IMG/VR virus record: IMGVR_UViG_3300030451_002683
Span: 48,061-103,497 of that record
Reading direction: 5' to 3' (one strand)
Length of the DNA: 55,437 bases
Origin: a virus
Shown piece after piece: positions 1-55,437 of this stretch. The notes below the pieces were generated by a model, which made no database searches, had not been told where the DNA came from, and saw only the letters and a program-made list of their open reading frames with translations. The stretch's first letter is position 1; every line of letters starts with the position of its first letter. The translations under genes were made by a program, and so were the position numbers.

Positions 1-79
1 TGGAGGCCATTATGGTCATTTGTGTGCAATAATTGTGATTTTATGACAGAAGAACAATTTACAGCTGGTTCTTTCAATG
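1..79. repeat. Terminal direct repeat, left copy
   Basis: Bases 1-79 are repeated at 55359-55437 with one mismatch (A57 versus G55415). The repeat joins one open reading frame across the contig ends, so the map closes to about 55,358 bp. The mismatch is in the third position of a Gln codon (CAA/CAG) and is silent. This looks like assembly overlap of a circular or permuted genome in a mixed population rather than a true short terminal repeat, but the sequence alone cannot decide. Confidence 0.9.
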
Positions 80-312
80 ATGGAAAAGAAATTGATCAAG
101 AAACTGCTGCTAAAATAGGTACACAACTAGAAATATTGCTTGCAGATGGTACTGTTGACAAATGGGAAGAACGTATTAAAAAAGAAAACAAAGAATTAGA
201 GAAATCTGATAATAAAGAAGCAAGATTTTTATCTAGTTATCCGTTTTCAAGAGAAAATGTAGAGAATTTTGCTAAATTTTGTCTAGAATCAGGAGGTTTT
301 ATAATATGTTAA
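1..312 (+). CDS. Hypothetical protein, C-terminal part (gene spans the contig ends)
   Basis: Continuation of the gene that begins at 55173. The frame is open from base 1 (WRPLW, then CNNC) and stops at 310-312. An internal GTG at 22 could be mistaken for a start, but the upstream frame across the join shows that it is not. The C-terminal part is helical and charged. The following small gene starts at 306, overlapping by a few bases, which fits a tightly packed operon. Confidence 0.85.
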   Translation, partial: WRPLWSFVCNNCDFMTEEQFTAGSFNDGKEIDQETAAKIGTQLEILLADGTVDKWEERIKKENKELEKSDNKEARFLSSYPFSRENVENFAKFCLESGGFIIC

Positions 313-452
313 CGTTTTTACCTGCAAGAACAGAAGAAGATGTCTTAAGAGACATAATAATCAATAAAAATAAGCAATCTAAGCTAAAAATAGAGCTAAA
401 TAAGCTTATTGATGAACTAGTACTGATAACAAATGGAGAGAATAATGACTGA
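306..452 (+). CDS. Small hypothetical protein (48 aa)
   Basis: The ATG at 306 overlaps the end of the previous gene, with AGGAGG about 12 bases upstream. The 48-residue product is Lys/Leu/Glu rich and probably one helix. Its stop (TGA at 450-452) overlaps the next gene's ATG at 445. Tight overlaps on both sides support it as a real gene; no family is recognised. Confidence 0.65.
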   Translation: MLTFLPARTEEDVLRDIIINKNKQSKLKIELNKLIDELVLITNGENND

Positions 453-672
453 TAAGCCAATAGATAAAGAAGAACCTAAAAAAAAGAGTAAAACTATTAA
501 AAAAGATGATTCTATAGACTATATTCTTAATCATATCGACACAATGAAAGAAGATATTAAATCACATTCAGAAGATATAGACAGAATCAACGAAAATTCT
601 AATTTTGCTTGTGAACAAATAGAAGAACTAAGACCTCTTATAGACACCATTAGAAGAAGACTAGGATTATAA
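445..672 (+). CDS. Small coiled-coil hypothetical protein (75 aa)
   Basis: An in-frame ATG exists at 433, but the ATG at 445 is preferred because GGAGAG lies just upstream and it overlaps the previous stop in the usual ATGACTGA arrangement. The product has a very basic N-terminus (KKKSKTIKK) followed by an Asp/Ile/Glu-rich helical region likely to form a coiled coil. It is part of the run of small early proteins before the ubiquitin-like module. Function unknown. Confidence 0.7.
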   Translation: MTDKPIDKEEPKKKSKTIKKDDSIDYILNHIDTMKEDIKSHSEDIDRINENSNFACEQIEELRPLIDTIRRRLGL

Positions 673-848
673 TGGATATTGGTAATATAGAGGCAAATAC
701 TATTCTTTTGAAGAAAACTATCAAATATTTACCAGATGGAACTGAAAAAGAACAAGTAGAGAAGCAAATAAAGACTAACTATAAACTAATTGATGATTTC
801 TTTGACCAATTGGCTGAAGAATCTCAATATTCATCGTATGAACACTAA
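672..848 (+). CDS. Small hypothetical protein (58 aa)
   Basis: The ATG at 672 overlaps the previous stop (TAATG), so translation is probably coupled. The 58-residue product is acidic and helical with no recognised motif. It ends 11 bases before the start of the ubiquitin-like protein gene and is probably cotranscribed with it. Confidence 0.7.
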   Translation: MDIGNIEANTILLKKTIKYLPDGTEKEQVEKQIKTNYKLIDDFFDQLAEESQYSSYEH

Positions 849-859
849 AAGGAGGCCAT

Positions 860-1078
860 ATGGCAACTAAAACTATAAAATTCCTACAAGGTGGCGGCTT
901 TGTAGAGAGACAAACTAACGCTGAAACCGTTGAACAATTAAGAGCAGAGTTTCCAGATGATATTACTTCTAATGCATCTGTTGCTGTTAACGGTGTATCT
1001 GTAACTAATACTCACGCTATTTCTGAAGGTGATATTGTTGCAGCTGTTAATAATAATAAGTCTGGCGGTGATCAGTAA
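860..1078 (+). CDS. Ubiquitin-like (ThiS/MoaD-type beta-grasp) modifier precursor
   Basis: Starts at ATG 860 after AAGGAGG. The 72-aa product matches the beta-grasp layout of small sulfur-carrier/ubiquitin-like proteins: an N-terminal beta hairpin, one helix (residues ~22-30), a V-x-V-N-G strand near residues 41-45, then the S-E-G-D-I-V motif near 55-60 that corresponds to the G-D-x-V/I strand of ThiS and MoaD. It ends K-S-G-G-D-Q, so the Gly-Gly that such modifiers need for adenylation is masked by two residues (71-72). That is the form expected of a precursor trimmed by a JAMM peptidase, and one is encoded 2.9 kb downstream, as is an E1-like enzyme. A non-conjugating sulfur-carrier role is the main alternative, but ThiS and MoaD normally end directly in GG. 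Confidence 0.82.
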   Translation: MATKTIKFLQGGGFVERQTNAETVEQLRAEFPDDITSNASVAVNGVSVTNTHAISEGDIVAAVNNNKSGGDQ

Positions 1079-1363
1079 TTATTAACTTTATGTTATAACG
1101 TACCAGACAGTGACACTAGTGAGAAAAGGCGTTTAATCAGCGATACACTAAGGATGGATCTGTCTGGATTAACTTATAGGGCTGTAGTGACAGGCGAGTA
1201 ATAATTAGTATCATCATATAGCAATAGCTATCAATGCGTGGATGAGCCAACGTAAGTTGGATTACCTGAAATATGGTTGCTCTGACGCTAGGCCAACGAT
1301 TGGTTTGGGGATATTATTACTAACGAGGGTCAATCAGCCCTATATAACTTTTGGAGGAGAGAA
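1079..1363 (+). ncRNA. Structured intergenic RNA element 1 (Ubl to E2-like gene)
   Basis: This 285-base gene-free stretch is unlike a simple spacer. GTTATA (1092-1097) can pair with TATAAC (1343-1348), closing most of the interval. Inside are an 8-bp stem CCAGACAG (1103-1110) with CTGTCTGG (1160-1167), a hairpin at 1218-1231, a GNRA-type hairpin CCAAC-GTAA-GTTGG (1247-1260) flanked by possible outer pairs GCGT/ACGC (1236-1239, 1285-1288) and GAGC/GCTC (1244-1247, 1279-1282), a hairpin at 1293-1303 and one at 1326-1341. No T-run follows, so it is not an intrinsic terminator. It ends just before the Shine-Dalgarno of the E2-like gene. Function unknown; leader regulation or an RNA processing site are possibilities. 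Confidence 0.55.
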
Positions 1364-2698
1364 ATGATAGATTATAATAATTATGATTTAATCGTAGAGT
1401 CAAGAGACATTGATGATGTAATTGATTCTATCGAAACAGAAGACCTTGGTGATCACATATATTTCGGTCCCCAAGCAGATATTATGGAATTACTAAATAG
1501 TTTTAATAGAAATTATAATGCAGATTTAGAGATTACTAAAACATTTAAATGGAAACGTGGCACATATGATAAAGTAGCAAATTTAATGATGAAAGGTTTA
1601 GGATTTCAACGTAGACCTAGTGGTATGTATAACTTTTTGTCACGTGAAGACTATTTCAGAAGAAATCGTTGGGATTGGATACAAACTCAACTTAGAGAAA
1701 TGGATGCTATGATAACTAATTTGCGTTATTATAATGAAGAATGGTTAGATGATCCTAGTATTCTTGTAGAGTACAAAGAAAACTTTAAAAATTATTTATC
1801 AGAACAAGGAGAAAAAGCAGCTCCAATAGCAGATGGATTAGATATATATGATTCAGTGTGGTATAGATTATATGCACATTCTAGTAGTAGGTCAAATAAA
1901 AGATATATACTAAATACAGGTATTACATTTTCACCTCCTGCTATTAAAGTGTATAGTAGTGCAAATACAAGAGCTCAAACAGAAGCTACACATATTGCTG
2001 ATATACCATGTGATATGCAAGTTGAGTTAAATCTAATAAGTTATCCTATTAAAGATATGGTAGTAAACAAGCTTTCTTATGATAATCCAAAGTTTAATGT
2101 ATATAACTATGGTACTGTTCATCCTTTTGATAATAGAGGTAGACTTAAGTTTCCTTATATATCTGGAAATCATTACAGAGATAGTGGTAATATATTTGGT
2201 AATAGTGTATGCTGGGGTGATGATTCAACAAATATAAGCAATGCTATGGGTAGATATGATTTAACATCTTTGCTAATTCAAATACCTAATTGGGCTACTA
2301 GATATACTAATAATACTAATCCATATCACAATATTAAAGCTGCATATCATGGTGAGCCAAAGCTAATAAATGATGATTTTAGAGCTATATTTGGTACTAG
2401 TACACCAGATGATTGCTTTTATAGTCCATCAGGTGAAGATGATTATTGTGATACAGCAGAATGTGCACTTAGATCTAGATGTAGTATGTATAAAGATGCA
2501 TATCCTCAACCAGTATCACCAGAACAAGCTGAGCAGTTAACGCTTCAATGGGCTACTAGAATGGGTGGTATTAATACATCAACAGGTAATATTCATGGTG
2601 GTGAAGAGCCAATTGATACAGAAGCTATTTCACAAACAGTTAATGAGATGGTTGATGAACCTTGGCCTGATGAATCACCACAAGGTGACGAAATGTAA
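1364..2698 (+). CDS. Putative E2-like (ubiquitin-conjugating fold) protein with C-terminal Cys cluster
   Basis: The ATG at 1364 follows GGAGGAG. The 444-aa product contains a block that resembles bacterial and phage E2/UBC-like active sites: P264-Y-I, H270, then G-N-S-V-C283-W-G-D286. The P-h-I ... H ... G-x3-C-W-G-D pattern is what I would expect around the thioester cysteine (C283). Near the C-terminus is a cluster C351-x10-C362-x4-C367-x5-C373 that could bind Zn or an Fe-S centre. Residues 1-200 are mainly helical and of unknown role, and the whole protein is much longer than a minimal E2 (~150 aa). It sits between the modifier gene and the JAMM and E1 genes, which is the strongest reason for the E2 call. 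The assignment is an inference from the motif and the context, and the fold was not verified. Confidence 0.55.
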   Translation: MIDYNNYDLIVESRDIDDVIDSIETEDLGDHIYFGPQADIMELLNSFNRNYNADLEITKTFKWKRGTYDKVANLMMKGLGFQRRPSGMYNFLSREDYFRRNRWDWIQTQLREMDAMITNLRYYNEEWLDDPSILVEYKENFKNYLSEQGEKAAPIADGLDIYDSVWYRLYAHSSSRSNKRYILNTGITFSPPAIKVYSSANTRAQTEATHIADIPCDMQVELNLISYPIKDMVVNKLSYDNPKFNVYNYGTVHPFDNRGRLKFPYISGNHYRDSGNIFGNSVCWGDDSTNISNAMGRYDLTSLLIQIPNWATRYTNNTNPYHNIKAAYHGEPKLINDDFRAIFGTSTPDDCFYSPSGEDDYCDTAECALRSRCSMYKDAYPQPVSPEQAEQLTLQWATRMGGINTSTGNIHGGEEPIDTEAISQTVNEMVDEPWPDESPQGDEM

Positions 2699-2707
2699 GG
2701 AGGTTTT

Positions 2708-3577
2708 ATGCCTAACTTTGTAAGACGTAAAGCAATGATAATCAGAGATTCAGGGCGTAGTAGTAATTTTATTACGCCTTCCTTTGGTTTTGGTTGTGAA
2801 TACAAATGTAGTTATTGTTATATGCGTAGACATGTAAAAACAGGTCTATCAGTAGCAACAAATACACAAGAAATTATAGATACTATAGATGCTCACAATG
2901 GAAACTTAAAATGGCCTAAAGAACCTGATCAGACACATGATAAATATTACACATATGACTTCAGTTGTAATGAAGACTATGTAAAACATGCACAATATCA
3001 TGATTGGAAGATGTTGTTTGACTATTTTAAGAACAATGATAGAGCTATGGGAACGGCAGCTACTAAATATGTTAATGAGGAGTTATTAGACTATAATCCT
3101 AATCGTAAGATACGTATTAGATTTAGTGTAATGCCACAAAAGTATGCTAATATACTAGAACCTGGCACATCAACAATTGCTGATAGACTAAAAGCTATTA
3201 ACAAGTTTTGGGAAGCAGGTTATGATGTTCACATTAACTATTCACCTATAATTGTAGAAGAAGATGCTGGTATATTGTATCAGAATCTATTCAAACAAGT
3301 AGATAAGTATGTAGATGACGATATAAAAGAACATGTTAAGTGTGAGGTTATATTTCTTACACATAATCATGATATGCATGAACACAACATGAAGAAAGAA
3401 AGCACCAAACAAGCAGAAGAGTTGCTTTGGAAACCTGGAATCCAGGAACAAAAAACATCTCAATATGGTAATGTTAATATTAGATATAAACGACATTACA
3501 AAAATAGATTGATTGGCGCTTGGAAACATAGCCACAATGCAATATTACCGTGGCAAGAAATAAGATACATATTTTAA
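2708..3577 (+). CDS. Radical SAM enzyme, spore photoproduct lyase-like
   Basis: Starts at ATG 2708 with AAGGAGG upstream. The 289-aa protein carries C30-x3-C34-x2-C37 (G-C-E-Y-K-C-S-Y-C-Y), the radical SAM [4Fe-4S] motif with an aromatic residue before the last cysteine. It also has the R-I-R-F-S-x-M-P-Q, L-E-P-G-T-S and G-Y-D-V-H-I-N-Y-S-P-I-I-V blocks typical of the spore photoproduct lyase family, which reverses UV thymine dimers by SAM-dependent radical chemistry. It is somewhat shorter than bacterial SplB (~340 aa). Lying inside the ubiquitin-like module it might instead act on protein, but the sequence points to DNA photoproduct repair or a related reaction. Confidence 0.75.
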   Translation: MPNFVRRKAMIIRDSGRSSNFITPSFGFGCEYKCSYCYMRRHVKTGLSVATNTQEIIDTIDAHNGNLKWPKEPDQTHDKYYTYDFSCNEDYVKHAQYHDWKMLFDYFKNNDRAMGTAATKYVNEELLDYNPNRKIRIRFSVMPQKYANILEPGTSTIADRLKAINKFWEAGYDVHINYSPIIVEEDAGILYQNLFKQVDKYVDDDIKEHVKCEVIFLTHNHDMHEHNMKKESTKQAEELLWKPGIQEQKTSQYGNVNIRYKRHYKNRLIGAWKHSHNAILPWQEIRYIF

Positions 3578-3654
3578 GATGTGTCCGTGAGTCTCCCGTC
3601 AGTGTGAAATAGAACTACCGAGCAGGACACTCTTAATTAACTTGAGGAGAAAAA
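3578..3654 (+). ncRNA. Structured intergenic RNA element 2
   Basis: Between the radical SAM and the 94-aa gene, GTGTCC (3581-3586) pairs perfectly with GGACAC (3625-3630), enclosing 38 bases. The stem ends about 10 bases before the GAGGAG ribosome binding site at ~3643. There is no T-tract, so a terminator is unlikely. Confidence 0.45.
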
Positions 3655-3939
3655 ATGAGTTTTGTAACAGAAAATAGTATGAAAGCACATTACAAGAGAT
3701 TGTCTTGTAGAACTATTACAATAAATGGTGTTAGACTTGATCTTGAAGTTTATAAAACGCCTAATGGTATGACATTTGAAGTTGTAGAACATGTACCTGA
3801 TACTGTATTTGATGATAATTATGTATCAAGACATGAAACACATATACCTTGGGATAAAATAGTAGATGCTCCAGAAGAGCCTTTACCAGAAGAAATGGAA
3901 GATGATTTAGCAAACAACATATATGGAGGAGAAAAATAA
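3655..3939 (+). CDS. 94-aa hypothetical protein of the ubiquitin-like module
   Basis: The ATG at 3655 follows TTGAGGAG. The predicted protein has beta-strand-like segments in the first two thirds (T-I-T-I-N-G-V-R-L-D-L-E-V near residues 21-33; M-T-F-E-V-V-E) and an acidic, Pro-containing tail ending N-I-Y-G-G-E-K. The small size, beta-rich start and penultimate Gly-Gly invite comparison with a second modifier, but the long acidic linker is atypical and I see no clear beta-grasp match. Its stop overlaps the JAMM gene start (TAATG), so the two are translationally coupled and probably act together. Confidence 0.7.
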   Translation: MSFVTENSMKAHYKRLSCRTITINGVRLDLEVYKTPNGMTFEVVEHVPDTVFDDNYVSRHETHIPWDKIVDAPEEPLPEEMEDDLANNIYGGEK

Positions 3940-4907
3940 TGGAAGTATTAATACATAAAGAATCTTGGGATAAGATTATAAATTATGCTAAAGCTGCTTA
4001 TCACACAGAAAAAGCTGAGATAGGCGGGATGGCTGTAGTAACACAAGATGAAGATGGTGATTGGACTATTGAAAATCCAGTCATATTACCACAAGAAATA
4101 GCAGGGACTACGTGTGACCTAGATAAAGAAGAATTGGCTACGTATTATACTCAAATGGCTATGAAATACAAAGACCAGAAGTTTAGATTTTGTTGGTGGC
4201 ACAGTCATCACACAATGGAAGCATTCTGGAGTGGTACAGATTTATCTAGTATTGATGAGTATGGTGAAGGTGAATCAGATGTGTCATTTGCACTTGTTGT
4301 TAATCTAAAAGAGGAGTATAAATGCAGAATATCTGTATGGAAGCCAGTAGAAGTACATCAAGATGTTGAAATTAAAATACTAGATGATACACCTGAAATA
4401 GAAATACCACTTGAGATAGTTACAGAAGTTAAAGCTAAATGTAGGAAGCGTACTTATACAAATATAAGTTCTTACAAATCTGGTGGATCTGTGTTACAAT
4501 CAAAAAATCAAAAGCAATTATCAATTGGTAATTATAATTGGGCTACATACAATTGGCTTGATGATGATTTAGAAACAGGGCTAAAACCAACACAACAAGA
4601 AATAATTAACTTTGAAGCTAAACATGAGTATACTTGTGGTAAAATAACAGAATTTATCAGGCAATTCAATTTAGGCAGTTGGAATATGCATAAGTATAAA
4701 TCAGCAGTAACACATACAAACAAACTAATAGAACCTTATGGTCTTGCTATAGATACTTTAAATAAGAAAGAGCTTGAAGAATTTATAGAAATGGATAGAG
4801 AACCATGGGAACTAATAAATTGTATTGATCCAAAATACTTAGATATTGCTGAAAGTGTTCTTGATGCAATGTCTTATAACCGATCTTATGGAGGATATAC
4901 TATATGA
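3939..4907 (+). CDS. JAMM/MPN+ (JAB domain) metallopeptidase
   Basis: Starts at ATG 3939, overlapping the preceding stop by one base, with GGAGGAG upstream. The 322-aa protein has the complete zinc peptidase signature: Glu27 in A-E-I-G-G, then H88-S-H90-x7-S98-G-T-D101. JAMM enzymes remove ubiquitin-like proteins from targets or trim modifier precursors to expose Gly-Gly. Here the likely substrate is the G-G-D-Q tail of the 72-aa modifier. Residues ~1-150 form the JAMM domain; the remaining ~170 residues are an unrecognised extension with a Lys/Arg-rich loop and a helical end. The 3' end overlaps the E1 gene by four bases (ATGA). All active-site residues are intact, so it should be an active peptidase. 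Confidence 0.88.
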   Translation: MEVLIHKESWDKIINYAKAAYHTEKAEIGGMAVVTQDEDGDWTIENPVILPQEIAGTTCDLDKEELATYYTQMAMKYKDQKFRFCWWHSHHTMEAFWSGTDLSSIDEYGEGESDVSFALVVNLKEEYKCRISVWKPVEVHQDVEIKILDDTPEIEIPLEIVTEVKAKCRKRTYTNISSYKSGGSVLQSKNQKQLSIGNYNWATYNWLDDDLETGLKPTQQEIINFEAKHEYTCGKITEFIRQFNLGSWNMHKYKSAVTHTNKLIEPYGLAIDTLNKKELEEFIEMDREPWELINCIDPKYLDIAESVLDAMSYNRSYGGYTI

Positions 4908-5557
4908 GAAACTTAAGAAGTCAAGACATAGCAGATATATCAGGTATCATGTTTCATGTTGTAGGTTGCGGGGCTATTGGCAGCTCCGTAGCCACACAGC
5001 TTGCAAGACTTGGTGCTGATAGATTTACTCTTTATGATTTTGATAAAGTAGGAATAGAAAATGTAGGTGTTAGTCAATATGTGCATCAAGATATTGGTAA
5101 AACTAAAGTTGAAGCATTATATAAACACCTTACAAAAATAGACCATTTTATTAAAGTAAATAGAGTTCCTGGTAAATTTAATAATTATATGGGTAGTAAA
5201 GAAGATATACTAATACTTGGTTTAGATAGTATGTCTGCTCGTATGGAAATAGTTAAATTACTTGCAGAGTGCCCTGATAAACCAACGTTTGTTATTGACG
5301 GTAGGATGGGTGCAGATCAATATCAACAGTATATATATGATAATATTACTGTTAAAAAATATGAGAAGGATTGGTATTCTGATGAAGATTCTGATCCAGA
5401 ACCATGTACTCGTAAGGCTACATCTTACTGTAGTAATATGAGCGGAAGTTTTATAACTAATACTGTTAAAAACATAGTTATGAAACAACCATACTTTAAA
5501 GAAATTATTTTCAACTTTTCAACATTAATACTTGATAAAAAGAAATTAGTTTCTTAA
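4904..5557 (+). CDS. E1-like / ThiF-MoeB family adenylating enzyme
   Basis: The ATG at 4904 overlaps the JAMM gene by four bases. The 217-aa protein is a compact E1 superfamily domain: a nucleotide-binding G-C-G-A-I-G-S glycine loop near residues 23-29, then L-Y-D-F-D-K-V ... E-N-V-G-V-S-Q ... G-K-T-K, the standard order of Asp, Asn, Gln and Lys residues that bind ATP-Mg. Two downstream cysteines, C168 (E-P-C-T-R) and C176 (S-Y-C-S-N), lie where ThiF/MoeB proteins have their crossover-loop catalytic cysteine; C176 is the better candidate. The paired CxxC zinc site of MoeB is absent. It should adenylate the Gly-Gly terminus of the modifier and pass it on. At 217 aa it is near the short end for the family. 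Confidence 0.85.
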   Translation: MRNLRSQDIADISGIMFHVVGCGAIGSSVATQLARLGADRFTLYDFDKVGIENVGVSQYVHQDIGKTKVEALYKHLTKIDHFIKVNRVPGKFNNYMGSKEDILILGLDSMSARMEIVKLLAECPDKPTFVIDGRMGADQYQQYIYDNITVKKYEKDWYSDEDSDPEPCTRKATSYCSNMSGSFITNTVKNIVMKQPYFKEIIFNFSTLILDKKKLVS

Positions 5558-5659
5558 ATTACAGACCCTTCATATCGAAGGTTCTAATAATGTATAGCAC
5601 AAGAACAGGGTGGAATACCTCTATTTTCTGCCCTGTTTAATAACACAAGGAGGAAGCGC
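5558..5659 (+). ncRNA. Structured intergenic RNA element 3
   Basis: This gap between the E1 and ERF genes holds a hairpin CCTTC (5567-5571) with GAAGG (5577-5581) and a 7-bp stem AACAGGG (5604-5610) with CCCTGTT (5631-5637). The second stem is followed by TTAATAAC, only weakly T-rich. The AAGGAGG of the ERF gene begins about 10 bases later. Confidence 0.45.
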
Positions 5660-6163
5660 GTGAATAACGTAGATATTTCTAAGCAAAATGGTATTGCTAA
5701 AAATGTATTAGAAGCAAAAGCCAAAAACGAATCAAATGAGAAATCTTTTGATGAATCTCATGACAGAAGACATGATGAATGGAAATCACCTGAAATAGAT
5801 AAGTTAGCTGAAGCATTAGCTAAAGCTCAATCTGAAATGGAAGGTGCAAAGAAAGAAAGTACAAACCCATTCTTTAAGTCTAGTTATGCAGACTTACATG
5901 CAGTAATCAAATCTTCATTTCCATACTTAAGTAAACATGGTTTATCTGTAAGTCAAGGTAATGAAATGATTATGGGAGCTGTATGTGTAACAACAACATT
6001 AATGCACTCTTCTGGGCAATGGATAAGATCTAAAGTTAAACTTCCATTGGCTAAGAAAGATGCTCAAGGTGTAGGTTCTGCTATTACATATGGCAGAAGA
6101 TATGGATTATCAGCAATAGTAGGTATCGCTCAATATGATGACGATGCTCAATCAATTTCTTAA
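5660..6163 (+). CDS. erf: ERF-family single-strand annealing recombinase
   Basis: A GTG start at 5660 is chosen because AAGGAGG lies 5-11 bases upstream and no better ATG exists before the conserved region. The 167-aa protein has the ERF signature from about residue 50: A-L-A-K-A-Q ... N-P-F-F-K-S-S-Y-A-D-L, then a V-G-S-A-I-T-Y-G-R-R-Y block and a C-terminal D-D-D-A. ERF proteins anneal complementary strands and help circularise or concatenate phage DNA, as in P22. The first ~45 residues are charged and variable. It is followed after 13 bases by the SSB-like gene, a usual replication/recombination pair. Confidence 0.88.
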   Translation: MNNVDISKQNGIAKNVLEAKAKNESNEKSFDESHDRRHDEWKSPEIDKLAEALAKAQSEMEGAKKESTNPFFKSSYADLHAVIKSSFPYLSKHGLSVSQGNEMIMGAVCVTTTLMHSSGQWIRSKVKLPLAKKDAQGVGSAITYGRRYGLSAIVGIAQYDDDAQSIS

Positions 6164-6176
6164 TAAAGGAGAATAA

Positions 6177-6710
6177 ATGAGAACAATGACAATTAAGTCA
6201 GGTGGTGGTAATAATCAATATTCCACTGGTTGGCATGAACTTGTAGTTTCAAAAGCTAAATATGGTGAATGGAATGGTACAAAATGCATAGACATTTACT
6301 TTGATGAATACCCAGATAACTTTAATATGAGAGTTTACGCTAAAACAGGCAGTGATGGCGAAGAATTTGCTATCGGTCAAATATATAGATTTGCTAATGC
6401 TGGTATTAGTAGTGCATTAGAAGGTCCTGATGGTACTAAAGTCGTTAAAATGGATGATAGCGAAGAAGCTTTAATAGGTAAAAAGATGAATGTTTACTTT
6501 TATAAAGATGGTAAATATTCTAGAGTATTATCTAAGACTGCTCCTACAGAATTTACAAACGCTGTAGAATCATTCAAAGAAGATGATGTAAATTACTGGA
6601 AGGGTAAAGCTATAGATTTCTTTGAGAAATTTGTTAAGCCTAAATTAAATAGTAAATCAGAAGTCTCTCAATCTTCTGAGTCCTCCGAGAGTGACGAGAT
6701 ACCTTTCTAA
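6177..6710 (+). CDS. Single-stranded DNA-binding protein-like
   Basis: Starts at ATG 6177, 13 bases after the ERF stop, with AAAGGAG upstream. The 177-aa product has a beta-rich N-terminal domain (~1-120) and a low-complexity Ser/Glu-rich tail ending S-D-E-I-P-F, the acidic-aromatic tip by which SSB proteins bind partners. Its position beside ERF and upstream of the primase-helicase agrees. The core does not closely resemble cellular SSB, so it is called a phage-type ssDNA-binding protein by tail and context. Confidence 0.65.
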   Translation: MRTMTIKSGGGNNQYSTGWHELVVSKAKYGEWNGTKCIDIYFDEYPDNFNMRVYAKTGSDGEEFAIGQIYRFANAGISSALEGPDGTKVVKMDDSEEALIGKKMNVYFYKDGKYSRVLSKTAPTEFTNAVESFKEDDVNYWKGKAIDFFEKFVKPKLNSKSEVSQSSESSESDEIPF

Positions 6711-6949
6711 GTGAGTAGGTAATCGTTAATTATAGAGAGCCAATAACTGGTCCTTTTTAGGAATATGTGAGGCTCTCTATATAAAAGATTTTGGTAACAG
6801 TGTAAAAACTCCCTAGATAGTACTCAGTTTACTATCTGACATTTCAGAAATCTATATTCCATTAGATTCCGATTATTGTTTATGAGTTATCATACGTTGA
6901 ACATTGCCTGGCTGGAAGTTGCAGGAGTTACCAAAAATTAAGGAGGATT
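6711..6949 (+). ncRNA. Structured intergenic RNA element 4 (long perfect stems)
   Basis: This 239-base gap contains three perfect inverted repeats. TATAGAGAGCC (6731-6741) pairs with GGCTCTCTATA (6771-6781) and holds an inner TCCT/AGGA hairpin with a TTTT loop. TTTTGGTAAC (6789-6798) pairs with GTTACCAAAA (6927-6936), enclosing about 130 bases, and within it AGATAGTA (6815-6822) pairs with TACTATCT (6830-6837) over a 7-base loop. The long stem closes 5 bases before the AGGAGG of the next gene. The nested layout looks like a folded RNA with a closing helix. No known riboswitch or ribozyme was recognised. Confidence 0.6.
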
Positions 6950-7114
6950 ATGAGAGCAACAGAATTTATGCATTTTATTAACATTGACCCTAAAAAACTT
7001 AAATTAGGGCATAATTTGAAAGGTGATTCATATACACACATGACAATAAGAATGAAAATTAAACGTGCAAGATATGAACATCAAATTAAACTAAGGGAGG
7101 AAGCAAAAAAATGA
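6950..7114 (+). CDS. Small basic hypothetical protein (54 aa)
   Basis: The ATG at 6950 has AAGGAGG immediately upstream. The product is Lys/Arg rich (about a quarter of residues) and mostly helical. Its TGA overlaps the ATG of the next small gene (ATGA). No family recognised; nucleic-acid binding is possible from the charge. Confidence 0.65.
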   Translation: MRATEFMHFINIDPKKLKLGHNLKGDSYTHMTIRMKIKRARYEHQIKLREEAKK

Positions 7115-7221
7115 TATTTGAGATACTTTTATATATAATACTATTATTAATAGTAGGATTAGTTTTAACAATACTTATTACTAAGCCACATGAATGGGAG
7201 AATTTACATGGAGATGATTAA
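7111..7221 (+). CDS. Small single-pass membrane protein (36 aa)
   Basis: The ATG at 7111 follows AGGGAGG. Residues 2-24 are almost entirely Ile/Leu/Val/Phe/Tyr, a clear transmembrane helix, followed by a short polar tail. It overlaps the previous gene by four bases and the primase-helicase start by 14 bases. Possible roles include membrane tethering of replication or a small host-modifying peptide; neither is shown by sequence. Confidence 0.6.
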   Translation: MIFEILLYIILLLIVGLVLTILITKPHEWENLHGDD

Positions 7222-8974
7222 AGAAATAGCATTTGGAGTTAGCAATAGAGGTAATTTTCAATCTAAAGATGAAGTCTGGGAATTACAAGGTACTGACACT
7301 GATCTATTTGTATCTTTATATGATTATGATGAAAGTGTTGTTGCGTATTATGCTAAAAAAGAAAGTTTATCAGGATATGATGGTAATATATTTATGCCAG
7401 AAGAGTTTATTTTAGATGTTGATGGTAAAAATATAAGAGATGCTAGAGATAAATTAATGGGACTATCAAATGTATTAGATGATTGTGGTTTATATTATAG
7501 AGTATATTTCAGTGGAACAGGTTTTCATGTTGGTATACATAAATCTGCATTTAAATGGGAACCAAGTCCTAATTTACACGTAAGAGTAAAAGAAGAGCTA
7601 ACTAAAGCTGGTATTTATGAATTTGCAGATCCTTCTGTTACTGACAAAACAAGAATCATACGTCTATTAAATACTAAAAATACTAAATCTGGATTATATA
7701 AAGTGTGTATAGAAGATAACTTACAAATATTGTCTTCATCAGATAAAGTATTTAAAGAAGAGCTAATCAAATTAGCGTCAGAGCCTAGAAATATAGAATA
7801 CGAAGATATTGAAATGAACGCTCCAATATTTGATGTAACAGATAAAGAAAAACCTAAAGAAAAACCTGAAGTTAAAGTTAGAAGTACTAGAGACCCTGTT
7901 TCTACAACTTGTATACAAAAAATGTTAGATGGTGCACCGCATGGTAAACGTCACATGGTAGCTCTTAGAATAGCTTCACATCTTAGATGGAACTTTCCAG
8001 AAAATATAGTAAGACTTATAATGGAAGATTGGCGTGTAAGAGTTAGTCAAGATGCTCAAAGTGAGTTTAAGAAAGAAGAAATGGACAACATTGTAGAAGG
8101 TTGTTATACAGGGCATGATGGTCAAGGTTATAGATATGGTGCTGATGATCCAGTTATAAAGTTTTATTGTGACTCTAGATGTACATTACATAGAGGAGCT
8201 AAAGCAGAAAATATGATGGATTCTAGTAGCATGGAAGATGAACTTATAAACTTTTACGCTCAAGATCTAAAGCCTTTAAATCTAGGTGAGCCATATGGGC
8301 AGGAGTTTCCTGTATATCCAGGCGAAACTGTCATAATACAAGCTCCACCTGCTAGTATGAAGACTATGTTATTGCAAAATTGGGTTAATTACTTTAAGAG
8401 ACCTACGTATTTTGTAGAAATGGAGATGTCACCAAGACAAATATGGTCTAGATTTGTGCAAATAGAGATGGGGTGGGATGAACATCAGTTAGCTGATCAT
8501 TATAAACAAATGAAAAATGGTATGGATAAAAGGTTTGAATGGCTAACTGTAGACTATTCAGCTCCATATGCGCATGAATTAGAAAGAAGAATCACTAGCC
8601 TACCTGTTAAACCAGAAATAGTAATTGTTGACCATTTGGGCCTATTTAAGAGCAAACAGAAGGATAACAATATGAAAGTTGAGGAAGCATCTCAAGCTAT
8701 TATGGAACTTGCAGTAAGACAAAATGTAATTGTGTTTGCTGTTAGTGAGGTAAGTAAGGCAGCTTTCAAAGAAGGTATGGACATATCATCTTCTAGAGGT
8801 TCATTTAGGATTGCATATAATGCAAATAAATTAATATCTTTAAAACCATACAAAAACAAAGAAACAGGTCTTGTAGAGATTATAGATATTAAATCAGATA
8901 AAAATAGAGAAAAAGAGCATTTATTTGCTCGATTAACAGTTAATAACGTAAGAATAGAAAAGGGAGTATTATAA
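7208..8974 (+). CDS. Primase-helicase (AEP primase-polymerase domain fused to RecA-like ATPase)
   Basis: The ATG at 7208 is preferred over the one at 7190 because GGGAG lies 7 bases upstream. Residues ~60-190 show archaeo-eukaryotic primase features: D70-x-D72 in I-L-D-V-D-G, the S-G-T-G-F-H107 motif, and an R-I-I-R-L-x-N-T-K-N-T-K-S-G segment typical of PrimPol proteins. Residues ~230-330 have a helical PriCT-like linker with a Cys/His set. Residues ~370-588 are a RecA/DnaB-type ATPase with P-loop A-P-P-A-S-M-K385-T386 and Walker B E-I-V-I-V-D-H-L. It would prime and unwind phage DNA. No DNA polymerase gene is visible, so chain extension presumably uses the host enzyme. Confidence 0.82.
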   Translation: MEMIKEIAFGVSNRGNFQSKDEVWELQGTDTDLFVSLYDYDESVVAYYAKKESLSGYDGNIFMPEEFILDVDGKNIRDARDKLMGLSNVLDDCGLYYRVYFSGTGFHVGIHKSAFKWEPSPNLHVRVKEELTKAGIYEFADPSVTDKTRIIRLLNTKNTKSGLYKVCIEDNLQILSSSDKVFKEELIKLASEPRNIEYEDIEMNAPIFDVTDKEKPKEKPEVKVRSTRDPVSTTCIQKMLDGAPHGKRHMVALRIASHLRWNFPENIVRLIMEDWRVRVSQDAQSEFKKEEMDNIVEGCYTGHDGQGYRYGADDPVIKFYCDSRCTLHRGAKAENMMDSSSMEDELINFYAQDLKPLNLGEPYGQEFPVYPGETVIIQAPPASMKTMLLQNWVNYFKRPTYFVEMEMSPRQIWSRFVQIEMGWDEHQLADHYKQMKNGMDKRFEWLTVDYSAPYAHELERRITSLPVKPEIVIVDHLGLFKSKQKDNNMKVEEASQAIMELAVRQNVIVFAVSEVSKAAFKEGMDISSSRGSFRIAYNANKLISLKPYKNKETGLVEIIDIKSDKNREKEHLFARLTVNNVRIEKGVL

Positions 8975-9120
8975 TGGCAAAGAAATCAAATCAAGAAGAA
9001 AAATGGGAACATGCTGAAAAATTGGCTGATTTATATACGCAAAGAAGTCAAATGGAAGTAGCTCTTATTAAATTAAATGGAGCTATTGAAGTGTTAGAAG
9101 CAATAAAACCTAAGGAGTAA
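8974..9120 (+). CDS. Small hypothetical protein (48 aa)
   Basis: The ATG at 8974 overlaps the primase-helicase stop (TAATG) with GGGAG upstream. The product is helical with a regular Leu/Ile/Ala spacing and probably forms a short coiled coil. Coupling to the helicase suggests an accessory role, without further evidence. Confidence 0.65.
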   Translation: MAKKSNQEEKWEHAEKLADLYTQRSQMEVALIKLNGAIEVLEAIKPKE

Positions 9121-9122
9121 TT

Positions 9123-9407
9123 ATGTATTACAACACTAATGATGAAACAGGGGAGACTCTGCAAAGCAGTAGAAATGCTACAATGAAGCAAGAAGATCAA
9201 ATTCTTGGTATATTTCAAGCGTTTCCAAATGAAGGTCTTACACCATTTGATATTGAAGATTTTGCAAATGATCAAGATGTTCATTGGCCTATAACAAGCA
9301 TTAGAAGAGCTATTACAGATTTAACTAGTGCTGGTAAATTAACTAAAACTGATATAACTAAACTAGGTAAGTACGGGAAACAAGTACATACTTGGAAATT
9401 AGCATAA
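9123..9407 (+). CDS. Winged helix-turn-helix protein
   Basis: Starts at ATG 9123, two bases after the previous stop, with AAGGAG upstream. Residues ~22-94 have a winged-helix layout: helices around Q-I-L-G-I-F-Q-A-F, P-F-D-I-E-D-F-A and the recognition-type helix I-T-S-I-R-R-A-I-T-D-L, then S-A-G-K-L-T-K-T and a beta wing ending V-H-T-W-K-L. Such 90-100-aa phage proteins usually bind DNA as regulators or replication accessories. Confidence 0.65.
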   Translation: MYYNTNDETGETLQSSRNATMKQEDQILGIFQAFPNEGLTPFDIEDFANDQDVHWPITSIRRAITDLTSAGKLTKTDITKLGKYGKQVHTWKLA

Positions 9408-9508
9408 AAATTAAAGCGCAGTGTCGAAGACTGCGGGCTGATATAGTAAAAAGCAACTAATAAAAGCAAGTGAGATTAGGTGCTGCGCTTTATAAACTAG
9501 GAGGGAAA
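9408..9508 (+). ncRNA. Structured intergenic element 5 with mutually exclusive stems
   Basis: The 5' segment TAAAGCGCAG (9412-9421) can pair over 10 bp with CTGCGCTTTA (9483-9492), just upstream of the AGGAGG of the next gene. The overlapping segment CGCAGT (9417-9422) can instead pair over 6 bp with ACTGCG (9430-9435) across a 7-base loop. The two folds cannot coexist, which is the form of a conformational switch or of successive folding states during transcription. No ligand-binding fold is recognised. Confidence 0.5.
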
Positions 9509-9715
9509 ATGGCTAAATATAAAAATATAACTAATAAAGAAATACAAAGAAGGTTTGACTTTTTAGCTAATTATATGACTCAAGTTGGTAACTCTCTTAA
9601 GAGTTTAACTGACATGGTAGTACATTATATTAACTTTAACAAAAATGATGAAAAATTTAGAGATTATCTAAATAAATTAGTTGAAGAAGCTAAAGAGGAA
9701 AAGGAGGAAAAATAA
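9509..9715 (+). CDS. Small charged hypothetical protein (68 aa)
   Basis: The ATG at 9509 is chosen over an upstream alternative start because it follows AGGAGGG; the extra residues would overlap the structured element. The product is helical with an acidic/Lys-rich tail (E-E-A-K-E-E-K-E-E-K). It overlaps the next gene by one base. Function unknown. Confidence 0.65.
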   Translation: MAKYKNITNKEIQRRFDFLANYMTQVGNSLKSLTDMVVHYINFNKNDEKFRDYLNKLVEEAKEEKEEK

Positions 9716-9921
9716 TGAGTTGGTTTTGTGATAGCGAAGAAGCTAAAGAACACAAAAGAAACTGTAAAAAAAATCCTAATTACTGTGATGAATGTGTTTG
9801 GATTGATGAATCAGGTCTTGCTATGGGCAGATATGGTAAAGTAGCAAAGCCAGATCTTGGTGAACCTCATCCTTTGTTTGATTTTATAATGGAGACTTTT
9901 AATGGCAGAAAAATTAACTAA
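9715..9921 (+). CDS. Small Cys-containing hypothetical protein (68 aa)
   Basis: The ATG at 9715 overlaps the previous stop (TAATG), with GGAGG upstream. The N-terminal third has C5, C17, C24 and C27, a spacing that could make a small zinc site. No family recognised. The next small gene starts inside its 3' end. Confidence 0.6.
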   Translation: MSWFCDSEEAKEHKRNCKKNPNYCDECVWIDESGLAMGRYGKVAKPDLGEPHPLFDFIMETFNGRKIN

Positions 9922-10033
9922 AAAACAATTAAGAGCAATTAAGGATTACAGAGAAAAGAATCCTAAAGAACCTAATCACGTTAGGCGTGCAAAGATAGTT
10001 AAGAAATTACCTTGGTGGATACCACGTGATTAA
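9902..10033 (+). CDS. Small basic hypothetical protein (43 aa)
   Basis: The ATG at 9902 lies 20 bases inside the previous gene in a different frame, with GGAG 7 bases upstream. The product is Lys/Arg rich and ends L-P-W-W-I-P-R-D. The good ribosome binding site and adjacent frame structure support it; function unknown. Confidence 0.5.
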   Translation: MAEKLTKKQLRAIKDYREKNPKEPNHVRRAKIVKKLPWWIPRD

Positions 10034-10181
10034 ATGCAAAAAATGTAAATGCGAGTGCTTCCCTATATACAGAACTGTTTCTCCAAACTGTATTAAGTCT
10101 TACGTATGTAGGGAATGCGCTCTTAAGTTAACGGAAGGATATTATGATAGAAGATCTATTGAAACTAAAGAAACAAGTTGA
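10026..10181 (+). CDS. Possible small zinc-ribbon protein (51 aa, GTG start)
   Basis: An open frame from GTG 10026 overlaps the ends of both neighbours. The product begins I-K-C-K-K-C-K-C-E-C and later has N-C and V-C-R-E-C, a C-x2-C ... C-x2-C arrangement usual for small zinc ribbons. The ribosome binding site is weak (GGTGGA), so the start and perhaps the gene are uncertain. It fills what would otherwise be a 110-base gap. Confidence 0.4.
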   Translation: MIKCKKCKCECFPIYRTVSPNCIKSYVCRECALKLTEGYYDRRSIETKETS

Positions 10182-10401
10182 TTGTATGATAGAAACTTAT
10201 AAAGACTTACATCCAGATAGTTATGAAATAACTGGTGATGGTCAATATAAAACACTAAATCAAGATCAATTAGAACAAAAAGAGGCTCTTAGAAAAGTCA
10301 GAGAGGGAGACTATGAAAGCGCGTTCCGCAAAAAACAAGGGCAGGAAACTACAAAACTTAGTGAGGGACCGCCTTCGCTGTGTGTTTACGGAGATTCTTG
10401 A
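10144..10401 (+). CDS. Hypothetical protein (85 aa)
   Basis: The ATG at 10144 follows GGAAGG. The product is helical and charged, with a coiled-coil-like start. Its last 89 bases overlap the nuclease gene in another frame, an unusually long overlap. The C-terminal ~30 residues, encoded in the overlap, have an odd composition (G-P-P-S-L-C-V-Y-G), so the functional part is probably the first 55 residues. Confidence 0.6.
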   Translation: MIEDLLKLKKQVDCMIETYKDLHPDSYEITGDGQYKTLNQDQLEQKEALRKVREGDYESAFRKKQGQETTKLSEGPPSLCVYGDS

Positions 10402-10666
10402 GACGAATGATATTGAGTCCCAGGTCATGGGAATGAGTGGTGAAGATATTGTTTTATCACCTGCAGCTAAAAAAGTAATAGATTATAGTTTTGAATGTAA
10501 AAATCAAGAAAGATTAAATTTATGGAAATCTTTAGAACAAGCTGCGTCCAATTGTGAGGACAGAAACCCTGTCTTGGTATTTAAAAAAAACAGATCAAAG
10601 GTTTATGTTGCTATAGAATTTGATCACTTTATACAATTATTAGAAAAGGAGAAAAATGAAAAATAA
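10313..10666 (+). CDS. PD-(D/E)XK-like phage nuclease
   Basis: The ATG at 10313 follows AGAGGGAGA. The 117-aa protein has a basic start with K-N-K-G-R-K-L-Q-N, an acidic site S-G-E-D-I-V-L near residues 43-49 and F-E-C-K-N-Q-E near 61-67, matching the D ... E-x-K pattern of small PD-(D/E)XK nucleases or resolvases. Such genes are common beside phage replication modules and are thought to cut branched or host DNA. The glutamate before C-K serves as the E of ExK. Confidence 0.65.
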   Translation: MKARSAKNKGRKLQNLVRDRLRCVFTEILETNDIESQVMGMSGEDIVLSPAAKKVIDYSFECKNQERLNLWKSLEQAASNCEDRNPVLVFKKNRSKVYVAIEFDHFIQLLEKEKNEK

Positions 10667-10892
10667 AAGAATGAATGATTCATTTACCGAAGCTATCGGT
10701 CAATTAAAAACAGTAGCAGTACTTGCAAAAACATTAGAAGTAATGCATGAAAGAAATGAAAATAACCCAATGTACATCCCAAAGAATCTTGAGCTTATTG
10801 ATAATATAATTAAAGTATTTTCTAATTTGAGAAAAGAGTTATTATTATTACTAAAAGAAGATATGGGTGATAACAACTTAGAAAAAAACTAG
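10656..10892 (+). CDS. Hypothetical protein, last gene of the rightward arm (78 aa)
   Basis: The ATG at 10656 overlaps the nuclease gene's end by 11 bases and has AAGGAG upstream. The product is helical and Leu/Lys/Glu-rich. Its TAG stop (10890-10892) overlaps the stop of the convergent leftward gene (10889-10891) on the palindrome ACTAGT. Confidence 0.65.
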   Translation: MKNKRMNDSFTEAIGQLKTVAVLAKTLEVMHERNENNPMYIPKNLELIDNIIKVFSNLRKELLLLLKEDMGDNNLEKN

Positions 10893-13783
10893 TAACCCCT
10901 ATGGTAACGCAGTCGTTCTTGTCTTTTATACTTGCTGACAAACTTATTATACCCATCTTGAGTATCTTCATAATATTCAGCTAAGTCAGGCGCGACTGCT
11001 CTAGCCGTTTTATAAAACTTCTCTTGCATTTCATTAACATTTTTATCTCTATAAAGACCAGCTTCAAACTGAACTGCCGTACCAAAAGATCCGTCTCTAA
11101 ATAAAGGCCAAGTTTGACCAACTGTTCTTTTAAGCTGTGTATTAATAAGACCTATAATAGCCATAGTTTTTAATTCTTTATCTTGCTTTCTGTAAGAGTT
11201 GTATCCTGTTAAAAGTTTTAACCAATCATCATCTTGCATATCTACCATATTGCTTATTTCACCTAATGTTAATATATCTGATAAAAGTGGAAATCCTACA
11301 GCACCTACAGCACCTCTACCAAATGTAGCCTGCCTTATTTCTTCTTCATCACCTGTAAAATAAGCAAAAATATCTCTACCCTTATCAAATCCTGCGTGTT
11401 CAATTAAATTAAAAGCATTAATATCAAACATCATACTAATTAAAGCTGGAGCTGCAGTGTAAGCAAATCCCATTCTAGTTGCAACACCTAATTCACTATT
11501 CCATTTTAAAGGATTAATTCCAGTTATTTGACTTTCACTAGTTAAGCCTTTTTTGTAAGCTATTTTCATATCATCATATAATGCTTTTTTGTTTAACTCA
11601 AGAAACTTTTGTAAATAATGTTGGAACTGAAATACAAATCTACCTAATGGATGTCTAAGTAATTTTGATTTAGAAACATCTGCATAATCAAAATGTAACA
11701 TATTAGTCATTCTAATTGCATAATTTCTTGCTCTATTTCTAAGTTCAGCATTAAAATCTTTACCAGAATCTTTTACTAATTGCCTAAAACCTGGAGAGGT
11801 TTCTAATTCTTGATACATTTTTGCAAACGCAATTTTAAATGTATTCATACGATTAAAGTTTTCAACCTTTTGCATCATAAATGATGGCTGCCAAAACTTT
11901 TCACCTTTACCTGCGAAATTTCCTACTTTAGATGATAATTTGTCACCAAAACTAGGTTTTTTAAACTCTATTGAATAACCATCTGTAAGCTTTACAATTT
12001 GTCTTCCTGACTTTTGTATATTGCCTAATGTTTCTTGTAATTCAGGAGAGCCACTTGCAAAAGATAAGCCAGCTTCTTCCATCATTAAACGAACTTCACC
12101 CTCAAATGCTGCACCTTTTCTTTCATAAAATCTTTTAGAAGGACTAGAGAAAAATCCAGACTCATTTAAAAATACCCAGTTTAATATTCCTTGAGTTGAG
12201 TTTTTTGTTGCTGTTCTAAAATTCCATCCTAATTTAGACATGTATTCTAAACCTAATAAAGTTTGTCTAGCATTAGCCCAGAACGGATCATCTATATCTC
12301 TTTTGCCAAGCATAGCATAATTCATGTCTTCTACCATTTCTACAAAATACTGAGATATACCATCTAATTCTTTACCTTTTCTATATATCTTCTTAACCTC
12401 ATGTAATGCTTCTCTTGTATATTTTTGAACAAATGCAACGTTGTTAAATCTATTAACTTCTGATGCATATCTTTTTAACACTGCAGGAAAGTTTCTAGAA
12501 TAAGATAATGGATCTACATTCTCTTCTCTACCTTTTAATCTATTTGAAACGTATGTTTCTATATCTGCTATAGCTTCATCTATACCCTTTTTAGACCAGT
12601 TTATATTTTCTAAGGTACGAGTAGCAAGAGCATCTGCATTTGGCATTAAATTGTCTAAAAATCTAACACCCATATCTATTCTAAAGTGAGGATAATAACC
12701 TAATTTATAATCAGGAGTTAAGTTTTCTTTTAATGTGTTTTTTATATTTTCTAACTTTTTAATTCTTGCCCTTTTTTCTATAGGACTAAATTGATTTTCA
12801 ATTGCTAACATAGCTCCATCAACATATGCTTCAACACCTTTTTCTAAAGTTTTATGAAGGTCAGCAGTATAGTCTATATATCTAAGTAAAGCTTGTTGCA
12901 TAGTAGGACTTATCTTTACTTCTGTAACAACCTCTGATCCATCTATTATTTCTTTTTGAGGTATAGTTATCTCATCTAATCTCTTTTTAATTCCAGACAT
13001 TAATTTATTTCTACTAACACCAGTCCAAGGCTTATTCTTATTTCTTTCTTGTAATTCAAACTTTTCTTTATAGTATAAATCAACTTCTTTACCTATTTTA
13101 GGCAAACCAACTTCAATCATAGTAACAAAGTCGTTAAATATCTTACCTTCTCCATTTACTAAGAAATCGCTCATTTCTTTTAAAGCTCTATTGTATTTTT
13201 GAACAGCGCCAGGCACTTTGTTTTCTGCGTCAACCTGAAGTTCTTCAACTCTATTTTGTAATTCTTCTGCCCTTTCAACAGCTCTATCAAAAGCTTTCTT
13301 ATCAGTAGGGTATCTTCTTTTAGATAATTCAACATAATTTTGATTAGTAATAATTTCAGTCTTCATATAATCTATTATATCTTTAAAAGCAGTTTCAGAT
13401 TTTAAAGTTTTACCTTTATAGGTCATACTTGTATTTACAAAGTTATCATAAACCTTTGCCATAATAGGATTTCTTTCAGCTAATTCTTGCGTAGTCCACA
13501 ATACTCTACCCATCTTATTTGATATTTTACCTGTTTCTATTTGATTAGCTAATACATCCATGCTTTTTTCAAACTTATTCCAATTACCTGATAATTCAGC
13601 ATCAGAAAGATAACCCATGCCATTCATGTCAACATGAAATATTTTTTTAAATTGAGCAAATGCTAAAGCATCAGCATCTACAAGATGATCAAACTTTTGT
13701 TTAAACTTTTCAGCTTTATCAAAGTATTTGTTTTGAGTTTCCGTTAATGGAATAATGTCACATGGATCTAATCTAGTTGTCAT
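10889..13783 (-). CDS. Large internal virion protein (964 aa)
   Basis: The ATG at 13783 lies 9 bases after the stop of the giant polymerase-like gene; AAAGG precedes it. The protein is mostly helical with long coiled-coil-like stretches (~150-200 and 310-350), and a region near 700-760 containing R-H-P-L-G-R-F-V-F-Q-F-Q-H-Y. Its Gly/Ala/Ile-rich segments near 770-790 and 820-850 could insert into membrane. Size, late-strand position and pairing with the 3026-aa protein fit a DNA-ejection protein carried in the head. No lytic transglycosylase or peptidase motif was seen. It is the last gene of the leftward arm. Confidence 0.6.
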   Translation of the reverse strand: MTTRLDPCDIIPLTETQNKYFDKAEKFKQKFDHLVDADALAFAQFKKIFHVDMNGMGYLSDAELSGNWNKFEKSMDVLANQIETGKISNKMGRVLWTTQELAERNPIMAKVYDNFVNTSMTYKGKTLKSETAFKDIIDYMKTEIITNQNYVELSKRRYPTDKKAFDRAVERAEELQNRVEELQVDAENKVPGAVQKYNRALKEMSDFLVNGEGKIFNDFVTMIEVGLPKIGKEVDLYYKEKFELQERNKNKPWTGVSRNKLMSGIKKRLDEITIPQKEIIDGSEVVTEVKISPTMQQALLRYIDYTADLHKTLEKGVEAYVDGAMLAIENQFSPIEKRARIKKLENIKNTLKENLTPDYKLGYYPHFRIDMGVRFLDNLMPNADALATRTLENINWSKKGIDEAIADIETYVSNRLKGREENVDPLSYSRNFPAVLKRYASEVNRFNNVAFVQKYTREALHEVKKIYRKGKELDGISQYFVEMVEDMNYAMLGKRDIDDPFWANARQTLLGLEYMSKLGWNFRTATKNSTQGILNWVFLNESGFFSSPSKRFYERKGAAFEGEVRLMMEEAGLSFASGSPELQETLGNIQKSGRQIVKLTDGYSIEFKKPSFGDKLSSKVGNFAGKGEKFWQPSFMMQKVENFNRMNTFKIAFAKMYQELETSPGFRQLVKDSGKDFNAELRNRARNYAIRMTNMLHFDYADVSKSKLLRHPLGRFVFQFQHYLQKFLELNKKALYDDMKIAYKKGLTSESQITGINPLKWNSELGVATRMGFAYTAAPALISMMFDINAFNLIEHAGFDKGRDIFAYFTGDEEEIRQATFGRGAVGAVGFPLLSDILTLGEISNMVDMQDDDWLKLLTGYNSYRKQDKELKTMAIIGLINTQLKRTVGQTWPLFRDGSFGTAVQFEAGLYRDKNVNEMQEKFYKTARAVAPDLAEYYEDTQDGYNKFVSKYKRQERLRYHRGY

Positions 13784-13792
13784 AAATTACCT

Positions 13793-16700
13793 TTATTTTA
13801 CGTTTTTACAAATCTCTCTTCTTTTTTGGTCTTCAGATTTTTTATTTTCATCTTTTAATTCTCGTCTTTGCAGTCTTTGTTTTGCAGCTTCAATTAAACT
13901 ACTTTTGTTTAACTTTTGAATAGATTGACCTTGAGTAATTAACCTTTTAATAGCTGAATAAGTATAGCCATCCATTCCAAAAGAAGGGCTAAATGAAAAT
14001 CCATCCTGACCATTCATTCTACCGCCACCCATAAGAGCAAAGAAATCATTATATTGTACCCTGTTTTTAAATGCTGGACTTATACCTTCATTAGCTACTA
14101 GTCCAGGAAAAACTTCTTCAACAATAGGTTTAATTTTAGGGTCTAATTGCTTCATTAAAGTTAAGTATTTAAATGGATGCATATACTGATTGTTTATTTC
14201 TAATTCTTGTATATATGATAGTAATTTAGCGTTTCCATCTATAGTTGCAGCGTCTTTAATTCCTGCTTCAGTTAATAAATCTCTAAAGAAGTTCATAGTT
14301 TTATCGTAATCTTTACCCATACCGCCTGATGTTCTATTGTCATATAGTTTTCCTATAGGAGAGCTTTGATAGTTTTGGAACATCTGCAAATGATTGTAAT
14401 GAAATTCAGGATTGTTTCTTGCTTGATGAAACATTCTAATTTCTTTGAAAGGTATATCTTCAATAAATGATTTTCTTTGAAAGAACGTTCTCCATAAGTA
14501 ATCTTGCTTTGCAATCAATCTTATAGTGTTATCTATTTTATTTATAAACTCTGCATTAGCAATTTTATGATCCATTGTTTCAATTTGACCATTTCTTAAT
14601 CTTACTAAAAACTTAATCATTCTTTTATAGTTTGTATTTGGTTTTGTAAATAAAGGTACAGGTCTATTATTGTAAACACCAACACCATTTTTGCTAACCA
14701 TAAATTGATTACCTACAAATCTATATAAAAATGCTTGTCCAAATTTCATATAACCATCATACATTTGATTATAAATTTCTGTTTCTATAGTTTCTATATC
14801 TTTTGGATTTAACAAATAATCTGTAAGCTCATTATCTCTAAGTCTTCTTCCTGACATATTTTCAAGACCAGCATTAGAAAATAGTTCTCTATAATCTTTT
14901 TTATATGCTTTAACAATATCTCTTACTTTAGCGTCTATAGCAGCCATTTTACCTTTACCTGATTGACCCCATAAATTCCATATAGCAAAAGCTTGCGATG
15001 TACTTTCTAGTATATCTTCACTAGTAGTTATATCAACAAGATTAAATTCAGGCAAGTTTTTAATTGTAGGGTTCTTTGTATATTCTCTTGATAATAATGG
15101 TCTTAATTCTTCTTCTTTAGCTGCTATCTCAGCATTTAATTTATCTAATATATACTTTTTTTGTTTAAAAGATTTGTTAGATGCTGCTACCTTAGCTGCT
15201 GATCTTTTTAATCTTATAATACCAAATTTAGCAGAGTTTACATCTTTAATCATTTCAGGTAACGTTGCCATAATAGCGTCTACATCCGCATTGCTTACAC
15301 CATTACCATCAAGCAATAAATTTTCAACTCTTATATATCTTCTTAAAGCATCTCCATTCATAACATGGTTATCTATAGACTTTCCTCTTCCGTCTCTATA
15401 TATAATATTTAAAGCCTTTTCAGCAAATGAACCAGTAGATGAGTTATAATTAATAGCGTCATTGTAATTTTCTATAACTTTATCAGGTATAACAGAAGCG
15501 GTTCTCCAATTGTAAGATTTTTCATTTCCAAATCTATCTGTAAAAGTTCTTGGTTGAACTCCAAATAACCTTCCCATAAGTGGAGAATTATTTCTATAAA
15601 TATAAGAATTAGTTGTTGGATCTTGATAATAATACACTGATTTAAATAGCATATCGTCTATATTTTTAACGCCACCTACATAACTTTCCCAAGTAGATAA
15701 CATATCTTCATAACCTACTTGTTTAGAGCCTTCATTTCCAAATTTTTGTCTTCCTGGCATAACACTAGATAGTTTAGTTCCATGATTTAAAAGTTCTTTT
15801 ACCATTAATTTATCATATAATTCTAATTCAAAATCATTTTTACCTTCTTTTACAGGAAACCCTTCTGCAGTTACAAGTCTTTTAACAAAAGCTCTAAAAG
15901 GTTTTCTATTTTGATTGCCAAGATCAGATCTAGAAGTATTATTAAAACCTACAGCACTTAAATCTTTAACTTGAGAACTTGTTACTGAACCTTCCATAGC
16001 AGGAAACAATAACCTATCAGTAACTGCTCCGTAATTATTTTGTTGCAATAAATCAATAATTTCTTGAGCATTTTGAGCCATATGTATTTTAAAGTCTCTA
16101 GGATTATAATCAATTTCTATTTGGAAAAAAGTTCCTGGAGTTTCTGCTGGATACCTTAATAAAACTCTCTTGCCATCAGGACTTAATGCAGCTTTATTAT
16201 GTAATGAATTTAAAGGCGCTACTAAATTTTGTACTGCACCAATACCTCTTTGCATAACTCTAGAATTAGCATCATAATTTTCCCAAGCTTTTCTATTTGC
16301 GGCTAAATTTTCAGAAGCTAATTCAATTCTAGAAGCAGGAACATCTATTCCGTCTGTATTAATACCTATAACGTTTTGTTGTACACCTCTTTTTGTTGCA
16401 TCAAGCATTTCTCTTGTAGTTCCCCAAAAAGCATCACCCATATCTACATCATAATCACCTTCAAATATCTGCCAAACATCTAAAGGATTTAAGACTAACT
16501 GATTACCAGCGTCTCTCTTTAAAAATTCTTTTATTCTTAATAAAGTAAAATCATTAGGTCTTGTTCTTGGGTATCTTAAAAACTCCATAGATATATCATA
16601 TTTAGAAAGTTCTGGAACTGATCTTATAAAGTCATGTAATGCCCCTAAAGGTTCTGCACTATTAGCCATAGCGTCCCAAACCTCAGTTCCTTCTCCACTA

Positions 16701-19700
16701 AATTTTGTCTTTTTATATAATTCACCTTTTGTTCTACCTTTAGAATCAGGTATTAACATTTGAGGTTCACTGCCTTTTATAAATATGTATTTATGGTCAC
16801 CAAATTTATGCTTTAAAATCCAGCCTCCATCTTTATTCTTTACAAATTTATTAGCAAAATTTTTAGCTTTCCCTTTACCCTTTTTCATAGCTGCTAATTG
16901 CTCGTTAGCTTGAGCAAGATTGTCAACAACCCAAACATCAGCCCTATCTCTTCTTCCAGTTCTTGTATCTACACTCATAAGGCTAGGATGTTCAAACATA
17001 TCTACTTTTACTTCATATATTTGTTCTGATAATTTTTGTGCTCCTGTAAGTTCATATATAACATCTTTAGCTCTTACAATTTCATATTCACCTTTTACCA
17101 TTTCTCTAGAAATAAGATAAACATCTTTAGCTCCATCTCCAAATTCTATGTTACCTTCTCTTGCGCTATACGCAGGTACAGCTTCACCATAAGATAATAT
17201 TCTTCCATTAGCATCTACCATAGTAGGGTCTAAAGCATTTTTTCCTTCATAATATGGAGATTTAGATAAGACCATTTTTTGTCCCCAATTATTTTTAATT
17301 GTAGGGTCACTTTTTTGAGTATAAGGAGCCAAGGCTTGATCTATTAAAGATTTCTTAAATTGATTTAAAATCATATCTTGACCTAATGCGCTTGGTCTTG
17401 CATATGCGCCAGCTATTTCCATATAACTCATAAGAGTACCTAGCTGACTTCCTGATCCACCGTTTGCTATCATTTCATGCAAGTCTTCACCCTTCATACC
17501 TTTAACTAATTTTAACATTTCAGCTTCATAAGAAGGCCTACTCATAACTTCATTAATCATTTCAACTGCATTTTCTAACTCACGTTTATGATATTCTTTA
17601 AATGTAGCATCTACTTCTGCATCACTCATATAATTTTGCATAATAGTTGCAGATAATTTAGAAGGAGTAACTTTGTCTGGTACTTTAATCATACCTATAG
17701 ATTCTAATGGTAAACTCATCAAGTTATCTATTTTTGCACCTTGAAGTAATTGTTCAGGAGTTAATTCTGTATAATTTTCAGAAAAAGCTTTCATTTTATC
17801 AGCAGTCCCCATCATAACCATATCTACTTTTGAGTTTTTACCTTTAAATAGATTACTTAAGTTAGGGTCATAAACAAACACAGTTTTGCCATATAAGAAA
17901 GTATTTTCTCCATGCGAACTTACTATCGGTTTAAATATATTCTTTCCTTTTACACCGCTTACAAGCGATAAAAACCTTGCCATATCTTTAGATATAAAGG
18001 TAATACTGTCATATGTAGACACTTCTTTCCTGCCACCAGAGTAAGTATTCCAATCTGGTGGAGTAACATTATTTTTCTTCCACATATCAGCATATTTATT
18101 AACAAATACATCAAAAGTTTCTCTTTGAGAATACTTGCCTGAATAAACATCTCCAGCATCTGGAGCAACATCATTTACAACTGCAATATTATACTCTTTT
18201 CCTGCTTCTCTTCCTAAATATTTTTGAACAACTTTTGCTTCAGTTCTATTTAAAGCACCTGTATTTAAAGCAAAGTCAAACATAGTATTAAGTTCTTCTC
18301 TAGAAGTTCTTTTTGCAGAAGGAGTCCATATTAAGTTAAATCTTTTTAAAACGCCTTGAATAACGCCATCACCACTACGAGCGTTTAAGTATTTAATAAA
18401 ATCATTTCTTTGAGAACCTTTCATAAAGTTTTCAAATGTTAATACTTTCAACGCTTCAGTATGTAAATCCAAGTCAAATTCAGTATTAGCAGTAATTTTA
18501 TTATATAATGCTTCTAATTTTTGGTAAGCATGTCTATAAGATTGTCTAGGGTTACCTTGAACATCAAGCAAATCTTTTACTACTCTTTTATACATTTCAA
18601 CAAACGCTTTATTAATACCAGAATAAGAAGCTTTATCTAATAGTAAAACTTGTTTTGAGTTACCTAAAACAAACTTCCACATATTTTGAGCTTCTATTTC
18701 TTGTTGAACTTTTAGTGCTCTTTGATCTCTAATTTTATTTAATTTAGGATTAAGCATTTCCTTATTAGCATTAATCTCTAATATATCTATACGTTGTAAA
18801 GGTCTAAATGTATCTCCTAATGTAACATCATCAAAAGTTATACCATCTAAATAACCTTTAAGATTTAATTCTAATTCTCTTATAAAAAAGTCTGTAAAAG
18901 GATTTTTGAAACCACTTTTTTCAACTTCTTTTGCTTTAAACGTACCTCTATTATAACTATATACAGGGAAACTTTCTGATTGAACATAAGTGCTTCTTAC
19001 AGCCTGAATGTCTTGTATAACTTCTTTCTTTTGAACTGCAGATAAATTATCAAATTCAACATCATTTTTAAATCTAAGTCTATCAACTATTTCTCTAAAA
19101 CCAGTATTACTTAATCCACCTTCCACTTCTCCAACAGGATCTCTAAATATTCTATTTTTAAAGAACTCATTTCTTAATTCAGTTTTATTTAAATCTGTAT
19201 TATAAGGGTCCGCTTCTGGGAAATACTTCTTAAAAAATTGATCTGGAGTTATAGTTGCATTAGTTCCAAAATGGTCTATTTGACTACCTATTTGGTCATT
19301 AATATACTTTCTAGCATTACCTATTATCTGTTCTATTTCAGTAAAGTTAATACCATAATTTTCTAAAGAGTTTAAAAGCTCTTGTCTAGTTTTCTTTATC
19401 GCTAATCTTTTATTATCAACAACCCAAACATCTTCACCATTTTTATTTACTTTTCTTAATACATCCATTTTCATTAACAAAGAACTAGCATATTTTAAAG
19501 CATGTGGGTCTTTATAATTTTTAGCAGAAATTGAACCTAATATATCTTTTAAAGTAGATGTGCCTTCAATAGCTTCAATAGCGTCTATTAAAATTTTTCT
19601 AGCAGATTCTGTACCTTGAGTTTCTACATTACTCATCATTTGCTCAATAGTTCTAAAAGTTTCTTTGCTTCTAAAATATACCCTGTTACCTTCATTAACT

Positions 19701-22700
19701 TTTACAAGTTTACCAGCCATAACCGTTTCAGAATCTTTTGATATTTTTCTTACAGCTTCATTATATTTTCTTGCAATTGATAAATTTTCACCTGACAAAT
19801 GAGATGTTTGTAGTAATCTTCCTGTCCAACCATTTGCTTTGTCTGACCTAATAGGATTATATTCAAACAAAGAAAAGACATCAACTTCTCCAGTCTGCCT
19901 TCCTAATTCTGTACTAAAATCCATAGCAAATTTTAACTGTTGCATGTCTAGATTAGAACCTTCTACATTACGCTTTAATATATCATATACAATTTCATGT
20001 CCTATAGTATCAATAAATCTTGGATCTGTAGGTATACCTTTAGATTCAAAAAATAACTGAAGTTCTCTTAACTGTTGTACAGTAACACCTTCATAAGTAC
20101 CATCAGTTTTTTTAACATTATCTCTTACAGGGAAACCTTTAGCAGAAAGAATATTATTAACAAAGTTTCTAAACAATCTTAGCTCAACCAACTTAGTATC
20201 ATTACCAGTTGTTTCTGCTAACTTCTTACCATCAACTATAGGTAAAGTAGAAACGTCTCTTACAATTGTTTGGTTTATACCACTCTTTTTAAATATACCT
20301 GCAGTATTTAAAGCTGCTTCCCATTCATTCCATTCAGGATTAATTTCAGGATCTCTTTCAAATTTTCTTACAAAATCAGTAACTAAACGTTTACCTTTTG
20401 CTATATTAATTTGTCTTGCCATTCCATGCATATCAGAAAACTTAAAATCAAAACCAGTATTACCAGTATTTTCATTTATAATTTTTTCGCCACCTTTAAT
20501 AGCTTTATATATAGACTCAAAATTTTGCTCACTAATCTGCAAAGCTTTGTCAGATCTTTTTGAAGTTAATTGATTTTCAGCAATAAATTCGTTTATAGCA
20601 TTTAAAGAAACATCAATATCATTTAATATCTCAACTCTATCTATAGGAGATAATTTTCTTCCTTCTGCAATAATATCATCATATTTACCTTCTTTTATAG
20701 CTTTTTGCAATCCAGAATCAACATCAATTTCTTTAGGAATAGTACTTCCTGAAGATTTTATTTCAAAGCCTATTTTAATATTATTAATTGCTTCTGCGCC
20801 TGTATTTACTATAGCATCAGTAATACTTGATTCTGCTCTTTCTACAGCCTGTTTGTAATAATCTGCCATACCAAAGATAGTATTAGAACCAAATTCTTTA
20901 ATAATTGTATTTTGTATTTCTAAAGCATCCTTCTCAGATATGCTTTCTAAATCTCTAGCAAACCCTCTTTTATTTCCAGATGTTGCATAAAGTTTATAAA
21001 ACTGTTTAAATACACTTAAATCTCTAGTAGAAAAAGCAGCACTTTTTTCACCCAAAGGTAATGGAGTAGATATGTTTTCTATATTTTCTACAGACATACC
21101 CATATTATCCATTTTTTGAGAAATTCTTTTTAATCTTGCATCATAAGATAAAGGGTCTAAAAAATTGTCTCTACTAACATCGTATGAAGGTATTATTTCT
21201 CCAATATGCTTCATATTTACACCTAAGTTTTCAAGACCTGATCTTAATCTTTTCATTCTAGCTTCATTATGATCTTTTCTTTTAGCATAACCATGTCTAT
21301 TTAACCATGCTCCTACTACCATATTAAATATAAAATCTTGTTTATTTGTAGCGTCCCATCCACTTTGATATAAATTTATTAATTCACCATTATTCATAAT
21401 AGCACTACCAATACCTGCGTGTATAAATGATAAAGCATTCCATTCTTCACTTAATGATGCTTTCATAATATCTTTACCAAGAAGTTTGGCTTCAGATCTT
21501 AATGCTTTCTTTAATAAAATTTCTCTACTTTCATCAGTAACTTCAAGCTTTAAGTTTCTTAACCATCTATCAGCTTCCATTCTAGGTCTACTAAAGTTAA
21601 AATCATCAACAACACCATCTATGTTTATTGTTCTAGAATATTTACCATCAACTCCAAATCTGTTTGATTTACCAAACCATTTAGACATTTGTCTTAACTG
21701 ATGAAATGTTTTGCCTTCAAAAAATTTATCTGGTTTCCAATAAGCAGACATACCTGCTCTAAAGTCTGAACGGCCCATAGCATCTTTTTTAAATAATCCT
21801 TTAGATTGTGAAGTAGTAAAACCTAAACCCACCTTAGGTAATACTAATTTCATACCACCAAATGCAGCACCTAAAGCCGCACCATGTTGAGGCATATGCC
21901 AATCATAAGGTCTTTCTTCATCCCAAGAGTGAAATCTTTCTTTTATACCATCCATACTACCAAACATTAATGCTTCGTGTAATATAGAACCTAAACCTTT
22001 ACCTGTAGGACCAGGATACCTAGTAGAAAATACGTCTATAAAATCTTGTATAGGTCTTTTATTATAATATTGAGTCCATAATCTTATTAAATCATCACCT
22101 TGAGTACGAGTTAATATTCCTTGATTTACCTTTTGTTTTACCGCTTCTTCTATATATTCTCTAGAACCTTTAACAAAATTTGCAGGATTTGATATTGCTG
22201 GATCAACTTTTGCTCTTTGAACTTTTTGCCATAAACCTTTACTTAACTGAGCATTAAAGTTTGCAGCCTGTATATTACCTTCTAAGCCTGCTTTTTTAGC
22301 TATTTCAGTCTCTTTTAACTTTTGTTTAACAGGAGTTATACCTTTAACTCCAACTTTGCCTTTAAACCAAGATTCAGGAAGAACTTTAGCAGTAGCTCTT
22401 GCTACAGGTTGTGAAACGAATTGACCTGTAATTGCTTGAGGAGCAATAGGTATTCTAGTTTTTACACCAGGTATTTTAGGATATTGACCAGGAAGCATAA
22501 ATGCAGCAATATTACCAATAGTTTGACCATATTGAGCAGCAGTAGTAGGAAGACCTGTGCCAAATGCCTGTCTTTCAGCTTGGCTATAAGTTGGGTCTGC
22601 AAATACATCTTCTGCTTCACCACCCATAACTAATTGATCAAGGTCTAAATAATCAGCAATACCAAAAGTAGCGGTATCTGCTAATCCCCATAAAGTACCA

Positions 22701-22873
22701 CCAACAAAATCGACAAGATTGTCCATTCCGCTTTGGCCTTCTTTAACCATGCTTTCAAAATTGTTAAAACCTTGAGACTGTAAGTATCCTGAATAATCAG
22801 GATTACCTGTATTATTGACATTGTTATTAGGGCTATTTCCTAATAAATTTAATAAATCTTGATATTGTTCCAT
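13793..22873 (-). CDS. Giant virion protein, putative single-chain DPBB RNA polymerase (3026 aa)
   Basis: This is the largest gene, one uninterrupted frame from ATG 22873. Residues 2100-2147 resemble the catalytic double-psi beta-barrel of cellular RNA polymerase beta-prime: R2100-Y-P2102, then L-V-L-N-P2130-L, then F-E-G-D2140-Y-D2142-V-D2144-M-G-D. In beta-prime the order is R-A-P, then L-H-P-L, then A-D-F-D-G-D, with nearly the same Pro-to-Asp spacing (10 versus 9). The D-x-D-x-D triad rather than D-x-D-G-D is the type described for giant virion RNA polymerases of crAss-like phages. The N-terminus (~50-130) has hydrophobic Gly/Ala-rich stretches suiting membrane passage. No T7- or N4-type polymerase motif was found. 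Expected role: packaged in the capsid, injected with the DNA and transcribing early genes. Large parts (1-1900, 2300-3026) remain unassigned. Confidence 0.7.
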   Translation of the reverse strand: MEQYQDLLNLLGNSPNNNVNNTGNPDYSGYLQSQGFNNFESMVKEGQSGMDNLVDFVGGTLWGLADTATFGIADYLDLDQLVMGGEAEDVFADPTYSQAERQAFGTGLPTTAAQYGQTIGNIAAFMLPGQYPKIPGVKTRIPIAPQAITGQFVSQPVARATAKVLPESWFKGKVGVKGITPVKQKLKETEIAKKAGLEGNIQAANFNAQLSKGLWQKVQRAKVDPAISNPANFVKGSREYIEEAVKQKVNQGILTRTQGDDLIRLWTQYYNKRPIQDFIDVFSTRYPGPTGKGLGSILHEALMFGSMDGIKERFHSWDEERPYDWHMPQHGAALGAAFGGMKLVLPKVGLGFTTSQSKGLFKKDAMGRSDFRAGMSAYWKPDKFFEGKTFHQLRQMSKWFGKSNRFGVDGKYSRTINIDGVVDDFNFSRPRMEADRWLRNLKLEVTDESREILLKKALRSEAKLLGKDIMKASLSEEWNALSFIHAGIGSAIMNNGELINLYQSGWDATNKQDFIFNMVVGAWLNRHGYAKRKDHNEARMKRLRSGLENLGVNMKHIGEIIPSYDVSRDNFLDPLSYDARLKRISQKMDNMGMSVENIENISTPLPLGEKSAAFSTRDLSVFKQFYKLYATSGNKRGFARDLESISEKDALEIQNTIIKEFGSNTIFGMADYYKQAVERAESSITDAIVNTGAEAINNIKIGFEIKSSGSTIPKEIDVDSGLQKAIKEGKYDDIIAEGRKLSPIDRVEILNDIDVSLNAINEFIAENQLTSKRSDKALQISEQNFESIYKAIKGGEKIINENTGNTGFDFKFSDMHGMARQINIAKGKRLVTDFVRKFERDPEINPEWNEWEAALNTAGIFKKSGINQTIVRDVSTLPIVDGKKLAETTGNDTKLVELRLFRNFVNNILSAKGFPVRDNVKKTDGTYEGVTVQQLRELQLFFESKGIPTDPRFIDTIGHEIVYDILKRNVEGSNLDMQQLKFAMDFSTELGRQTGEVDVFSLFEYNPIRSDKANGWTGRLLQTSHLSGENLSIARKYNEAVRKISKDSETVMAGKLVKVNEGNRVYFRSKETFRTIEQMMSNVETQGTESARKILIDAIEAIEGTSTLKDILGSISAKNYKDPHALKYASSLLMKMDVLRKVNKNGEDVWVVDNKRLAIKKTRQELLNSLENYGINFTEIEQIIGNARKYINDQIGSQIDHFGTNATITPDQFFKKYFPEADPYNTDLNKTELRNEFFKNRIFRDPVGEVEGGLSNTGFREIVDRLRFKNDVEFDNLSAVQKKEVIQDIQAVRSTYVQSESFPVYSYNRGTFKAKEVEKSGFKNPFTDFFIRELELNLKGYLDGITFDDVTLGDTFRPLQRIDILEINANKEMLNPKLNKIRDQRALKVQQEIEAQNMWKFVLGNSKQVLLLDKASYSGINKAFVEMYKRVVKDLLDVQGNPRQSYRHAYQKLEALYNKITANTEFDLDLHTEALKVLTFENFMKGSQRNDFIKYLNARSGDGVIQGVLKRFNLIWTPSAKRTSREELNTMFDFALNTGALNRTEAKVVQKYLGREAGKEYNIAVVNDVAPDAGDVYSGKYSQRETFDVFVNKYADMWKKNNVTPPDWNTYSGGRKEVSTYDSITFISKDMARFLSLVSGVKGKNIFKPIVSSHGENTFLYGKTVFVYDPNLSNLFKGKNSKVDMVMMGTADKMKAFSENYTELTPEQLLQGAKIDNLMSLPLESIGMIKVPDKVTPSKLSATIMQNYMSDAEVDATFKEYHKRELENAVEMINEVMSRPSYEAEMLKLVKGMKGEDLHEMIANGGSGSQLGTLMSYMEIAGAYARPSALGQDMILNQFKKSLIDQALAPYTQKSDPTIKNNWGQKMVLSKSPYYEGKNALDPTMVDANGRILSYGEAVPAYSAREGNIEFGDGAKDVYLISREMVKGEYEIVRAKDVIYELTGAQKLSEQIYEVKVDMFEHPSLMSVDTRTGRRDRADVWVVDNLAQANEQLAAMKKGKGKAKNFANKFVKNKDGGWILKHKFGDHKYIFIKGSEPQMLIPDSKGRTKGELYKKTKFSGEGTEVWDAMANSAEPLGALHDFIRSVPELSKYDISMEFLRYPRTRPNDFTLLRIKEFLKRDAGNQLVLNPLDVWQIFEGDYDVDMGDAFWGTTREMLDATKRGVQQNVIGINTDGIDVPASRIELASENLAANRKAWENYDANSRVMQRGIGAVQNLVAPLNSLHNKAALSPDGKRVLLRYPAETPGTFFQIEIDYNPRDFKIHMAQNAQEIIDLLQQNNYGAVTDRLLFPAMEGSVTSSQVKDLSAVGFNNTSRSDLGNQNRKPFRAFVKRLVTAEGFPVKEGKNDFELELYDKLMVKELLNHGTKLSSVMPGRQKFGNEGSKQVGYEDMLSTWESYVGGVKNIDDMLFKSVYYYQDPTTNSYIYRNNSPLMGRLFGVQPRTFTDRFGNEKSYNWRTASVIPDKVIENYNDAINYNSSTGSFAEKALNIIYRDGRGKSIDNHVMNGDALRRYIRVENLLLDGNGVSNADVDAIMATLPEMIKDVNSAKFGIIRLKRSAAKVAASNKSFKQKKYILDKLNAEIAAKEEELRPLLSREYTKNPTIKNLPEFNLVDITTSEDILESTSQAFAIWNLWGQSGKGKMAAIDAKVRDIVKAYKKDYRELFSNAGLENMSGRRLRDNELTDYLLNPKDIETIETEIYNQMYDGYMKFGQAFLYRFVGNQFMVSKNGVGVYNNRPVPLFTKPNTNYKRMIKFLVRLRNGQIETMDHKIANAEFINKIDNTIRLIAKQDYLWRTFFQRKSFIEDIPFKEIRMFHQARNNPEFHYNHLQMFQNYQSSPIGKLYDNRTSGGMGKDYDKTMNFFRDLLTEAGIKDAATIDGNAKLLSYIQELEINNQYMHPFKYLTLMKQLDPKIKPIVEEVFPGLVANEGISPAFKNRVQYNDFFALMGGGRMNGQDGFSFSPSFGMDGYTYSAIKRLITQGQSIQKLNKSSLIEAAKQRLQRRELKDENKKSEDQKRREICKNVK

Positions 22874-24081
22874 TAATTGTTATTTATTTTTCCAGACTTT
22901 ATGTTATTATACCACATCTCTACCATTTTAGGATTAAATCCTTTATCCATAAACTCTTGTTTAGTTAAATCGTAAGCTTTGTCCATTTCAACCATAAGTT
23001 CATCAAACGTATATATAAGACCTAAACTAATCATATCTTTGCCTATTTCTACATCTGACATATTTTCTATATAATTTTTTGCTAAATTTTGAGTTTGAAC
23101 TATTCTAGATTTTATATCATTTCTTTTAGACTCAACCTCTTTATACTTTTCTCTTTGAGAAACACCACCTTCAATCATTTGTTCTGTAGGCATACTCATA
23201 TAACCTATTACTGGAGATTTACGATCATCCATTATTGAATTTAAATGATTAAATTGTTCTGTTGTATTTTGTAATAGGTTTAAATCTGAACCAAAAGCAA
23301 AGAAAAGTTCTCTTGTTGAATCATCTAAAGAGTTTACAACATCATCAAAATAACTTCTAGTTATTGGAGTATCTGCATTAACTCCTATAGGCACGTTTTT
23401 AAAAGTATCTTTATATTCCCATTCGCCTAAACTCTCATTAAAAGAAGGGCCGATTATATCTAAAGTTTGACTATCTCCCCACATTACTGTATCTTTATTA
23501 TAAGGGTTTAATATATTTCCTATCCATCCTGACCATGTATCATTATCAAATTGTATTCTTTCATTTTGATTGGCATCTCCAAACATATCATACATTAACA
23601 TAAATTTTTGAGCTTCTGCTTCACGACCAGAGTTAACTAAACTATCAAATATAATGTCAAATTTAACTTTTGCTTGATTTCTAGTATTTTTAGCATTTAA
23701 AGTATATTGATTTTTCTTTTTATTAATATCTGATATTTTTACTTTAGAATCAAATCCGTGCTGAATTAAACCTTCATGCGATACTTCAAAATTAGCTAAT
23801 TCATTTTCACTTCTTATTAAATCTGTACTTAAACTATTTAAATCTGCATAAAACTTTGTTAAACTTGGATCATTACTGATAACTTCTTGAATAGAATCCC
23901 ATTCTTTCATAACTGTTTTAGCAGCATCTATACTAATATTATCATTAAAGCTATCAGAAATCATTTCTGCTGTCTGAGGATTAACACTAACAGCTAAGCT
24001 AGTATCTATTACAGATTTCATAGACTCAAAATTTTGTTTAAATTGATTTACTTGATCTTTATTAAATTTAAATCTAGCCAT
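22873..24081 (-). CDS. Internal virion protein-like hypothetical (402 aa)
   Basis: The ATG at 24081 overlaps the previous gene's stop by one base. The product is rich in Asn/Asp/Ser/Lys and helical, with no enzyme motif. It is in the block of overlapping genes leading to the giant polymerase, all probably cotranscribed from the motif at ~27.7 kb, and is likely a virion or ejection component. Confidence 0.55.
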   Translation of the reverse strand: MARFKFNKDQVNQFKQNFESMKSVIDTSLAVSVNPQTAEMISDSFNDNISIDAAKTVMKEWDSIQEVISNDPSLTKFYADLNSLSTDLIRSENELANFEVSHEGLIQHGFDSKVKISDINKKKNQYTLNAKNTRNQAKVKFDIIFDSLVNSGREAEAQKFMLMYDMFGDANQNERIQFDNDTWSGWIGNILNPYNKDTVMWGDSQTLDIIGPSFNESLGEWEYKDTFKNVPIGVNADTPITRSYFDDVVNSLDDSTRELFFAFGSDLNLLQNTTEQFNHLNSIMDDRKSPVIGYMSMPTEQMIEGGVSQREKYKEVESKRNDIKSRIVQTQNLAKNYIENMSDVEIGKDMISLGLIYTFDELMVEMDKAYDLTKQEFMDKGFNPKMVEMWYNNIKSGKINNN

Positions 24082-25610
24082 TATTGTCCAAATGTTGCCA
24101 TATGATTTATTAAACCTTCTTCTAAATTACCGTTTGGAGATAAAGAAGTAAGATATTCAACTATCCATTTAGAGTGAGCATCACCCATTTGTTCTGCTCT
24201 ATAAATAAGCCCTGGAGAAGAAGGATCACCTGACCCATATAAATAATCTTGAATCATAAGAACAGAATTATTTGTTCCTTGAGTCATGTCATTTGCAAAA
24301 GCTTGAATCATTCCTGGAAATTGATTATCTCCATTTGCGCCTATATCTACATTTAGTGTTTGTATAGCATCCATTGCTAATACTGCTTCTCTACTATCCG
24401 CTCTTAAATCATTAACGCTTCTAAATGAAGTAACACCATATTGCTCTTCTTTCATTTTATTAGAAATTTGTCTTTGAAGTAATTGTTGTATAGCTCTGCT
24501 CATTGCAGGAGAAACTTTTGCAATTTCTTGCAATTTATTAATACCAAACCTATCAGTTGTACCCATAGCCATTAAATCTTCCATAGTTATGATAGATGTA
24601 GCTTCTTGCATAGCCGCTAATGCTGTAGCAATCTCTCCAGAAAGAGGAGTTCCTGCTTGCTGATTAGCTAATATAGTTTGATTTAAAGCGGATACACTTA
24701 AATCCATAGGCATAGTTTGTTCTATTTGCTCTATTTCTTCACTTTCCTCATTATAATAAAGAGCTCCAGCAGGCAATATAATACCTGTATACATATCTAC
24801 AGGAACTTTTGATTTTTGATCTCCATCATCTATAGTCATTTGAATAGTTTGTAAAACAGATGCTTGAATATTTTCATTAAGATTTTGTAATACTTGCTCA
24901 TTTAAAGCGTAATCTCTATCTTCTGTTCTTAAAGTATTCATAGCAACATTACGAGATTCTATTTCTTTTCTTTCTAATTCAGCGTAAGCATTATCACCTT
25001 TAAAGGATTCGTTATTTCTTTCATAAGAAGATTGCCACCATTGCCATCTTTTTACAAGTTTAGGCTTTACCTGCTCCCAAGTTTCACCATCTCTAACAAG
25101 ACCCATATCTGTAAGCTCGTACATATCTGCATCGTCAATTTCATCTTGATTAACTAAACCTTCCCATCCCATTGATCTTGCTTGGTCACCTTCTCCTGTA
25201 ATCCATTGATTTACAATATTTACATCATCTCTTGTAACTCCTAATACACTTACATCTACTGGATCACCGCCAACACCTGGAGTTAATCTTTCAGCAGCAT
25301 TACCTGACAATAATGAGCCATCAGGTGTAAACTGTTCTGCATTTTTACTTGTAGCAAGCCAATCTTCATATGCTCTTGCACCAGCTTGAAAAGAGCTTTG
25401 ATTTTCAACCATATTACCAAAAGCAGACCAATTTAATTGAGGGGCATTTTTCATCATAACATTAGACATAGTTGCTCTATAATCTCTCTCTGCTTGACTT
25501 TTTCTTTGTGATTCAGCTATTATAGTTTGAGATGCAATGTCATCTAATCTTTGTAATGCAGTTACAAACATATTTCCATATAAGTTATCTGGTATATAAT
25601 TTCTTGCCAT
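24081..25610 (-). CDS. Internal virion protein-like hypothetical (509 aa)
   Basis: The ATG at 25610 overlaps the upstream stop by one base. The protein is helical, Gln/Asn/Met-rich (I-Q-Q-L-L-Q-R-Q, A-A-M-Q-E-A) with acidic patches, a composition seen in structural or ejected phage proteins. No catalytic motif. One-base overlaps on both sides indicate coupled translation and fixed stoichiometry with its neighbours. Confidence 0.55.
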   Translation of the reverse strand: MARNYIPDNLYGNMFVTALQRLDDIASQTIIAESQRKSQAERDYRATMSNVMMKNAPQLNWSAFGNMVENQSSFQAGARAYEDWLATSKNAEQFTPDGSLLSGNAAERLTPGVGGDPVDVSVLGVTRDDVNIVNQWITGEGDQARSMGWEGLVNQDEIDDADMYELTDMGLVRDGETWEQVKPKLVKRWQWWQSSYERNNESFKGDNAYAELERKEIESRNVAMNTLRTEDRDYALNEQVLQNLNENIQASVLQTIQMTIDDGDQKSKVPVDMYTGIILPAGALYYNEESEEIEQIEQTMPMDLSVSALNQTILANQQAGTPLSGEIATALAAMQEATSIITMEDLMAMGTTDRFGINKLQEIAKVSPAMSRAIQQLLQRQISNKMKEEQYGVTSFRSVNDLRADSREAVLAMDAIQTLNVDIGANGDNQFPGMIQAFANDMTQGTNNSVLMIQDYLYGSGDPSSPGLIYRAEQMGDAHSKWIVEYLTSLSPNGNLEEGLINHMATFGQ

Positions 25611-26296
25611 TAATCTCCCATTCCTTCAAAAGCGCCAACTTGAGAAAGATTAGCAAATTCACTGTATAAATTAGACATATAATTATCTTTTATATTCCAC
25701 AATGATTGATTAACCCCTAAAGTTTGCATTTCATTTTTTCTTATTGCATCTTCCATAATTGATTTTTGAGCCTCTATCATTCCACTATCACCAGCAAATC
25801 CCCTTTTACCTTGAAATCCCCCCATTTTATCTATTGTATCTAAAGCTTCTCTTCTTAAAGACTCTTTTTCTAAACCACTTTTTCTTTTTGTCATAATTTC
25901 TTGAACATTATCATAAGGAGTTAAATAAGCGCCATAATCTTTCCACCATTCAGCAGGATTTGCATTCCAAGTGCCTGGTTCAAAAAAAGAATTGTAAAAT
26001 ACGCTAAAAGCAGGATTATCTAAAATATCTTGAACTTGATACTGATCGTATCCAAATTCACCAAAATCAACAACAGGAGTATTTGGGCTTATATCATCAT
26101 GAAAACCTTCTTCTCCATAAAGTTCACCCCAAGCAGAAGATCCTGGCACTCCAGTATCTATTAATGTACCATCATCTGTACGATAATCTGAAAGCCAATT
26201 AAAAAATCCTCCAGGCGTATTTGATAATTGAAAATCACCTGGATCAAATTTAGCTCTATTTATATCACCTATTAAAGGCCCGTCTGTTCTTGCCAT
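25610..26296 (-). CDS. Internal virion protein-like hypothetical (228 aa), GFAG-motif protein
   Basis: The first 120 residues are acidic, Trp/Phe/Gly-rich and disordered-looking (F-F-N-W-L-S-D-Y). The C-terminal half is helical with K-R-G-F-A-G-D-S-G-M near residues 163-172. The same R-x-G-F-A-G-x-G-M element is in the adjacent 164-aa gene, so the two are probably diverged duplicates. Function unknown. Confidence 0.55.
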   Translation of the reverse strand: MARTDGPLIGDINRAKFDPGDFQLSNTPGGFFNWLSDYRTDDGTLIDTGVPGSSAWGELYGEEGFHDDISPNTPVVDFGEFGYDQYQVQDILDNPAFSVFYNSFFEPGTWNANPAEWWKDYGAYLTPYDNVQEIMTKRKSGLEKESLRREALDTIDKMGGFQGKRGFAGDSGMIEAQKSIMEDAIRKNEMQTLGVNQSLWNIKDNYMSNLYSEFANLSQVGAFEGMGD

Positions 26297-26308
26297 TAAT
26301 ATCCTTCC

Positions 26309-26803
26309 TTATACAGGATCAAAAGATCCACCTGTTGATAAATCAGTTATATAACCTAAAACATCACTTTTAAATTTCTCTTTATAACCTAACATTTGTG
26401 TATTTAAATCATTCTTTCTTTGAGTAAGTCCTGTTTGATAATCGTCCCACAAACTAGAACTTTGTTTTTGTAATCCTAATCCCATACCTGAACCTGCAAA
26501 ACCCATTCTGCTTCTTTTTCTTGTAGTGTCTTTTATCTGTCCATACATTTGGTTTTGATAAGACTCTAGTCCTTTTGTATAACTTCTTCTAGCTAAAGAC
26601 TCATTAGCTCCATATTGATTTTCGTAATTAAATTGGTCTTCAAATGTTGTTCCATGAATATTCCAAAAATCTCCCCAACTAATTGAAGAACCATCTTCAG
26701 GAAAAAAATCTATTAATAAATCTTTCCAATCTTGTTCAGTAACTGCATTTGCATATACATCTGCATCTGCATCAGGTAATGATGTATCCCATATACTTGG
26801 CAT
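26309..26803 (-). CDS. Internal virion protein-like hypothetical (164 aa), GFAG-motif protein
   Basis: Starts at ATG 26803, overlapping the upstream stop. It begins with an acidic Trp/Asp/Phe-rich region, then helices around R-K-R-S-R-M-G-F-A-G-S-G-M-G near residues 94-107 and a polar tail. It shares the GFAG element and general layout with the following 228-aa protein. Confidence 0.55.
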   Translation of the reverse strand: MPSIWDTSLPDADADVYANAVTEQDWKDLLIDFFPEDGSSISWGDFWNIHGTTFEDQFNYENQYGANESLARRSYTKGLESYQNQMYGQIKDTTRKRSRMGFAGSGMGLGLQKQSSSLWDDYQTGLTQRKNDLNTQMLGYKEKFKSDVLGYITDLSTGGSFDPV

Positions 26804-27648
26804 TATTTAGAAGTTCCTGTACTATAAACTGATTGATTATAAAATTGCTTTAATATATCATCAACACTCATCTGATTTTGAGCAATTCTAGTATAATCAG
26901 ATGTTTCAGGAACTAATCCCATTTGATACTGCCAAAAAGCAGCTTTTCTAGGGCCTGCTACAGTTTTTACTCCAGGAGGAGTAAACTTTGCCCCTGTAAT
27001 CTTACCTTGTTTATCTTTTAAATCTATTTTCATCTGTCTATATTTATAAGGATCTCTTTCATACACATCACCTGCAGTTAAGTTTTCTGGAACATCTCCT
27101 GCTTTAGATTCAAATTGTGTTGGGTCTAATTGCATACCTTTCCATCCACCAAATCCAATACCGCTACCACCTGCTCTTTTTGTAGTGCCTAACCATCCAG
27201 CTTTAGCGCCAGGACCTGTTCCTCTAGTCATTAACGTCCCCCAACCTTCATCTCTCACACCTTGAATACCACCAGCAGTATTAAATGCAGTTAGGGCATC
27301 AGCTCCCATATCCATTAACATACTAGCATTAAAAAGAGATTGTTGGTTTTTTATATCAGTTAAAGTATTTTTCATATCCTGTCTATAAAACTTACCACCT
27401 GAAAGTTCTGGTGGGCCTTCAAAACCGCCTCTTGCAGCTCTTGATCCATATTTACCTAACTGACCTAATAAAAATCCTCCTGCAGGACCTCCTATCATAG
27501 TTCCTAAAGCTTTACCTCCAAAACCTAATAAAGCGTCCATCCAAGAATTTTCACTAATTCTTCTATAGTAATCATTTAATGCTTGTTGTTCTTGTGCTTG
27601 CTCAACACTCATGTCTCTTGCAAGCAAAGCTGATGCTAAAGTAGCCAT
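26803..27648 (-). CDS. Gly-rich internal virion protein-like (281 aa)
   Basis: The ATG at 27648 has AGGAGG (TAGGAGGTAGATATG) upstream and is the first gene after the 29-bp promoter-like motif at 27672-27700. A helical N-terminus precedes a Gly/Ala/Leu-rich stretch (~40-75: L-L-G-F-G-G-K-A-L-G ... G-P-A-G-G-F-L-L-G-Q-L-G) that looks membrane-interacting, as in podovirus core proteins that help DNA cross the envelope. No enzyme motif. Confidence 0.55.
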   Translation of the reverse strand: MATLASALLARDMSVEQAQEQQALNDYYRRISENSWMDALLGFGGKALGTMIGGPAGGFLLGQLGKYGSRAARGGFEGPPELSGGKFYRQDMKNTLTDIKNQQSLFNASMLMDMGADALTAFNTAGGIQGVRDEGWGTLMTRGTGPGAKAGWLGTTKRAGGSGIGFGGWKGMQLDPTQFESKAGDVPENLTAGDVYERDPYKYRQMKIDLKDKQGKITGAKFTPPGVKTVAGPRKAAFWQYQMGLVPETSDYTRIAQNQMSVDDILKQFYNQSVYSTGTSK

Positions 27649-27671
27649 ATCTACCTCCTATTATTCAAGTT

Positions 27672-27700
27672 AATTTATTAAATGGTTTTTTAAAAAACAA
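27672..27700 (-). promoter_or_regulatory. Candidate late promoter motif, copy B
   Basis: Read on the minus strand this is TTGTTTTTTAAAAAACCATT then TAATAAATT, and it matches the motif at 52547-52575 in 26 of 29 bases. It starts 24 bases upstream of the first gene of the internal-virion block. A sigma70-like reading gives TTGTTT, a 17-base spacer and TAAATT. Alternatively it could be recognised by the phage's own polymerase. Confidence 0.6.
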
Positions 27701-27719
27701 TAGTTAATTTCGTAATCTT

Positions 27720-30700
27720 TTATCTTGTTAATAATTTTAATGTTATGTTACCTCTAAATGTTTGATTTGCAACTCCATTATGTTCTACCATAGGTACTAT
27801 AATATCTCCTGCATCTAAGTCTACATCAAAATCTACGTATGCATTTGTACCTCCTGCTCCATCATCAAACCCTGAGTAATTATAACTTGCTGTCCCTATA
27901 ACTACTGTTTCTTCAGAACCTGCTAATGCTAAAGTTGTTGCTCCACTACTATCAAGATTTGGAGTACCATGGTATATTGCTATAATAATATCTGTATCTG
28001 ATGTAGTATTTGTAACTACTGCTCTCATATGTTTTAATGTACAGTTATCAGGAACAACATAATGCCCTGCTACATCTCCTCTACTTATAGAAGTAGGACT
28101 TGAATCGTAATCATCCCATTTTCTAAAGTCTCCATACAAATCATCTACATCTCTGTAATATGGTCTAGCTGTTACCCCATTTGTTACTACAAAAGGATAT
28201 TCTACCCATATTGGTGCGCCTACCGTTACTTCTGCACAACTTAAAGAACCAGCACATTCAAGAGTTTTATCATCATGAATAGTAACTGCAGTAGCATGAG
28301 AATTGACACTACTACCTGAACTTCCTCCATCTGTAACTCTAAAGATTATTTCACCACCATTACCACTTCCAGTACTTGCTCCTGCCTCAATATATAAATC
28401 TGCACCTCCAGCATTTGTTCCAGATGCATCTGCTACTTCAATATATGATGATCCTACAGTATTAAATTTTATATTATTTCCAACTACAAATAAATCATCA
28501 CCTACAGTTATATCTCCTGTAGTTGTTACAGCAGCAGTTGATAATAAACCTGAAGATGGATTGTAAGTGAAACCTGCATCAACATTTACTTCTCTAGCTC
28601 CAGCAACACCATCAGCATAAGCTATAAAATGGGTAGCATCTTCAGAACTATTTGCAGTTACAGTTACGGTTGATGGTGCAGTCATATCATCTACTACCAA
28701 ATCTATAGTATTATCAGAATCATCATAAGTTGCAGATATTCTAGTTTCTGTATTACCACTAAACATAGCGCCTACAGTATCTGATATATATTCTGATAAA
28801 GTAACTCCTCCAATTGTTATTGCGTCTGCTTCTAATGTTCCATCAAAATCACCATCAACAGCATCTACATTACTAACAACTACTTCACTAGCATGAATAG
28901 CTCCACTAGAAGGATTGTAATAAAGATCACCATCTGACTCTAGCCCAACATTACCTGTAGCAGATTGATTTTCTATAAAAGGTATTAAATTATTTTCATT
29001 AGTATTTTCATTATCCGCAACACTAACATGAGTTGCATTAGTAGCATTTGTTACAGTTGTTCCTTCAATAACACTTGCTAAAGTGCTACCATTAACAGTT
29101 ATAGCATCTGCTTCTAAAGTTCCATCTATATCTGCATCACCTGATATATCTAAAGATGCGGCCTCTACTTCACCGCTAAACGTAGCAATACCACTACCAT
29201 CTATTACCAATCTTGTAGTATTTTGTGTTATAAACTGTAAAGGCTTATTTTCTACTGAACCTATACATAAACTGTCGCCTAAACCACCACCAGTATTATC
29301 TGATGTTCTAATTATATGAACAGTATTGTTACTTTCGTCCCAAAATTGAATTTTATGATCATCATCATCTGTTGTATCTACAAATATTAATTGAGGACCA
29401 CCATGAGCTATTTTAATTAAACCATTTACTTCTAAATTTCCATCTATATCTGCATCTCCACTTATGTCTAAAGAGGCAGCTTCAACTTCACCACTAAATG
29501 TAGCAACTCCAGCTTCAGTTAAAGTAAATAAAGTATTGGAAGATGTATCATCAGTATTATGCCCTATTTCAAAAGTGCTAGCACTATTATTATTATTAGA
29601 ATCAATATTTATTCTTATATCGCCAAAACTATTCATTAACAATCCATCACTAAAACCGCTATTTTCATATGATGTAATAGAATGCTGAAAATTATTTCCA
29701 TAGCTATCAGAATCCCATGTAAAATATACACCGCCTATTCTGTATAGTCTAGAGTACTCACCGTCTACACTTCTTCCATAAAAATCTCCATTAGCTGTAA
29801 TATCTCCACCTGTAATTGCTCCAGTAGTCGTTATAGTAGAACTACCATTATTTATATTACCAAACCCACTTGTAATACTACCACTATCTAATGCACCTGT
29901 TCCTGTAATATCTCCTTGATGTTGTGTAACATTGCTTGAAGCTATCCTTGCATTATCAAATGTTCCTGATGTTATTTTAGATGTAGGTAAATCTCCAACA
30001 TATGTAGCATCAACAGCAGTTCCTTTCCATTTACCTAAATTTACTTCACCAAGTTCATTTATTTTAAATACATCACTCCCATTACTTTTTTGTAGTATTA
30101 AATCATGAGTACCTTCAGTATCTTTATCTAACTTTATTATAAAATCTTGTTTTGCAATTATCTTGCTATCAGCAGTATCAAAAGTAATATCACCTGTCAT
30201 AGTACCACCTGCTTTTGGTAGCGCTGCATTTGCAGTAGTTGTTGTACTAGTTAATACTGCATCTCTTGCTGCTATATCTACACCATCTACTGTTCCTGTT
30301 ACTGCTATATTACCACTTACATCTAATGCTTCACTTGGAGCAATATCATTAATACCTACTCTACCATCACCTCTTATTGCTAATACATCTTCATTATCAC
30401 TAAATCTAAAAGTAAAATTATCACTTGATGCAGTACCTCCATTATGTTTTAAATAATGTGTACCTGCACCATTAAAAAATAAATTTGCACTTGTTTGAAT
30501 ACTTCCAGCAACATCTAATTTTTGATTAGGGTTTGTAGTACCTATACCAACATGACCACCTTCTTCTATTACAAGTCTGTATGCAGTGCTACCGTTCTCA
30601 TATATATAAAATGAATTATCAGGACTACCATTACTATTTCTTGCTCCTAATTCCCAGTCACCGCCATTAGTGTTAAATTTAATATTACTTCTTCCTGAAG

Positions 30701-33700
30701 CGCCTGAACCTTGAGACTCTATTGTTAACAAAGCAGTATCACCTGTATTGGTTATGTTTAACCTACTACCTGAAGTTCCATTTATATTAACAACTCCGCT
30801 TGATGTTAAGCTTGTTAATGTTCCTACACTTGTAAGTGATGAATTAACTACGCCACTACCTAATGTAGTAGATCCTAATACAGCAACATTGTTTATATAA
30901 TAACTATGTGCATCAGGTATTTTAACATGTCCATATCCTGTTGCATCTCTATCCCAGTTAGTAGTCCATACTTCAGTATTTCTAGCAGAAGCAGATTGTG
31001 ATAACATACCTACATTTCTTAAATTCAACCTTGTGTTTCCACCTGCAGAAGCATCCCAAGCAGGAAATTCTACTGTTATTCTAACATGCACTTCAGAATG
31101 GTGTGTTGAATTATTAAATATAAAAAAAGTTCCATATTGACTTGCTATTCCTGTACTATGCCAATCTGATGTTATAGTAGCATTAGTAGTCCAATCGTTA
31201 TTAGAATCATCACTTGCATCCCAAGTTTCGCCTGATTCTAAATGTAATTGCTCTATTGTTAAAGTAGGACACATAGAACCACTTGCAGAACTACCACTAT
31301 TAAAATTAGTACTAGACCAACCTAAATCTAAATATATAAGATTTTCTTCTGCCCAAGACTGTTGTCTTGTTATAACAAACCTAAATTTTCTCCACTCATC
31401 ATCTATTTGCCAAGCTGTAGTTCTTGAACCATCTAATATATTTTTAAGTCCTTGTAAATTATTAGTAGGATTATTATCACTTGTTGTTCCTGATATAGCA
31501 TCTACATAAGCACTACCATTCCATCTTTCTAATGTTAATGGTGTTCTATGTCTAATCAAATCATTTTGTGTAGCAGTTAAATAATGAGTAAGACCAAATT
31601 CCCCAAGAGCATTCCAATATCCATGATTATGTTCAAACTCTAAACCCTTGAGAGGCATATTCATTCTACCACCATTGCCTATTTTTAAAGCATACGTAGA
31701 TTGATTACCTTCGCCTATTGTAACTGTTTTTTCTTGAGAATCAATAGACATTAATATATCAGCATTATTATTTTGCCATTGATAGTTTATATCATGGTCA
31801 GATGTTTTTAAAAGAAAAGTGTTGCCTGACAATCCTCCATCTACATAGTCAGTACCACTATCGTCACTAAATCTAACTTGAGGCCACGCTCTGTAAAATC
31901 TAGTTGATGCACTATGAGTTACTCTGTTATTAGCCCTATTCCATACAGTCATATCATTTTGATTATTACTATCTACTGATAATTCATTAGCATCACCATC
32001 ATAACTAAGTTGTATATAATTATTACCATTTTCTGATTCTGCAAATCTTAAACTTGCAGCATCTGCAGGATTACTACCACCTGCAGTAAGCCATAATTTT
32101 GTACCACTTGTAGAATGTATTTGTAAATTAGCATCAGGACTTGTTGTGCCTATGCCTACATTACCACTTGTATCAACAATCATATTGTTAGAATTATAAT
32201 CTTGTCCTGAAAATACTAAACCATCATTTGTTACACCTACATAACCATCTTCACCTGCAGAATTTTCTATATGAATCATTGCTGTTGTATTATCACTAGA
32301 TTCAAATTCAGAAATTATTGCACCTGTATCAACAACGTGTAATCCTTGACCTGGACTTGTAGTACCTATACCTACCCTTTGATTAGTACCATCAAATGTA
32401 ACATAATTAGTAGTGCCACCAGCTATAACTAAATTATCATCAGGTCTTATATAAATGTCTTCATCTGATTCTATATATAAATCTTCAGGGTTATCAGAGT
32501 TAGTATATATTGAAGTATCTGCACTATCAAACTGTATTTTTTTCTCACCTGATAAATATACATCCCCTGTAAATATTGCATCACCATCATTTTCTATTCT
32601 AAATAATTCAGTAGCAGTAGAATCTGTTCCACCTTTTAATACTTCAAATTGACCTGTTCCATTATTATTACCATCTACTATTACACTAGTATTTGTTTTA
32701 CTACTTATTAATGTTTGATTTTCAGGACTTCCTGAATCATCATCAAATTCTATAAAATTCCAAGTAGCATCTGTATCACTTTTAATTTTATTGTCAGCAG
32801 CAATTATTAAATCACCTGTCATAGTACCGCCTGCTAATGGTAGTTTAGTTGCTAAACTGTTAGTAACTGTAGTAGCAAAGTTAGCATCGTCATTAAGTGC
32901 AGCAGCAAGTTCGTTAAGTGTGTTTAATGCAGCGGGAGCAGAGTCTACAAGAGCAGCAGTAGCAGTATCTGTGTAAGCTTTTACTGCAGCTGAAGTAGGA
33001 ATTGTCGTATCATTATCATTAGCTACAATAGTATCTGCTTCATCTACAAATTTAGTAATAGTTATACTTTCACCTGAATCTGTTAAGCTTCCAAAAGATA
33101 TTGTTCCTGTAGTAGTTATATTAGAGCTTCCTGTATCTATTGCCCCTGTACCACTACATACACCATTACTTGATGTTAAAGTTCCAGATAAAACTAAATT
33201 ACCACTATTATCTAATTCAAATTCGCTAGGATCAGCTAGTGTAGTTCCTGTTCCGTTATCTATTTTAAATTTATTAACAGTATCGTCTGTGTCAAAACCT
33301 ATTTTCCAACGAGGTATATCACCAGACATAAATCTTATTATAGGAGATTTTAAAGCTGTAACTATATCTAGTAATGTATTTTCATCAGAATCTGCAGTAA
33401 AAAACTTATGAATATTATCTGCGCTATTATTATATTTATTTGTACCAGTAAATGTAGGATTAGTAAACATAGTAGCTTTAGATTCATTAGTTACATTTTC
33501 TAGCTCTAATGTTGTTTTTAAACTAGTCTTATCTAGCTTAGTTTTCTTATTACCTATAGTTAGGTTGTCACCAACTAGATCTTTTCCCCATTTACCTGAA
33601 TTTGTATATTTTCTTCCCTCTCCAAATCTACCTACTCTAAGACCATCACCAAATTTAAACCATTCGTTGTTAATTTTAGCATATAAAGCTAAACCGTTTT

Positions 33701-33824
33701 CTGTTGCCCTAAATGATATATCACCATTATCTCCTTCAGTAGCAGATGGATAACCTCTTTTGTATGTAGGTTTCTTAGCCTTTTCGTTTTTAAGCTTGGT
33801 AATCTTGTTGAGCAGATCAGACAT
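27720..33824 (-). CDS. Tail fibre / receptor-binding protein (2034 aa)
   Basis: Starts at ATG 33824, overlapping the nozzle-like gene's stop. A short N-terminus with a helical start is followed by Gly/Ser/Thr/Asn/Asp-rich beta-repeat sequence. Recurrent fibre motifs are visible: G-I-G-T-T-S-P and variants (four copies), G-G-T-M-T-G-D (two copies), and two nearly identical A-A-S-L-D-I-S-G-D-A-D-I-D-G blocks near residues ~1480-1590. These elements form trimeric beta-helical shafts. The last ~150 residues are non-repetitive and may be the receptor-binding tip. No intramolecular chaperone or depolymerase signature was recognised. The internal repeats make it a candidate for domain shuffling. Confidence 0.8.
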   Translation of the reverse strand: MSDLLNKITKLKNEKAKKPTYKRGYPSATEGDNGDISFRATENGLALYAKINNEWFKFGDGLRVGRFGEGRKYTNSGKWGKDLVGDNLTIGNKKTKLDKTSLKTTLELENVTNESKATMFTNPTFTGTNKYNNSADNIHKFFTADSDENTLLDIVTALKSPIIRFMSGDIPRWKIGFDTDDTVNKFKIDNGTGTTLADPSEFELDNSGNLVLSGTLTSSNGVCSGTGAIDTGSSNITTTGTISFGSLTDSGESITITKFVDEADTIVANDNDTTIPTSAAVKAYTDTATAALVDSAPAALNTLNELAAALNDDANFATTVTNSLATKLPLAGGTMTGDLIIAADNKIKSDTDATWNFIEFDDDSGSPENQTLISSKTNTSVIVDGNNNGTGQFEVLKGGTDSTATELFRIENDGDAIFTGDVYLSGEKKIQFDSADTSIYTNSDNPEDLYIESDEDIYIRPDDNLVIAGGTTNYVTFDGTNQRVGIGTTSPGQGLHVVDTGAIISEFESSDNTTAMIHIENSAGEDGYVGVTNDGLVFSGQDYNSNNMIVDTSGNVGIGTTSPDANLQIHSTSGTKLWLTAGGSNPADAASLRFAESENGNNYIQLSYDGDANELSVDSNNQNDMTVWNRANNRVTHSASTRFYRAWPQVRFSDDSGTDYVDGGLSGNTFLLKTSDHDINYQWQNNNADILMSIDSQEKTVTIGEGNQSTYALKIGNGGRMNMPLKGLEFEHNHGYWNALGEFGLTHYLTATQNDLIRHRTPLTLERWNGSAYVDAISGTTSDNNPTNNLQGLKNILDGSRTTAWQIDDEWRKFRFVITRQQSWAEENLIYLDLGWSSTNFNSGSSASGSMCPTLTIEQLHLESGETWDASDDSNNDWTTNATITSDWHSTGIASQYGTFFIFNNSTHHSEVHVRITVEFPAWDASAGGNTRLNLRNVGMLSQSASARNTEVWTTNWDRDATGYGHVKIPDAHSYYINNVAVLGSTTLGSGVVNSSLTSVGTLTSLTSSGVVNINGTSGSRLNITNTGDTALLTIESQGSGASGRSNIKFNTNGGDWELGARNSNGSPDNSFYIYENGSTAYRLVIEEGGHVGIGTTNPNQKLDVAGSIQTSANLFFNGAGTHYLKHNGGTASSDNFTFRFSDNEDVLAIRGDGRVGINDIAPSEALDVSGNIAVTGTVDGVDIAARDAVLTSTTTTANAALPKAGGTMTGDITFDTADSKIIAKQDFIIKLDKDTEGTHDLILQKSNGSDVFKINELGEVNLGKWKGTAVDATYVGDLPTSKITSGTFDNARIASSNVTQHQGDITGTGALDSGSITSGFGNINNGSSTITTTGAITGGDITANGDFYGRSVDGEYSRLYRIGGVYFTWDSDSYGNNFQHSITSYENSGFSDGLLMNSFGDIRINIDSNNNNSASTFEIGHNTDDTSSNTLFTLTEAGVATFSGEVEAASLDISGDADIDGNLEVNGLIKIAHGGPQLIFVDTTDDDDHKIQFWDESNNTVHIIRTSDNTGGGLGDSLCIGSVENKPLQFITQNTTRLVIDGSGIATFSGEVEAASLDISGDADIDGTLEADAITVNGSTLASVIEGTTVTNATNATHVSVADNENTNENNLIPFIENQSATGNVGLESDGDLYYNPSSGAIHASEVVVSNVDAVDGDFDGTLEADAITIGGVTLSEYISDTVGAMFSGNTETRISATYDDSDNTIDLVVDDMTAPSTVTVTANSSEDATHFIAYADGVAGAREVNVDAGFTYNPSSGLLSTAAVTTTGDITVGDDLFVVGNNIKFNTVGSSYIEVADASGTNAGGADLYIEAGASTGSGNGGEIIFRVTDGGSSGSSVNSHATAVTIHDDKTLECAGSLSCAEVTVGAPIWVEYPFVVTNGVTARPYYRDVDDLYGDFRKWDDYDSSPTSISRGDVAGHYVVPDNCTLKHMRAVVTNTTSDTDIIIAIYHGTPNLDSSGATTLALAGSEETVVIGTASYNYSGFDDGAGGTNAYVDFDVDLDAGDIIVPMVEHNGVANQTFRGNITLKLLTR

Positions 33825-36800
33825 TATTTTATTGATTTTAATCTATAAATAATAGACATGTCATTTAATTCAAATCCATCAACATTAGAAGTTTTTCCTC
33901 CAGAAGTTTGTTCACTGCATATTTTAAACTTTATGGAATAAACTTTGTTAGGCTTATTATCATTTGATGCAGGATTAGGTATTAACTCAATTTGAGAAAA
34001 CTCTGCTGATGAAGGTATGTTACTAGCAGTTCCAGCAGCATCAGAGCTACCTTTTGTTTTCATAGGGTGAAATGTAGAACTTCCATTCATAGCATAATAA
34101 ACTCTTACCCCTGACAAACTAGAACTATTTGCAGTAGTATCATTAGATTTATATGTTAAATATAATTTGTATATTTTCTTTCTAACATTAGGTTCAGCAA
34201 AATCATATTCTTTAGTGTGCATTAACATATTTCTTGAACTTTTAGAAGTAGAGTTAAATTGTTCTAATGTTATTTGTCCGTCTAAAGAAATAGAAAAATC
34301 AAATTTATAATTTGTATCATTAGATGTAATAGTAAACTCACCACTGCTTGGAGTACCAATATTTACATGGTTTAATGCTTCTAAATCATCATTATTATCA
34401 TTATTATTGCTTATATCATTTATTGTATTTTGCAAAGCATTAGCTATACTAACAGCTAAATTATTATCACTATTATCTCCTTCTACAGTAGTATATGTTA
34501 AATCTAAATCATATTTAATCTGCTGTTCTGAAGGGTCTGTATGATAATCATATACAACTAAATTCATTTTGTAAGTTACACCTGTTTGAGTAGAGCCTCC
34601 TCTATCTATATTTACAGTAACAACTCTTGCAGTACCATCAGATCCTCCGCTCATATGACTGTGAGTTACCCATCCTGTAATACCATTTGTAGTTCCAACA
34701 TCAGGATTTGTCCCTGAATTATCAGCTGTTGTTGTCCAATCAGTTCCTGATCCTGTAAGTTTAAATGAATTATAACCTGTTGAAGTCTCATCTCCATTAC
34801 CTGTATTATAAGCTGATCCTGCAGTTTTAGAAATTAATTCTGCATATATAACACCAATTCCACCTTCTATATGATTAATATACAAATCTCCAACAGCAGT
34901 TTCTGCGCTATGCCCTATTTTTCTTTTTAAAATTTCTATTGCATTTTGAGCCCCTTCATTAGTGCTACTCCAATCAGACGCCATAGAAAACGTTGCGCTT
35001 GCGTTAGTCCAAGAAGAATCTCCTTTATAATATTGAAATGTTACACTATTTGTTGTAGAACCACCACCCATTTCAAAAGAACCTGTTGCATAAGTAGGGA
35101 AAACTCCTAATGTTGTTGCAGTTGCAGAAGGAAATTCATCATAAGCTGATCCAGTAACTCCATATAAAGTTTTATCATTAAAACCTATTGTAAAGTTACT
35201 TTTTGCATTACTAGAACTTAATCTTTGTAGCCCAGATGTAAAAGATTCTGTTTCTACATCATATATATATACATCACCAGAAGAACCGTCTCCTGCTATA
35301 ACATTAGGTGATTTACCAATCAAAATTTGTTTTTCTTTAGGAATATATGTAATCATAGGTGATGTAGTTGACTCTGAACCTCCACAAAAATTAAACCAAT
35401 CATCATCACTTATTTTCTTATCTATTAAATTAACAATCTTAGAACCTTCATAAATAAAAAGGCCATTATTATTTACCCAAGCTACACCTCCAGGAGTAAC
35501 TGTAGAAGACCAAGGATTTTTAATTCCAATATAATGGTGTGTAGCCTCATTAAAATAAAACTCACCACTTATATCAATTATATATAATATATTTCTTTTA
35601 AATTGTAATAGCTTACCTTTATAATATTCTAATTTAACAATTTGATCTCCATCATTAGTTTGAACATCAATATAAGAATCATGAGGGAAAGAATCATACT
35701 TAACTTCTGGACTTATAAGCATTCTATCAGGATATTTTACATCTTTTTGTTTACCATCTAAAAACTGTACATTTCCTACAAATAATCTATTTTGAGCAAA
35801 TACAGAAGTTTTCCATCTAGCTTGTTGGCCTTGGTCAGCATCATAAGGCTCCAAACCAAAGTTTCTTAATTTATATGTTAATGTAGGGACTCTTCTAATT
35901 GCGCAACCAATAGCTAACTCATCATTATCTGCAACAGGGTCAGTATAATCGTTTTCAATATGATCAGGGTCACCATTCCATAAATCACTTCCATAATAAC
36001 CATTTGTTCCAATATAGCAATAATTACTATTATCGTGAAATGATGCTCCCCATGCAAATTTATTTCCGTAACTATCTATAAACCCTTCATCTTTATCAAA
36101 ATATACTGTACCAAGCCACAAAGGATCATCTATGTCGCCATCTGCATCTGCAGTAATATATATAGATGCGCCTATTAATCTTGGATCTCCCCAATCATCA
36201 ACAGTAGCTGTACTAGGATATTTAACAGCTTCAATCCAAGGATTAAAATCATCATTAGTTCTACTTTTAACAAAAAACTCCATTCTAAATGTCATGTTAG
36301 ATGTAAAAGAAGGAGCGTCAGCACCAGCTGTATTTTGTGGACTATTAGTTGATTCTATGGTTACTAATTCATTTTTAAATATTTTAGATTCTTGATATTG
36401 AGTTTTAGTTCCATAAACCCAAGCCATACCAAACTTTAATTTAGCATGCTCTTCATCACCTTGCCAATCACCTGCTAATCTATTATCACCACTAACTATC
36501 ATATGTAATTGTCTAGGATAACTAGGGAAACATTTTCTATTAGCATTTGGATTTGTTTGTTCATTTAATTCTATTCCGTTATCTCTATCGTTGTTAGGAT
36601 TAATTGGAATCGAACTACTATCGCCAGGATCACCTGTACCATTACATAAAGAACTTACTCCTCCATATGCGTCTGTTTTAGAAGCATCTCTAGTTTTATA
36701 TTGACTAACTTGAAATTGTAAACCTGAATAGTCAGTAAATGTAGCATCTACTCCATTAAGTTTTAAATCTTTAGGTTTTTGTAAATAAGATTCAACATAT

Positions 36801-37843
36801 CCTTTATCAGAAGTTCCACTTATTCCAGGCAAATTATCTTTATCGCCATTATAAACATTCCAATCTCCTGAAGTTTTTGCATTTGCATACACATCAGACA
36901 AAGGTTTAGATCCTAAAAAATGATCATGATAAACAAATATATCTTTAGGAGCAGTATAACCAAACCATTTTACTTTACTATTATTTGAATTTTGCATTTG
37001 ACCATCAGATAATCTTAAAGCATTATTTACATAAACCATATTTGGTTTTACATTAAAATAATTAATATTTTCACTTCCATCATTTGTTAAAACTGCAACA
37101 TGTTTAATAAGAACTTTATAAGTATAATGATATAAATTTATTGCATTTTGGTCTTGAACAGCAATATATATAAAGTCACCATCTACAGGTTGACCATTAA
37201 CAGGATTATCTACAGCAGAACCTCCAGAATAAACTCTATTACTTGAATCTCCACTATCAGCATCAGCTTCATTACAATATTCTCCATTAATATTATAATA
37301 AGGCCTTTCTCCCCAACCTGGATTCCATACATATTTAAATCCACTACCTACATCTTCATTTAATTGAGTCCAAGGCAAATCAATTACAAAGCTAGTTTCA
37401 GATATTACTGTTAATATTTTATGTCTTTTTATAAAAGCAGTATCTTTTGCTGCTGTAGTTGTTGTGCTACCATATACATATATATTAGCGCCTGATCCAC
37501 TAGAGCCAGTAACAAATTTATGCCCATCAGTTATATATAATCTAGTATAAGCAATACTATTAAAAGTATATGTTTCACTTTTGTAAATTTCACCACTTAA
37601 TCTTATATGTTTATCCGCTTTAAAAGTGTACAATCCATAACCAGGAGTTACATTAGCTTCTATAGCTTCTAAATCTGAATCTACTAAAGTTACTTCATTT
37701 CTACCCATAAGCCTTACCATACCAAGTTTGTCCATCATGACATCTTGTGCTTTTGATAAGGCTTCATCAGGTATATCTCTGGGGTTATATTTAGAAATCT
37801 CCCCTCCTGCAAAAGCAGGTATATTTTTAGTTGCTTTAGGCAT
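33824..37843 (-). CDS. Large tail protein, nozzle/tail-tubular-like (1339 aa)
   Basis: The ATG at 37843 overlaps the previous stop. The N-terminus (N-I-P-A-F-A-G-G-E-I-S ... A-L-S-K-A-Q-D-V-M-M-D-K-L-G-M-V-R-L-M-G-R) resembles the start of podovirus tail nozzle/tubular proteins of the T7 gp12/P22 gp10 type, which begin with a short strand, an Ala-rich helix of sample/gene copies and a G-x-h-R-x-R-G turn before a beta-propeller. The middle is beta-rich (Tyr/Gly/Asn/Asp) and the C-terminal ~400 residues look like beta-sandwich domains. It lies next to the fibre gene, which would attach to it. Confidence 0.55.
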   Translation of the reverse strand: MPKATKNIPAFAGGEISKYNPRDIPDEALSKAQDVMMDKLGMVRLMGRNEVTLVDSDLEAIEANVTPGYGLYTFKADKHIRLSGEIYKSETYTFNSIAYTRLYITDGHKFVTGSSGSGANIYVYGSTTTTAAKDTAFIKRHKILTVISETSFVIDLPWTQLNEDVGSGFKYVWNPGWGERPYYNINGEYCNEADADSGDSSNRVYSGGSAVDNPVNGQPVDGDFIYIAVQDQNAINLYHYTYKVLIKHVAVLTNDGSENINYFNVKPNMVYVNNALRLSDGQMQNSNNSKVKWFGYTAPKDIFVYHDHFLGSKPLSDVYANAKTSGDWNVYNGDKDNLPGISGTSDKGYVESYLQKPKDLKLNGVDATFTDYSGLQFQVSQYKTRDASKTDAYGGVSSLCNGTGDPGDSSSIPINPNNDRDNGIELNEQTNPNANRKCFPSYPRQLHMIVSGDNRLAGDWQGDEEHAKLKFGMAWVYGTKTQYQESKIFKNELVTIESTNSPQNTAGADAPSFTSNMTFRMEFFVKSRTNDDFNPWIEAVKYPSTATVDDWGDPRLIGASIYITADADGDIDDPLWLGTVYFDKDEGFIDSYGNKFAWGASFHDNSNYCYIGTNGYYGSDLWNGDPDHIENDYTDPVADNDELAIGCAIRRVPTLTYKLRNFGLEPYDADQGQQARWKTSVFAQNRLFVGNVQFLDGKQKDVKYPDRMLISPEVKYDSFPHDSYIDVQTNDGDQIVKLEYYKGKLLQFKRNILYIIDISGEFYFNEATHHYIGIKNPWSSTVTPGGVAWVNNNGLFIYEGSKIVNLIDKKISDDDWFNFCGGSESTTSPMITYIPKEKQILIGKSPNVIAGDGSSGDVYIYDVETESFTSGLQRLSSSNAKSNFTIGFNDKTLYGVTGSAYDEFPSATATTLGVFPTYATGSFEMGGGSTTNSVTFQYYKGDSSWTNASATFSMASDWSSTNEGAQNAIEILKRKIGHSAETAVGDLYINHIEGGIGVIYAELISKTAGSAYNTGNGDETSTGYNSFKLTGSGTDWTTTADNSGTNPDVGTTNGITGWVTHSHMSGGSDGTARVVTVNIDRGGSTQTGVTYKMNLVVYDYHTDPSEQQIKYDLDLTYTTVEGDNSDNNLAVSIANALQNTINDISNNNDNNDDLEALNHVNIGTPSSGEFTITSNDTNYKFDFSISLDGQITLEQFNSTSKSSRNMLMHTKEYDFAEPNVRKKIYKLYLTYKSNDTTANSSSLSGVRVYYAMNGSSTFHPMKTKGSSDAAGTASNIPSSAEFSQIELIPNPASNDNKPNKVYSIKFKICSEQTSGGKTSNVDGFELNDMSIIYRLKSIK

Positions 37844-38022
37844 TATTTTAAAATAGCCTTTTTAATTACTTCTTCAACAGAATCATATACAGCGTCTAAT
37901 ATTTTTTCTTCTGTTTTTTCAGAAATAAAAGGTATATCAACATTATCATTTAATTCTTTGATAATCTTTTCTTTCATTTCATCATTAAAGATATAATTAA
38001 CTACCATTTCTTTTAAATCCAT
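37843..38022 (-). CDS. Small acidic hypothetical protein (59 aa)
   Basis: The ATG at 38022 overlaps the stop of the preceding 39-aa gene (TAATG), and its own TAA overlaps the nozzle-like gene's ATG. The product is helical, Glu/Lys/Ile-rich. Tight coupling on both sides supports it; function unknown. Confidence 0.65.
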   Translation of the reverse strand: MDLKEMVVNYIFNDEMKEKIIKELNDNVDIPFISEKTEEKILDAVYDSVEEVIKKAILK

Positions 38023-38141
38023 TAGTAGCCCTTTCTTGTTTTAGTTTTAGTCATTTTTTTACCTGTTCTTTTAGCATACTTTTTAGCAGCAGTTTTGCCT
38101 GCTTTAGTATACGAAAATTTTTTACCACCAACTTTAGGCAT
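38022..38141 (-). CDS. Very basic small protein (39 aa) with MPxVG-YTKAG motif
   Basis: The ATG at 38141 overlaps the previous stop (TAATG). About 45% of residues are Lys or Arg. It begins M-P-K-V-G-G-K-K-F-S-Y-T-K-A-G-K-T-A-A, very like the start of the 96-aa protein encoded at 48258-48548 (M-P-N-V-G ... K-F-P-Y-T-K-A-G-Y-E-A-A). It may bind DNA or act as a small virion protein; the shared motif suggests a common partner. Confidence 0.65.
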   Translation of the reverse strand: MPKVGGKKFSYTKAGKTAAKKYAKRTGKKMTKTKTRKGY

Positions 38142-38347
38142 TATTTCTCCTTTTCTAACTTTTCTATTCGTGAATGCAGATCTAAATGATCAGCAAGCTT
38201 TTCTAAAAACTCAACTCTATTTTCTAATTTTTTGACCTTTAAATCTAACTCATTATCATCAAAAACATAAGACATTATTTTATCTAATTTAAAATGCTTT
38301 ACTAATCTGCTAGCTACTGCATTTACTATCATTTTAGAAACTATCAT
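38141..38347 (-). CDS. Small coiled-coil protein (68 aa)
   Basis: The ATG at 38347 overlaps the previous gene's end by 4 bases. Residues ~30-68 show a regular heptad pattern (L-K-V-K-K-L-E-N-R-V-E-F-L-E-K-L). The first 25 residues are amphipathic and may contact membrane. Located in the lysis/tail interval; function unknown. Confidence 0.6.
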   Translation of the reverse strand: MIVSKMIVNAVASRLVKHFKLDKIMSYVFDDNELDLKVKKLENRVEFLEKLADHLDLHSRIEKLEKEK

Positions 38348-38484
38348 AATTTCATCACTTTCTTAAACATAACAACACACATAATAATAAGCATTACACT
38401 TGCTATATCAACAAAATGATTTCCACTATCACTTTCAATAGATCCTATTGGAGTTTCTATTTTTACTTTTTTAGTTTCGTTCAA
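38344..38484 (-). CDS. Small single-pass membrane protein (46 aa, TTG start)
   Basis: A longer frame opens at 38541, but a TTG at 38484 fits best: GGAGG sits 7 bases upstream and the TTG comes just after the previous gene's stop, so translation is coupled. The C-terminal half (about residues 24-40: D-I-A-S-V-M-L-I-I-M-C-V-V-M-F) is a transmembrane helix followed by a Lys-rich end. It could belong to the lysis cassette. Confidence 0.55.
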   Translation of the reverse strand: MNETKKVKIETPIGSIESDSGNHFVDIASVMLIIMCVVMFKKVMKL

Positions 38485-38485
38485 T

Positions 38486-39088
38486 TTACTTCCTCCATCT
38501 TCCAGCATCTTTTCTAATTTGAATTTCACCTTGAAATGCATTTGCTAAACTTTCAAAATATGGTATAGATGCACTTGAAAGAGTTGATTGGCCTGATTTT
38601 ATTTGTGCGATTGTTCTTAAATGGTTTTGATAATTTTTATTTAAATCATTATCACTAAATCTATGTAAATCTATTCTAGACCCTGTCAAACCATCATTAA
38701 AATAATTTGTTCTTCTAGACCATTCACTATCCATACGTTCTTTATCTAAATTTCTTGGAGCGCCTTTATCATCATAAATAACTTTATCTATTGTTTTTCC
38801 TTCACTATTATAACTCCAAGACTCTTCAATCGTTCCGTCTTCTCGGTATTTATTCCATTTTCCAACCTTTTTACCATCTTTCCATTCACCTGAAAATTGA
38901 ACAGATCCATCTTTATAAAAGTTAGTTTGTTTTCCATGTTTAACTTTTTTACCTTGATCATTTAAATAATAATCCCAAGAAAGCCTTACATTTCCATGCT
39001 TATCTAACTTTTCATAAACATCACCCTTAAATAAAGATCCACTTTCTTTATTAAAAGAATTTATTATAGCATCTTCTATTTTAGTCAT
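38486..39088 (-). CDS. MORN-repeat protein (200 aa)
   Basis: The ATG at 39088 overlaps the previous gene by 8 bases. Residues ~20-110 contain successive MORN-type units (F-S-G-E-W-K-D-G-K-K-V-G-K-W; Y-K-D-G-S; Y-R-E-D-G-T-I-E-E-S-W; Y-N-S-E-G-K), a fold often involved in protein or membrane contact. The C-terminal half is helical and charged. Its role in a phage virion or lysis is unknown. Confidence 0.65.
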   Translation of the reverse strand: MTKIEDAIINSFNKESGSLFKGDVYEKLDKHGNVRLSWDYYLNDQGKKVKHGKQTNFYKDGSVQFSGEWKDGKKVGKWNKYREDGTIEESWSYNSEGKTIDKVIYDDKGAPRNLDKERMDSEWSRRTNYFNDGLTGSRIDLHRFSDNDLNKNYQNHLRTIAQIKSGQSTLSSASIPYFESLANAFQGEIQIRKDAGRWRK

Positions 39089-39389
39089 CTGTCATACCAC
39101 CTTTTTCCATCATTCTTAAAAATTTATCTTTTAAACCATTTCCTGATAATCTAGCAATGATTTCTACCTGTGCTTTGAATATACCATTTAACTTCTTTTG
39201 TTCCATTTGTACTAATTTTTGTTGGTCTATTAATTTAATAATAATACCTTCCAACCTCTTGAAGTCTTGGTCTAGTTCTGTCATCAGAGTCTGTTGAATG
39301 AATCTGTTCTGTTTCCAAATAAAAAATCCGAACGCCATTGCTACCGCAACGGGCACTCCAAATTCTTCTAGTATTGTCAGTATATCCAT
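39081..39389 (-). CDS. Putative holin, BhlA/UviB-like (102 aa)
   Basis: The product has one N-terminal transmembrane helix (G-V-P-V-A-V-A-M-A-F-G-F-F-I-W, residues ~11-25) followed by a Lys/Glu/Gln-rich coiled coil. That topology and length resemble BhlA/UviB-type phage holins, where the charged tail stays in the cytoplasm. It is 1.0 kb downstream of the lysozyme gene in the same operon, supporting a lysis role. Confidence 0.55.
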   Translation of the reverse strand: MDILTILEEFGVPVAVAMAFGFFIWKQNRFIQQTLMTELDQDFKRLEGIIIKLIDQQKLVQMEQKKLNGIFKAQVEIIARLSGNGLKDKFLRMMEKGGMTDD

Positions 39390-39392
39390 TCA

Positions 39393-40163
39393 TTACCCTT
39401 CTATTAACTCTCCCCATAACGATGTTTTACCATTAATTATTTGGATGATGTGTACCGTAAATAAGCCACCCTTATAAAAATCAACAATAGCAAAAGCATG
39501 AGCCCAATTAATTCTTCTATTATCCAACCACTCATTTGACTTTGGTCCCATATCTTTTAAACATCCAATACTCCAAGCACTTTTCGGTCCATCCATGTGA
39601 GTCATTGACATCTGTTGCAAATCGTGCCAATGCCCGTACATTATATTGCACCCAAGTTTCCGAATATGGTTAGCAGCATGATATTGACCACCATATTGAT
39701 GGCCATGATAAAAGTATAGTTTTCCCAATTTAAGGTGTTTCCCGAAGGGTATATATTTGTACCCACGGTCAGAAAGCTTAACAGCAGAAGCAAATCTATA
39801 CTGAGGAATATAGGGATATTTCTCAACTGCCAAATTAAGCCAATTGTCATGATTACCCTCAGTAATATACTTTTCTTTACAATTAACTTTATCGAGTGAC
39901 TCATCGATTTGATCCATGCCCTTGTTAACATCTTTTACATCCTTGTCAAAGTCTTTTATTAAATACTCCAGTGGTGGCGCTTTTTTTCTTTTAAATTTCC
40001 ACGCACTGAATGCTTCCCATTCCCCTACATCGCCTAGATCTACATAAGCATCTGGCTTAACTATTTCTATCGTCTTTTTGAGACAGTTAATTGCAGGTTG
40101 GTCATGAAGAGGAAAGTGTTTATCTGGGGTTGCAATAACTCTTTTAACCACACCTTTATCCAT
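39393..40163 (-). CDS. Metallophosphoesterase (calcineurin-like)
   Basis: The ATG at 40163 follows AAAGGAG and lies two bases after the small membrane gene's stop. The 256-aa protein has all the metal-binding blocks of the family: D14-x-H16, G-D45 in D-L-G-D-V-G, G-N104-H-D106, H153-G-H155 and G-H178-W-H180. Such enzymes hydrolyse phosphoesters of nucleic acids, nucleotides or proteins; the substrate cannot be read from the sequence. It is unusual that it sits between two membrane-protein genes of the lysis interval. Confidence 0.85.
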   Translation of the reverse strand: MDKGVVKRVIATPDKHFPLHDQPAINCLKKTIEIVKPDAYVDLGDVGEWEAFSAWKFKRKKAPPLEYLIKDFDKDVKDVNKGMDQIDESLDKVNCKEKYITEGNHDNWLNLAVEKYPYIPQYRFASAVKLSDRGYKYIPFGKHLKLGKLYFYHGHQYGGQYHAANHIRKLGCNIMYGHWHDLQQMSMTHMDGPKSAWSIGCLKDMGPKSNEWLDNRRINWAHAFAIVDFYKGGLFTVHIIQIINGKTSLWGELIEG

Positions 40164-40165
40164 AA

Positions 40166-40327
40166 CTACTCCTTTAGTTGTTTTTTAATTAACATTATTT
40201 TATAAGTAAAATATACTATAGTAATCAAACCAACGCCTAGACGTACCAATTCAGGTAAGAACTCCATGTGTTGGATACTTAACCCTCCTGAACCAATAAC
40301 TGCTGATTTTAGGCTATCTACGTCCAT
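40166..40327 (-). CDS. Small membrane protein, holin candidate (53 aa)
   Basis: Translated from ATG 40327 immediately after the lysozyme gene's stop. A transmembrane segment spans residues ~28-46 (L-V-R-L-G-V-G-L-I-T-I-V-Y-F-T-Y-K-I-M) with a Lys-rich C-terminus. A short membrane protein immediately next to an endolysin gene is a classical holin position, although a BhlA-like candidate is also present nearby. Confidence 0.6.
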   Translation of the reverse strand: MDVDSLKSAVIGSGGLSIQHMEFLPELVRLGVGLITIVYFTYKIMLIKKQLKE

Positions 40328-40732
40328 TTAAGCTATACTCCCTACTATTTCACTCATTTTCTTTGCTCTATTAGGCGTTTGTTTAGCCCATTTACTATCA
40401 AGCATTTCAATTGATGCATTTTTAAAGTCTTTGTCTTTTAAGTATGTAATTGTTTTTACAAACTTAGAAAATCCTGTTACACCTAGTTGGTAACACATTT
40501 CCATTACGACATCTTGAATTGCTTTAGGCATAAATGGATACCATCCAAATTTAAGTTTTACTCTATCTTCAAGTTCTTTTAATTTACGATCTAAAATTAA
40601 ATCACATATATCTTTATCTAATTCTAAATCTTTAATTGCAAAACCATATCCAATAGTATCTATACCTAAACTATCTTTATAAACTATACCTACGTAACCT
40701 TCGTTTTCTTTTATACTTTCTTTTAATCCCAT
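40328..40732 (-). CDS. Endolysin, T4-type lysozyme (GH24 muramidase)
   Basis: Starts at ATG 40732. The 134-aa enzyme has the catalytic triad at the same residue numbers as T4 lysozyme: Glu11 (N-E-G-Y), Asp20 (Y-K-D-S) and Thr26 (I-D-T-I-G-Y-G). Later conserved helices (V-V-M-E-M-C-Y-Q-L-G-V-T-G-F-S-K-F) and R-A-K-K-M also fit. It hydrolyses the MurNAc-GlcNAc bond of peptidoglycan, and it lacks a signal peptide so needs a holin. It is slightly shorter than T4 lysozyme (164 aa), mostly at the C-terminus. Confidence 0.92.
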   Translation of the reverse strand: MGLKESIKENEGYVGIVYKDSLGIDTIGYGFAIKDLELDKDICDLILDRKLKELEDRVKLKFGWYPFMPKAIQDVVMEMCYQLGVTGFSKFVKTITYLKDKDFKNASIEMLDSKWAKQTPNRAKKMSEIVGSIA

Positions 40733-40741
40733 ATTAACCTC

Positions 40742-40975
40742 CTAATATAAATATAGAACACTAGCACTAGATGCTGTTGCTGCTATAGGGTATAAAGTAC
40801 CTTGAACCATGTATACTGCTCCAACTGTTCCATCTGCAAAAGTAATATTTACTGATGCTGAAGAACCATTATTAATTAGAGCTCTTGATGGGGTTGTTGA
40901 AGATGTTCCAACTACACCTTTAAAATAAGGATTAGTTGACTCTTGTACTGTGTATGCTTTATTTCCTGCTGCCAT
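40742..40975 (-). CDS. Small beta-rich virion-like protein (77 aa)
   Basis: The ATG at 40975 follows AGGAGG. The product is Ala/Ser/Thr/Gly/Val-rich with alternating hydrophobics, typical of small decoration or fibre-associated proteins. It lies between neck and lysis genes; no family recognised. Confidence 0.6.
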   Translation of the reverse strand: MAAGNKAYTVQESTNPYFKGVVGTSSTTPSRALINNGSSASVNITFADGTVGAVYMVQGTLYPIAATASSASVLYLY

Positions 40976-40986
40976 GTTTACCTCCT

Positions 40987-41016
40987 GCCCTAAGCACTGG
41001 CTGTGCGTGAATGGGC
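40987..41016 (-). other. Nested hairpin before the 77-aa gene
   Basis: GCCC (40987-40990) pairs with GGGC (41013-41016) and inside it GCAC (40994-40997) pairs with GTGC (41003-41006). On the minus strand the AGGAGG of the downstream gene follows at once, with no T-run. An mRNA stability or processing structure is more likely than termination. Confidence 0.4.
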
Positions 41017-41026
41017 TTATTTATTG

Positions 41027-41431
41027 TTATCGAATTGCATAAGGTCCTGGAGCTATCATTCTAGGTCCAGAAATCTTTGCACTTTCTTGTTTCTCTATCA
41101 TTTTACGAAATTCTTTTAGATTAGCTTTTCTCATATTATTATTACCAGCATCTTCAAACATTCTTGCTTTTAAATAATAAACTATTGCTCTAGCTAAATA
41201 TCTTGGTAATTGAACTTCACTACCCTCATCTACTATTTGATTATCTAAATATGTGTACTCTATTTCTAGCCCTTTATCGACATCTGCAAGGGGAGACTTC
41301 CATTGCGCTCTATCTGATCCAGGACCATAGTCTTTAGAATTAACATCATTATCAAAAGAGGTATCTCTTTCAACTAATGCTAATTTGTTACCTTTTATAA
41401 AGTAACCATATTCTCTGACTGATTCAGCCAT
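41027..41431 (-). CDS. Head-tail connector/neck-like protein (134 aa)
   Basis: The ATG at 41431 overlaps the upstream stop. The product (E-Y-G-Y-F-I-K-G-N-K-L-A-L-V-E-R; D-E-G-S-E-V-Q-L-P-R-Y-L-A-R-A-I-V-Y-Y-L-K-A-R-M) looks like the small neck proteins found after capsid genes in marine podoviruses: a beta start, then an amphipathic helical half. Assigned mainly by position. Confidence 0.5.
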   Translation of the reverse strand: MAESVREYGYFIKGNKLALVERDTSFDNDVNSKDYGPGSDRAQWKSPLADVDKGLEIEYTYLDNQIVDEGSEVQLPRYLARAIVYYLKARMFEDAGNNNMRKANLKEFRKMIEKQESAKISGPRMIAPGPYAIR

Positions 41432-41889
41432 TATGAGTTTACACTTGCAACTATAAGTTCAACATCGCACGCGCCTGAATTAGCTTGTGCTTCAACACTT
41501 GTAATATTTTGATCTGGAGCACCAGCACCACCTGCTGCAGACATTTCTGTAGAAGCGGCATGTCCATGTAAAATAAATGATTCACCTGCTGCTAATTTAT
41601 ATGCAAATTCATCAGATTCAGCATTTGTAACTCTCAATATTATATAATTACTAGCATCTTTATTTGTAATTCTGACATACTTAATAAAGTCTAAATCAAA
41701 AGTTGAACCAGCTACAGCGCTAGCATGTGTTGAATATAAAGTGATTTCAGATGTTGGAACTGTTATTATTCTTTCCATAACATCATGAATATTACTTATA
41801 GTTTTAGTTATTGTGTTTCCTCTATTTGTACCGTTTAACGAAACTGATTCAGTTATCGTAACAGTCATTGTTGCGTTAGCTATCGCCAT
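41431..41889 (-). CDS. Beta-rich structural protein (152 aa)
   Basis: The ATG at 41889 is followed by Thr/Val/Ile-rich strands (A-T-M-T-V-T-I-T-E-S-V) and a Gly/Ala-rich region near 110-125, as in small neck or tail proteins. One-base overlap with the next gene. Function by context only. Confidence 0.55.
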   Translation of the reverse strand: MAIANATMTVTITESVSLNGTNRGNTITKTISNIHDVMERIITVPTSEITLYSTHASAVAGSTFDLDFIKYVRITNKDASNYIILRVTNAESDEFAYKLAAGESFILHGHAASTEMSAAGGAGAPDQNITSVEAQANSGACDVELIVASVNS

Positions 41890-41897
41890 ATTGTCTC

Positions 41898-42179
41898 CTA
41901 TTCTCCATCTGCATCAACTATTTTAGGTTCATGCAAAAGTCTTGATATTTTTCTATATTCATTTTCACTATTTAAGTGATTTTTACATCTTATTTGTAAT
42001 ACTTTTACTACATCAGAAGGGAAAGTATAAAACCTTTTATTCTGATCTATGTTAATTCTTTCAGTTTTAACCTGAGCTTCTCCATCAATATTAATTTCTT
42101 CTAAAGCATCTTTTATATAAGCAATAGCTCTACCTGTTTCGGTTATGCCTGCTCTTTCCATAATTTCTTTAACCTTCAC
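41898..42179 (-). CDS. Small neck/head-completion-like protein (93 aa)
   Basis: The ATG at 42179 lies 11 bases inside the previous gene. The product begins with helices (I-M-E-R-A-G-I; A-I-A-Y-I-K-D-A-L-E-E-I) then strands (R-F-Y-T-F-P-S-D-V-V-K-V-L-Q-I). This helix-then-strand layout is common in head-tail adaptor proteins. No specific family match claimed. Confidence 0.5.
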   Translation of the reverse strand: MKVKEIMERAGITETGRAIAYIKDALEEINIDGEAQVKTERINIDQNKRFYTFPSDVVKVLQIRCKNHLNSENEYRKISRLLHEPKIVDADGE

Positions 42180-42855
42180 TTGCTTGTCCTCCTTGCTGTT
42201 TAGGCGCTGCTTTTTTCATAACAGTAAACGCTTCTATATAATCATTTTTTAATGTTGTTAAAACATTTGTCCATATATTTACTAATTCAGTATCTTCATC
42301 TTCTTCAGCTATATGAGATATTTTAGATTGAACTGTTTTAATAGCGGCATACAAAGAAACTAAATAATAATATTTGCTTGGAAAGTTTTCCAAATTAGTA
42401 CCTGTTTCATCTTCATCAATTGCAATATCATAATCAATAAAATTAATTACACCTCTATTACCTGAACTTCCTGCTGTTGGTAATACATATACTTTTTTAT
42501 CTAACATGTAATATGCAGGATTATATTTAGATCTATACTTTAAACTTTTAGTATCTTGAGCATCATATCTATCTTTTGCAGCTATTCTATCAGCAGGTCT
42601 TAAAATAGAAGTATCATCATGTTCTCTTGTAACATTTATTATTTGACCACTATTTACTGTTTGACCACTACCAGTATCATAATCTATTCTAGAAAACAAA
42701 GATGCTTCTTCAGGTTTGTATTCCATAATTTTAGATATAACATCAATAACTCCATCTTGAATAAATTGAGTTATTTCTGTCGCATTAGGAGTAGAATTAC
42801 TAGTTAAATCTAGTCCAGTTAATCCTTCTATTTGTTCTTCAAAAGTTCTTGACAT
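42169..42855 (-). CDS. Head-tail adaptor-like protein (228 aa)
   Basis: Starts at ATG 42855 with AAAGGA upstream. Helical N-terminus (T-F-E-E-Q-I-E-G-L-T-G-L), a central beta part (K-V-Y-V-L-P-T) and C-terminal helices (Y-Y-L-V-S-L-Y-A-A-I-K-T-V; T-T-L-K-N-D-Y-I-E-A-F) match the usual build of podovirus adaptor/neck proteins, which sit under the portal. The position two genes after the capsid agrees. Confidence 0.55.
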   Translation of the reverse strand: MSRTFEEQIEGLTGLDLTSNSTPNATEITQFIQDGVIDVISKIMEYKPEEASLFSRIDYDTGSGQTVNSGQIINVTREHDDTSILRPADRIAAKDRYDAQDTKSLKYRSKYNPAYYMLDKKVYVLPTAGSSGNRGVINFIDYDIAIDEDETGTNLENFPSKYYYLVSLYAAIKTVQSKISHIAEEDEDTELVNIWTNVLTTLKNDYIEAFTVMKKAAPKQQGGQASEG

Positions 42856-42942
42856 ATTTTTCCTTTAATGTCCGAGACGCTCCCTACAGGGAGGGAAGCT
42901 CACCATAGAGAGCGCCCGAACTATTATTATTGTATCTACTTT
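42856..42942 (-). other. Intergenic hairpins after the decoration-like gene
   Basis: This 87-base gap has CTCCCT (42880-42885) and AGGGAG (42888-42893) in tight inverted order and a possible longer pairing of the flanking CGCTC/GAGCG segments. No clear T-run follows on the minus strand. It may stabilise or process the abundant capsid/decoration transcript. Confidence 0.4.
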
Positions 42943-43392
42943 CTAGCTAGCTTTACTAGGAATGAAGTATCTAATGTAAAGGTTGCCGACTAAGCCAGCA
43001 GCGCTTGCACTAAAATCTCCAGTAATCCATTGTGAAGAAGTCATTGGTTGATACATTTTTCCATTTGTACCACCATTAACTCCAGAAGTAGCCATTATAG
43101 CCGCTGAGCCTACATCAACACCATCTAGCAGATTATCACTGCCTGTAGTGCCGTTTGCTGCAACGCCTAAATCGATTGTAGGTGATCCTGTAGCTGCTGT
43201 TGTAACGTCTAGAAAAACACCTTCAACAATAATGTCCTCATTTTCTGGATTTTTCCACGCAAGACCGTGGTCACCAGCAGCATGAGTTGTCGCAGTAATT
43301 GCAACTCCACTATTAATAGGTACTTTTACTAGTCTAGAAACACCATCAACAAGACCGTCTGCTTTATTTTGTCCATACATTGGATTTGCCAT
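42943..43392 (-). CDS. Capsid decoration / head protein-like (149 aa)
   Basis: Immediately follows the capsid gene with ATG 43392 and GGAG upstream. It is Gly/Ala/Thr/Val-rich with short strands (G-V-A-I-T-A-T-T-H-A-A; V-E-G-V-F-L-D-V-T-T) and ends N-L-Y-I-R-Y-F-I-P-S. Position and composition suggest a decoration or head-fibre protein. Confidence 0.55.
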   Translation of the reverse strand: MANPMYGQNKADGLVDGVSRLVKVPINSGVAITATTHAAGDHGLAWKNPENEDIIVEGVFLDVTTAATGSPTIDLGVAANGTTGSDNLLDGVDVGSAAIMATSGVNGGTNGKMYQPMTSSQWITGDFSASAAGLVGNLYIRYFIPSKAS

Positions 43393-43403
43393 AACTTATC
43401 TCC

Positions 43404-44948
43404 TTATGTCCAAATAGCATGCGCTTCGGGCATTTCCCATTGCATACCAGCTTCAGTTAGAATCATATCTACTCTACGATCGACACCTGAGTTCTCTAAT
43501 GTTTGAACCCCTACGTAGACTGAAGTATCTCTGTTTAAACCATTACCAACAAGTGGGCGATAAGCACAATGCTTCATATTGATACCAATCATTTTGATTT
43601 GTGTGCTATCTAAGTGGATGTTTCTAGCCACATTCATATCACCATAAGGTGTTGCGAATGTAGTAATATCTACACCAAACACTTTTTTCTTGCCAGTCAT
43701 AGCGAAATCTGCTCTAAATTGATCAGATATGTGAACATTGTTTTTAAAGTATCCACCTAGTTTATGCATCCAATTATATACAGGAGTAGAAACAAAGAAA
43801 ATTGTTGCTTGATTACTATTGTATCTAGGATCAACATAACTTGATAAATCATCTAAAAACATATCAGCTGTTTTAGTGCCAGTATCTAAACTAAAAGCAT
43901 TACCATACTGAGTAATAAAGTCAACAGCACCTTGAGTGTAGTTAACACCATCACTATCAGTATATTGAGAACCAAATAATAAAGATTGCTCAATATCATA
44001 TTTGTGCTCAATTAACTTTTCTCTCCAAACTCTAGCCCACTCATTTGGCTCATACTTCAAGATTGTTGCTCTAGACGTATTTGTCATAGCACAAGAAGTT
44101 TTCCAAATTTGAGTAAGACCATAGCCTGTAGAGTATGGCTGATCTTTCCATGTTTCTGGGTATCCAGTACCTTCACCAAATGCTGTACCAACTACATAAC
44201 ATCTTTTTCTTTCAAGATAATCTGCAATTGAAAAACCTGAAACATCTACAGCATCTATAGCATTATTGTGAGCTACATAAGATAATAACTCAGTTGCGCT
44301 AGATGTGCCTTTGACTATTTTACATTTTAAGTTAGCAGCGTTTGACACTGAATTAGTATCAACTTCCATAACTTTTGCAATTAAATAATCAGTAGGTGCA
44401 GTTGCTTCAGCTGCACTTGAGTCATCCCAAGAATCAGTATTTGCACTTGTTGAGTGAGGTATTTTAATCATCTGACCTTCAATGAAGAAAGCAGGCTGTG
44501 TGCCAGCATCTCCAGGTGAGATTTCGTTGTTAGAATTACCATATACATTCTGCAAATTACCTGCAGATTTGTAATCAGTAATCATTGTAAAATAATAAAT
44601 GTCACCAGCATTTACATCACCAGCAGCTATTGCAGCTGTTTTAGTACTACCATCTATTGATGCAGGAGCTGATTGACCGTGATTTGCTACATAAGCGTAA
44701 CGTTTATGCCACGAAGGTCTTTTCTCTGTGAATTTAAAAGAAGGATCATCAGTAGCTTTTTTAGATGCTTTTGCAAGAAATCTAAAAAAAGGATCTTGAG
44801 CTATTGATAGCTCAGAAACTCTATCACCAAAGTTAAACTTTCTTCTAAGATCGCCAGTGTCTAATCCCGTACCGTGACGAGGACCAGAAGATACACCATT
44901 CGTACTAACCGTATCGCTGTATGTCTCTAGACTAAATAAGTCTGCCAT
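43404..44948 (-). CDS. Major capsid protein
   Basis: The ATG at 44948 has GGAG 8 bases upstream. The 514-aa product is preceded by the scaffold gene and followed by the decoration-like gene, the usual order. Features of HK97-fold capsids are seen loosely: a helical N-terminal arm (~30-65), a long central beta/alpha region, and P-domain-like helices near W-R-E-K-L-I-E-H-K-Y-D-I-E-Q-S-L-L-F-G. It is a longer capsid than typical (300-400 aa), so it may carry an inserted domain around residues 80-210 (Ala/Asp/Thr-rich). Identification rests on context and general build. Confidence 0.72.
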   Translation of the reverse strand: MADLFSLETYSDTVSTNGVSSGPRHGTGLDTGDLRRKFNFGDRVSELSIAQDPFFRFLAKASKKATDDPSFKFTEKRPSWHKRYAYVANHGQSAPASIDGSTKTAAIAAGDVNAGDIYYFTMITDYKSAGNLQNVYGNSNNEISPGDAGTQPAFFIEGQMIKIPHSTSANTDSWDDSSAAEATAPTDYLIAKVMEVDTNSVSNAANLKCKIVKGTSSATELLSYVAHNNAIDAVDVSGFSIADYLERKRCYVVGTAFGEGTGYPETWKDQPYSTGYGLTQIWKTSCAMTNTSRATILKYEPNEWARVWREKLIEHKYDIEQSLLFGSQYTDSDGVNYTQGAVDFITQYGNAFSLDTGTKTADMFLDDLSSYVDPRYNSNQATIFFVSTPVYNWMHKLGGYFKNNVHISDQFRADFAMTGKKKVFGVDITTFATPYGDMNVARNIHLDSTQIKMIGINMKHCAYRPLVGNGLNRDTSVYVGVQTLENSGVDRRVDMILTEAGMQWEMPEAHAIWT

Positions 44949-45041
44949 TGGACCATCTCCATTTCTGTCGTTCCCTCAACTGCATATTAAATATGCCTTC
45001 GGTTCAGACTAAATTAAGTTCGGTAGATGGTCTTACCCAAT
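44949..45041 (-). promoter_or_regulatory. Structured leader of the capsid gene
   Basis: On the minus strand GACCATCT (45032-45025) can pair with AGATGGTC (44958-44951) to close most of this leader; the second half includes part of the capsid Shine-Dalgarno GGAG (44960-44957). Within it GCATAT/ATATGC (44982-44987, 44991-44996) form a perfect 6-bp hairpin. The stem could limit ribosome access until opened, for example by translation of the upstream scaffold gene. Confidence 0.5.
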
Positions 45042-45893
45042 CTATCCGAACAAGTTATCTACATTACCATCAAGGTTTAACAGCCCATCAAAAATTTGAT
45101 CGGATGCACCTTTTTTACCAGAACCTTGACTGTTTGAATCACTAGCGCTTGTCGGCATGTTTCTTACATTTTTCATTTGATTAAGCATATCAGCTTTTGT
45201 TGCGTCAGCAACATTTTTGCTTGCCTTATCTTTGTTAAGGATAAAGTAAACATCATCTAATGTGAGTTTTCTTTCTTTAGCATTTTCTCTAAAGCTATTA
45301 AACTCTTCTTCAGTCATACCATGTTTATTTTTAAACTCTTCTTCTTGTTTTTTCTGTAATAACCTAGATTGAACTTGAGCTGCGTTTTGTTTTTCTTGTG
45401 TCAAAACTTGCCCTATTCTTTCTTGAACTACAGAATCAACATGAGCTGCAAGAACTTTAGCTGAATCTGATGCAGGGTTTTCAATAGCTTCCGTTGGGTC
45501 GTATTGAAAATCTTCTGCTAAATTCAGATATTGTTTTACATCCTGAGTTGGTTGACCTCCATTTTGTAAGTAATTACGTACATGATCAACAAGTCCGCTA
45601 TCTGTTTTCATCGCTTCAAGTACTGGCATAAATGGTTCTAGTTGACGAAGTTTATCATTTAACTTGACTGCTTCTCTACTTGAATCTTTATACCTTTTCT
45701 TGTAAGGATTACTTTCGTTATCCCAGTTGTCTGTGGAGCCAGCAGGTTCTTCCTGTTGGGTTACCTCTTGAACTGTTTCTTCCTGGTTACTTCCCTCTGT
45801 GACAGTTCCATTTACAGAACTCTCAAGTTGAGCAAAGAAATCGTCCGAAGAGTCAGAAAATACTTCCTGAGTTACTTCTTTTTCTTCATTCAT
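45042..45893 (-). CDS. Capsid scaffolding protein-like (283 aa)
   Basis: The ATG at 45893 follows AAGGAGAAA. The product is strongly acidic at the start (Glu/Asp/Ser/Gln-rich), has a helical, Lys/Gln-rich middle likely to be a coiled coil (~150-240) and a polar end. Low complexity, charge and location between portal and capsid genes are typical of internal scaffolds, which leave or are lost before DNA entry. Confidence 0.72.
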   Translation of the reverse strand: MNEEKEVTQEVFSDSSDDFFAQLESSVNGTVTEGSNQEETVQEVTQQEEPAGSTDNWDNESNPYKKRYKDSSREAVKLNDKLRQLEPFMPVLEAMKTDSGLVDHVRNYLQNGGQPTQDVKQYLNLAEDFQYDPTEAIENPASDSAKVLAAHVDSVVQERIGQVLTQEKQNAAQVQSRLLQKKQEEEFKNKHGMTEEEFNSFRENAKERKLTLDDVYFILNKDKASKNVADATKADMLNQMKNVRNMPTSASDSNSQGSGKKGASDQIFDGLLNLDGNVDNLFG

Positions 45894-45933
45894 TTGTTTT
45901 CTCCTTTATTTTAAGAAATATTTTGTTGCAAAT

Positions 45934-48258
45934 CTAAGAATCTTTTTCGTTACTTTGCAACCCTTTTATTATATTATTTGCATTCATTGCAATTTTTTCA
46001 CTTTCTAATTGCGTTTTATCTGATAAAGCTTTTGTTGCTTTTGTTGCGCCTTCTTTAATAATCCTTGAAGCTAACTTTTGTTCTGCCTCTGTTTGTAAGT
46101 AGGCTTTTTTAAGACCAGTTTTTAATTGTTCTTTTTGTTTTGTTATTTCCATCTCAGCATCTTGAACTTTACCTTTAATACCTGCTTGAACAAGTTGTCT
46201 TTGTAATGTCTCAATTGTTCCTTCTTTATCTTTTATAGCTTCTTCCATAGAAGATAATTGACTTTGCATTTGAGCATACATAGATTTTCTTTGAGCAATA
46301 GTTTCTTTATTCTTAATATCTGTTTCTGATAATACTGCTATATCATCTACTACTCCAAGTTGTAATAATTCTTTTAACTCTGACAAATATGCCCATCTAT
46401 TAACTGGCAATGTTGATCCAGATATAATTCTAACATCAAATTTAGCAGTTTGATAGTCATGCATTTTACCAATAGCTTCACCAAAATCATTATACATAGG
46501 GATATTAATTTCTACTTGCTTATCTTCTTGTAATGCGTTTGGTTGTACTATTCTAAATACTTTATGTGAACTATAGACAGCTTGAGTAAACTGTTTAACA
46601 ATTTCTCCTGTGTGTTTTAATGCAGGGTCTAAACAATTTTGCATCCATTGTTTTATTCTTCTTGTTCCATATTCATCCATAGCTAACATACCTCTGTATG
46701 TTTCATTTGCAGAACCTGAATCACCCATCATTGTAGAATAAATACCTGCTAAATATTCCATATCACTTTTACCCATCTGTATTAAATCATAAAATGCACT
46801 ACTAAGAGGAGCAGGCTGAACAGGAGTTGGAGCTGTTGACCCAGGTCTTATTGGTAACAATGCTCCAGGGCTACTAGAATATTTTTCCCAATAATCTGCA
46901 TCAATACTTCCTTCTTCATGTAACCATCTTAAGCTACTTCCTAAAGATGCGTTATGAACTAATATTTGATGTGCTTTATTAATTTCTCTTTGCTTACCAA
47001 TTAATGGAGATACTGCACTAATAGGATATGGAGTTCCTGTCCATTTATAGTGAAATGGAATAATAGGATATTCTGTAATACCTTCAGGAAACTCTTTTTC
47101 GTATAACATTTTATCTCCTGCTACACAAGTAAGCTTTATTTGATTTTTATAAAACTTAACTGAATCCACTAACATTTCTTCAAATGTAGGTTCTTTCATC
47201 ATTTCTTTAAACTGCTCTTCTGGAACAACAACGTTTTCTACTTTTGTTATTTCAGCCATCATTTTTCCTTCAAGTTCTACTCTAGCAGATTCAATTTGAA
47301 ATTCAATATCTTCCTGTAATTTTTTTATTTCTAACTCGTATCTTTCAGGAAGCATTTGGCCTTGTTGTAAAGCCATATCCATTTGTTGTTTTTGTTCTAA
47401 AAACTTTACATTTAATTCTTCTTGCATACTTTTAAGCTGATCGTTTATAGAATTTTTCATTTCTTTTAAAACTTCATCATTAGGAGTCGTACGCATAAAT
47501 ACGTTTATAAAAGGCATTTTAACTTTTTCATATAATTCAAAATACTCTAAAAGTTCATCATGTTCACCTGTATTAGGATCAACAGATTCACTAGAATTTA
47601 TATCTTTATATGCAAAATCTTTTTTAAAGTCTCCAGTAGATTTTTCACTTAAATTATTTTCATCGTCAAAGCCTGACGAAGCAGAATTAATTTTTCTAAT
47701 TTGATCTGGATACAGTTTCTTTAAATGTTCTTTAGGTAATATTTTTCTACATAACATAAATGCTGCATCTCTAAATAATAAGTCTCTAGCTTTAGGATCT
47801 ACAAATATATCAAATGGCTCAGGCTGTTTTATAACAACATCACCCATACCTTGATCTGCATCTCTGTCTATTGTTACCATTAAATAACCTATAGACTTTG
47901 TAACGCAATCATTTATACAATTAGCAAATATTGTTGCACCATCAGAAATACTCCATATATAATCTGCTATATCTGAAAATACTGCAGCCACATCTGTATC
48001 AGAACCATCTACACCTACAGCTTGCCATCTTGGACCATTTGCTGTAGCATAAAAATTTAACATTTCTACAACAGGCATAATTCTGTTAATAGTAAATGTA
48101 GGCATGCCCTGTTCTTCTAATGTAACCCTTTCTTCTTCTGATAGTTGATTGTCATTAGAAAAGTCGTAACCTTTTTGGTTTACATATTCCCATTGTGCTC
48201 TACTATCTCCATCTGCTAATTCAAATATTTTATGTACTCTCTCTACTTTTTTACTCAT
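45934..48258 (-). CDS. Portal protein, P22-type
   Basis: The 774-aa product is the right size and is preceded by terminase genes. Blocks typical of the P22-type portal family are present: an early Q-G-M-P-T-F-T-I-N-R-I-M-P-V-V segment, D-V-V-I-K-Q-P-E-P-F-D-I-F-V-D-P-K-A-R-D, and a P-I-I-P-F-H-Y-K-W-T-G block near the middle. The C-terminal ~150 residues are a long Lys/Glu/Gln coiled coil, the barrel that reaches into the head. It forms the 12-fold ring for DNA entry and for attachment of the tail. Confidence 0.85.
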   Translation of the reverse strand: MSKKVERVHKIFELADGDSRAQWEYVNQKGYDFSNDNQLSEEERVTLEEQGMPTFTINRIMPVVEMLNFYATANGPRWQAVGVDGSDTDVAAVFSDIADYIWSISDGATIFANCINDCVTKSIGYLMVTIDRDADQGMGDVVIKQPEPFDIFVDPKARDLLFRDAAFMLCRKILPKEHLKKLYPDQIRKINSASSGFDDENNLSEKSTGDFKKDFAYKDINSSESVDPNTGEHDELLEYFELYEKVKMPFINVFMRTTPNDEVLKEMKNSINDQLKSMQEELNVKFLEQKQQMDMALQQGQMLPERYELEIKKLQEDIEFQIESARVELEGKMMAEITKVENVVVPEEQFKEMMKEPTFEEMLVDSVKFYKNQIKLTCVAGDKMLYEKEFPEGITEYPIIPFHYKWTGTPYPISAVSPLIGKQREINKAHQILVHNASLGSSLRWLHEEGSIDADYWEKYSSSPGALLPIRPGSTAPTPVQPAPLSSAFYDLIQMGKSDMEYLAGIYSTMMGDSGSANETYRGMLAMDEYGTRRIKQWMQNCLDPALKHTGEIVKQFTQAVYSSHKVFRIVQPNALQEDKQVEINIPMYNDFGEAIGKMHDYQTAKFDVRIISGSTLPVNRWAYLSELKELLQLGVVDDIAVLSETDIKNKETIAQRKSMYAQMQSQLSSMEEAIKDKEGTIETLQRQLVQAGIKGKVQDAEMEITKQKEQLKTGLKKAYLQTEAEQKLASRIIKEGATKATKALSDKTQLESEKIAMNANNIIKGLQSNEKDS

Positions 48259-48548
48259 TAGTATCCCATCATTTTATTTTGTGTTGTTTCAAAAGGCATA
48301 GACTGTTTAGTAGTAGAGCCTGTGTTAAAACTTGGAGGTTTTAGTCCTGGAGTTTTCATGTCTCTAGAACCACCTCTGTTATCTAATCCTTGTCCAAAAG
48401 CAAAATCTAAATTATTACCAACACTAGAATATAAATCCATATCTTGGTTTTGCTGTTGCATAGGAACGCCTAACATTTTAGATGTTCTTTGCGCTGCTTC
48501 ATATCCAGCTTTTGTATAAGGAAATTTAAAATCTCCTACATTTGGCAT
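48258..48548 (-). CDS. Small virion-like protein (96 aa) with MPxVG-YTKAG motif
   Basis: The ATG at 48548 follows AAGGAG; its stop overlaps the portal start by one base. It begins M-P-N-V-G ... F-P-Y-T-K-A-G-Y-E-A-A, like the 39-aa basic protein at 38022-38141. The remainder is Gln/Asn/Gly/Met-rich and disordered-looking. Possibly a portal- or head-associated factor. Confidence 0.65.
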   Translation of the reverse strand: MPNVGDFKFPYTKAGYEAAQRTSKMLGVPMQQQNQDMDLYSSVGNNLDFAFGQGLDNRGGSRDMKTPGLKPPSFNTGSTTKQSMPFETTQNKMMGY

Positions 48549-48557
48549 AATTTCTCC

Positions 48558-50114
48558 TTACGCTGTTATCCAGCTTTTTGCAGCTGGTCGATGTTTTATC
48601 CAAACACCTTCTCTGTTTTTATTTAGAGACTTTGGTGGATGTGCATGTTTACACGCATAAGCCAAAGCATCTATAGTATCATCATGTCCCATTCTAGGAC
48701 CGAATGTAAAAATTTCATGCTGTAAATCGTAGTGCTCTTTTCTAAGATACATACTTTTTATAGCAAATCTTTGTGCAAGTATTTCCTGTATTCTATCTCT
48801 TTTACTCATTCTGTTACCAGGTTTCTCAGCAACATACTTTACACTAAAATCATTTCTTCGTCTCATTTCTGAAACAAGCGCTTGAAATATTGGCTTAGAC
48901 ATTGTTGTGTCTTCAATGGTAAAAAGAGAGGGGTGATAAATTTTGTTATAATCAAACAAATGATCCACAATCCCTTTTTTACCATCGCCAGGAATCCCCA
49001 AAACAGGTAATGACCTATTACGAAGATAGTCAAGCACATAGCAATTATTGTCACTATCAACAGCGACAATGAGGATAACACTAAAGTCAGTATCTCTTCT
49101 AGCGCTATCCGTAGCTGGATCAACTCCCGCAAAGACGTTAACAGGCTTTTCAGTTCCATCCTTAAATAGGATAAAGTTAACTCCAGTATCTTCATCATGT
49201 TTAAATCTTCCGTCCCAGTATTGTATATGATCTCTAGTAAAAATTGCATCTTCTGCATTCTGTACTTCCATCATATACTCTTGATAAAATTTTTGTGGCT
49301 GCCCTGAATCTGCGTAAAACTTTTTCTTACGCTCCATTTCTTCTTGACCAAACCATCCAGGCCATAAAGAAGTGCCGTCTGGCTGTAAAGCTTTATAGCT
49401 TATTACATGCCAACTATATTTTTCACCTTGTTTTTCAGCTTTTTCTTTACCGACAAGTATATTTTGTATAAAGGAGTCAAAGTGAACAGGAGTTCCATTA
49501 ATCCTAAGCCTACCCGTATGAGGCTCAAGAGCAGGGAAAACAACTGCGGTAACAAGATTCGCAATTTTAGCACGAGACTCAGCCGTAATGGTATTATTTT
49601 CATCTTCAAAGTCGTCCAGAACGATGAGGTCGTACCTTTTATGAAGTTTAGCTCCTCCTCTAATTCCTGACAAATTTGATTTTGATATAAGTTTACATCC
49701 ATTTGTTAGCTCTATATCGTCTTCTGTCCATTTTTTACCTTTTAAATTACCGAAATAATACGAAACTTTTTCATTATATTCCAAATGGTATTTTATATAA
49801 TCTAGATTTGGTACACTAATTTTAGACGAGGCAGCAACCCATCCATAAAACAAAGGATCTGTTGCAAAACAGAAATCTCTCATAATACTACACTTAGTAA
49901 GTACAGTTTTTCCGTGACCTCTAGGAAGGATTACAGCTAATTGTCGTTTATCCATATCTGAAATAGAATCTGCTACCTCATAATGAAAAAAAGGAGTCTC
50001 ACTCCTCATAAAATCGTCTGCTAAAAATAGTTTACCAAACGCAATCATATCTTTTTGTGCAAGCATCAAAGCTTCTTCTGCTTTACTTACGTTTTGTGTA
50101 TTTATATTAGCCAT
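48558..50114 (-). CDS. Terminase large subunit
   Basis: Starts at ATG 50114, overlapping the previous stop. The 518-aa motor protein has a Walker A L-P-R-G-H-G-K69-T70, a Walker B L-I-V-L-D-D (163-168) followed by acidic residues, and a C-terminal RNase H-like nuclease domain with D332 and D336 (G-V-D-P-A-T-D) and a final D-D-T-I-D-A-L-A-Y-A. All expected ATPase and nuclease acidic residues are present. It packages DNA through the portal. Confidence 0.93.
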   Translation of the reverse strand: MANINTQNVSKAEEALMLAQKDMIAFGKLFLADDFMRSETPFFHYEVADSISDMDKRQLAVILPRGHGKTVLTKCSIMRDFCFATDPLFYGWVAASSKISVPNLDYIKYHLEYNEKVSYYFGNLKGKKWTEDDIELTNGCKLISKSNLSGIRGGAKLHKRYDLIVLDDFEDENNTITAESRAKIANLVTAVVFPALEPHTGRLRINGTPVHFDSFIQNILVGKEKAEKQGEKYSWHVISYKALQPDGTSLWPGWFGQEEMERKKKFYADSGQPQKFYQEYMMEVQNAEDAIFTRDHIQYWDGRFKHDEDTGVNFILFKDGTEKPVNVFAGVDPATDSARRDTDFSVILIVAVDSDNNCYVLDYLRNRSLPVLGIPGDGKKGIVDHLFDYNKIYHPSLFTIEDTTMSKPIFQALVSEMRRRNDFSVKYVAEKPGNRMSKRDRIQEILAQRFAIKSMYLRKEHYDLQHEIFTFGPRMGHDDTIDALAYACKHAHPPKSLNKNREGVWIKHRPAAKSWITA

Positions 50115-51604
50115 TATTTTTCAATTTTTTTTAATTTAGCTGATATAGGTATCTTACCTTTATTAGGTGGAAATGATGGCCCATATAAAGCATCAATATC
50201 TTTTTTGCCCCATATTTTTTTTAATTCTTTATTAAAATTATCTTTATACTTAGCTTGCTGTTTACTTAATTTTACTATTTGATCTGGACCTGTAGTTATT
50301 TCTGAAACTAATTTTACTTCATCTAAACCTAGAATTTTAGTTCCATAATGTCTTGCTACTTTTACAGGGTCTAATCGTTTTTTTCCTTTTGGACCTAATT
50401 GCGCTTTAAATAAAGTTTCTCCTGGATTTAAAGACATATTCCAAGTATCCCAAAGTCTATCATAAATAGGTTTTCCAAGATTACTATAAATTGGGTCAGA
50501 AACAAAATCTCTACCAAAACTTCCAACAATTTCGTCTACCTGTCCTAAAGAATTATTTAAATGCCATCTAAAATCAAGTTCTTTTGCATATTTATTTTTT
50601 TTATTATATTTCCAAAATTTTCCTTTATCAGCAAAAGCTATATCGCTAATATTGTCAGGTTTTGAACTAACATTAAAAACAGCTGACCTTGGTATATCAA
50701 ACTCAAAACTTACAACTCCAGGAACTTTACTTTTCTTTGAACCATATGAAGCTTTCATTGTTTTTAATAAAGCGTCTTTTACGCTCTTTGAACCAGTAAT
50801 ATAATTAAAATAACCTTTATAATTTTTAGGAGGTAAATTATGTAGTTCTCTGTTTAGATGGTATTCAGCAGCAGATTTAAAAGCAGCTTGATTTAAAGCA
50901 TCGTTTACATCTTTAGGATTCATGGTTGAAAAATTTGGGTCCATATTTCTACGAAAATCTAATTCTCTTGATAAAGTTAATTCGGGAGTATATAATGGCT
51001 CATCATCAATTATTGCTTTTTTTAATCCTGCCCAAAGCGATCTAGGTTCATCTAAAGACCCACCTAAAACACCTTGATTTGTATTTTTAAATTTTTTAAT
51101 TACCTGGTCTTTTGTAGGAAATTTATAAGCACCTCCAGGATCTTTTACATTGACCCAAGCTTTACTAAAACCTGATTTTAAAGCTTTTCCAGGGACACCA
51201 TAAACAGTTGGACCAGGAGCTAAAAATTTATTATATGTCTTAGCAAGAGCATTTGCAGATGAAGATAACTCTGATAATAATGGCCTATATTCATTACCAC
51301 CAAAATTTGTAGGTAATTTTTTAGGTAAAATTGCAGGTAATATTGCACTAGCTGCAGCAAGATTCCTCATATCATCTTTACCTCTATAATTATATATAGC
51401 AGCATTAGCCATATCTGCAACAGGACCATAAAAAGGATGAAGGCCAGCAACCCAAAGAGGAGCGTGAGCCATATCTTTTATAGATTCTTTCCATTGTTTA
51501 TTACTAAGTCCAGCATAAGTAGTAGGTACAGCACCACTCATAAGAGGTTCGCCTGTACTGCCACCTATATCAACACCTAAATATGGAAAATCACTTCCTC
51601 TCAT
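50114..51604 (-). CDS. Hypothetical protein between terminase subunits (496 aa)
   Basis: The ATG at 51604 overlaps the small terminase stop by four bases. The N-terminal third is Ala/Gly-rich with a membrane-like stretch (A-P-L-W-V-A-G-L ... P-V-A-D-M-A-N-A-A) and the rest is Lys/Asn/Tyr-rich, with a mixed alpha/beta pattern. It occurs between the two terminase genes. No enzyme motif or family recognised; a packaged or internal virion protein is one possibility. Confidence 0.6.
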   Translation of the reverse strand: MRGSDFPYLGVDIGGSTGEPLMSGAVPTTYAGLSNKQWKESIKDMAHAPLWVAGLHPFYGPVADMANAAIYNYRGKDDMRNLAAASAILPAILPKKLPTNFGGNEYRPLLSELSSSANALAKTYNKFLAPGPTVYGVPGKALKSGFSKAWVNVKDPGGAYKFPTKDQVIKKFKNTNQGVLGGSLDEPRSLWAGLKKAIIDDEPLYTPELTLSRELDFRRNMDPNFSTMNPKDVNDALNQAAFKSAAEYHLNRELHNLPPKNYKGYFNYITGSKSVKDALLKTMKASYGSKKSKVPGVVSFEFDIPRSAVFNVSSKPDNISDIAFADKGKFWKYNKKNKYAKELDFRWHLNNSLGQVDEIVGSFGRDFVSDPIYSNLGKPIYDRLWDTWNMSLNPGETLFKAQLGPKGKKRLDPVKVARHYGTKILGLDEVKLVSEITTGPDQIVKLSKQQAKYKDNFNKELKKIWGKKDIDALYGPSFPPNKGKIPISAKLKKIEK

Positions 51605-52329
51605 TCTATTTCTTTTGGCCTTTCAGCAGTTAATAGCTCTTTATCTTTAAATCCTTGAAATAAAGCTCCAGTTACTTGCGTAACAGTAGTCTTATTTTTA
51701 TCTTCTAAGTCCATAATATCAGATAGTTTAAATAATGCTTTTAACCTTGTTTCATCTTTTTCAGATGTTAACGCAATATTATTTATATTCTCTAGTACAG
51801 CTTTTTCATCTATACCTATTTCTTCTAATATAGGCTTTAATTCTTCTTTCATCGCAGTAGTTATCCTCTTTGTTTTAATAAGTTGCGCAGATTTATGCTT
51901 AGCATACCCAGGATTAACTGTAGGAAATGCTTTCATATATGCTTCTTGTGGAGTTAACCCAGATGCTATATATACAACGAAAAGATGTTCATGCTTACTT
52001 AGTACGGTCCGATCTAGCAGAACGTCTGCAGAACTCTTATTCCCCCCAAAGGAATAAATATTGAGTCTGCGCGAAGTGTCCATCTTCGCCTTGGAGGTTA
52101 CTGGAAAAGTCCCAGTGCACGTGCCAACGTATTCCCTAACCTTATTCCGCCCTTTCGGCACAACCATCTTTCCTTTGCGCAATATTTGTATATAGCACCC
52201 ATCATCAGCTTGTACCCAATCACCTATTTCAGCACTGCGCCAGTTACTTGCGATAACTAAATTATCAGGTAGTTCGCTTTGATCCTCAAAAACATAATGT
52301 TCTATTTTATTTACTTTATATACTCTCAT
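51601..52329 (-). CDS. Terminase small subunit with extra N-terminal domain
   Basis: A frame opens at TTG 52350, but the ATG at 52329 is preferred; the TTG lies in a hairpin. In the 242-aa product, residues ~110-150 have the helix-turn-helix of small terminases (S-G-L-T-P-Q-E-A-Y-M-K-A-F-P), followed by helical L-I-K-T-K-R-I and an oligomerisation segment to ~230. The first ~105 residues form an unrecognised domain (G-D-W-V-Q-A-D-D-G-C-Y-I-Q-I-L), encoded by visibly GC-richer DNA (about 51.99-52.28 kb) than its neighbours. It recognises packaging sites and cooperates with the large subunit. Confidence 0.72.
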   Translation of the reverse strand: MRVYKVNKIEHYVFEDQSELPDNLVIASNWRSAEIGDWVQADDGCYIQILRKGKMVVPKGRNKVREYVGTCTGTFPVTSKAKMDTSRRLNIYSFGGNKSSADVLLDRTVLSKHEHLFVVYIASGLTPQEAYMKAFPTVNPGYAKHKSAQLIKTKRITTAMKEELKPILEEIGIDEKAVLENINNIALTSEKDETRLKALFKLSDIMDLEDKNKTTVTQVTGALFQGFKDKELLTAERPKEIE

Positions 52330-52339
52330 AATAAACAAA

Positions 52340-52356
52340 GCCTCCGTCAAGGAGGC
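52340..52356 (-). promoter_or_regulatory. Hairpin holding the small terminase ribosome binding site
   Basis: GCCTCC and GGAGGC form a perfect 6-bp stem with a 5-base loop. On the minus strand the second arm contains the GGAGG that would serve the ATG at 52329, about 11 bases downstream, and it is followed by TTTGTTTATT. It can be read either as a partial terminator after the 58-aa gene or as a structure that masks the ribosome binding site. Confidence 0.5.
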
Positions 52357-52364
52357 GCTAACAA

Positions 52365-52541
52365 TTACGCCTTGGCGTATTCTTTATCCATCATTATATC
52401 TTCCATATCTTCGCTAGTTAGATTAGATACATTCTGCGCAGTTAACTCTGCAGGAGTTATATCATCTATAACCTCTTCTTGTATCCATTCTACTACATCG
52501 CTATTATCATCGTATACAATAGTTAGTATGTACTTTTTCAT
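52365..52541 (-). CDS. Small acidic hypothetical protein, first late gene (58 aa)
   Basis: Opens at ATG 52541 and closes at TAA 52365. The product is strongly acidic and starts with strands (K-K-Y-I-L-T-I-V-Y-D-D). There is no clear Shine-Dalgarno; the promoter-like motif lies only a few bases upstream, so the mRNA may be nearly leaderless. It is the first gene of the leftward late operon. Function unknown. Confidence 0.6.
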   Translation of the reverse strand: MKKYILTIVYDDNSDVVEWIQEEVIDDITPAELTAQNVSNLTSEDMEDIMMDKEYAKA

Positions 52542-52546
52542 GTAGA

Positions 52547-52575
52547 AATTTATTAAATGGATTATTTAAAAACAA
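52547..52575 (-). promoter_or_regulatory. Candidate late promoter motif, copy A
   Basis: On the minus strand this reads TTGTTTTTAAATAATCCATT then TAATAAATT and matches the copy at 27672-27700 in 26 of 29 bases. A sigma70-like reading gives TTGTTT and TAAATT with a 17-base spacer. It is immediately upstream of the late operon's first gene. Confidence 0.6.
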
Positions 52576-52733
52576 CACTTATTTTAGGCAACTTTTAAAA
52601 ATTGTAGCATTTTGGTATGTGGTCTTATATATATACCCTACCCTATCGGGTAGATTTTCAAAACGAAAATTAGGTTATTTTTGAATTAAAAAATATGATT
52701 ATGACTTAATAATAAACTAAAAGGAGAAAAATT
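52576..52733. promoter_or_regulatory. Divergent intergenic region between the late and early arms
   Basis: AT-rich region between the leftward and rightward transcription units. It holds a hairpin CTACCC-TATC-GGGTAG near 52649-52664, directly followed by ATTTTC-AAAAC-GAAAAT. Several TATAAT-like hexamers lie toward the rightward gene (for example TATGAT at ~52698), but no single early promoter is convincing. An AAGGAGA ribosome binding site ends the region. Confidence 0.4.
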
Positions 52734-53033
52734 ATGTCAATAGGTTTAATTAAGAAAACTTCAGCTCATAAGATTCTATCTGCTGAGTATGAAAGGACTT
52801 TAACTAAGATGTTTAAAGAGTTAGCAGTTGCTGGTACTAAGTCTGGTTGGGACCCTGTATTCAGAACTCAAACTCCATCACAAAGACAAGTGTTGCAGAA
52901 GTGGTCTACTCACTTCCAGGTGTTGGTTAACATAGCAGCCAAGCATAATTTAGAGTTGCTTGATCCAACAACTGAGGCATTAGACTCACTTGGTGAGGAA
53001 TTGTCTGAAGTTGATGAAATGCTGGGTACTTAA
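52734..53033 (+). CDS. Small early hypothetical protein (99 aa)
   Basis: The ATG at 52734 follows AAAGGAGAAA. The product is helical with a basic first half and an acidic end (G-E-E-L-S-E-V-D-E-M-L). It is the first gene of the rightward arm, directly opposite the late operon, a usual position for an early host-takeover or regulatory protein. No family recognised. Confidence 0.7.
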   Translation: MSIGLIKKTSAHKILSAEYERTLTKMFKELAVAGTKSGWDPVFRTQTPSQRQVLQKWSTHFQVLVNIAAKHNLELLDPTTEALDSLGEELSEVDEMLGT

Positions 53034-53144
53034 TACCTGGCATTTTGTCTTCTTTTACTAATTAATGATACATTATAGTGTATACAGTGTATATATGTGT
53101 ATGATACTGCTTTTTACACAAACTGAAGAATCATGCTAGTATCA

Positions 53145-53173
53145 TTGCGTGTATGCCTGTATGCATTATATAT
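53145..53173 (+). promoter_or_regulatory. Possible promoter before the tRNA-like region
   Basis: TTGCGT (53145-53150), a 17-base spacer and ATATAT (53168-53173) fit a loose sigma70 promoter about 20 bases before the first tRNA-like sequence. The surrounding DNA is full of TATA-like strings, so confidence is low. Confidence 0.25.
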
Positions 53174-53195
53174 ATAAACTTATACCAAACATTAT

Positions 53196-53268
53196 TGCGG
53201 GACATCAAGGTGATGAACACGGTCTCATAAGCCGAGTCTGGTCAGTTCGATTCTGACTCCCGCTTCCA
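53196..53268 (+). tRNA. tRNA-like sequence, CAT anticodon (Met/Ile type), CCA encoded
   Basis: A perfect T-arm GTCAG-TTCGATT-CTGAC is followed by a 7-base acceptor 3' strand, one discriminator base and an encoded CCA. GCGGGA pairs with TCCCGC; the first acceptor pair is U1.U72, unpaired. The D-arm is short (TCA-AGGTGA-TGA). The anticodon loop CTCATAA gives CAT, over a stem ACGGT/GCCGA that has an A.A mismatch and a G.U pair. It is shorter (73 with CCA) and weaker than a typical tRNA, so it may be a degenerate Met/Ile tRNA or a tRNA mimic. Confidence 0.55.
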
Positions 53269-53601
53269 ATTAATAGTAATATACTGTATAGCGAGTGTTC
53301 GAGGCACTTTCTGGACAAAAGGGAGCGAAAGACTCACTAAACTAAGTCTACAGTAATGTTCCACCCCGACCTATGAGATGGGCTATATCAGAGTCATGAA
53401 CTGAGTTGTACTGTATTAGTGCTGGTCTATCTCATTAAAGTATTAAAATTGCAGAGTGATTGATACTAAGTAGGCCAAGAGCTGAACAGTAAGGTATAGC
53501 TATTGTGCGTACCGACAATCATGCTAGCAAACTCTGCAATAAACATTCTTTCTGACGAGTTAGAATCCTCTTACTGATTGAACGATAACAGTAAGTTGTA
53601 T

Positions 53602-53695
53602 CGCGGAGTAGAGCAGTCAGGAATAAGATAAGCTATCTTATGTAGCTCGCTGGTGTAATAGCCAGAGGTCAGGGGTTCGAATCCCCTCTCCGCTA
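53602..53695 (+). tRNA. Initiator-tRNA-like sequence with D-loop hairpin insertion and aberrant anticodon loop
   Basis: It follows the bacterial initiator pattern: acceptor CGCGGAG with CTCCGCT (first pair C1.U72 open, as initiators require), then TA, D-stem GAGC/GCTC (A11:U24, an initiator hallmark), variable loop AGGTC, and a perfect T-arm AGGGG-TTCGAAT-CCCCT. Two things are abnormal. A perfect 8-bp hairpin ATAAGATA-AGC-TATCTTAT (53623-53641) is inserted in the D-loop, and the anticodon loop has only six bases (GTAATA) over a CTGGT/GCCAG stem, so no normal CAU anticodon exists. CCA is not encoded. It may be a decayed tRNA or one reshaped for another role. Confidence 0.55.
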
Positions 53696-53808
53696 TAACT
53701 AACACAGTACGAGTGGTAATGAAGACAGACCACTAAAATCTAAGATGCGAAAGCCTTTGTCAATAAAGATAATAAATTTGAGAGTTATGATGCAGGATTG
53801 ATCACCTG

Positions 53809-54018
53809 TTGAGTAACGCTGTGAAACCTGTAGAGCATTCTGATAAGGAGTGTGCAGGTAAACTGTTAGAGGTAGTGCTCGCTGTAACATCAAGTGGTGT
53901 TATAGAACTAGTAGAAGCTAGAACAGTTGTTGTGCCAAAAAAGATAAGGGAATCCTTATCCAGTGGGTGTATACGTCTAGAAATAGACACTGAATACGGT
54001 AAGCAGGACTTACAATAA
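53809..54018 (+). CDS. Doubtful small ORF within the non-coding tract (69 aa)
   Basis: An open frame from TTG 53809 (or GTG 53821) to TAA 54018. The translation looks protein-like (V-V-L-A-V-T-S-S-G-V-I-E-L-V-E-A-R; I-R-L-E-I-D-T-E-Y-G), with plausible strands, but neither start has a Shine-Dalgarno and the codon use is GC-richer than that of the neighbours. It could be real or a chance frame in a structured RNA. Confidence 0.33.
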   Translation: MSNAVKPVEHSDKECAGKLLEVVLAVTSSGVIELVEARTVVVPKKIRESLSSGCIRLEIDTEYGKQDLQ

Positions 54019-54205
54019 AACAGATACACTATTTAGTCTATGGTTTAACTAACCATGTGCGGCGATCTATCGAGCTCCCAGCTCATTGGAGATAGAAATA
54101 GCATACTTGATCACTCTTGTAGACGAAACACTGCCGTTAAAGATGGTAACATGCGGGTGTCCCCAGTCCCGCCACAACTCAAATAACTTTAATAGAGGAG
54201 TAGTT

Positions 54206-54649
54206 ATGAATAAATATACTTGTGTATTATGTGGTGATGAACAATATGATTTAGGAAATAACCCAAAACCATTAATGTCTAGTGGTAAATGTTGTGATAA
54301 ATGTGATATGATATTTGTAACACCAGCTAGACTACTAGGTTTTGACACATTAGATGAACAATTTAAATTTATGGATGACTCAATAGATGAGCTACCTAAC
54401 TTTGTAATTAAGCATCAAGATAAGGTTTATAAATATGTTAATAGTGATTTTATAAACAAAGAATGGACTGGTAATGAGTATGAGGCTGAGCTTGAAGAAC
54501 TTTATGATGAGTGGGTAAATCACAAACCTATATCTAAAAAAGAGCAGCATGATACATTGTGCAAGGCTCTAGATAATGCTATTGAGAATGAATACTTTGA
54601 GGCAGCATCTAAAATACATAAAAGAATAAAAGAATTGGAGAGCTTATGA
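54206..54649 (+). CDS. Zinc-finger protein with C-terminal UVR motif (147 aa)
   Basis: The ATG at 54206 follows AGAGGAG and is preferred over upstream in-frame starts. Residues ~6-33 hold C-V-L-C ... C-C-D-K-C, a rubredoxin-like zinc knuckle. Residues ~113-145 (L-C-K-A-L-D-N-A-I-E-N-E-Y-F-E-A-A-S-K-I-H-K-R-I-K-E-L) match the UVR helical hairpin found in UvrB/UvrC and in some protein-arginine kinase activators and ClpC-binding McsA-type proteins. The zinc-plus-UVR combination is reminiscent of McsA. It may contact a host protease or repair complex. Confidence 0.62.
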   Translation: MNKYTCVLCGDEQYDLGNNPKPLMSSGKCCDKCDMIFVTPARLLGFDTLDEQFKFMDDSIDELPNFVIKHQDKVYKYVNSDFINKEWTGNEYEAELEELYDEWVNHKPISKKEQHDTLCKALDNAIENEYFEAASKIHKRIKELESL

Positions 54650-54810
54650 ACATAGATAGAATAATTAACAATCTTTTAGAAGATCTTGGTGGTACTATTT
54701 GTAAAATATGTTATAAAGAATGGCATCACAAGAGTAATGTTGTTTGTTTAAGCTGTGAAGAAGCTGCTGAAGAATGTTTGAGAGTAGAGAGTGAGGAGAT
54801 TGATCTATAG
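54646..54810 (+). CDS. Small zinc-binding protein (54 aa)
   Basis: The ATG at 54646 overlaps the previous stop (ATGA) with GGAG upstream. It contains C-K-I-C (residues ~19-22) and C-L-S-C (~34-37) with H-H between, a four-cysteine zinc ribbon, then an acidic tail. Its stop codon lies within a 9-bp stem. Function unknown; coupling with the UVR-motif gene suggests they act together. Confidence 0.65.
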   Translation: MNIDRIINNLLEDLGGTICKICYKEWHHKSNVVCLSCEEAAEECLRVESEEIDL

Positions 54811-54933
54811 GAGTATGACAAGTGCTCAAAACAGCTATAGATCTTTTACAACACCCATCATCGATAGTACTACACTAAGGGCTTAGGCCTGTTGGTGGGT
54901 GTTAAACTTTAAAATTTAAACTTAGGAGGAATA
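54811..54933 (+). ncRNA. Structured intergenic element 6
   Basis: GATCTATAG (54802-54810, including the upstream stop) pairs perfectly with CTATAGATC (54835-54843), followed by TTTT. AACACCCATCA (54850-54860) pairs with TGGTGGGTGTT (54893-54903) over 11 bp with one G.U. The first stem could be a weak terminator; the second resembles the closing stems of the other early-arm elements. Confidence 0.5.
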
Positions 54934-55173
54934 ATGAACTATAAACAATTTAAATATGATGATTCAATAATGCAAAGTGTAACTGTTGGTAATATTGTAG
55001 ATGCCCTTAAACAATGTATTGAAAGCCCTGAAAAGCTTGAAGATTGTGCTTATTTTATAATAACTACAAGAAATACAGCTATGAACAGAGGTGTAAGTAG
55101 GAAGGCTAATACAAAAAAGACAACAGTTGACAAAAAAATACAAAAAGTTATGCAATCAAAGGAGGATAAATAA
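54934..55173 (+). CDS. Small hypothetical protein (79 aa)
   Basis: The ATG at 54934 follows TTAGGAGG. The first half is mixed alpha/beta, and the second half is basic (R-K-A-N-T-K-K-T-T-V-D-K-K-I-Q-K). The stop overlaps the start of the gene that crosses the contig join. Function unknown. Confidence 0.65.
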   Translation: MNYKQFKYDDSIMQSVTVGNIVDALKQCIESPEKLEDCAYFIITTRNTAMNRGVSRKANTKKTTVDKKIQKVMQSKEDK

Positions 55174-55437
55174 TGGGATTTGATTTGAGTGGTATGAACC
55201 CTAAAATACACAAACATGAGTCTGAATACAAGTATTTTAAAGAAGATAGTGAATTGTGGAAAGATGAGAACAAAGAAAAACGTAAAAAGTATTTTCAAGA
55301 CATGGAAAGGTATCATGAAGACAATCCAGGTGTGTATTTTCGTAATAATGTGTGGTGGTGGAGGCCATTATGGTCATTTGTGTGCAATAATTGTGATTTT
55401 ATGACAGAAGAACAGTTTACAGCTGGTTCTTTCAATG
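55173..55437 (+). CDS. Hypothetical protein, N-terminal part (gene spans the contig ends)
   Basis: The ATG at 55173 overlaps the stop of the preceding gene (TAATG) and has a GGAGG 12 bases upstream. The frame runs off the right end and continues in register from base 1 to the stop at 312, giving a 165-aa protein when the circle is closed. The N-terminal half is charged (many Lys/Glu) and is followed by a Trp-rich stretch with WWW, RPLW and CNNC, possibly a metal or nucleic-acid binding patch. I do not recognise a family with a known function. It is in the rightward early operon. Confidence 0.85.
   Translation, partial: MGFDLSGMNPKIHKHESEYKYFKEDSELWKDENKEKRKKYFQDMERYHEDNPGVYFRNNVWWWRPLWSFVCNNCDFMTEEQFTAGSFN
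55359..55437. repeat. Terminal direct repeat, right copy
   Basis: Right copy of the 79-bp terminal repeat, identical to bases 1-79 except for G at 55415. See the left copy for what it implies about circularity. Confidence 0.9.

Follow-up and report, generated by a model that had tools for sequence, protein, structure and literature searches.

Whether a bacterial virus can carry a ubiquitin-like (Ubl) conjugation pathway of its own is the question raised by this locus, which lies in a 55,437-nucleotide stretch of an uncultured viral genome (IMG/VR record IMGVR_UViG_3300030451_002683, positions 48,061 to 103,497; hereafter, the window). A previous sequence-only reading proposed that the phage encodes a modifier, an E2-like protein, a JAMM peptidase and an E1-like enzyme. 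A check of the open reading frames located all four genes as described, while the E2 assignment still stands as a candidate (Table 1). The same interval holds features that this reading did not mention: two accessory ORFs inside the four-gene stretch and a 285-nt noncoding stretch separating the Ubl gene from the E2 gene.

Table 1. Coordinates of the four-gene set, its internal elements and its downstream context in the window.
Feature	Position	Strand	Basis
Ubl, 72 aa, predicted beta-grasp, C-terminal KSGG then DQ	860..1078	+	ORF, AF2, Foldseek, conservation
Structured noncoding element, Ubl-E2 interval	1176..1346	+	Conserved frame in relatives
E2-like protein, 444 aa, candidate catalytic C283	1364..2698	+	ORF, alignment, AF2, Foldseek BFVD, profile alignment
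Candidate E2 catalytic Cys283 codon	2210..2212	+	Invariant in alignments
Four-Cys module C351/C362/C367/C373 of the E2-like protein	2414..2482	+	Alignments
Radical-SAM spore-photoproduct-lyase-family protein, accessory, non-core	2708..3577	+	TIGR03886 1.1e-85, SPL 3.1e-21
Accessory 94-aa ORF	3655..3939	+	ORF; minority of relatives
JAMM/JAB metallopeptidase, 322 aa	3939..4907	+	Pfam, motif conservation, PADLOC
E1/ThiF-fold adenylating enzyme, 217 aa, candidate catalytic C168 (codon 5405-5407)	4904..5557	+	Pfam, conservation, PDB
ERF-family ssDNA-annealing protein, context, directly downstream of the set	5660..6163	+	
DnaB-like helicase/primase, context	7190..8974	+	

Among the 33 related viral loci with sufficient upstream sequence, to which the counts over 33 are restricted, all four genes are present in 32, and the order Ubl, E2-like, JAMM and E1 is the same in 31. 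Since the gene order is fixed in these 31 relatives and the key residues are invariant, the gene set is real and far beyond chance. Across the same contigs, the Ubl is the most conserved component (mean identity of 91.6%), followed by E1 (79.9%), JAMM (73.9%) and E2 (54.8%), and dN/dS is about 0.11–0.14 for most of the better-separated pairs. The uncultured phages that share the set form a large family, of which it is a core feature; the Crassvirales have a counterpart. TerL identity to diverse podophages is low, at about 27%. A single GTDB genome scan with the E1 revealed no bacterial or prophage copy at its level of sensitivity, returning only ordinary bacterial ThiF proteins at 30–43%. A ThiF match in the Acinetobacter 'phage' MD-2021a lies in bacterial-type surroundings (moeB, acsA and kdp) and was set aside.

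The 72-aa protein is predicted to be a ubiquitin-like modifier with a beta-grasp fold, as the earlier reading had anticipated. Its AF2 model (pLDDT 83) displays the strand and helix order E-E-H-E-E, and a Foldseek search against the PDB matched Caldiarchaeum ubiquitin (6fj7, 8e-4) and MTH1743 (1ryj, 8.7e-4). The protein terminates in ...NNNKSGGDQ, so that its Gly-Gly is followed by Asp-Gln as described. When relatives were inspected for loss of this Gly-Gly, KxGG was retained in all 50 sequences and was followed by 0 to 60 residues, with the tail stopping exactly at GG in 6 of the 50. A variable tail beyond an invariant KxGG is what a trimmed precursor predicts.

The JAMM and E1 motifs, which had been described as intact, are complete. 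The JAMM carries E27 and H88-S-H90-x7-S98-x2-D101; in relatives, the E, H and H ligands are conserved in 70 of 70 sequences plus one truncated row, and the S and D in 71 of 71. It matches JAB above the Pfam cut-off (8e-5), Prok-JAB just short of it (5.6e-5) and the PADLOC JAB profile (1.1e-7), while its top sequence match in the PDB is weak (Caldiarchaeum Rpn11-like 6fjv, E 0.33). The E1 contains GCGAIGS, D47, N53, K68, D108 and R113, and matches Pfam ThiF at 1.9e-19. A further residue, C168, absent from the earlier reading, lies within EPCTRKATSYC and is invariant in 73 of 73 sequences, making it the candidate catalytic cysteine. Judged by profile searches of the PDB, the E1 is nearer to the Ubl-conjugation enzymes UBA5 (3.6e-11) and UBA6 (1e-10) than to MoeB (1.3e-7) or ThiF (6e-5).

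The E2 is the weakest link of the set, and we refer to it as a candidate E2. The role had been assigned from a thioester-type C283-W-G-D, encoded at 2210–2221; the motif, its position and the profile evidence favor this assignment, but a fold match in the PDB was not obtained. The E2-like gene, for whose absence the relatives were also checked, is present in 33 of 33 testable loci. The relatives share the motif [HFY]P[YF]IS-x(n)-C-x-G-D, in which C283 and P264 are each conserved in 59 of 59 sequences. The canonical HPN motif does not occur: position 263 is H, F or Y (29, 23 and 7 sequences, respectively), and position 265 is Y or F. The cysteines C351, C362, C367 and C373 are all invariant in 35 sequences, and in 56–58 of 59 in a wider alignment; they probably form a metal site. 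The AF2 model of the protein (pLDDT 76) retrieved crAss-like proteins from BFVD by Foldseek, including the E2-position protein of cr128_1 (prob 0.92), which was matched by fold, without sequence similarity to the 444-aa protein. When the protein was compared by profile with the crAss E2, with protein B of PRTRC (Prok-E2_D) and with a protein of a Xanthomonas jumbo phage, the best alignment fell at the candidate cysteine each time, for PRTRC protein B at this cysteine only; the same was true of 5 of 160 unrelated proteins. Each E2 comparison is insignificant by itself (E 0.07–0.13). The 444-aa protein had no match in Pfam, PHROGs, NCBIfam or PADLOC, and neither Pfam searches with 20–35 of its relatives nor the Prok-E2_D domain itself produced one. 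Searching the PDB with a profile built from the E2 alignment returned only coiled-coil noise, Foldseek of the model against the PDB gave no significant match, and tblastn found no homolog in cultured phages. Two lower-ranking structural matches, the RWD protein CINP (rank 47 in the PDB) and a Terrestrivirus E2 (rank 28 in BFVD, E 2.1), were regarded as chance.

The set resides within the replication strand block, with the structural genes on the opposite strand, and in 55 of 59 related loci the helicase/primase lies downstream of E1 at a distance of 1.1–3.4 kb. The set is located in a replication module, not with virion genes, in every lineage seen. The radical-SAM gene is missing or located elsewhere in many relatives and, being optional and mobile, was dropped as a pathway member. 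The noncoding element comprises an invariant frame, GGGCTGTAGTGACAGGCGAG...CTAACGAGGGTCAATCAGCCC, with an exchangeable insert; an Rfam search returned nothing above threshold and only a chance match.

Counterparts occur in phages of other lineages. In crAss001 (Crassvirales, Steigviridae), the genes gp79-gp78-gp77-gp76, annotated as hypothetical, hypothetical, metalloprotease domain and ThiF, follow the same order as in the window and adjoin a primase and a uracil-DNA glycosylase. They encode a Ubl-like protein with a K-I-K/R-S-G-A tail, an E2-position protein with a conserved C-x-G-x-G-P-I cysteine, and a JAMM and an E1 homologous to those of the window (97.7% probability and hhalign 2.3e-71, respectively). 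The two sets differ in that the crAss001 tail is SGA with a long extension, whereas the window Ubl has GG and DQ; the crAss001 E1 has an N-terminal extension, with the E1s in a separate clade; and the E2-position protein is related to the window E2 by fold search and position only. The Xanthomonas jumbo phage PhiXhv-12 encodes a 140-aa protein ending in KASGG, a ThiF protein homologous to the window E1 (1.5e-18) and an 892-aa protein with the prokaryotic-E2-like motif HPHMAV..GSLCLGS, in a cluster adjoining topoisomerase genes. Its gene sizes are very different, and no JAMM motif was found among the ORFs read around the cluster, consistent with a modifier that already ends in GG.

Several known systems resemble the window set in part. 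The plasmid PRTRC genes encode a stand-alone Ubl-like protein C, an E2-like protein B (Prok-E2_D), a JAB protein A and a ThiF protein in one mobile-element cluster, beside a ParB-family gene; by gene content they resemble type 6d among the operons of Iyer et al. 2006 (PMC1779556), an equation made here. However, no PRTRC ParB-like protein is found among the neighbors of the window set; the Ubls are not recognizably related; and the window E1 falls in a separate clade on a very long branch, scoring 33.7 bits against PRTRC_ThiF (TIGR03736), whose cut-off is 144.75. A PRTRC identity was dropped on account of the unmet cut-offs and the separate E1 clade. The CBASS type II Cap2/Cap3, Bil and Bub systems, all of them bacterial anti-phage Ubl systems, share the E1, E2 and JAMM chemistry, but they are host defense genes, whereas the window set belongs to a phage, has a short Ubl of its own and encodes E1 and E2 separately. 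Neither a cyclase nor an effector was seen with it, and its PADLOC matches are at the domain level only. The closest PDB fold of the window Ubl belongs to Caldiarchaeum subterraneum, where the ubiquitin precursor is trimmed by a JAMM; this archaeal cellular system differs in its canonical E2 and RING E3, and sequence identity is low.

Taken as a whole, the four genes probably constitute a phage-encoded, JAMM-matured Ubl-conjugation pathway. A sulfur-carrier system would account for part of the same gene content: a ThiS/CysO-like Ubl, a ThiF-like E1 and a JAMM acting in release or maturation, as Mec+ does on CysO, would deliver sulfur to a nucleotide, tRNA or amino acid, with the 444-aa protein as sulfur acceptor rather than E2. 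The Ubl matches Pfam ThiS, just short of the cut-off (6.5e-4), the best NCBIfam match of the E1 is ThiF (1.8e-21), and some relatives have a radical-SAM gene within the stretch. However, the E1 lies far below the curated cut-offs for ThiF (76.8 versus 159 bits) and MoeB (38.9 versus 266 bits) and nearer to UBA5 and UBA6, among the neighbors neither a sulfurtransferase nor a ThiG-like gene was seen, and the radical-SAM gene, of the spore-photoproduct-lyase family, is optional. Iyer et al. 2006 (PMC1779556) report that operons for thiamine and the Mo/W cofactor lack a JAB gene. We consider a sulfur-carrier role unlikely.

The same chemistry could instead serve counter-defense or host manipulation, by tagging and disabling host proteins or a Ubl defense (CBASS Cap2/Cap3, Bil or Bub), or by stripping host Ubl conjugates. 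This seems improbable: counter-defense genes are usually patchy accessory genes, unlike the window set, which is fixed beside replication genes across the testable related contigs, and mere stripping of host tags needs no dedicated Ubl and E2-like protein. In its favor, the E1 has a PADLOC match to CBASS E1-E2 proteins, in their E1 part (2.9e-15), and host Ubl systems act against phages, as reported for CBASS (PMC10097602); Bil and Bub are further examples. A device for virion assembly has a precedent in lambda-type tails, in which proteins I (Ubl) and K (JAB + NlpC) form a phage-borne Ubl/JAB pair (PMC1779556). That pair belongs to a tail cluster and has no E1 or E2, whereas the window genes belong to the replication strand block and run opposite to the structural genes; moreover, no NlpC/P60 partner was found, and the E1 and E2-like protein have no lambda counterpart. 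Such a role is very hard to credit.

For the conjugation pathway that we favor, the following steps can be envisaged. The JAMM would trim the modifier after KxGG, removing DQ from the window Ubl. The E1 would then adenylate the exposed glycine with ATP and bind the modifier through a thioester at C168; transfer to C283 in the E2-like protein, and from there to a target amine, would follow. The JAMM may also take the modifier off targets. Since no separate E3 was seen, the E2 may contribute to target choice through its four-Cys module. As targets, the sequence-only reading had guessed at proteins of the virion or a conjugation system of the host; nothing found supports either, and the gene context points plausibly to proteins of replication or recombination during infection. 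Tentatively, unrelated lineages (the uncultured family, the Crassvirales with the Flavobacterium Fpv phages, and the Xanthomonas jumbo phage) may each keep their own Ubl pathway in the replication-module core and reversibly tag replisome or recombination proteins, comparable to eukaryotic ubiquitin and SUMO on PCNA, with the four-Cys module as a built-in ligase part of the E2.

To our knowledge, bacterial Ubl systems have so far been either host anti-phage weapons or plasmid genes without a known role. We found no description of a complete phage Ubl set in the open-access literature, and an earlier account may exist elsewhere; Yutin 2021 on crAss-like phages contains no terms for such a set. 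The present findings propose a role for four gut-phage genes now labeled hypothetical, metalloprotease or thiamine biosynthesis, and the question is directly testable, as crAss001 grows in the laboratory on Bacteroides intestinalis. If phages keep a complete set as a core feature, bacterial viruses would themselves tag proteins rather than serving merely as targets.

The four ORFs that the sequence-only reading had assigned to a ubiquitin-like (Ubl) conjugation set lie at the coordinates it proposed, and the motifs it named are genuine. Pfam recognizes ThiS, JAB, and ThiF among the four window proteins. The JAMM protein contains E27 and H88-S-H90-x7-S98-x2-D101, and the E1 contains GCGAIGS, D47, N53, K68, D108, and R113. 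The E1 also possesses an invariant cysteine overlooked by that reading, C168 within EPCTRKATSYC, at the position of the catalytic cysteine in conjugating-type E1s. The AlphaFold2 model of the Ubl (pLDDT 83) displays the beta-grasp order of strands and helix, and its top Foldseek matches are Caldiarchaeum ubiquitin (8e-4) and the ThiS-like MTH1743 (8.7e-4), with TM 0.65–0.67. Two more ORFs and one noncoding element are present within the four-gene stretch.

Locations of the features discussed (window positions unless a record or compared locus is named)
Feature	Location	Strand	Remark
Ubl, 72 aa	860-1078	plus	tail KSGG-DQ
Noncoding element 2, CCAGACAG...CTGTCTGG	1102-1167		hairpin-like; relatives L025, L072
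Noncoding element 1	1176-1346		also L056, L060, L061, L063, L069, L070, L071, L072, L025
E2-like, 444 aa	1364-2698	plus	candidate catalytic C283
Radical-SAM protein	2708-3577		spore photoproduct lyase family (TIGR03886 1.1e-85)
JAMM, 322 aa	3939-4907	plus	
E1, 217 aa	4904-5557	plus	candidate catalytic C168
Giant protein, 3026 aa	13793-22873	minus	structural strand
Giant protein, 2034 aa	27720-33824	minus	structural strand; no Pfam match
Giant protein, 1339 aa	33824-37843	minus	structural strand; no Pfam match
End of a second E1	record bases 3-311		
Annotated HNH endonuclease gene, phage cr106_1	L079 2699-3902		92-aa ORF on one side, C-terminal extension on the other
Three-gene set, Xanthomonas phage PhiXhv-12	L184 1736-5612		140-aa protein ending KASGG, 892-aa protein, E1

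Scans of viral contigs yielded 7 loci with the E2 query, 27 with JAMM, 29 with E1, and 24 with Ubl. Searching with an alignment of E1s turned up 331 candidate stretches, each encoding an E1 relative, a figure that counts E1-encoding stretches rather than verified four-gene sets; the best 80 were retained. Among 33 loci in which 4.6 kb or more of sequence precedes E1, some of them near-copies of one another, E2, JAMM, and E1 are present in all and Ubl in 32, and the order Ubl-E2-JAMM-E1 is kept in 31. The four-gene set is not a chance association. Relatives retain the Gly-Gly, as KxGG in 50/50 Ubls, followed by no residue in 6, 1–4 in 38, 8–9 in 3, and 31–60 in 3. E2 C283 (59/59), E1 C168 (73/73), and the JAMM ligands (every row covering them) are invariant. 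Mean pairwise identity across eleven close contigs is 92% for Ubl, 80% for E1, 74% for JAMM, and 55% for E2, and the Ubl dN/dS is approximately 0.11–0.14 in four of five better-separated pairs. Ubiquitin itself is likewise better conserved than its enzymes.

The 444-aa protein, with its invariant C283, is a candidate for a UBC-fold E2; comparison of its AlphaFold2 model (pLDDT 76) with PDB structures gave no significant match, and Pfam gave none for the sequence. The model comprises a long helix, an antiparallel meander, C283 at the end of a short strand, and then two helices, an order of secondary-structure elements compatible with a UBC/RWD fold. Against viral models, it matched its own family and then four proteins lacking detectable sequence similarity (E 2.6e-3 to 4.8e-3): one protein each from a podophage and a crAss-like phage, a 420-aa protein that from its length is probably the Fpv1 protein at the E2 position, and a 435-aa cr128_1 protein, by length presumably the one between Ubl and JAMM. 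The family motif is [HFY]-P-[YF]-I-S ... C-x-G-[DN]; P264, C283, and P320 are invariant, four further downstream cysteines are nearly so, and the canonical-E2 histidine is not fixed. The best profile matches to the crAss family (E 0.07), PRTRC protein B (Pfam Prok-E2_D; E 0.07), and a Xanthomonas jumbo-phage protein with HPHMAV..GSLCLGS (E 0.13) all fall at C283. None is significant alone, but C283 was paired with a cysteine in only 5/160 unrelated proteins; the 444-aa protein therefore likely functions like an E2.

Gene content, motif integrity, the predicted Ubl fold, conservation, and co-occurrence support a pathway whose chemical steps we propose as follows. JAMM would trim Ubl after Gly-Gly, E1 would adenylate it and form a thioester on C168, and Ubl would pass to E2 C283 and then to an amine of the target; JAMM may also undo the attachment. 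The leading alternative would be a sulfur-carrier system. UBA5 and UBA6 are closer matches for the phage E1 profile than are MoeB and ThiF. One scan of GTDB genomes returned only ordinary ThiF, and PRTRC ThiF was among the best annotated tblastn matches in plasmids.

The E1 tree resolves the window family (99/96), Crassvirales with Fpv1 (100/97), and PRTRC (100/100); the long branches between them leave it silent on which group arose from which. By hhalign, the Crassvirales and window-family E1s are homologous (2.3e-71), JAMM reaches a probability of 97.7%, and Ubl gives only a hint (2e-4, probability 45). The PhiXhv-12 892-aa protein carries HPHMAV..GSLCLGS and a Cys-rich C-terminus. The cr106_1 HNH gene looks inserted near the Ubl tail, whereas crAss001 has one continuous Ubl-like gene there. 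In Iyer et al. 2006 (PMC1779556), lambda-type tail clusters carry Ubl together with JAB, and complete E1-E2-JAB sets are described from bacterial operons only. A 2021 crAss-like phage survey (PMC7886860) contains no Ubl-conjugation terms, and the open-access literature searched yielded no account of a complete phage set; the complete phage-borne set is provisionally novel.

Noncoding element 1 appears to be a new, modular kind of RNA in these phages. Its invariant frame, GGGCTGTAGTGACAGGCGAG...CTAACGAGGGTCAATCAGCCC, forms a closing stem around an insert swapped wholesale among relatives (14 versions, 80–171 nt with flanks counted), and an Rfam search gave nothing above threshold. The element 2 core, ACACTAGTGAG..GATACACTAAG, recurs near-identically as the element 1 insert in two relatives (L025, L072).

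The 104,488-base record is probably made up of about two related ~53-kb phage genomes joined head to tail; its first 48 kb share the window's gene order, with 65–94% nucleotide identity in matching pieces. It is probably a chimeric or concatenated assembly, which is harmless to the cassette finding since the cassette is repeated in other contigs. The radical-SAM gene within the operon occupies different positions in other relatives and is thus mobile within these genomes. Several smaller neighbours of the giant proteins also lack Pfam matches, and TerL shows only ~27% identity to known podophages.

In the window, ERF and then a helicase-primase follow E1, and the structural genes lie on the opposite strand from the four-gene set. 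The helicase-primase lies 1.1–3.4 kb after E1 in 55/59 loci. The four counterparts in crAss001 and related phages sit between primase and uracil-DNA glycosylase, those of Fpv1 follow a primase-like ORF (identified by eye) and uracil-DNA glycosylase, and the Xanthomonas three-gene version adjoins topoisomerase genes. Thus, three phage sets keep such genes near replication genes. Virion or host proteins had been guessed as targets; judged from gene context alone, a part in replication or recombination is the likelier reading.
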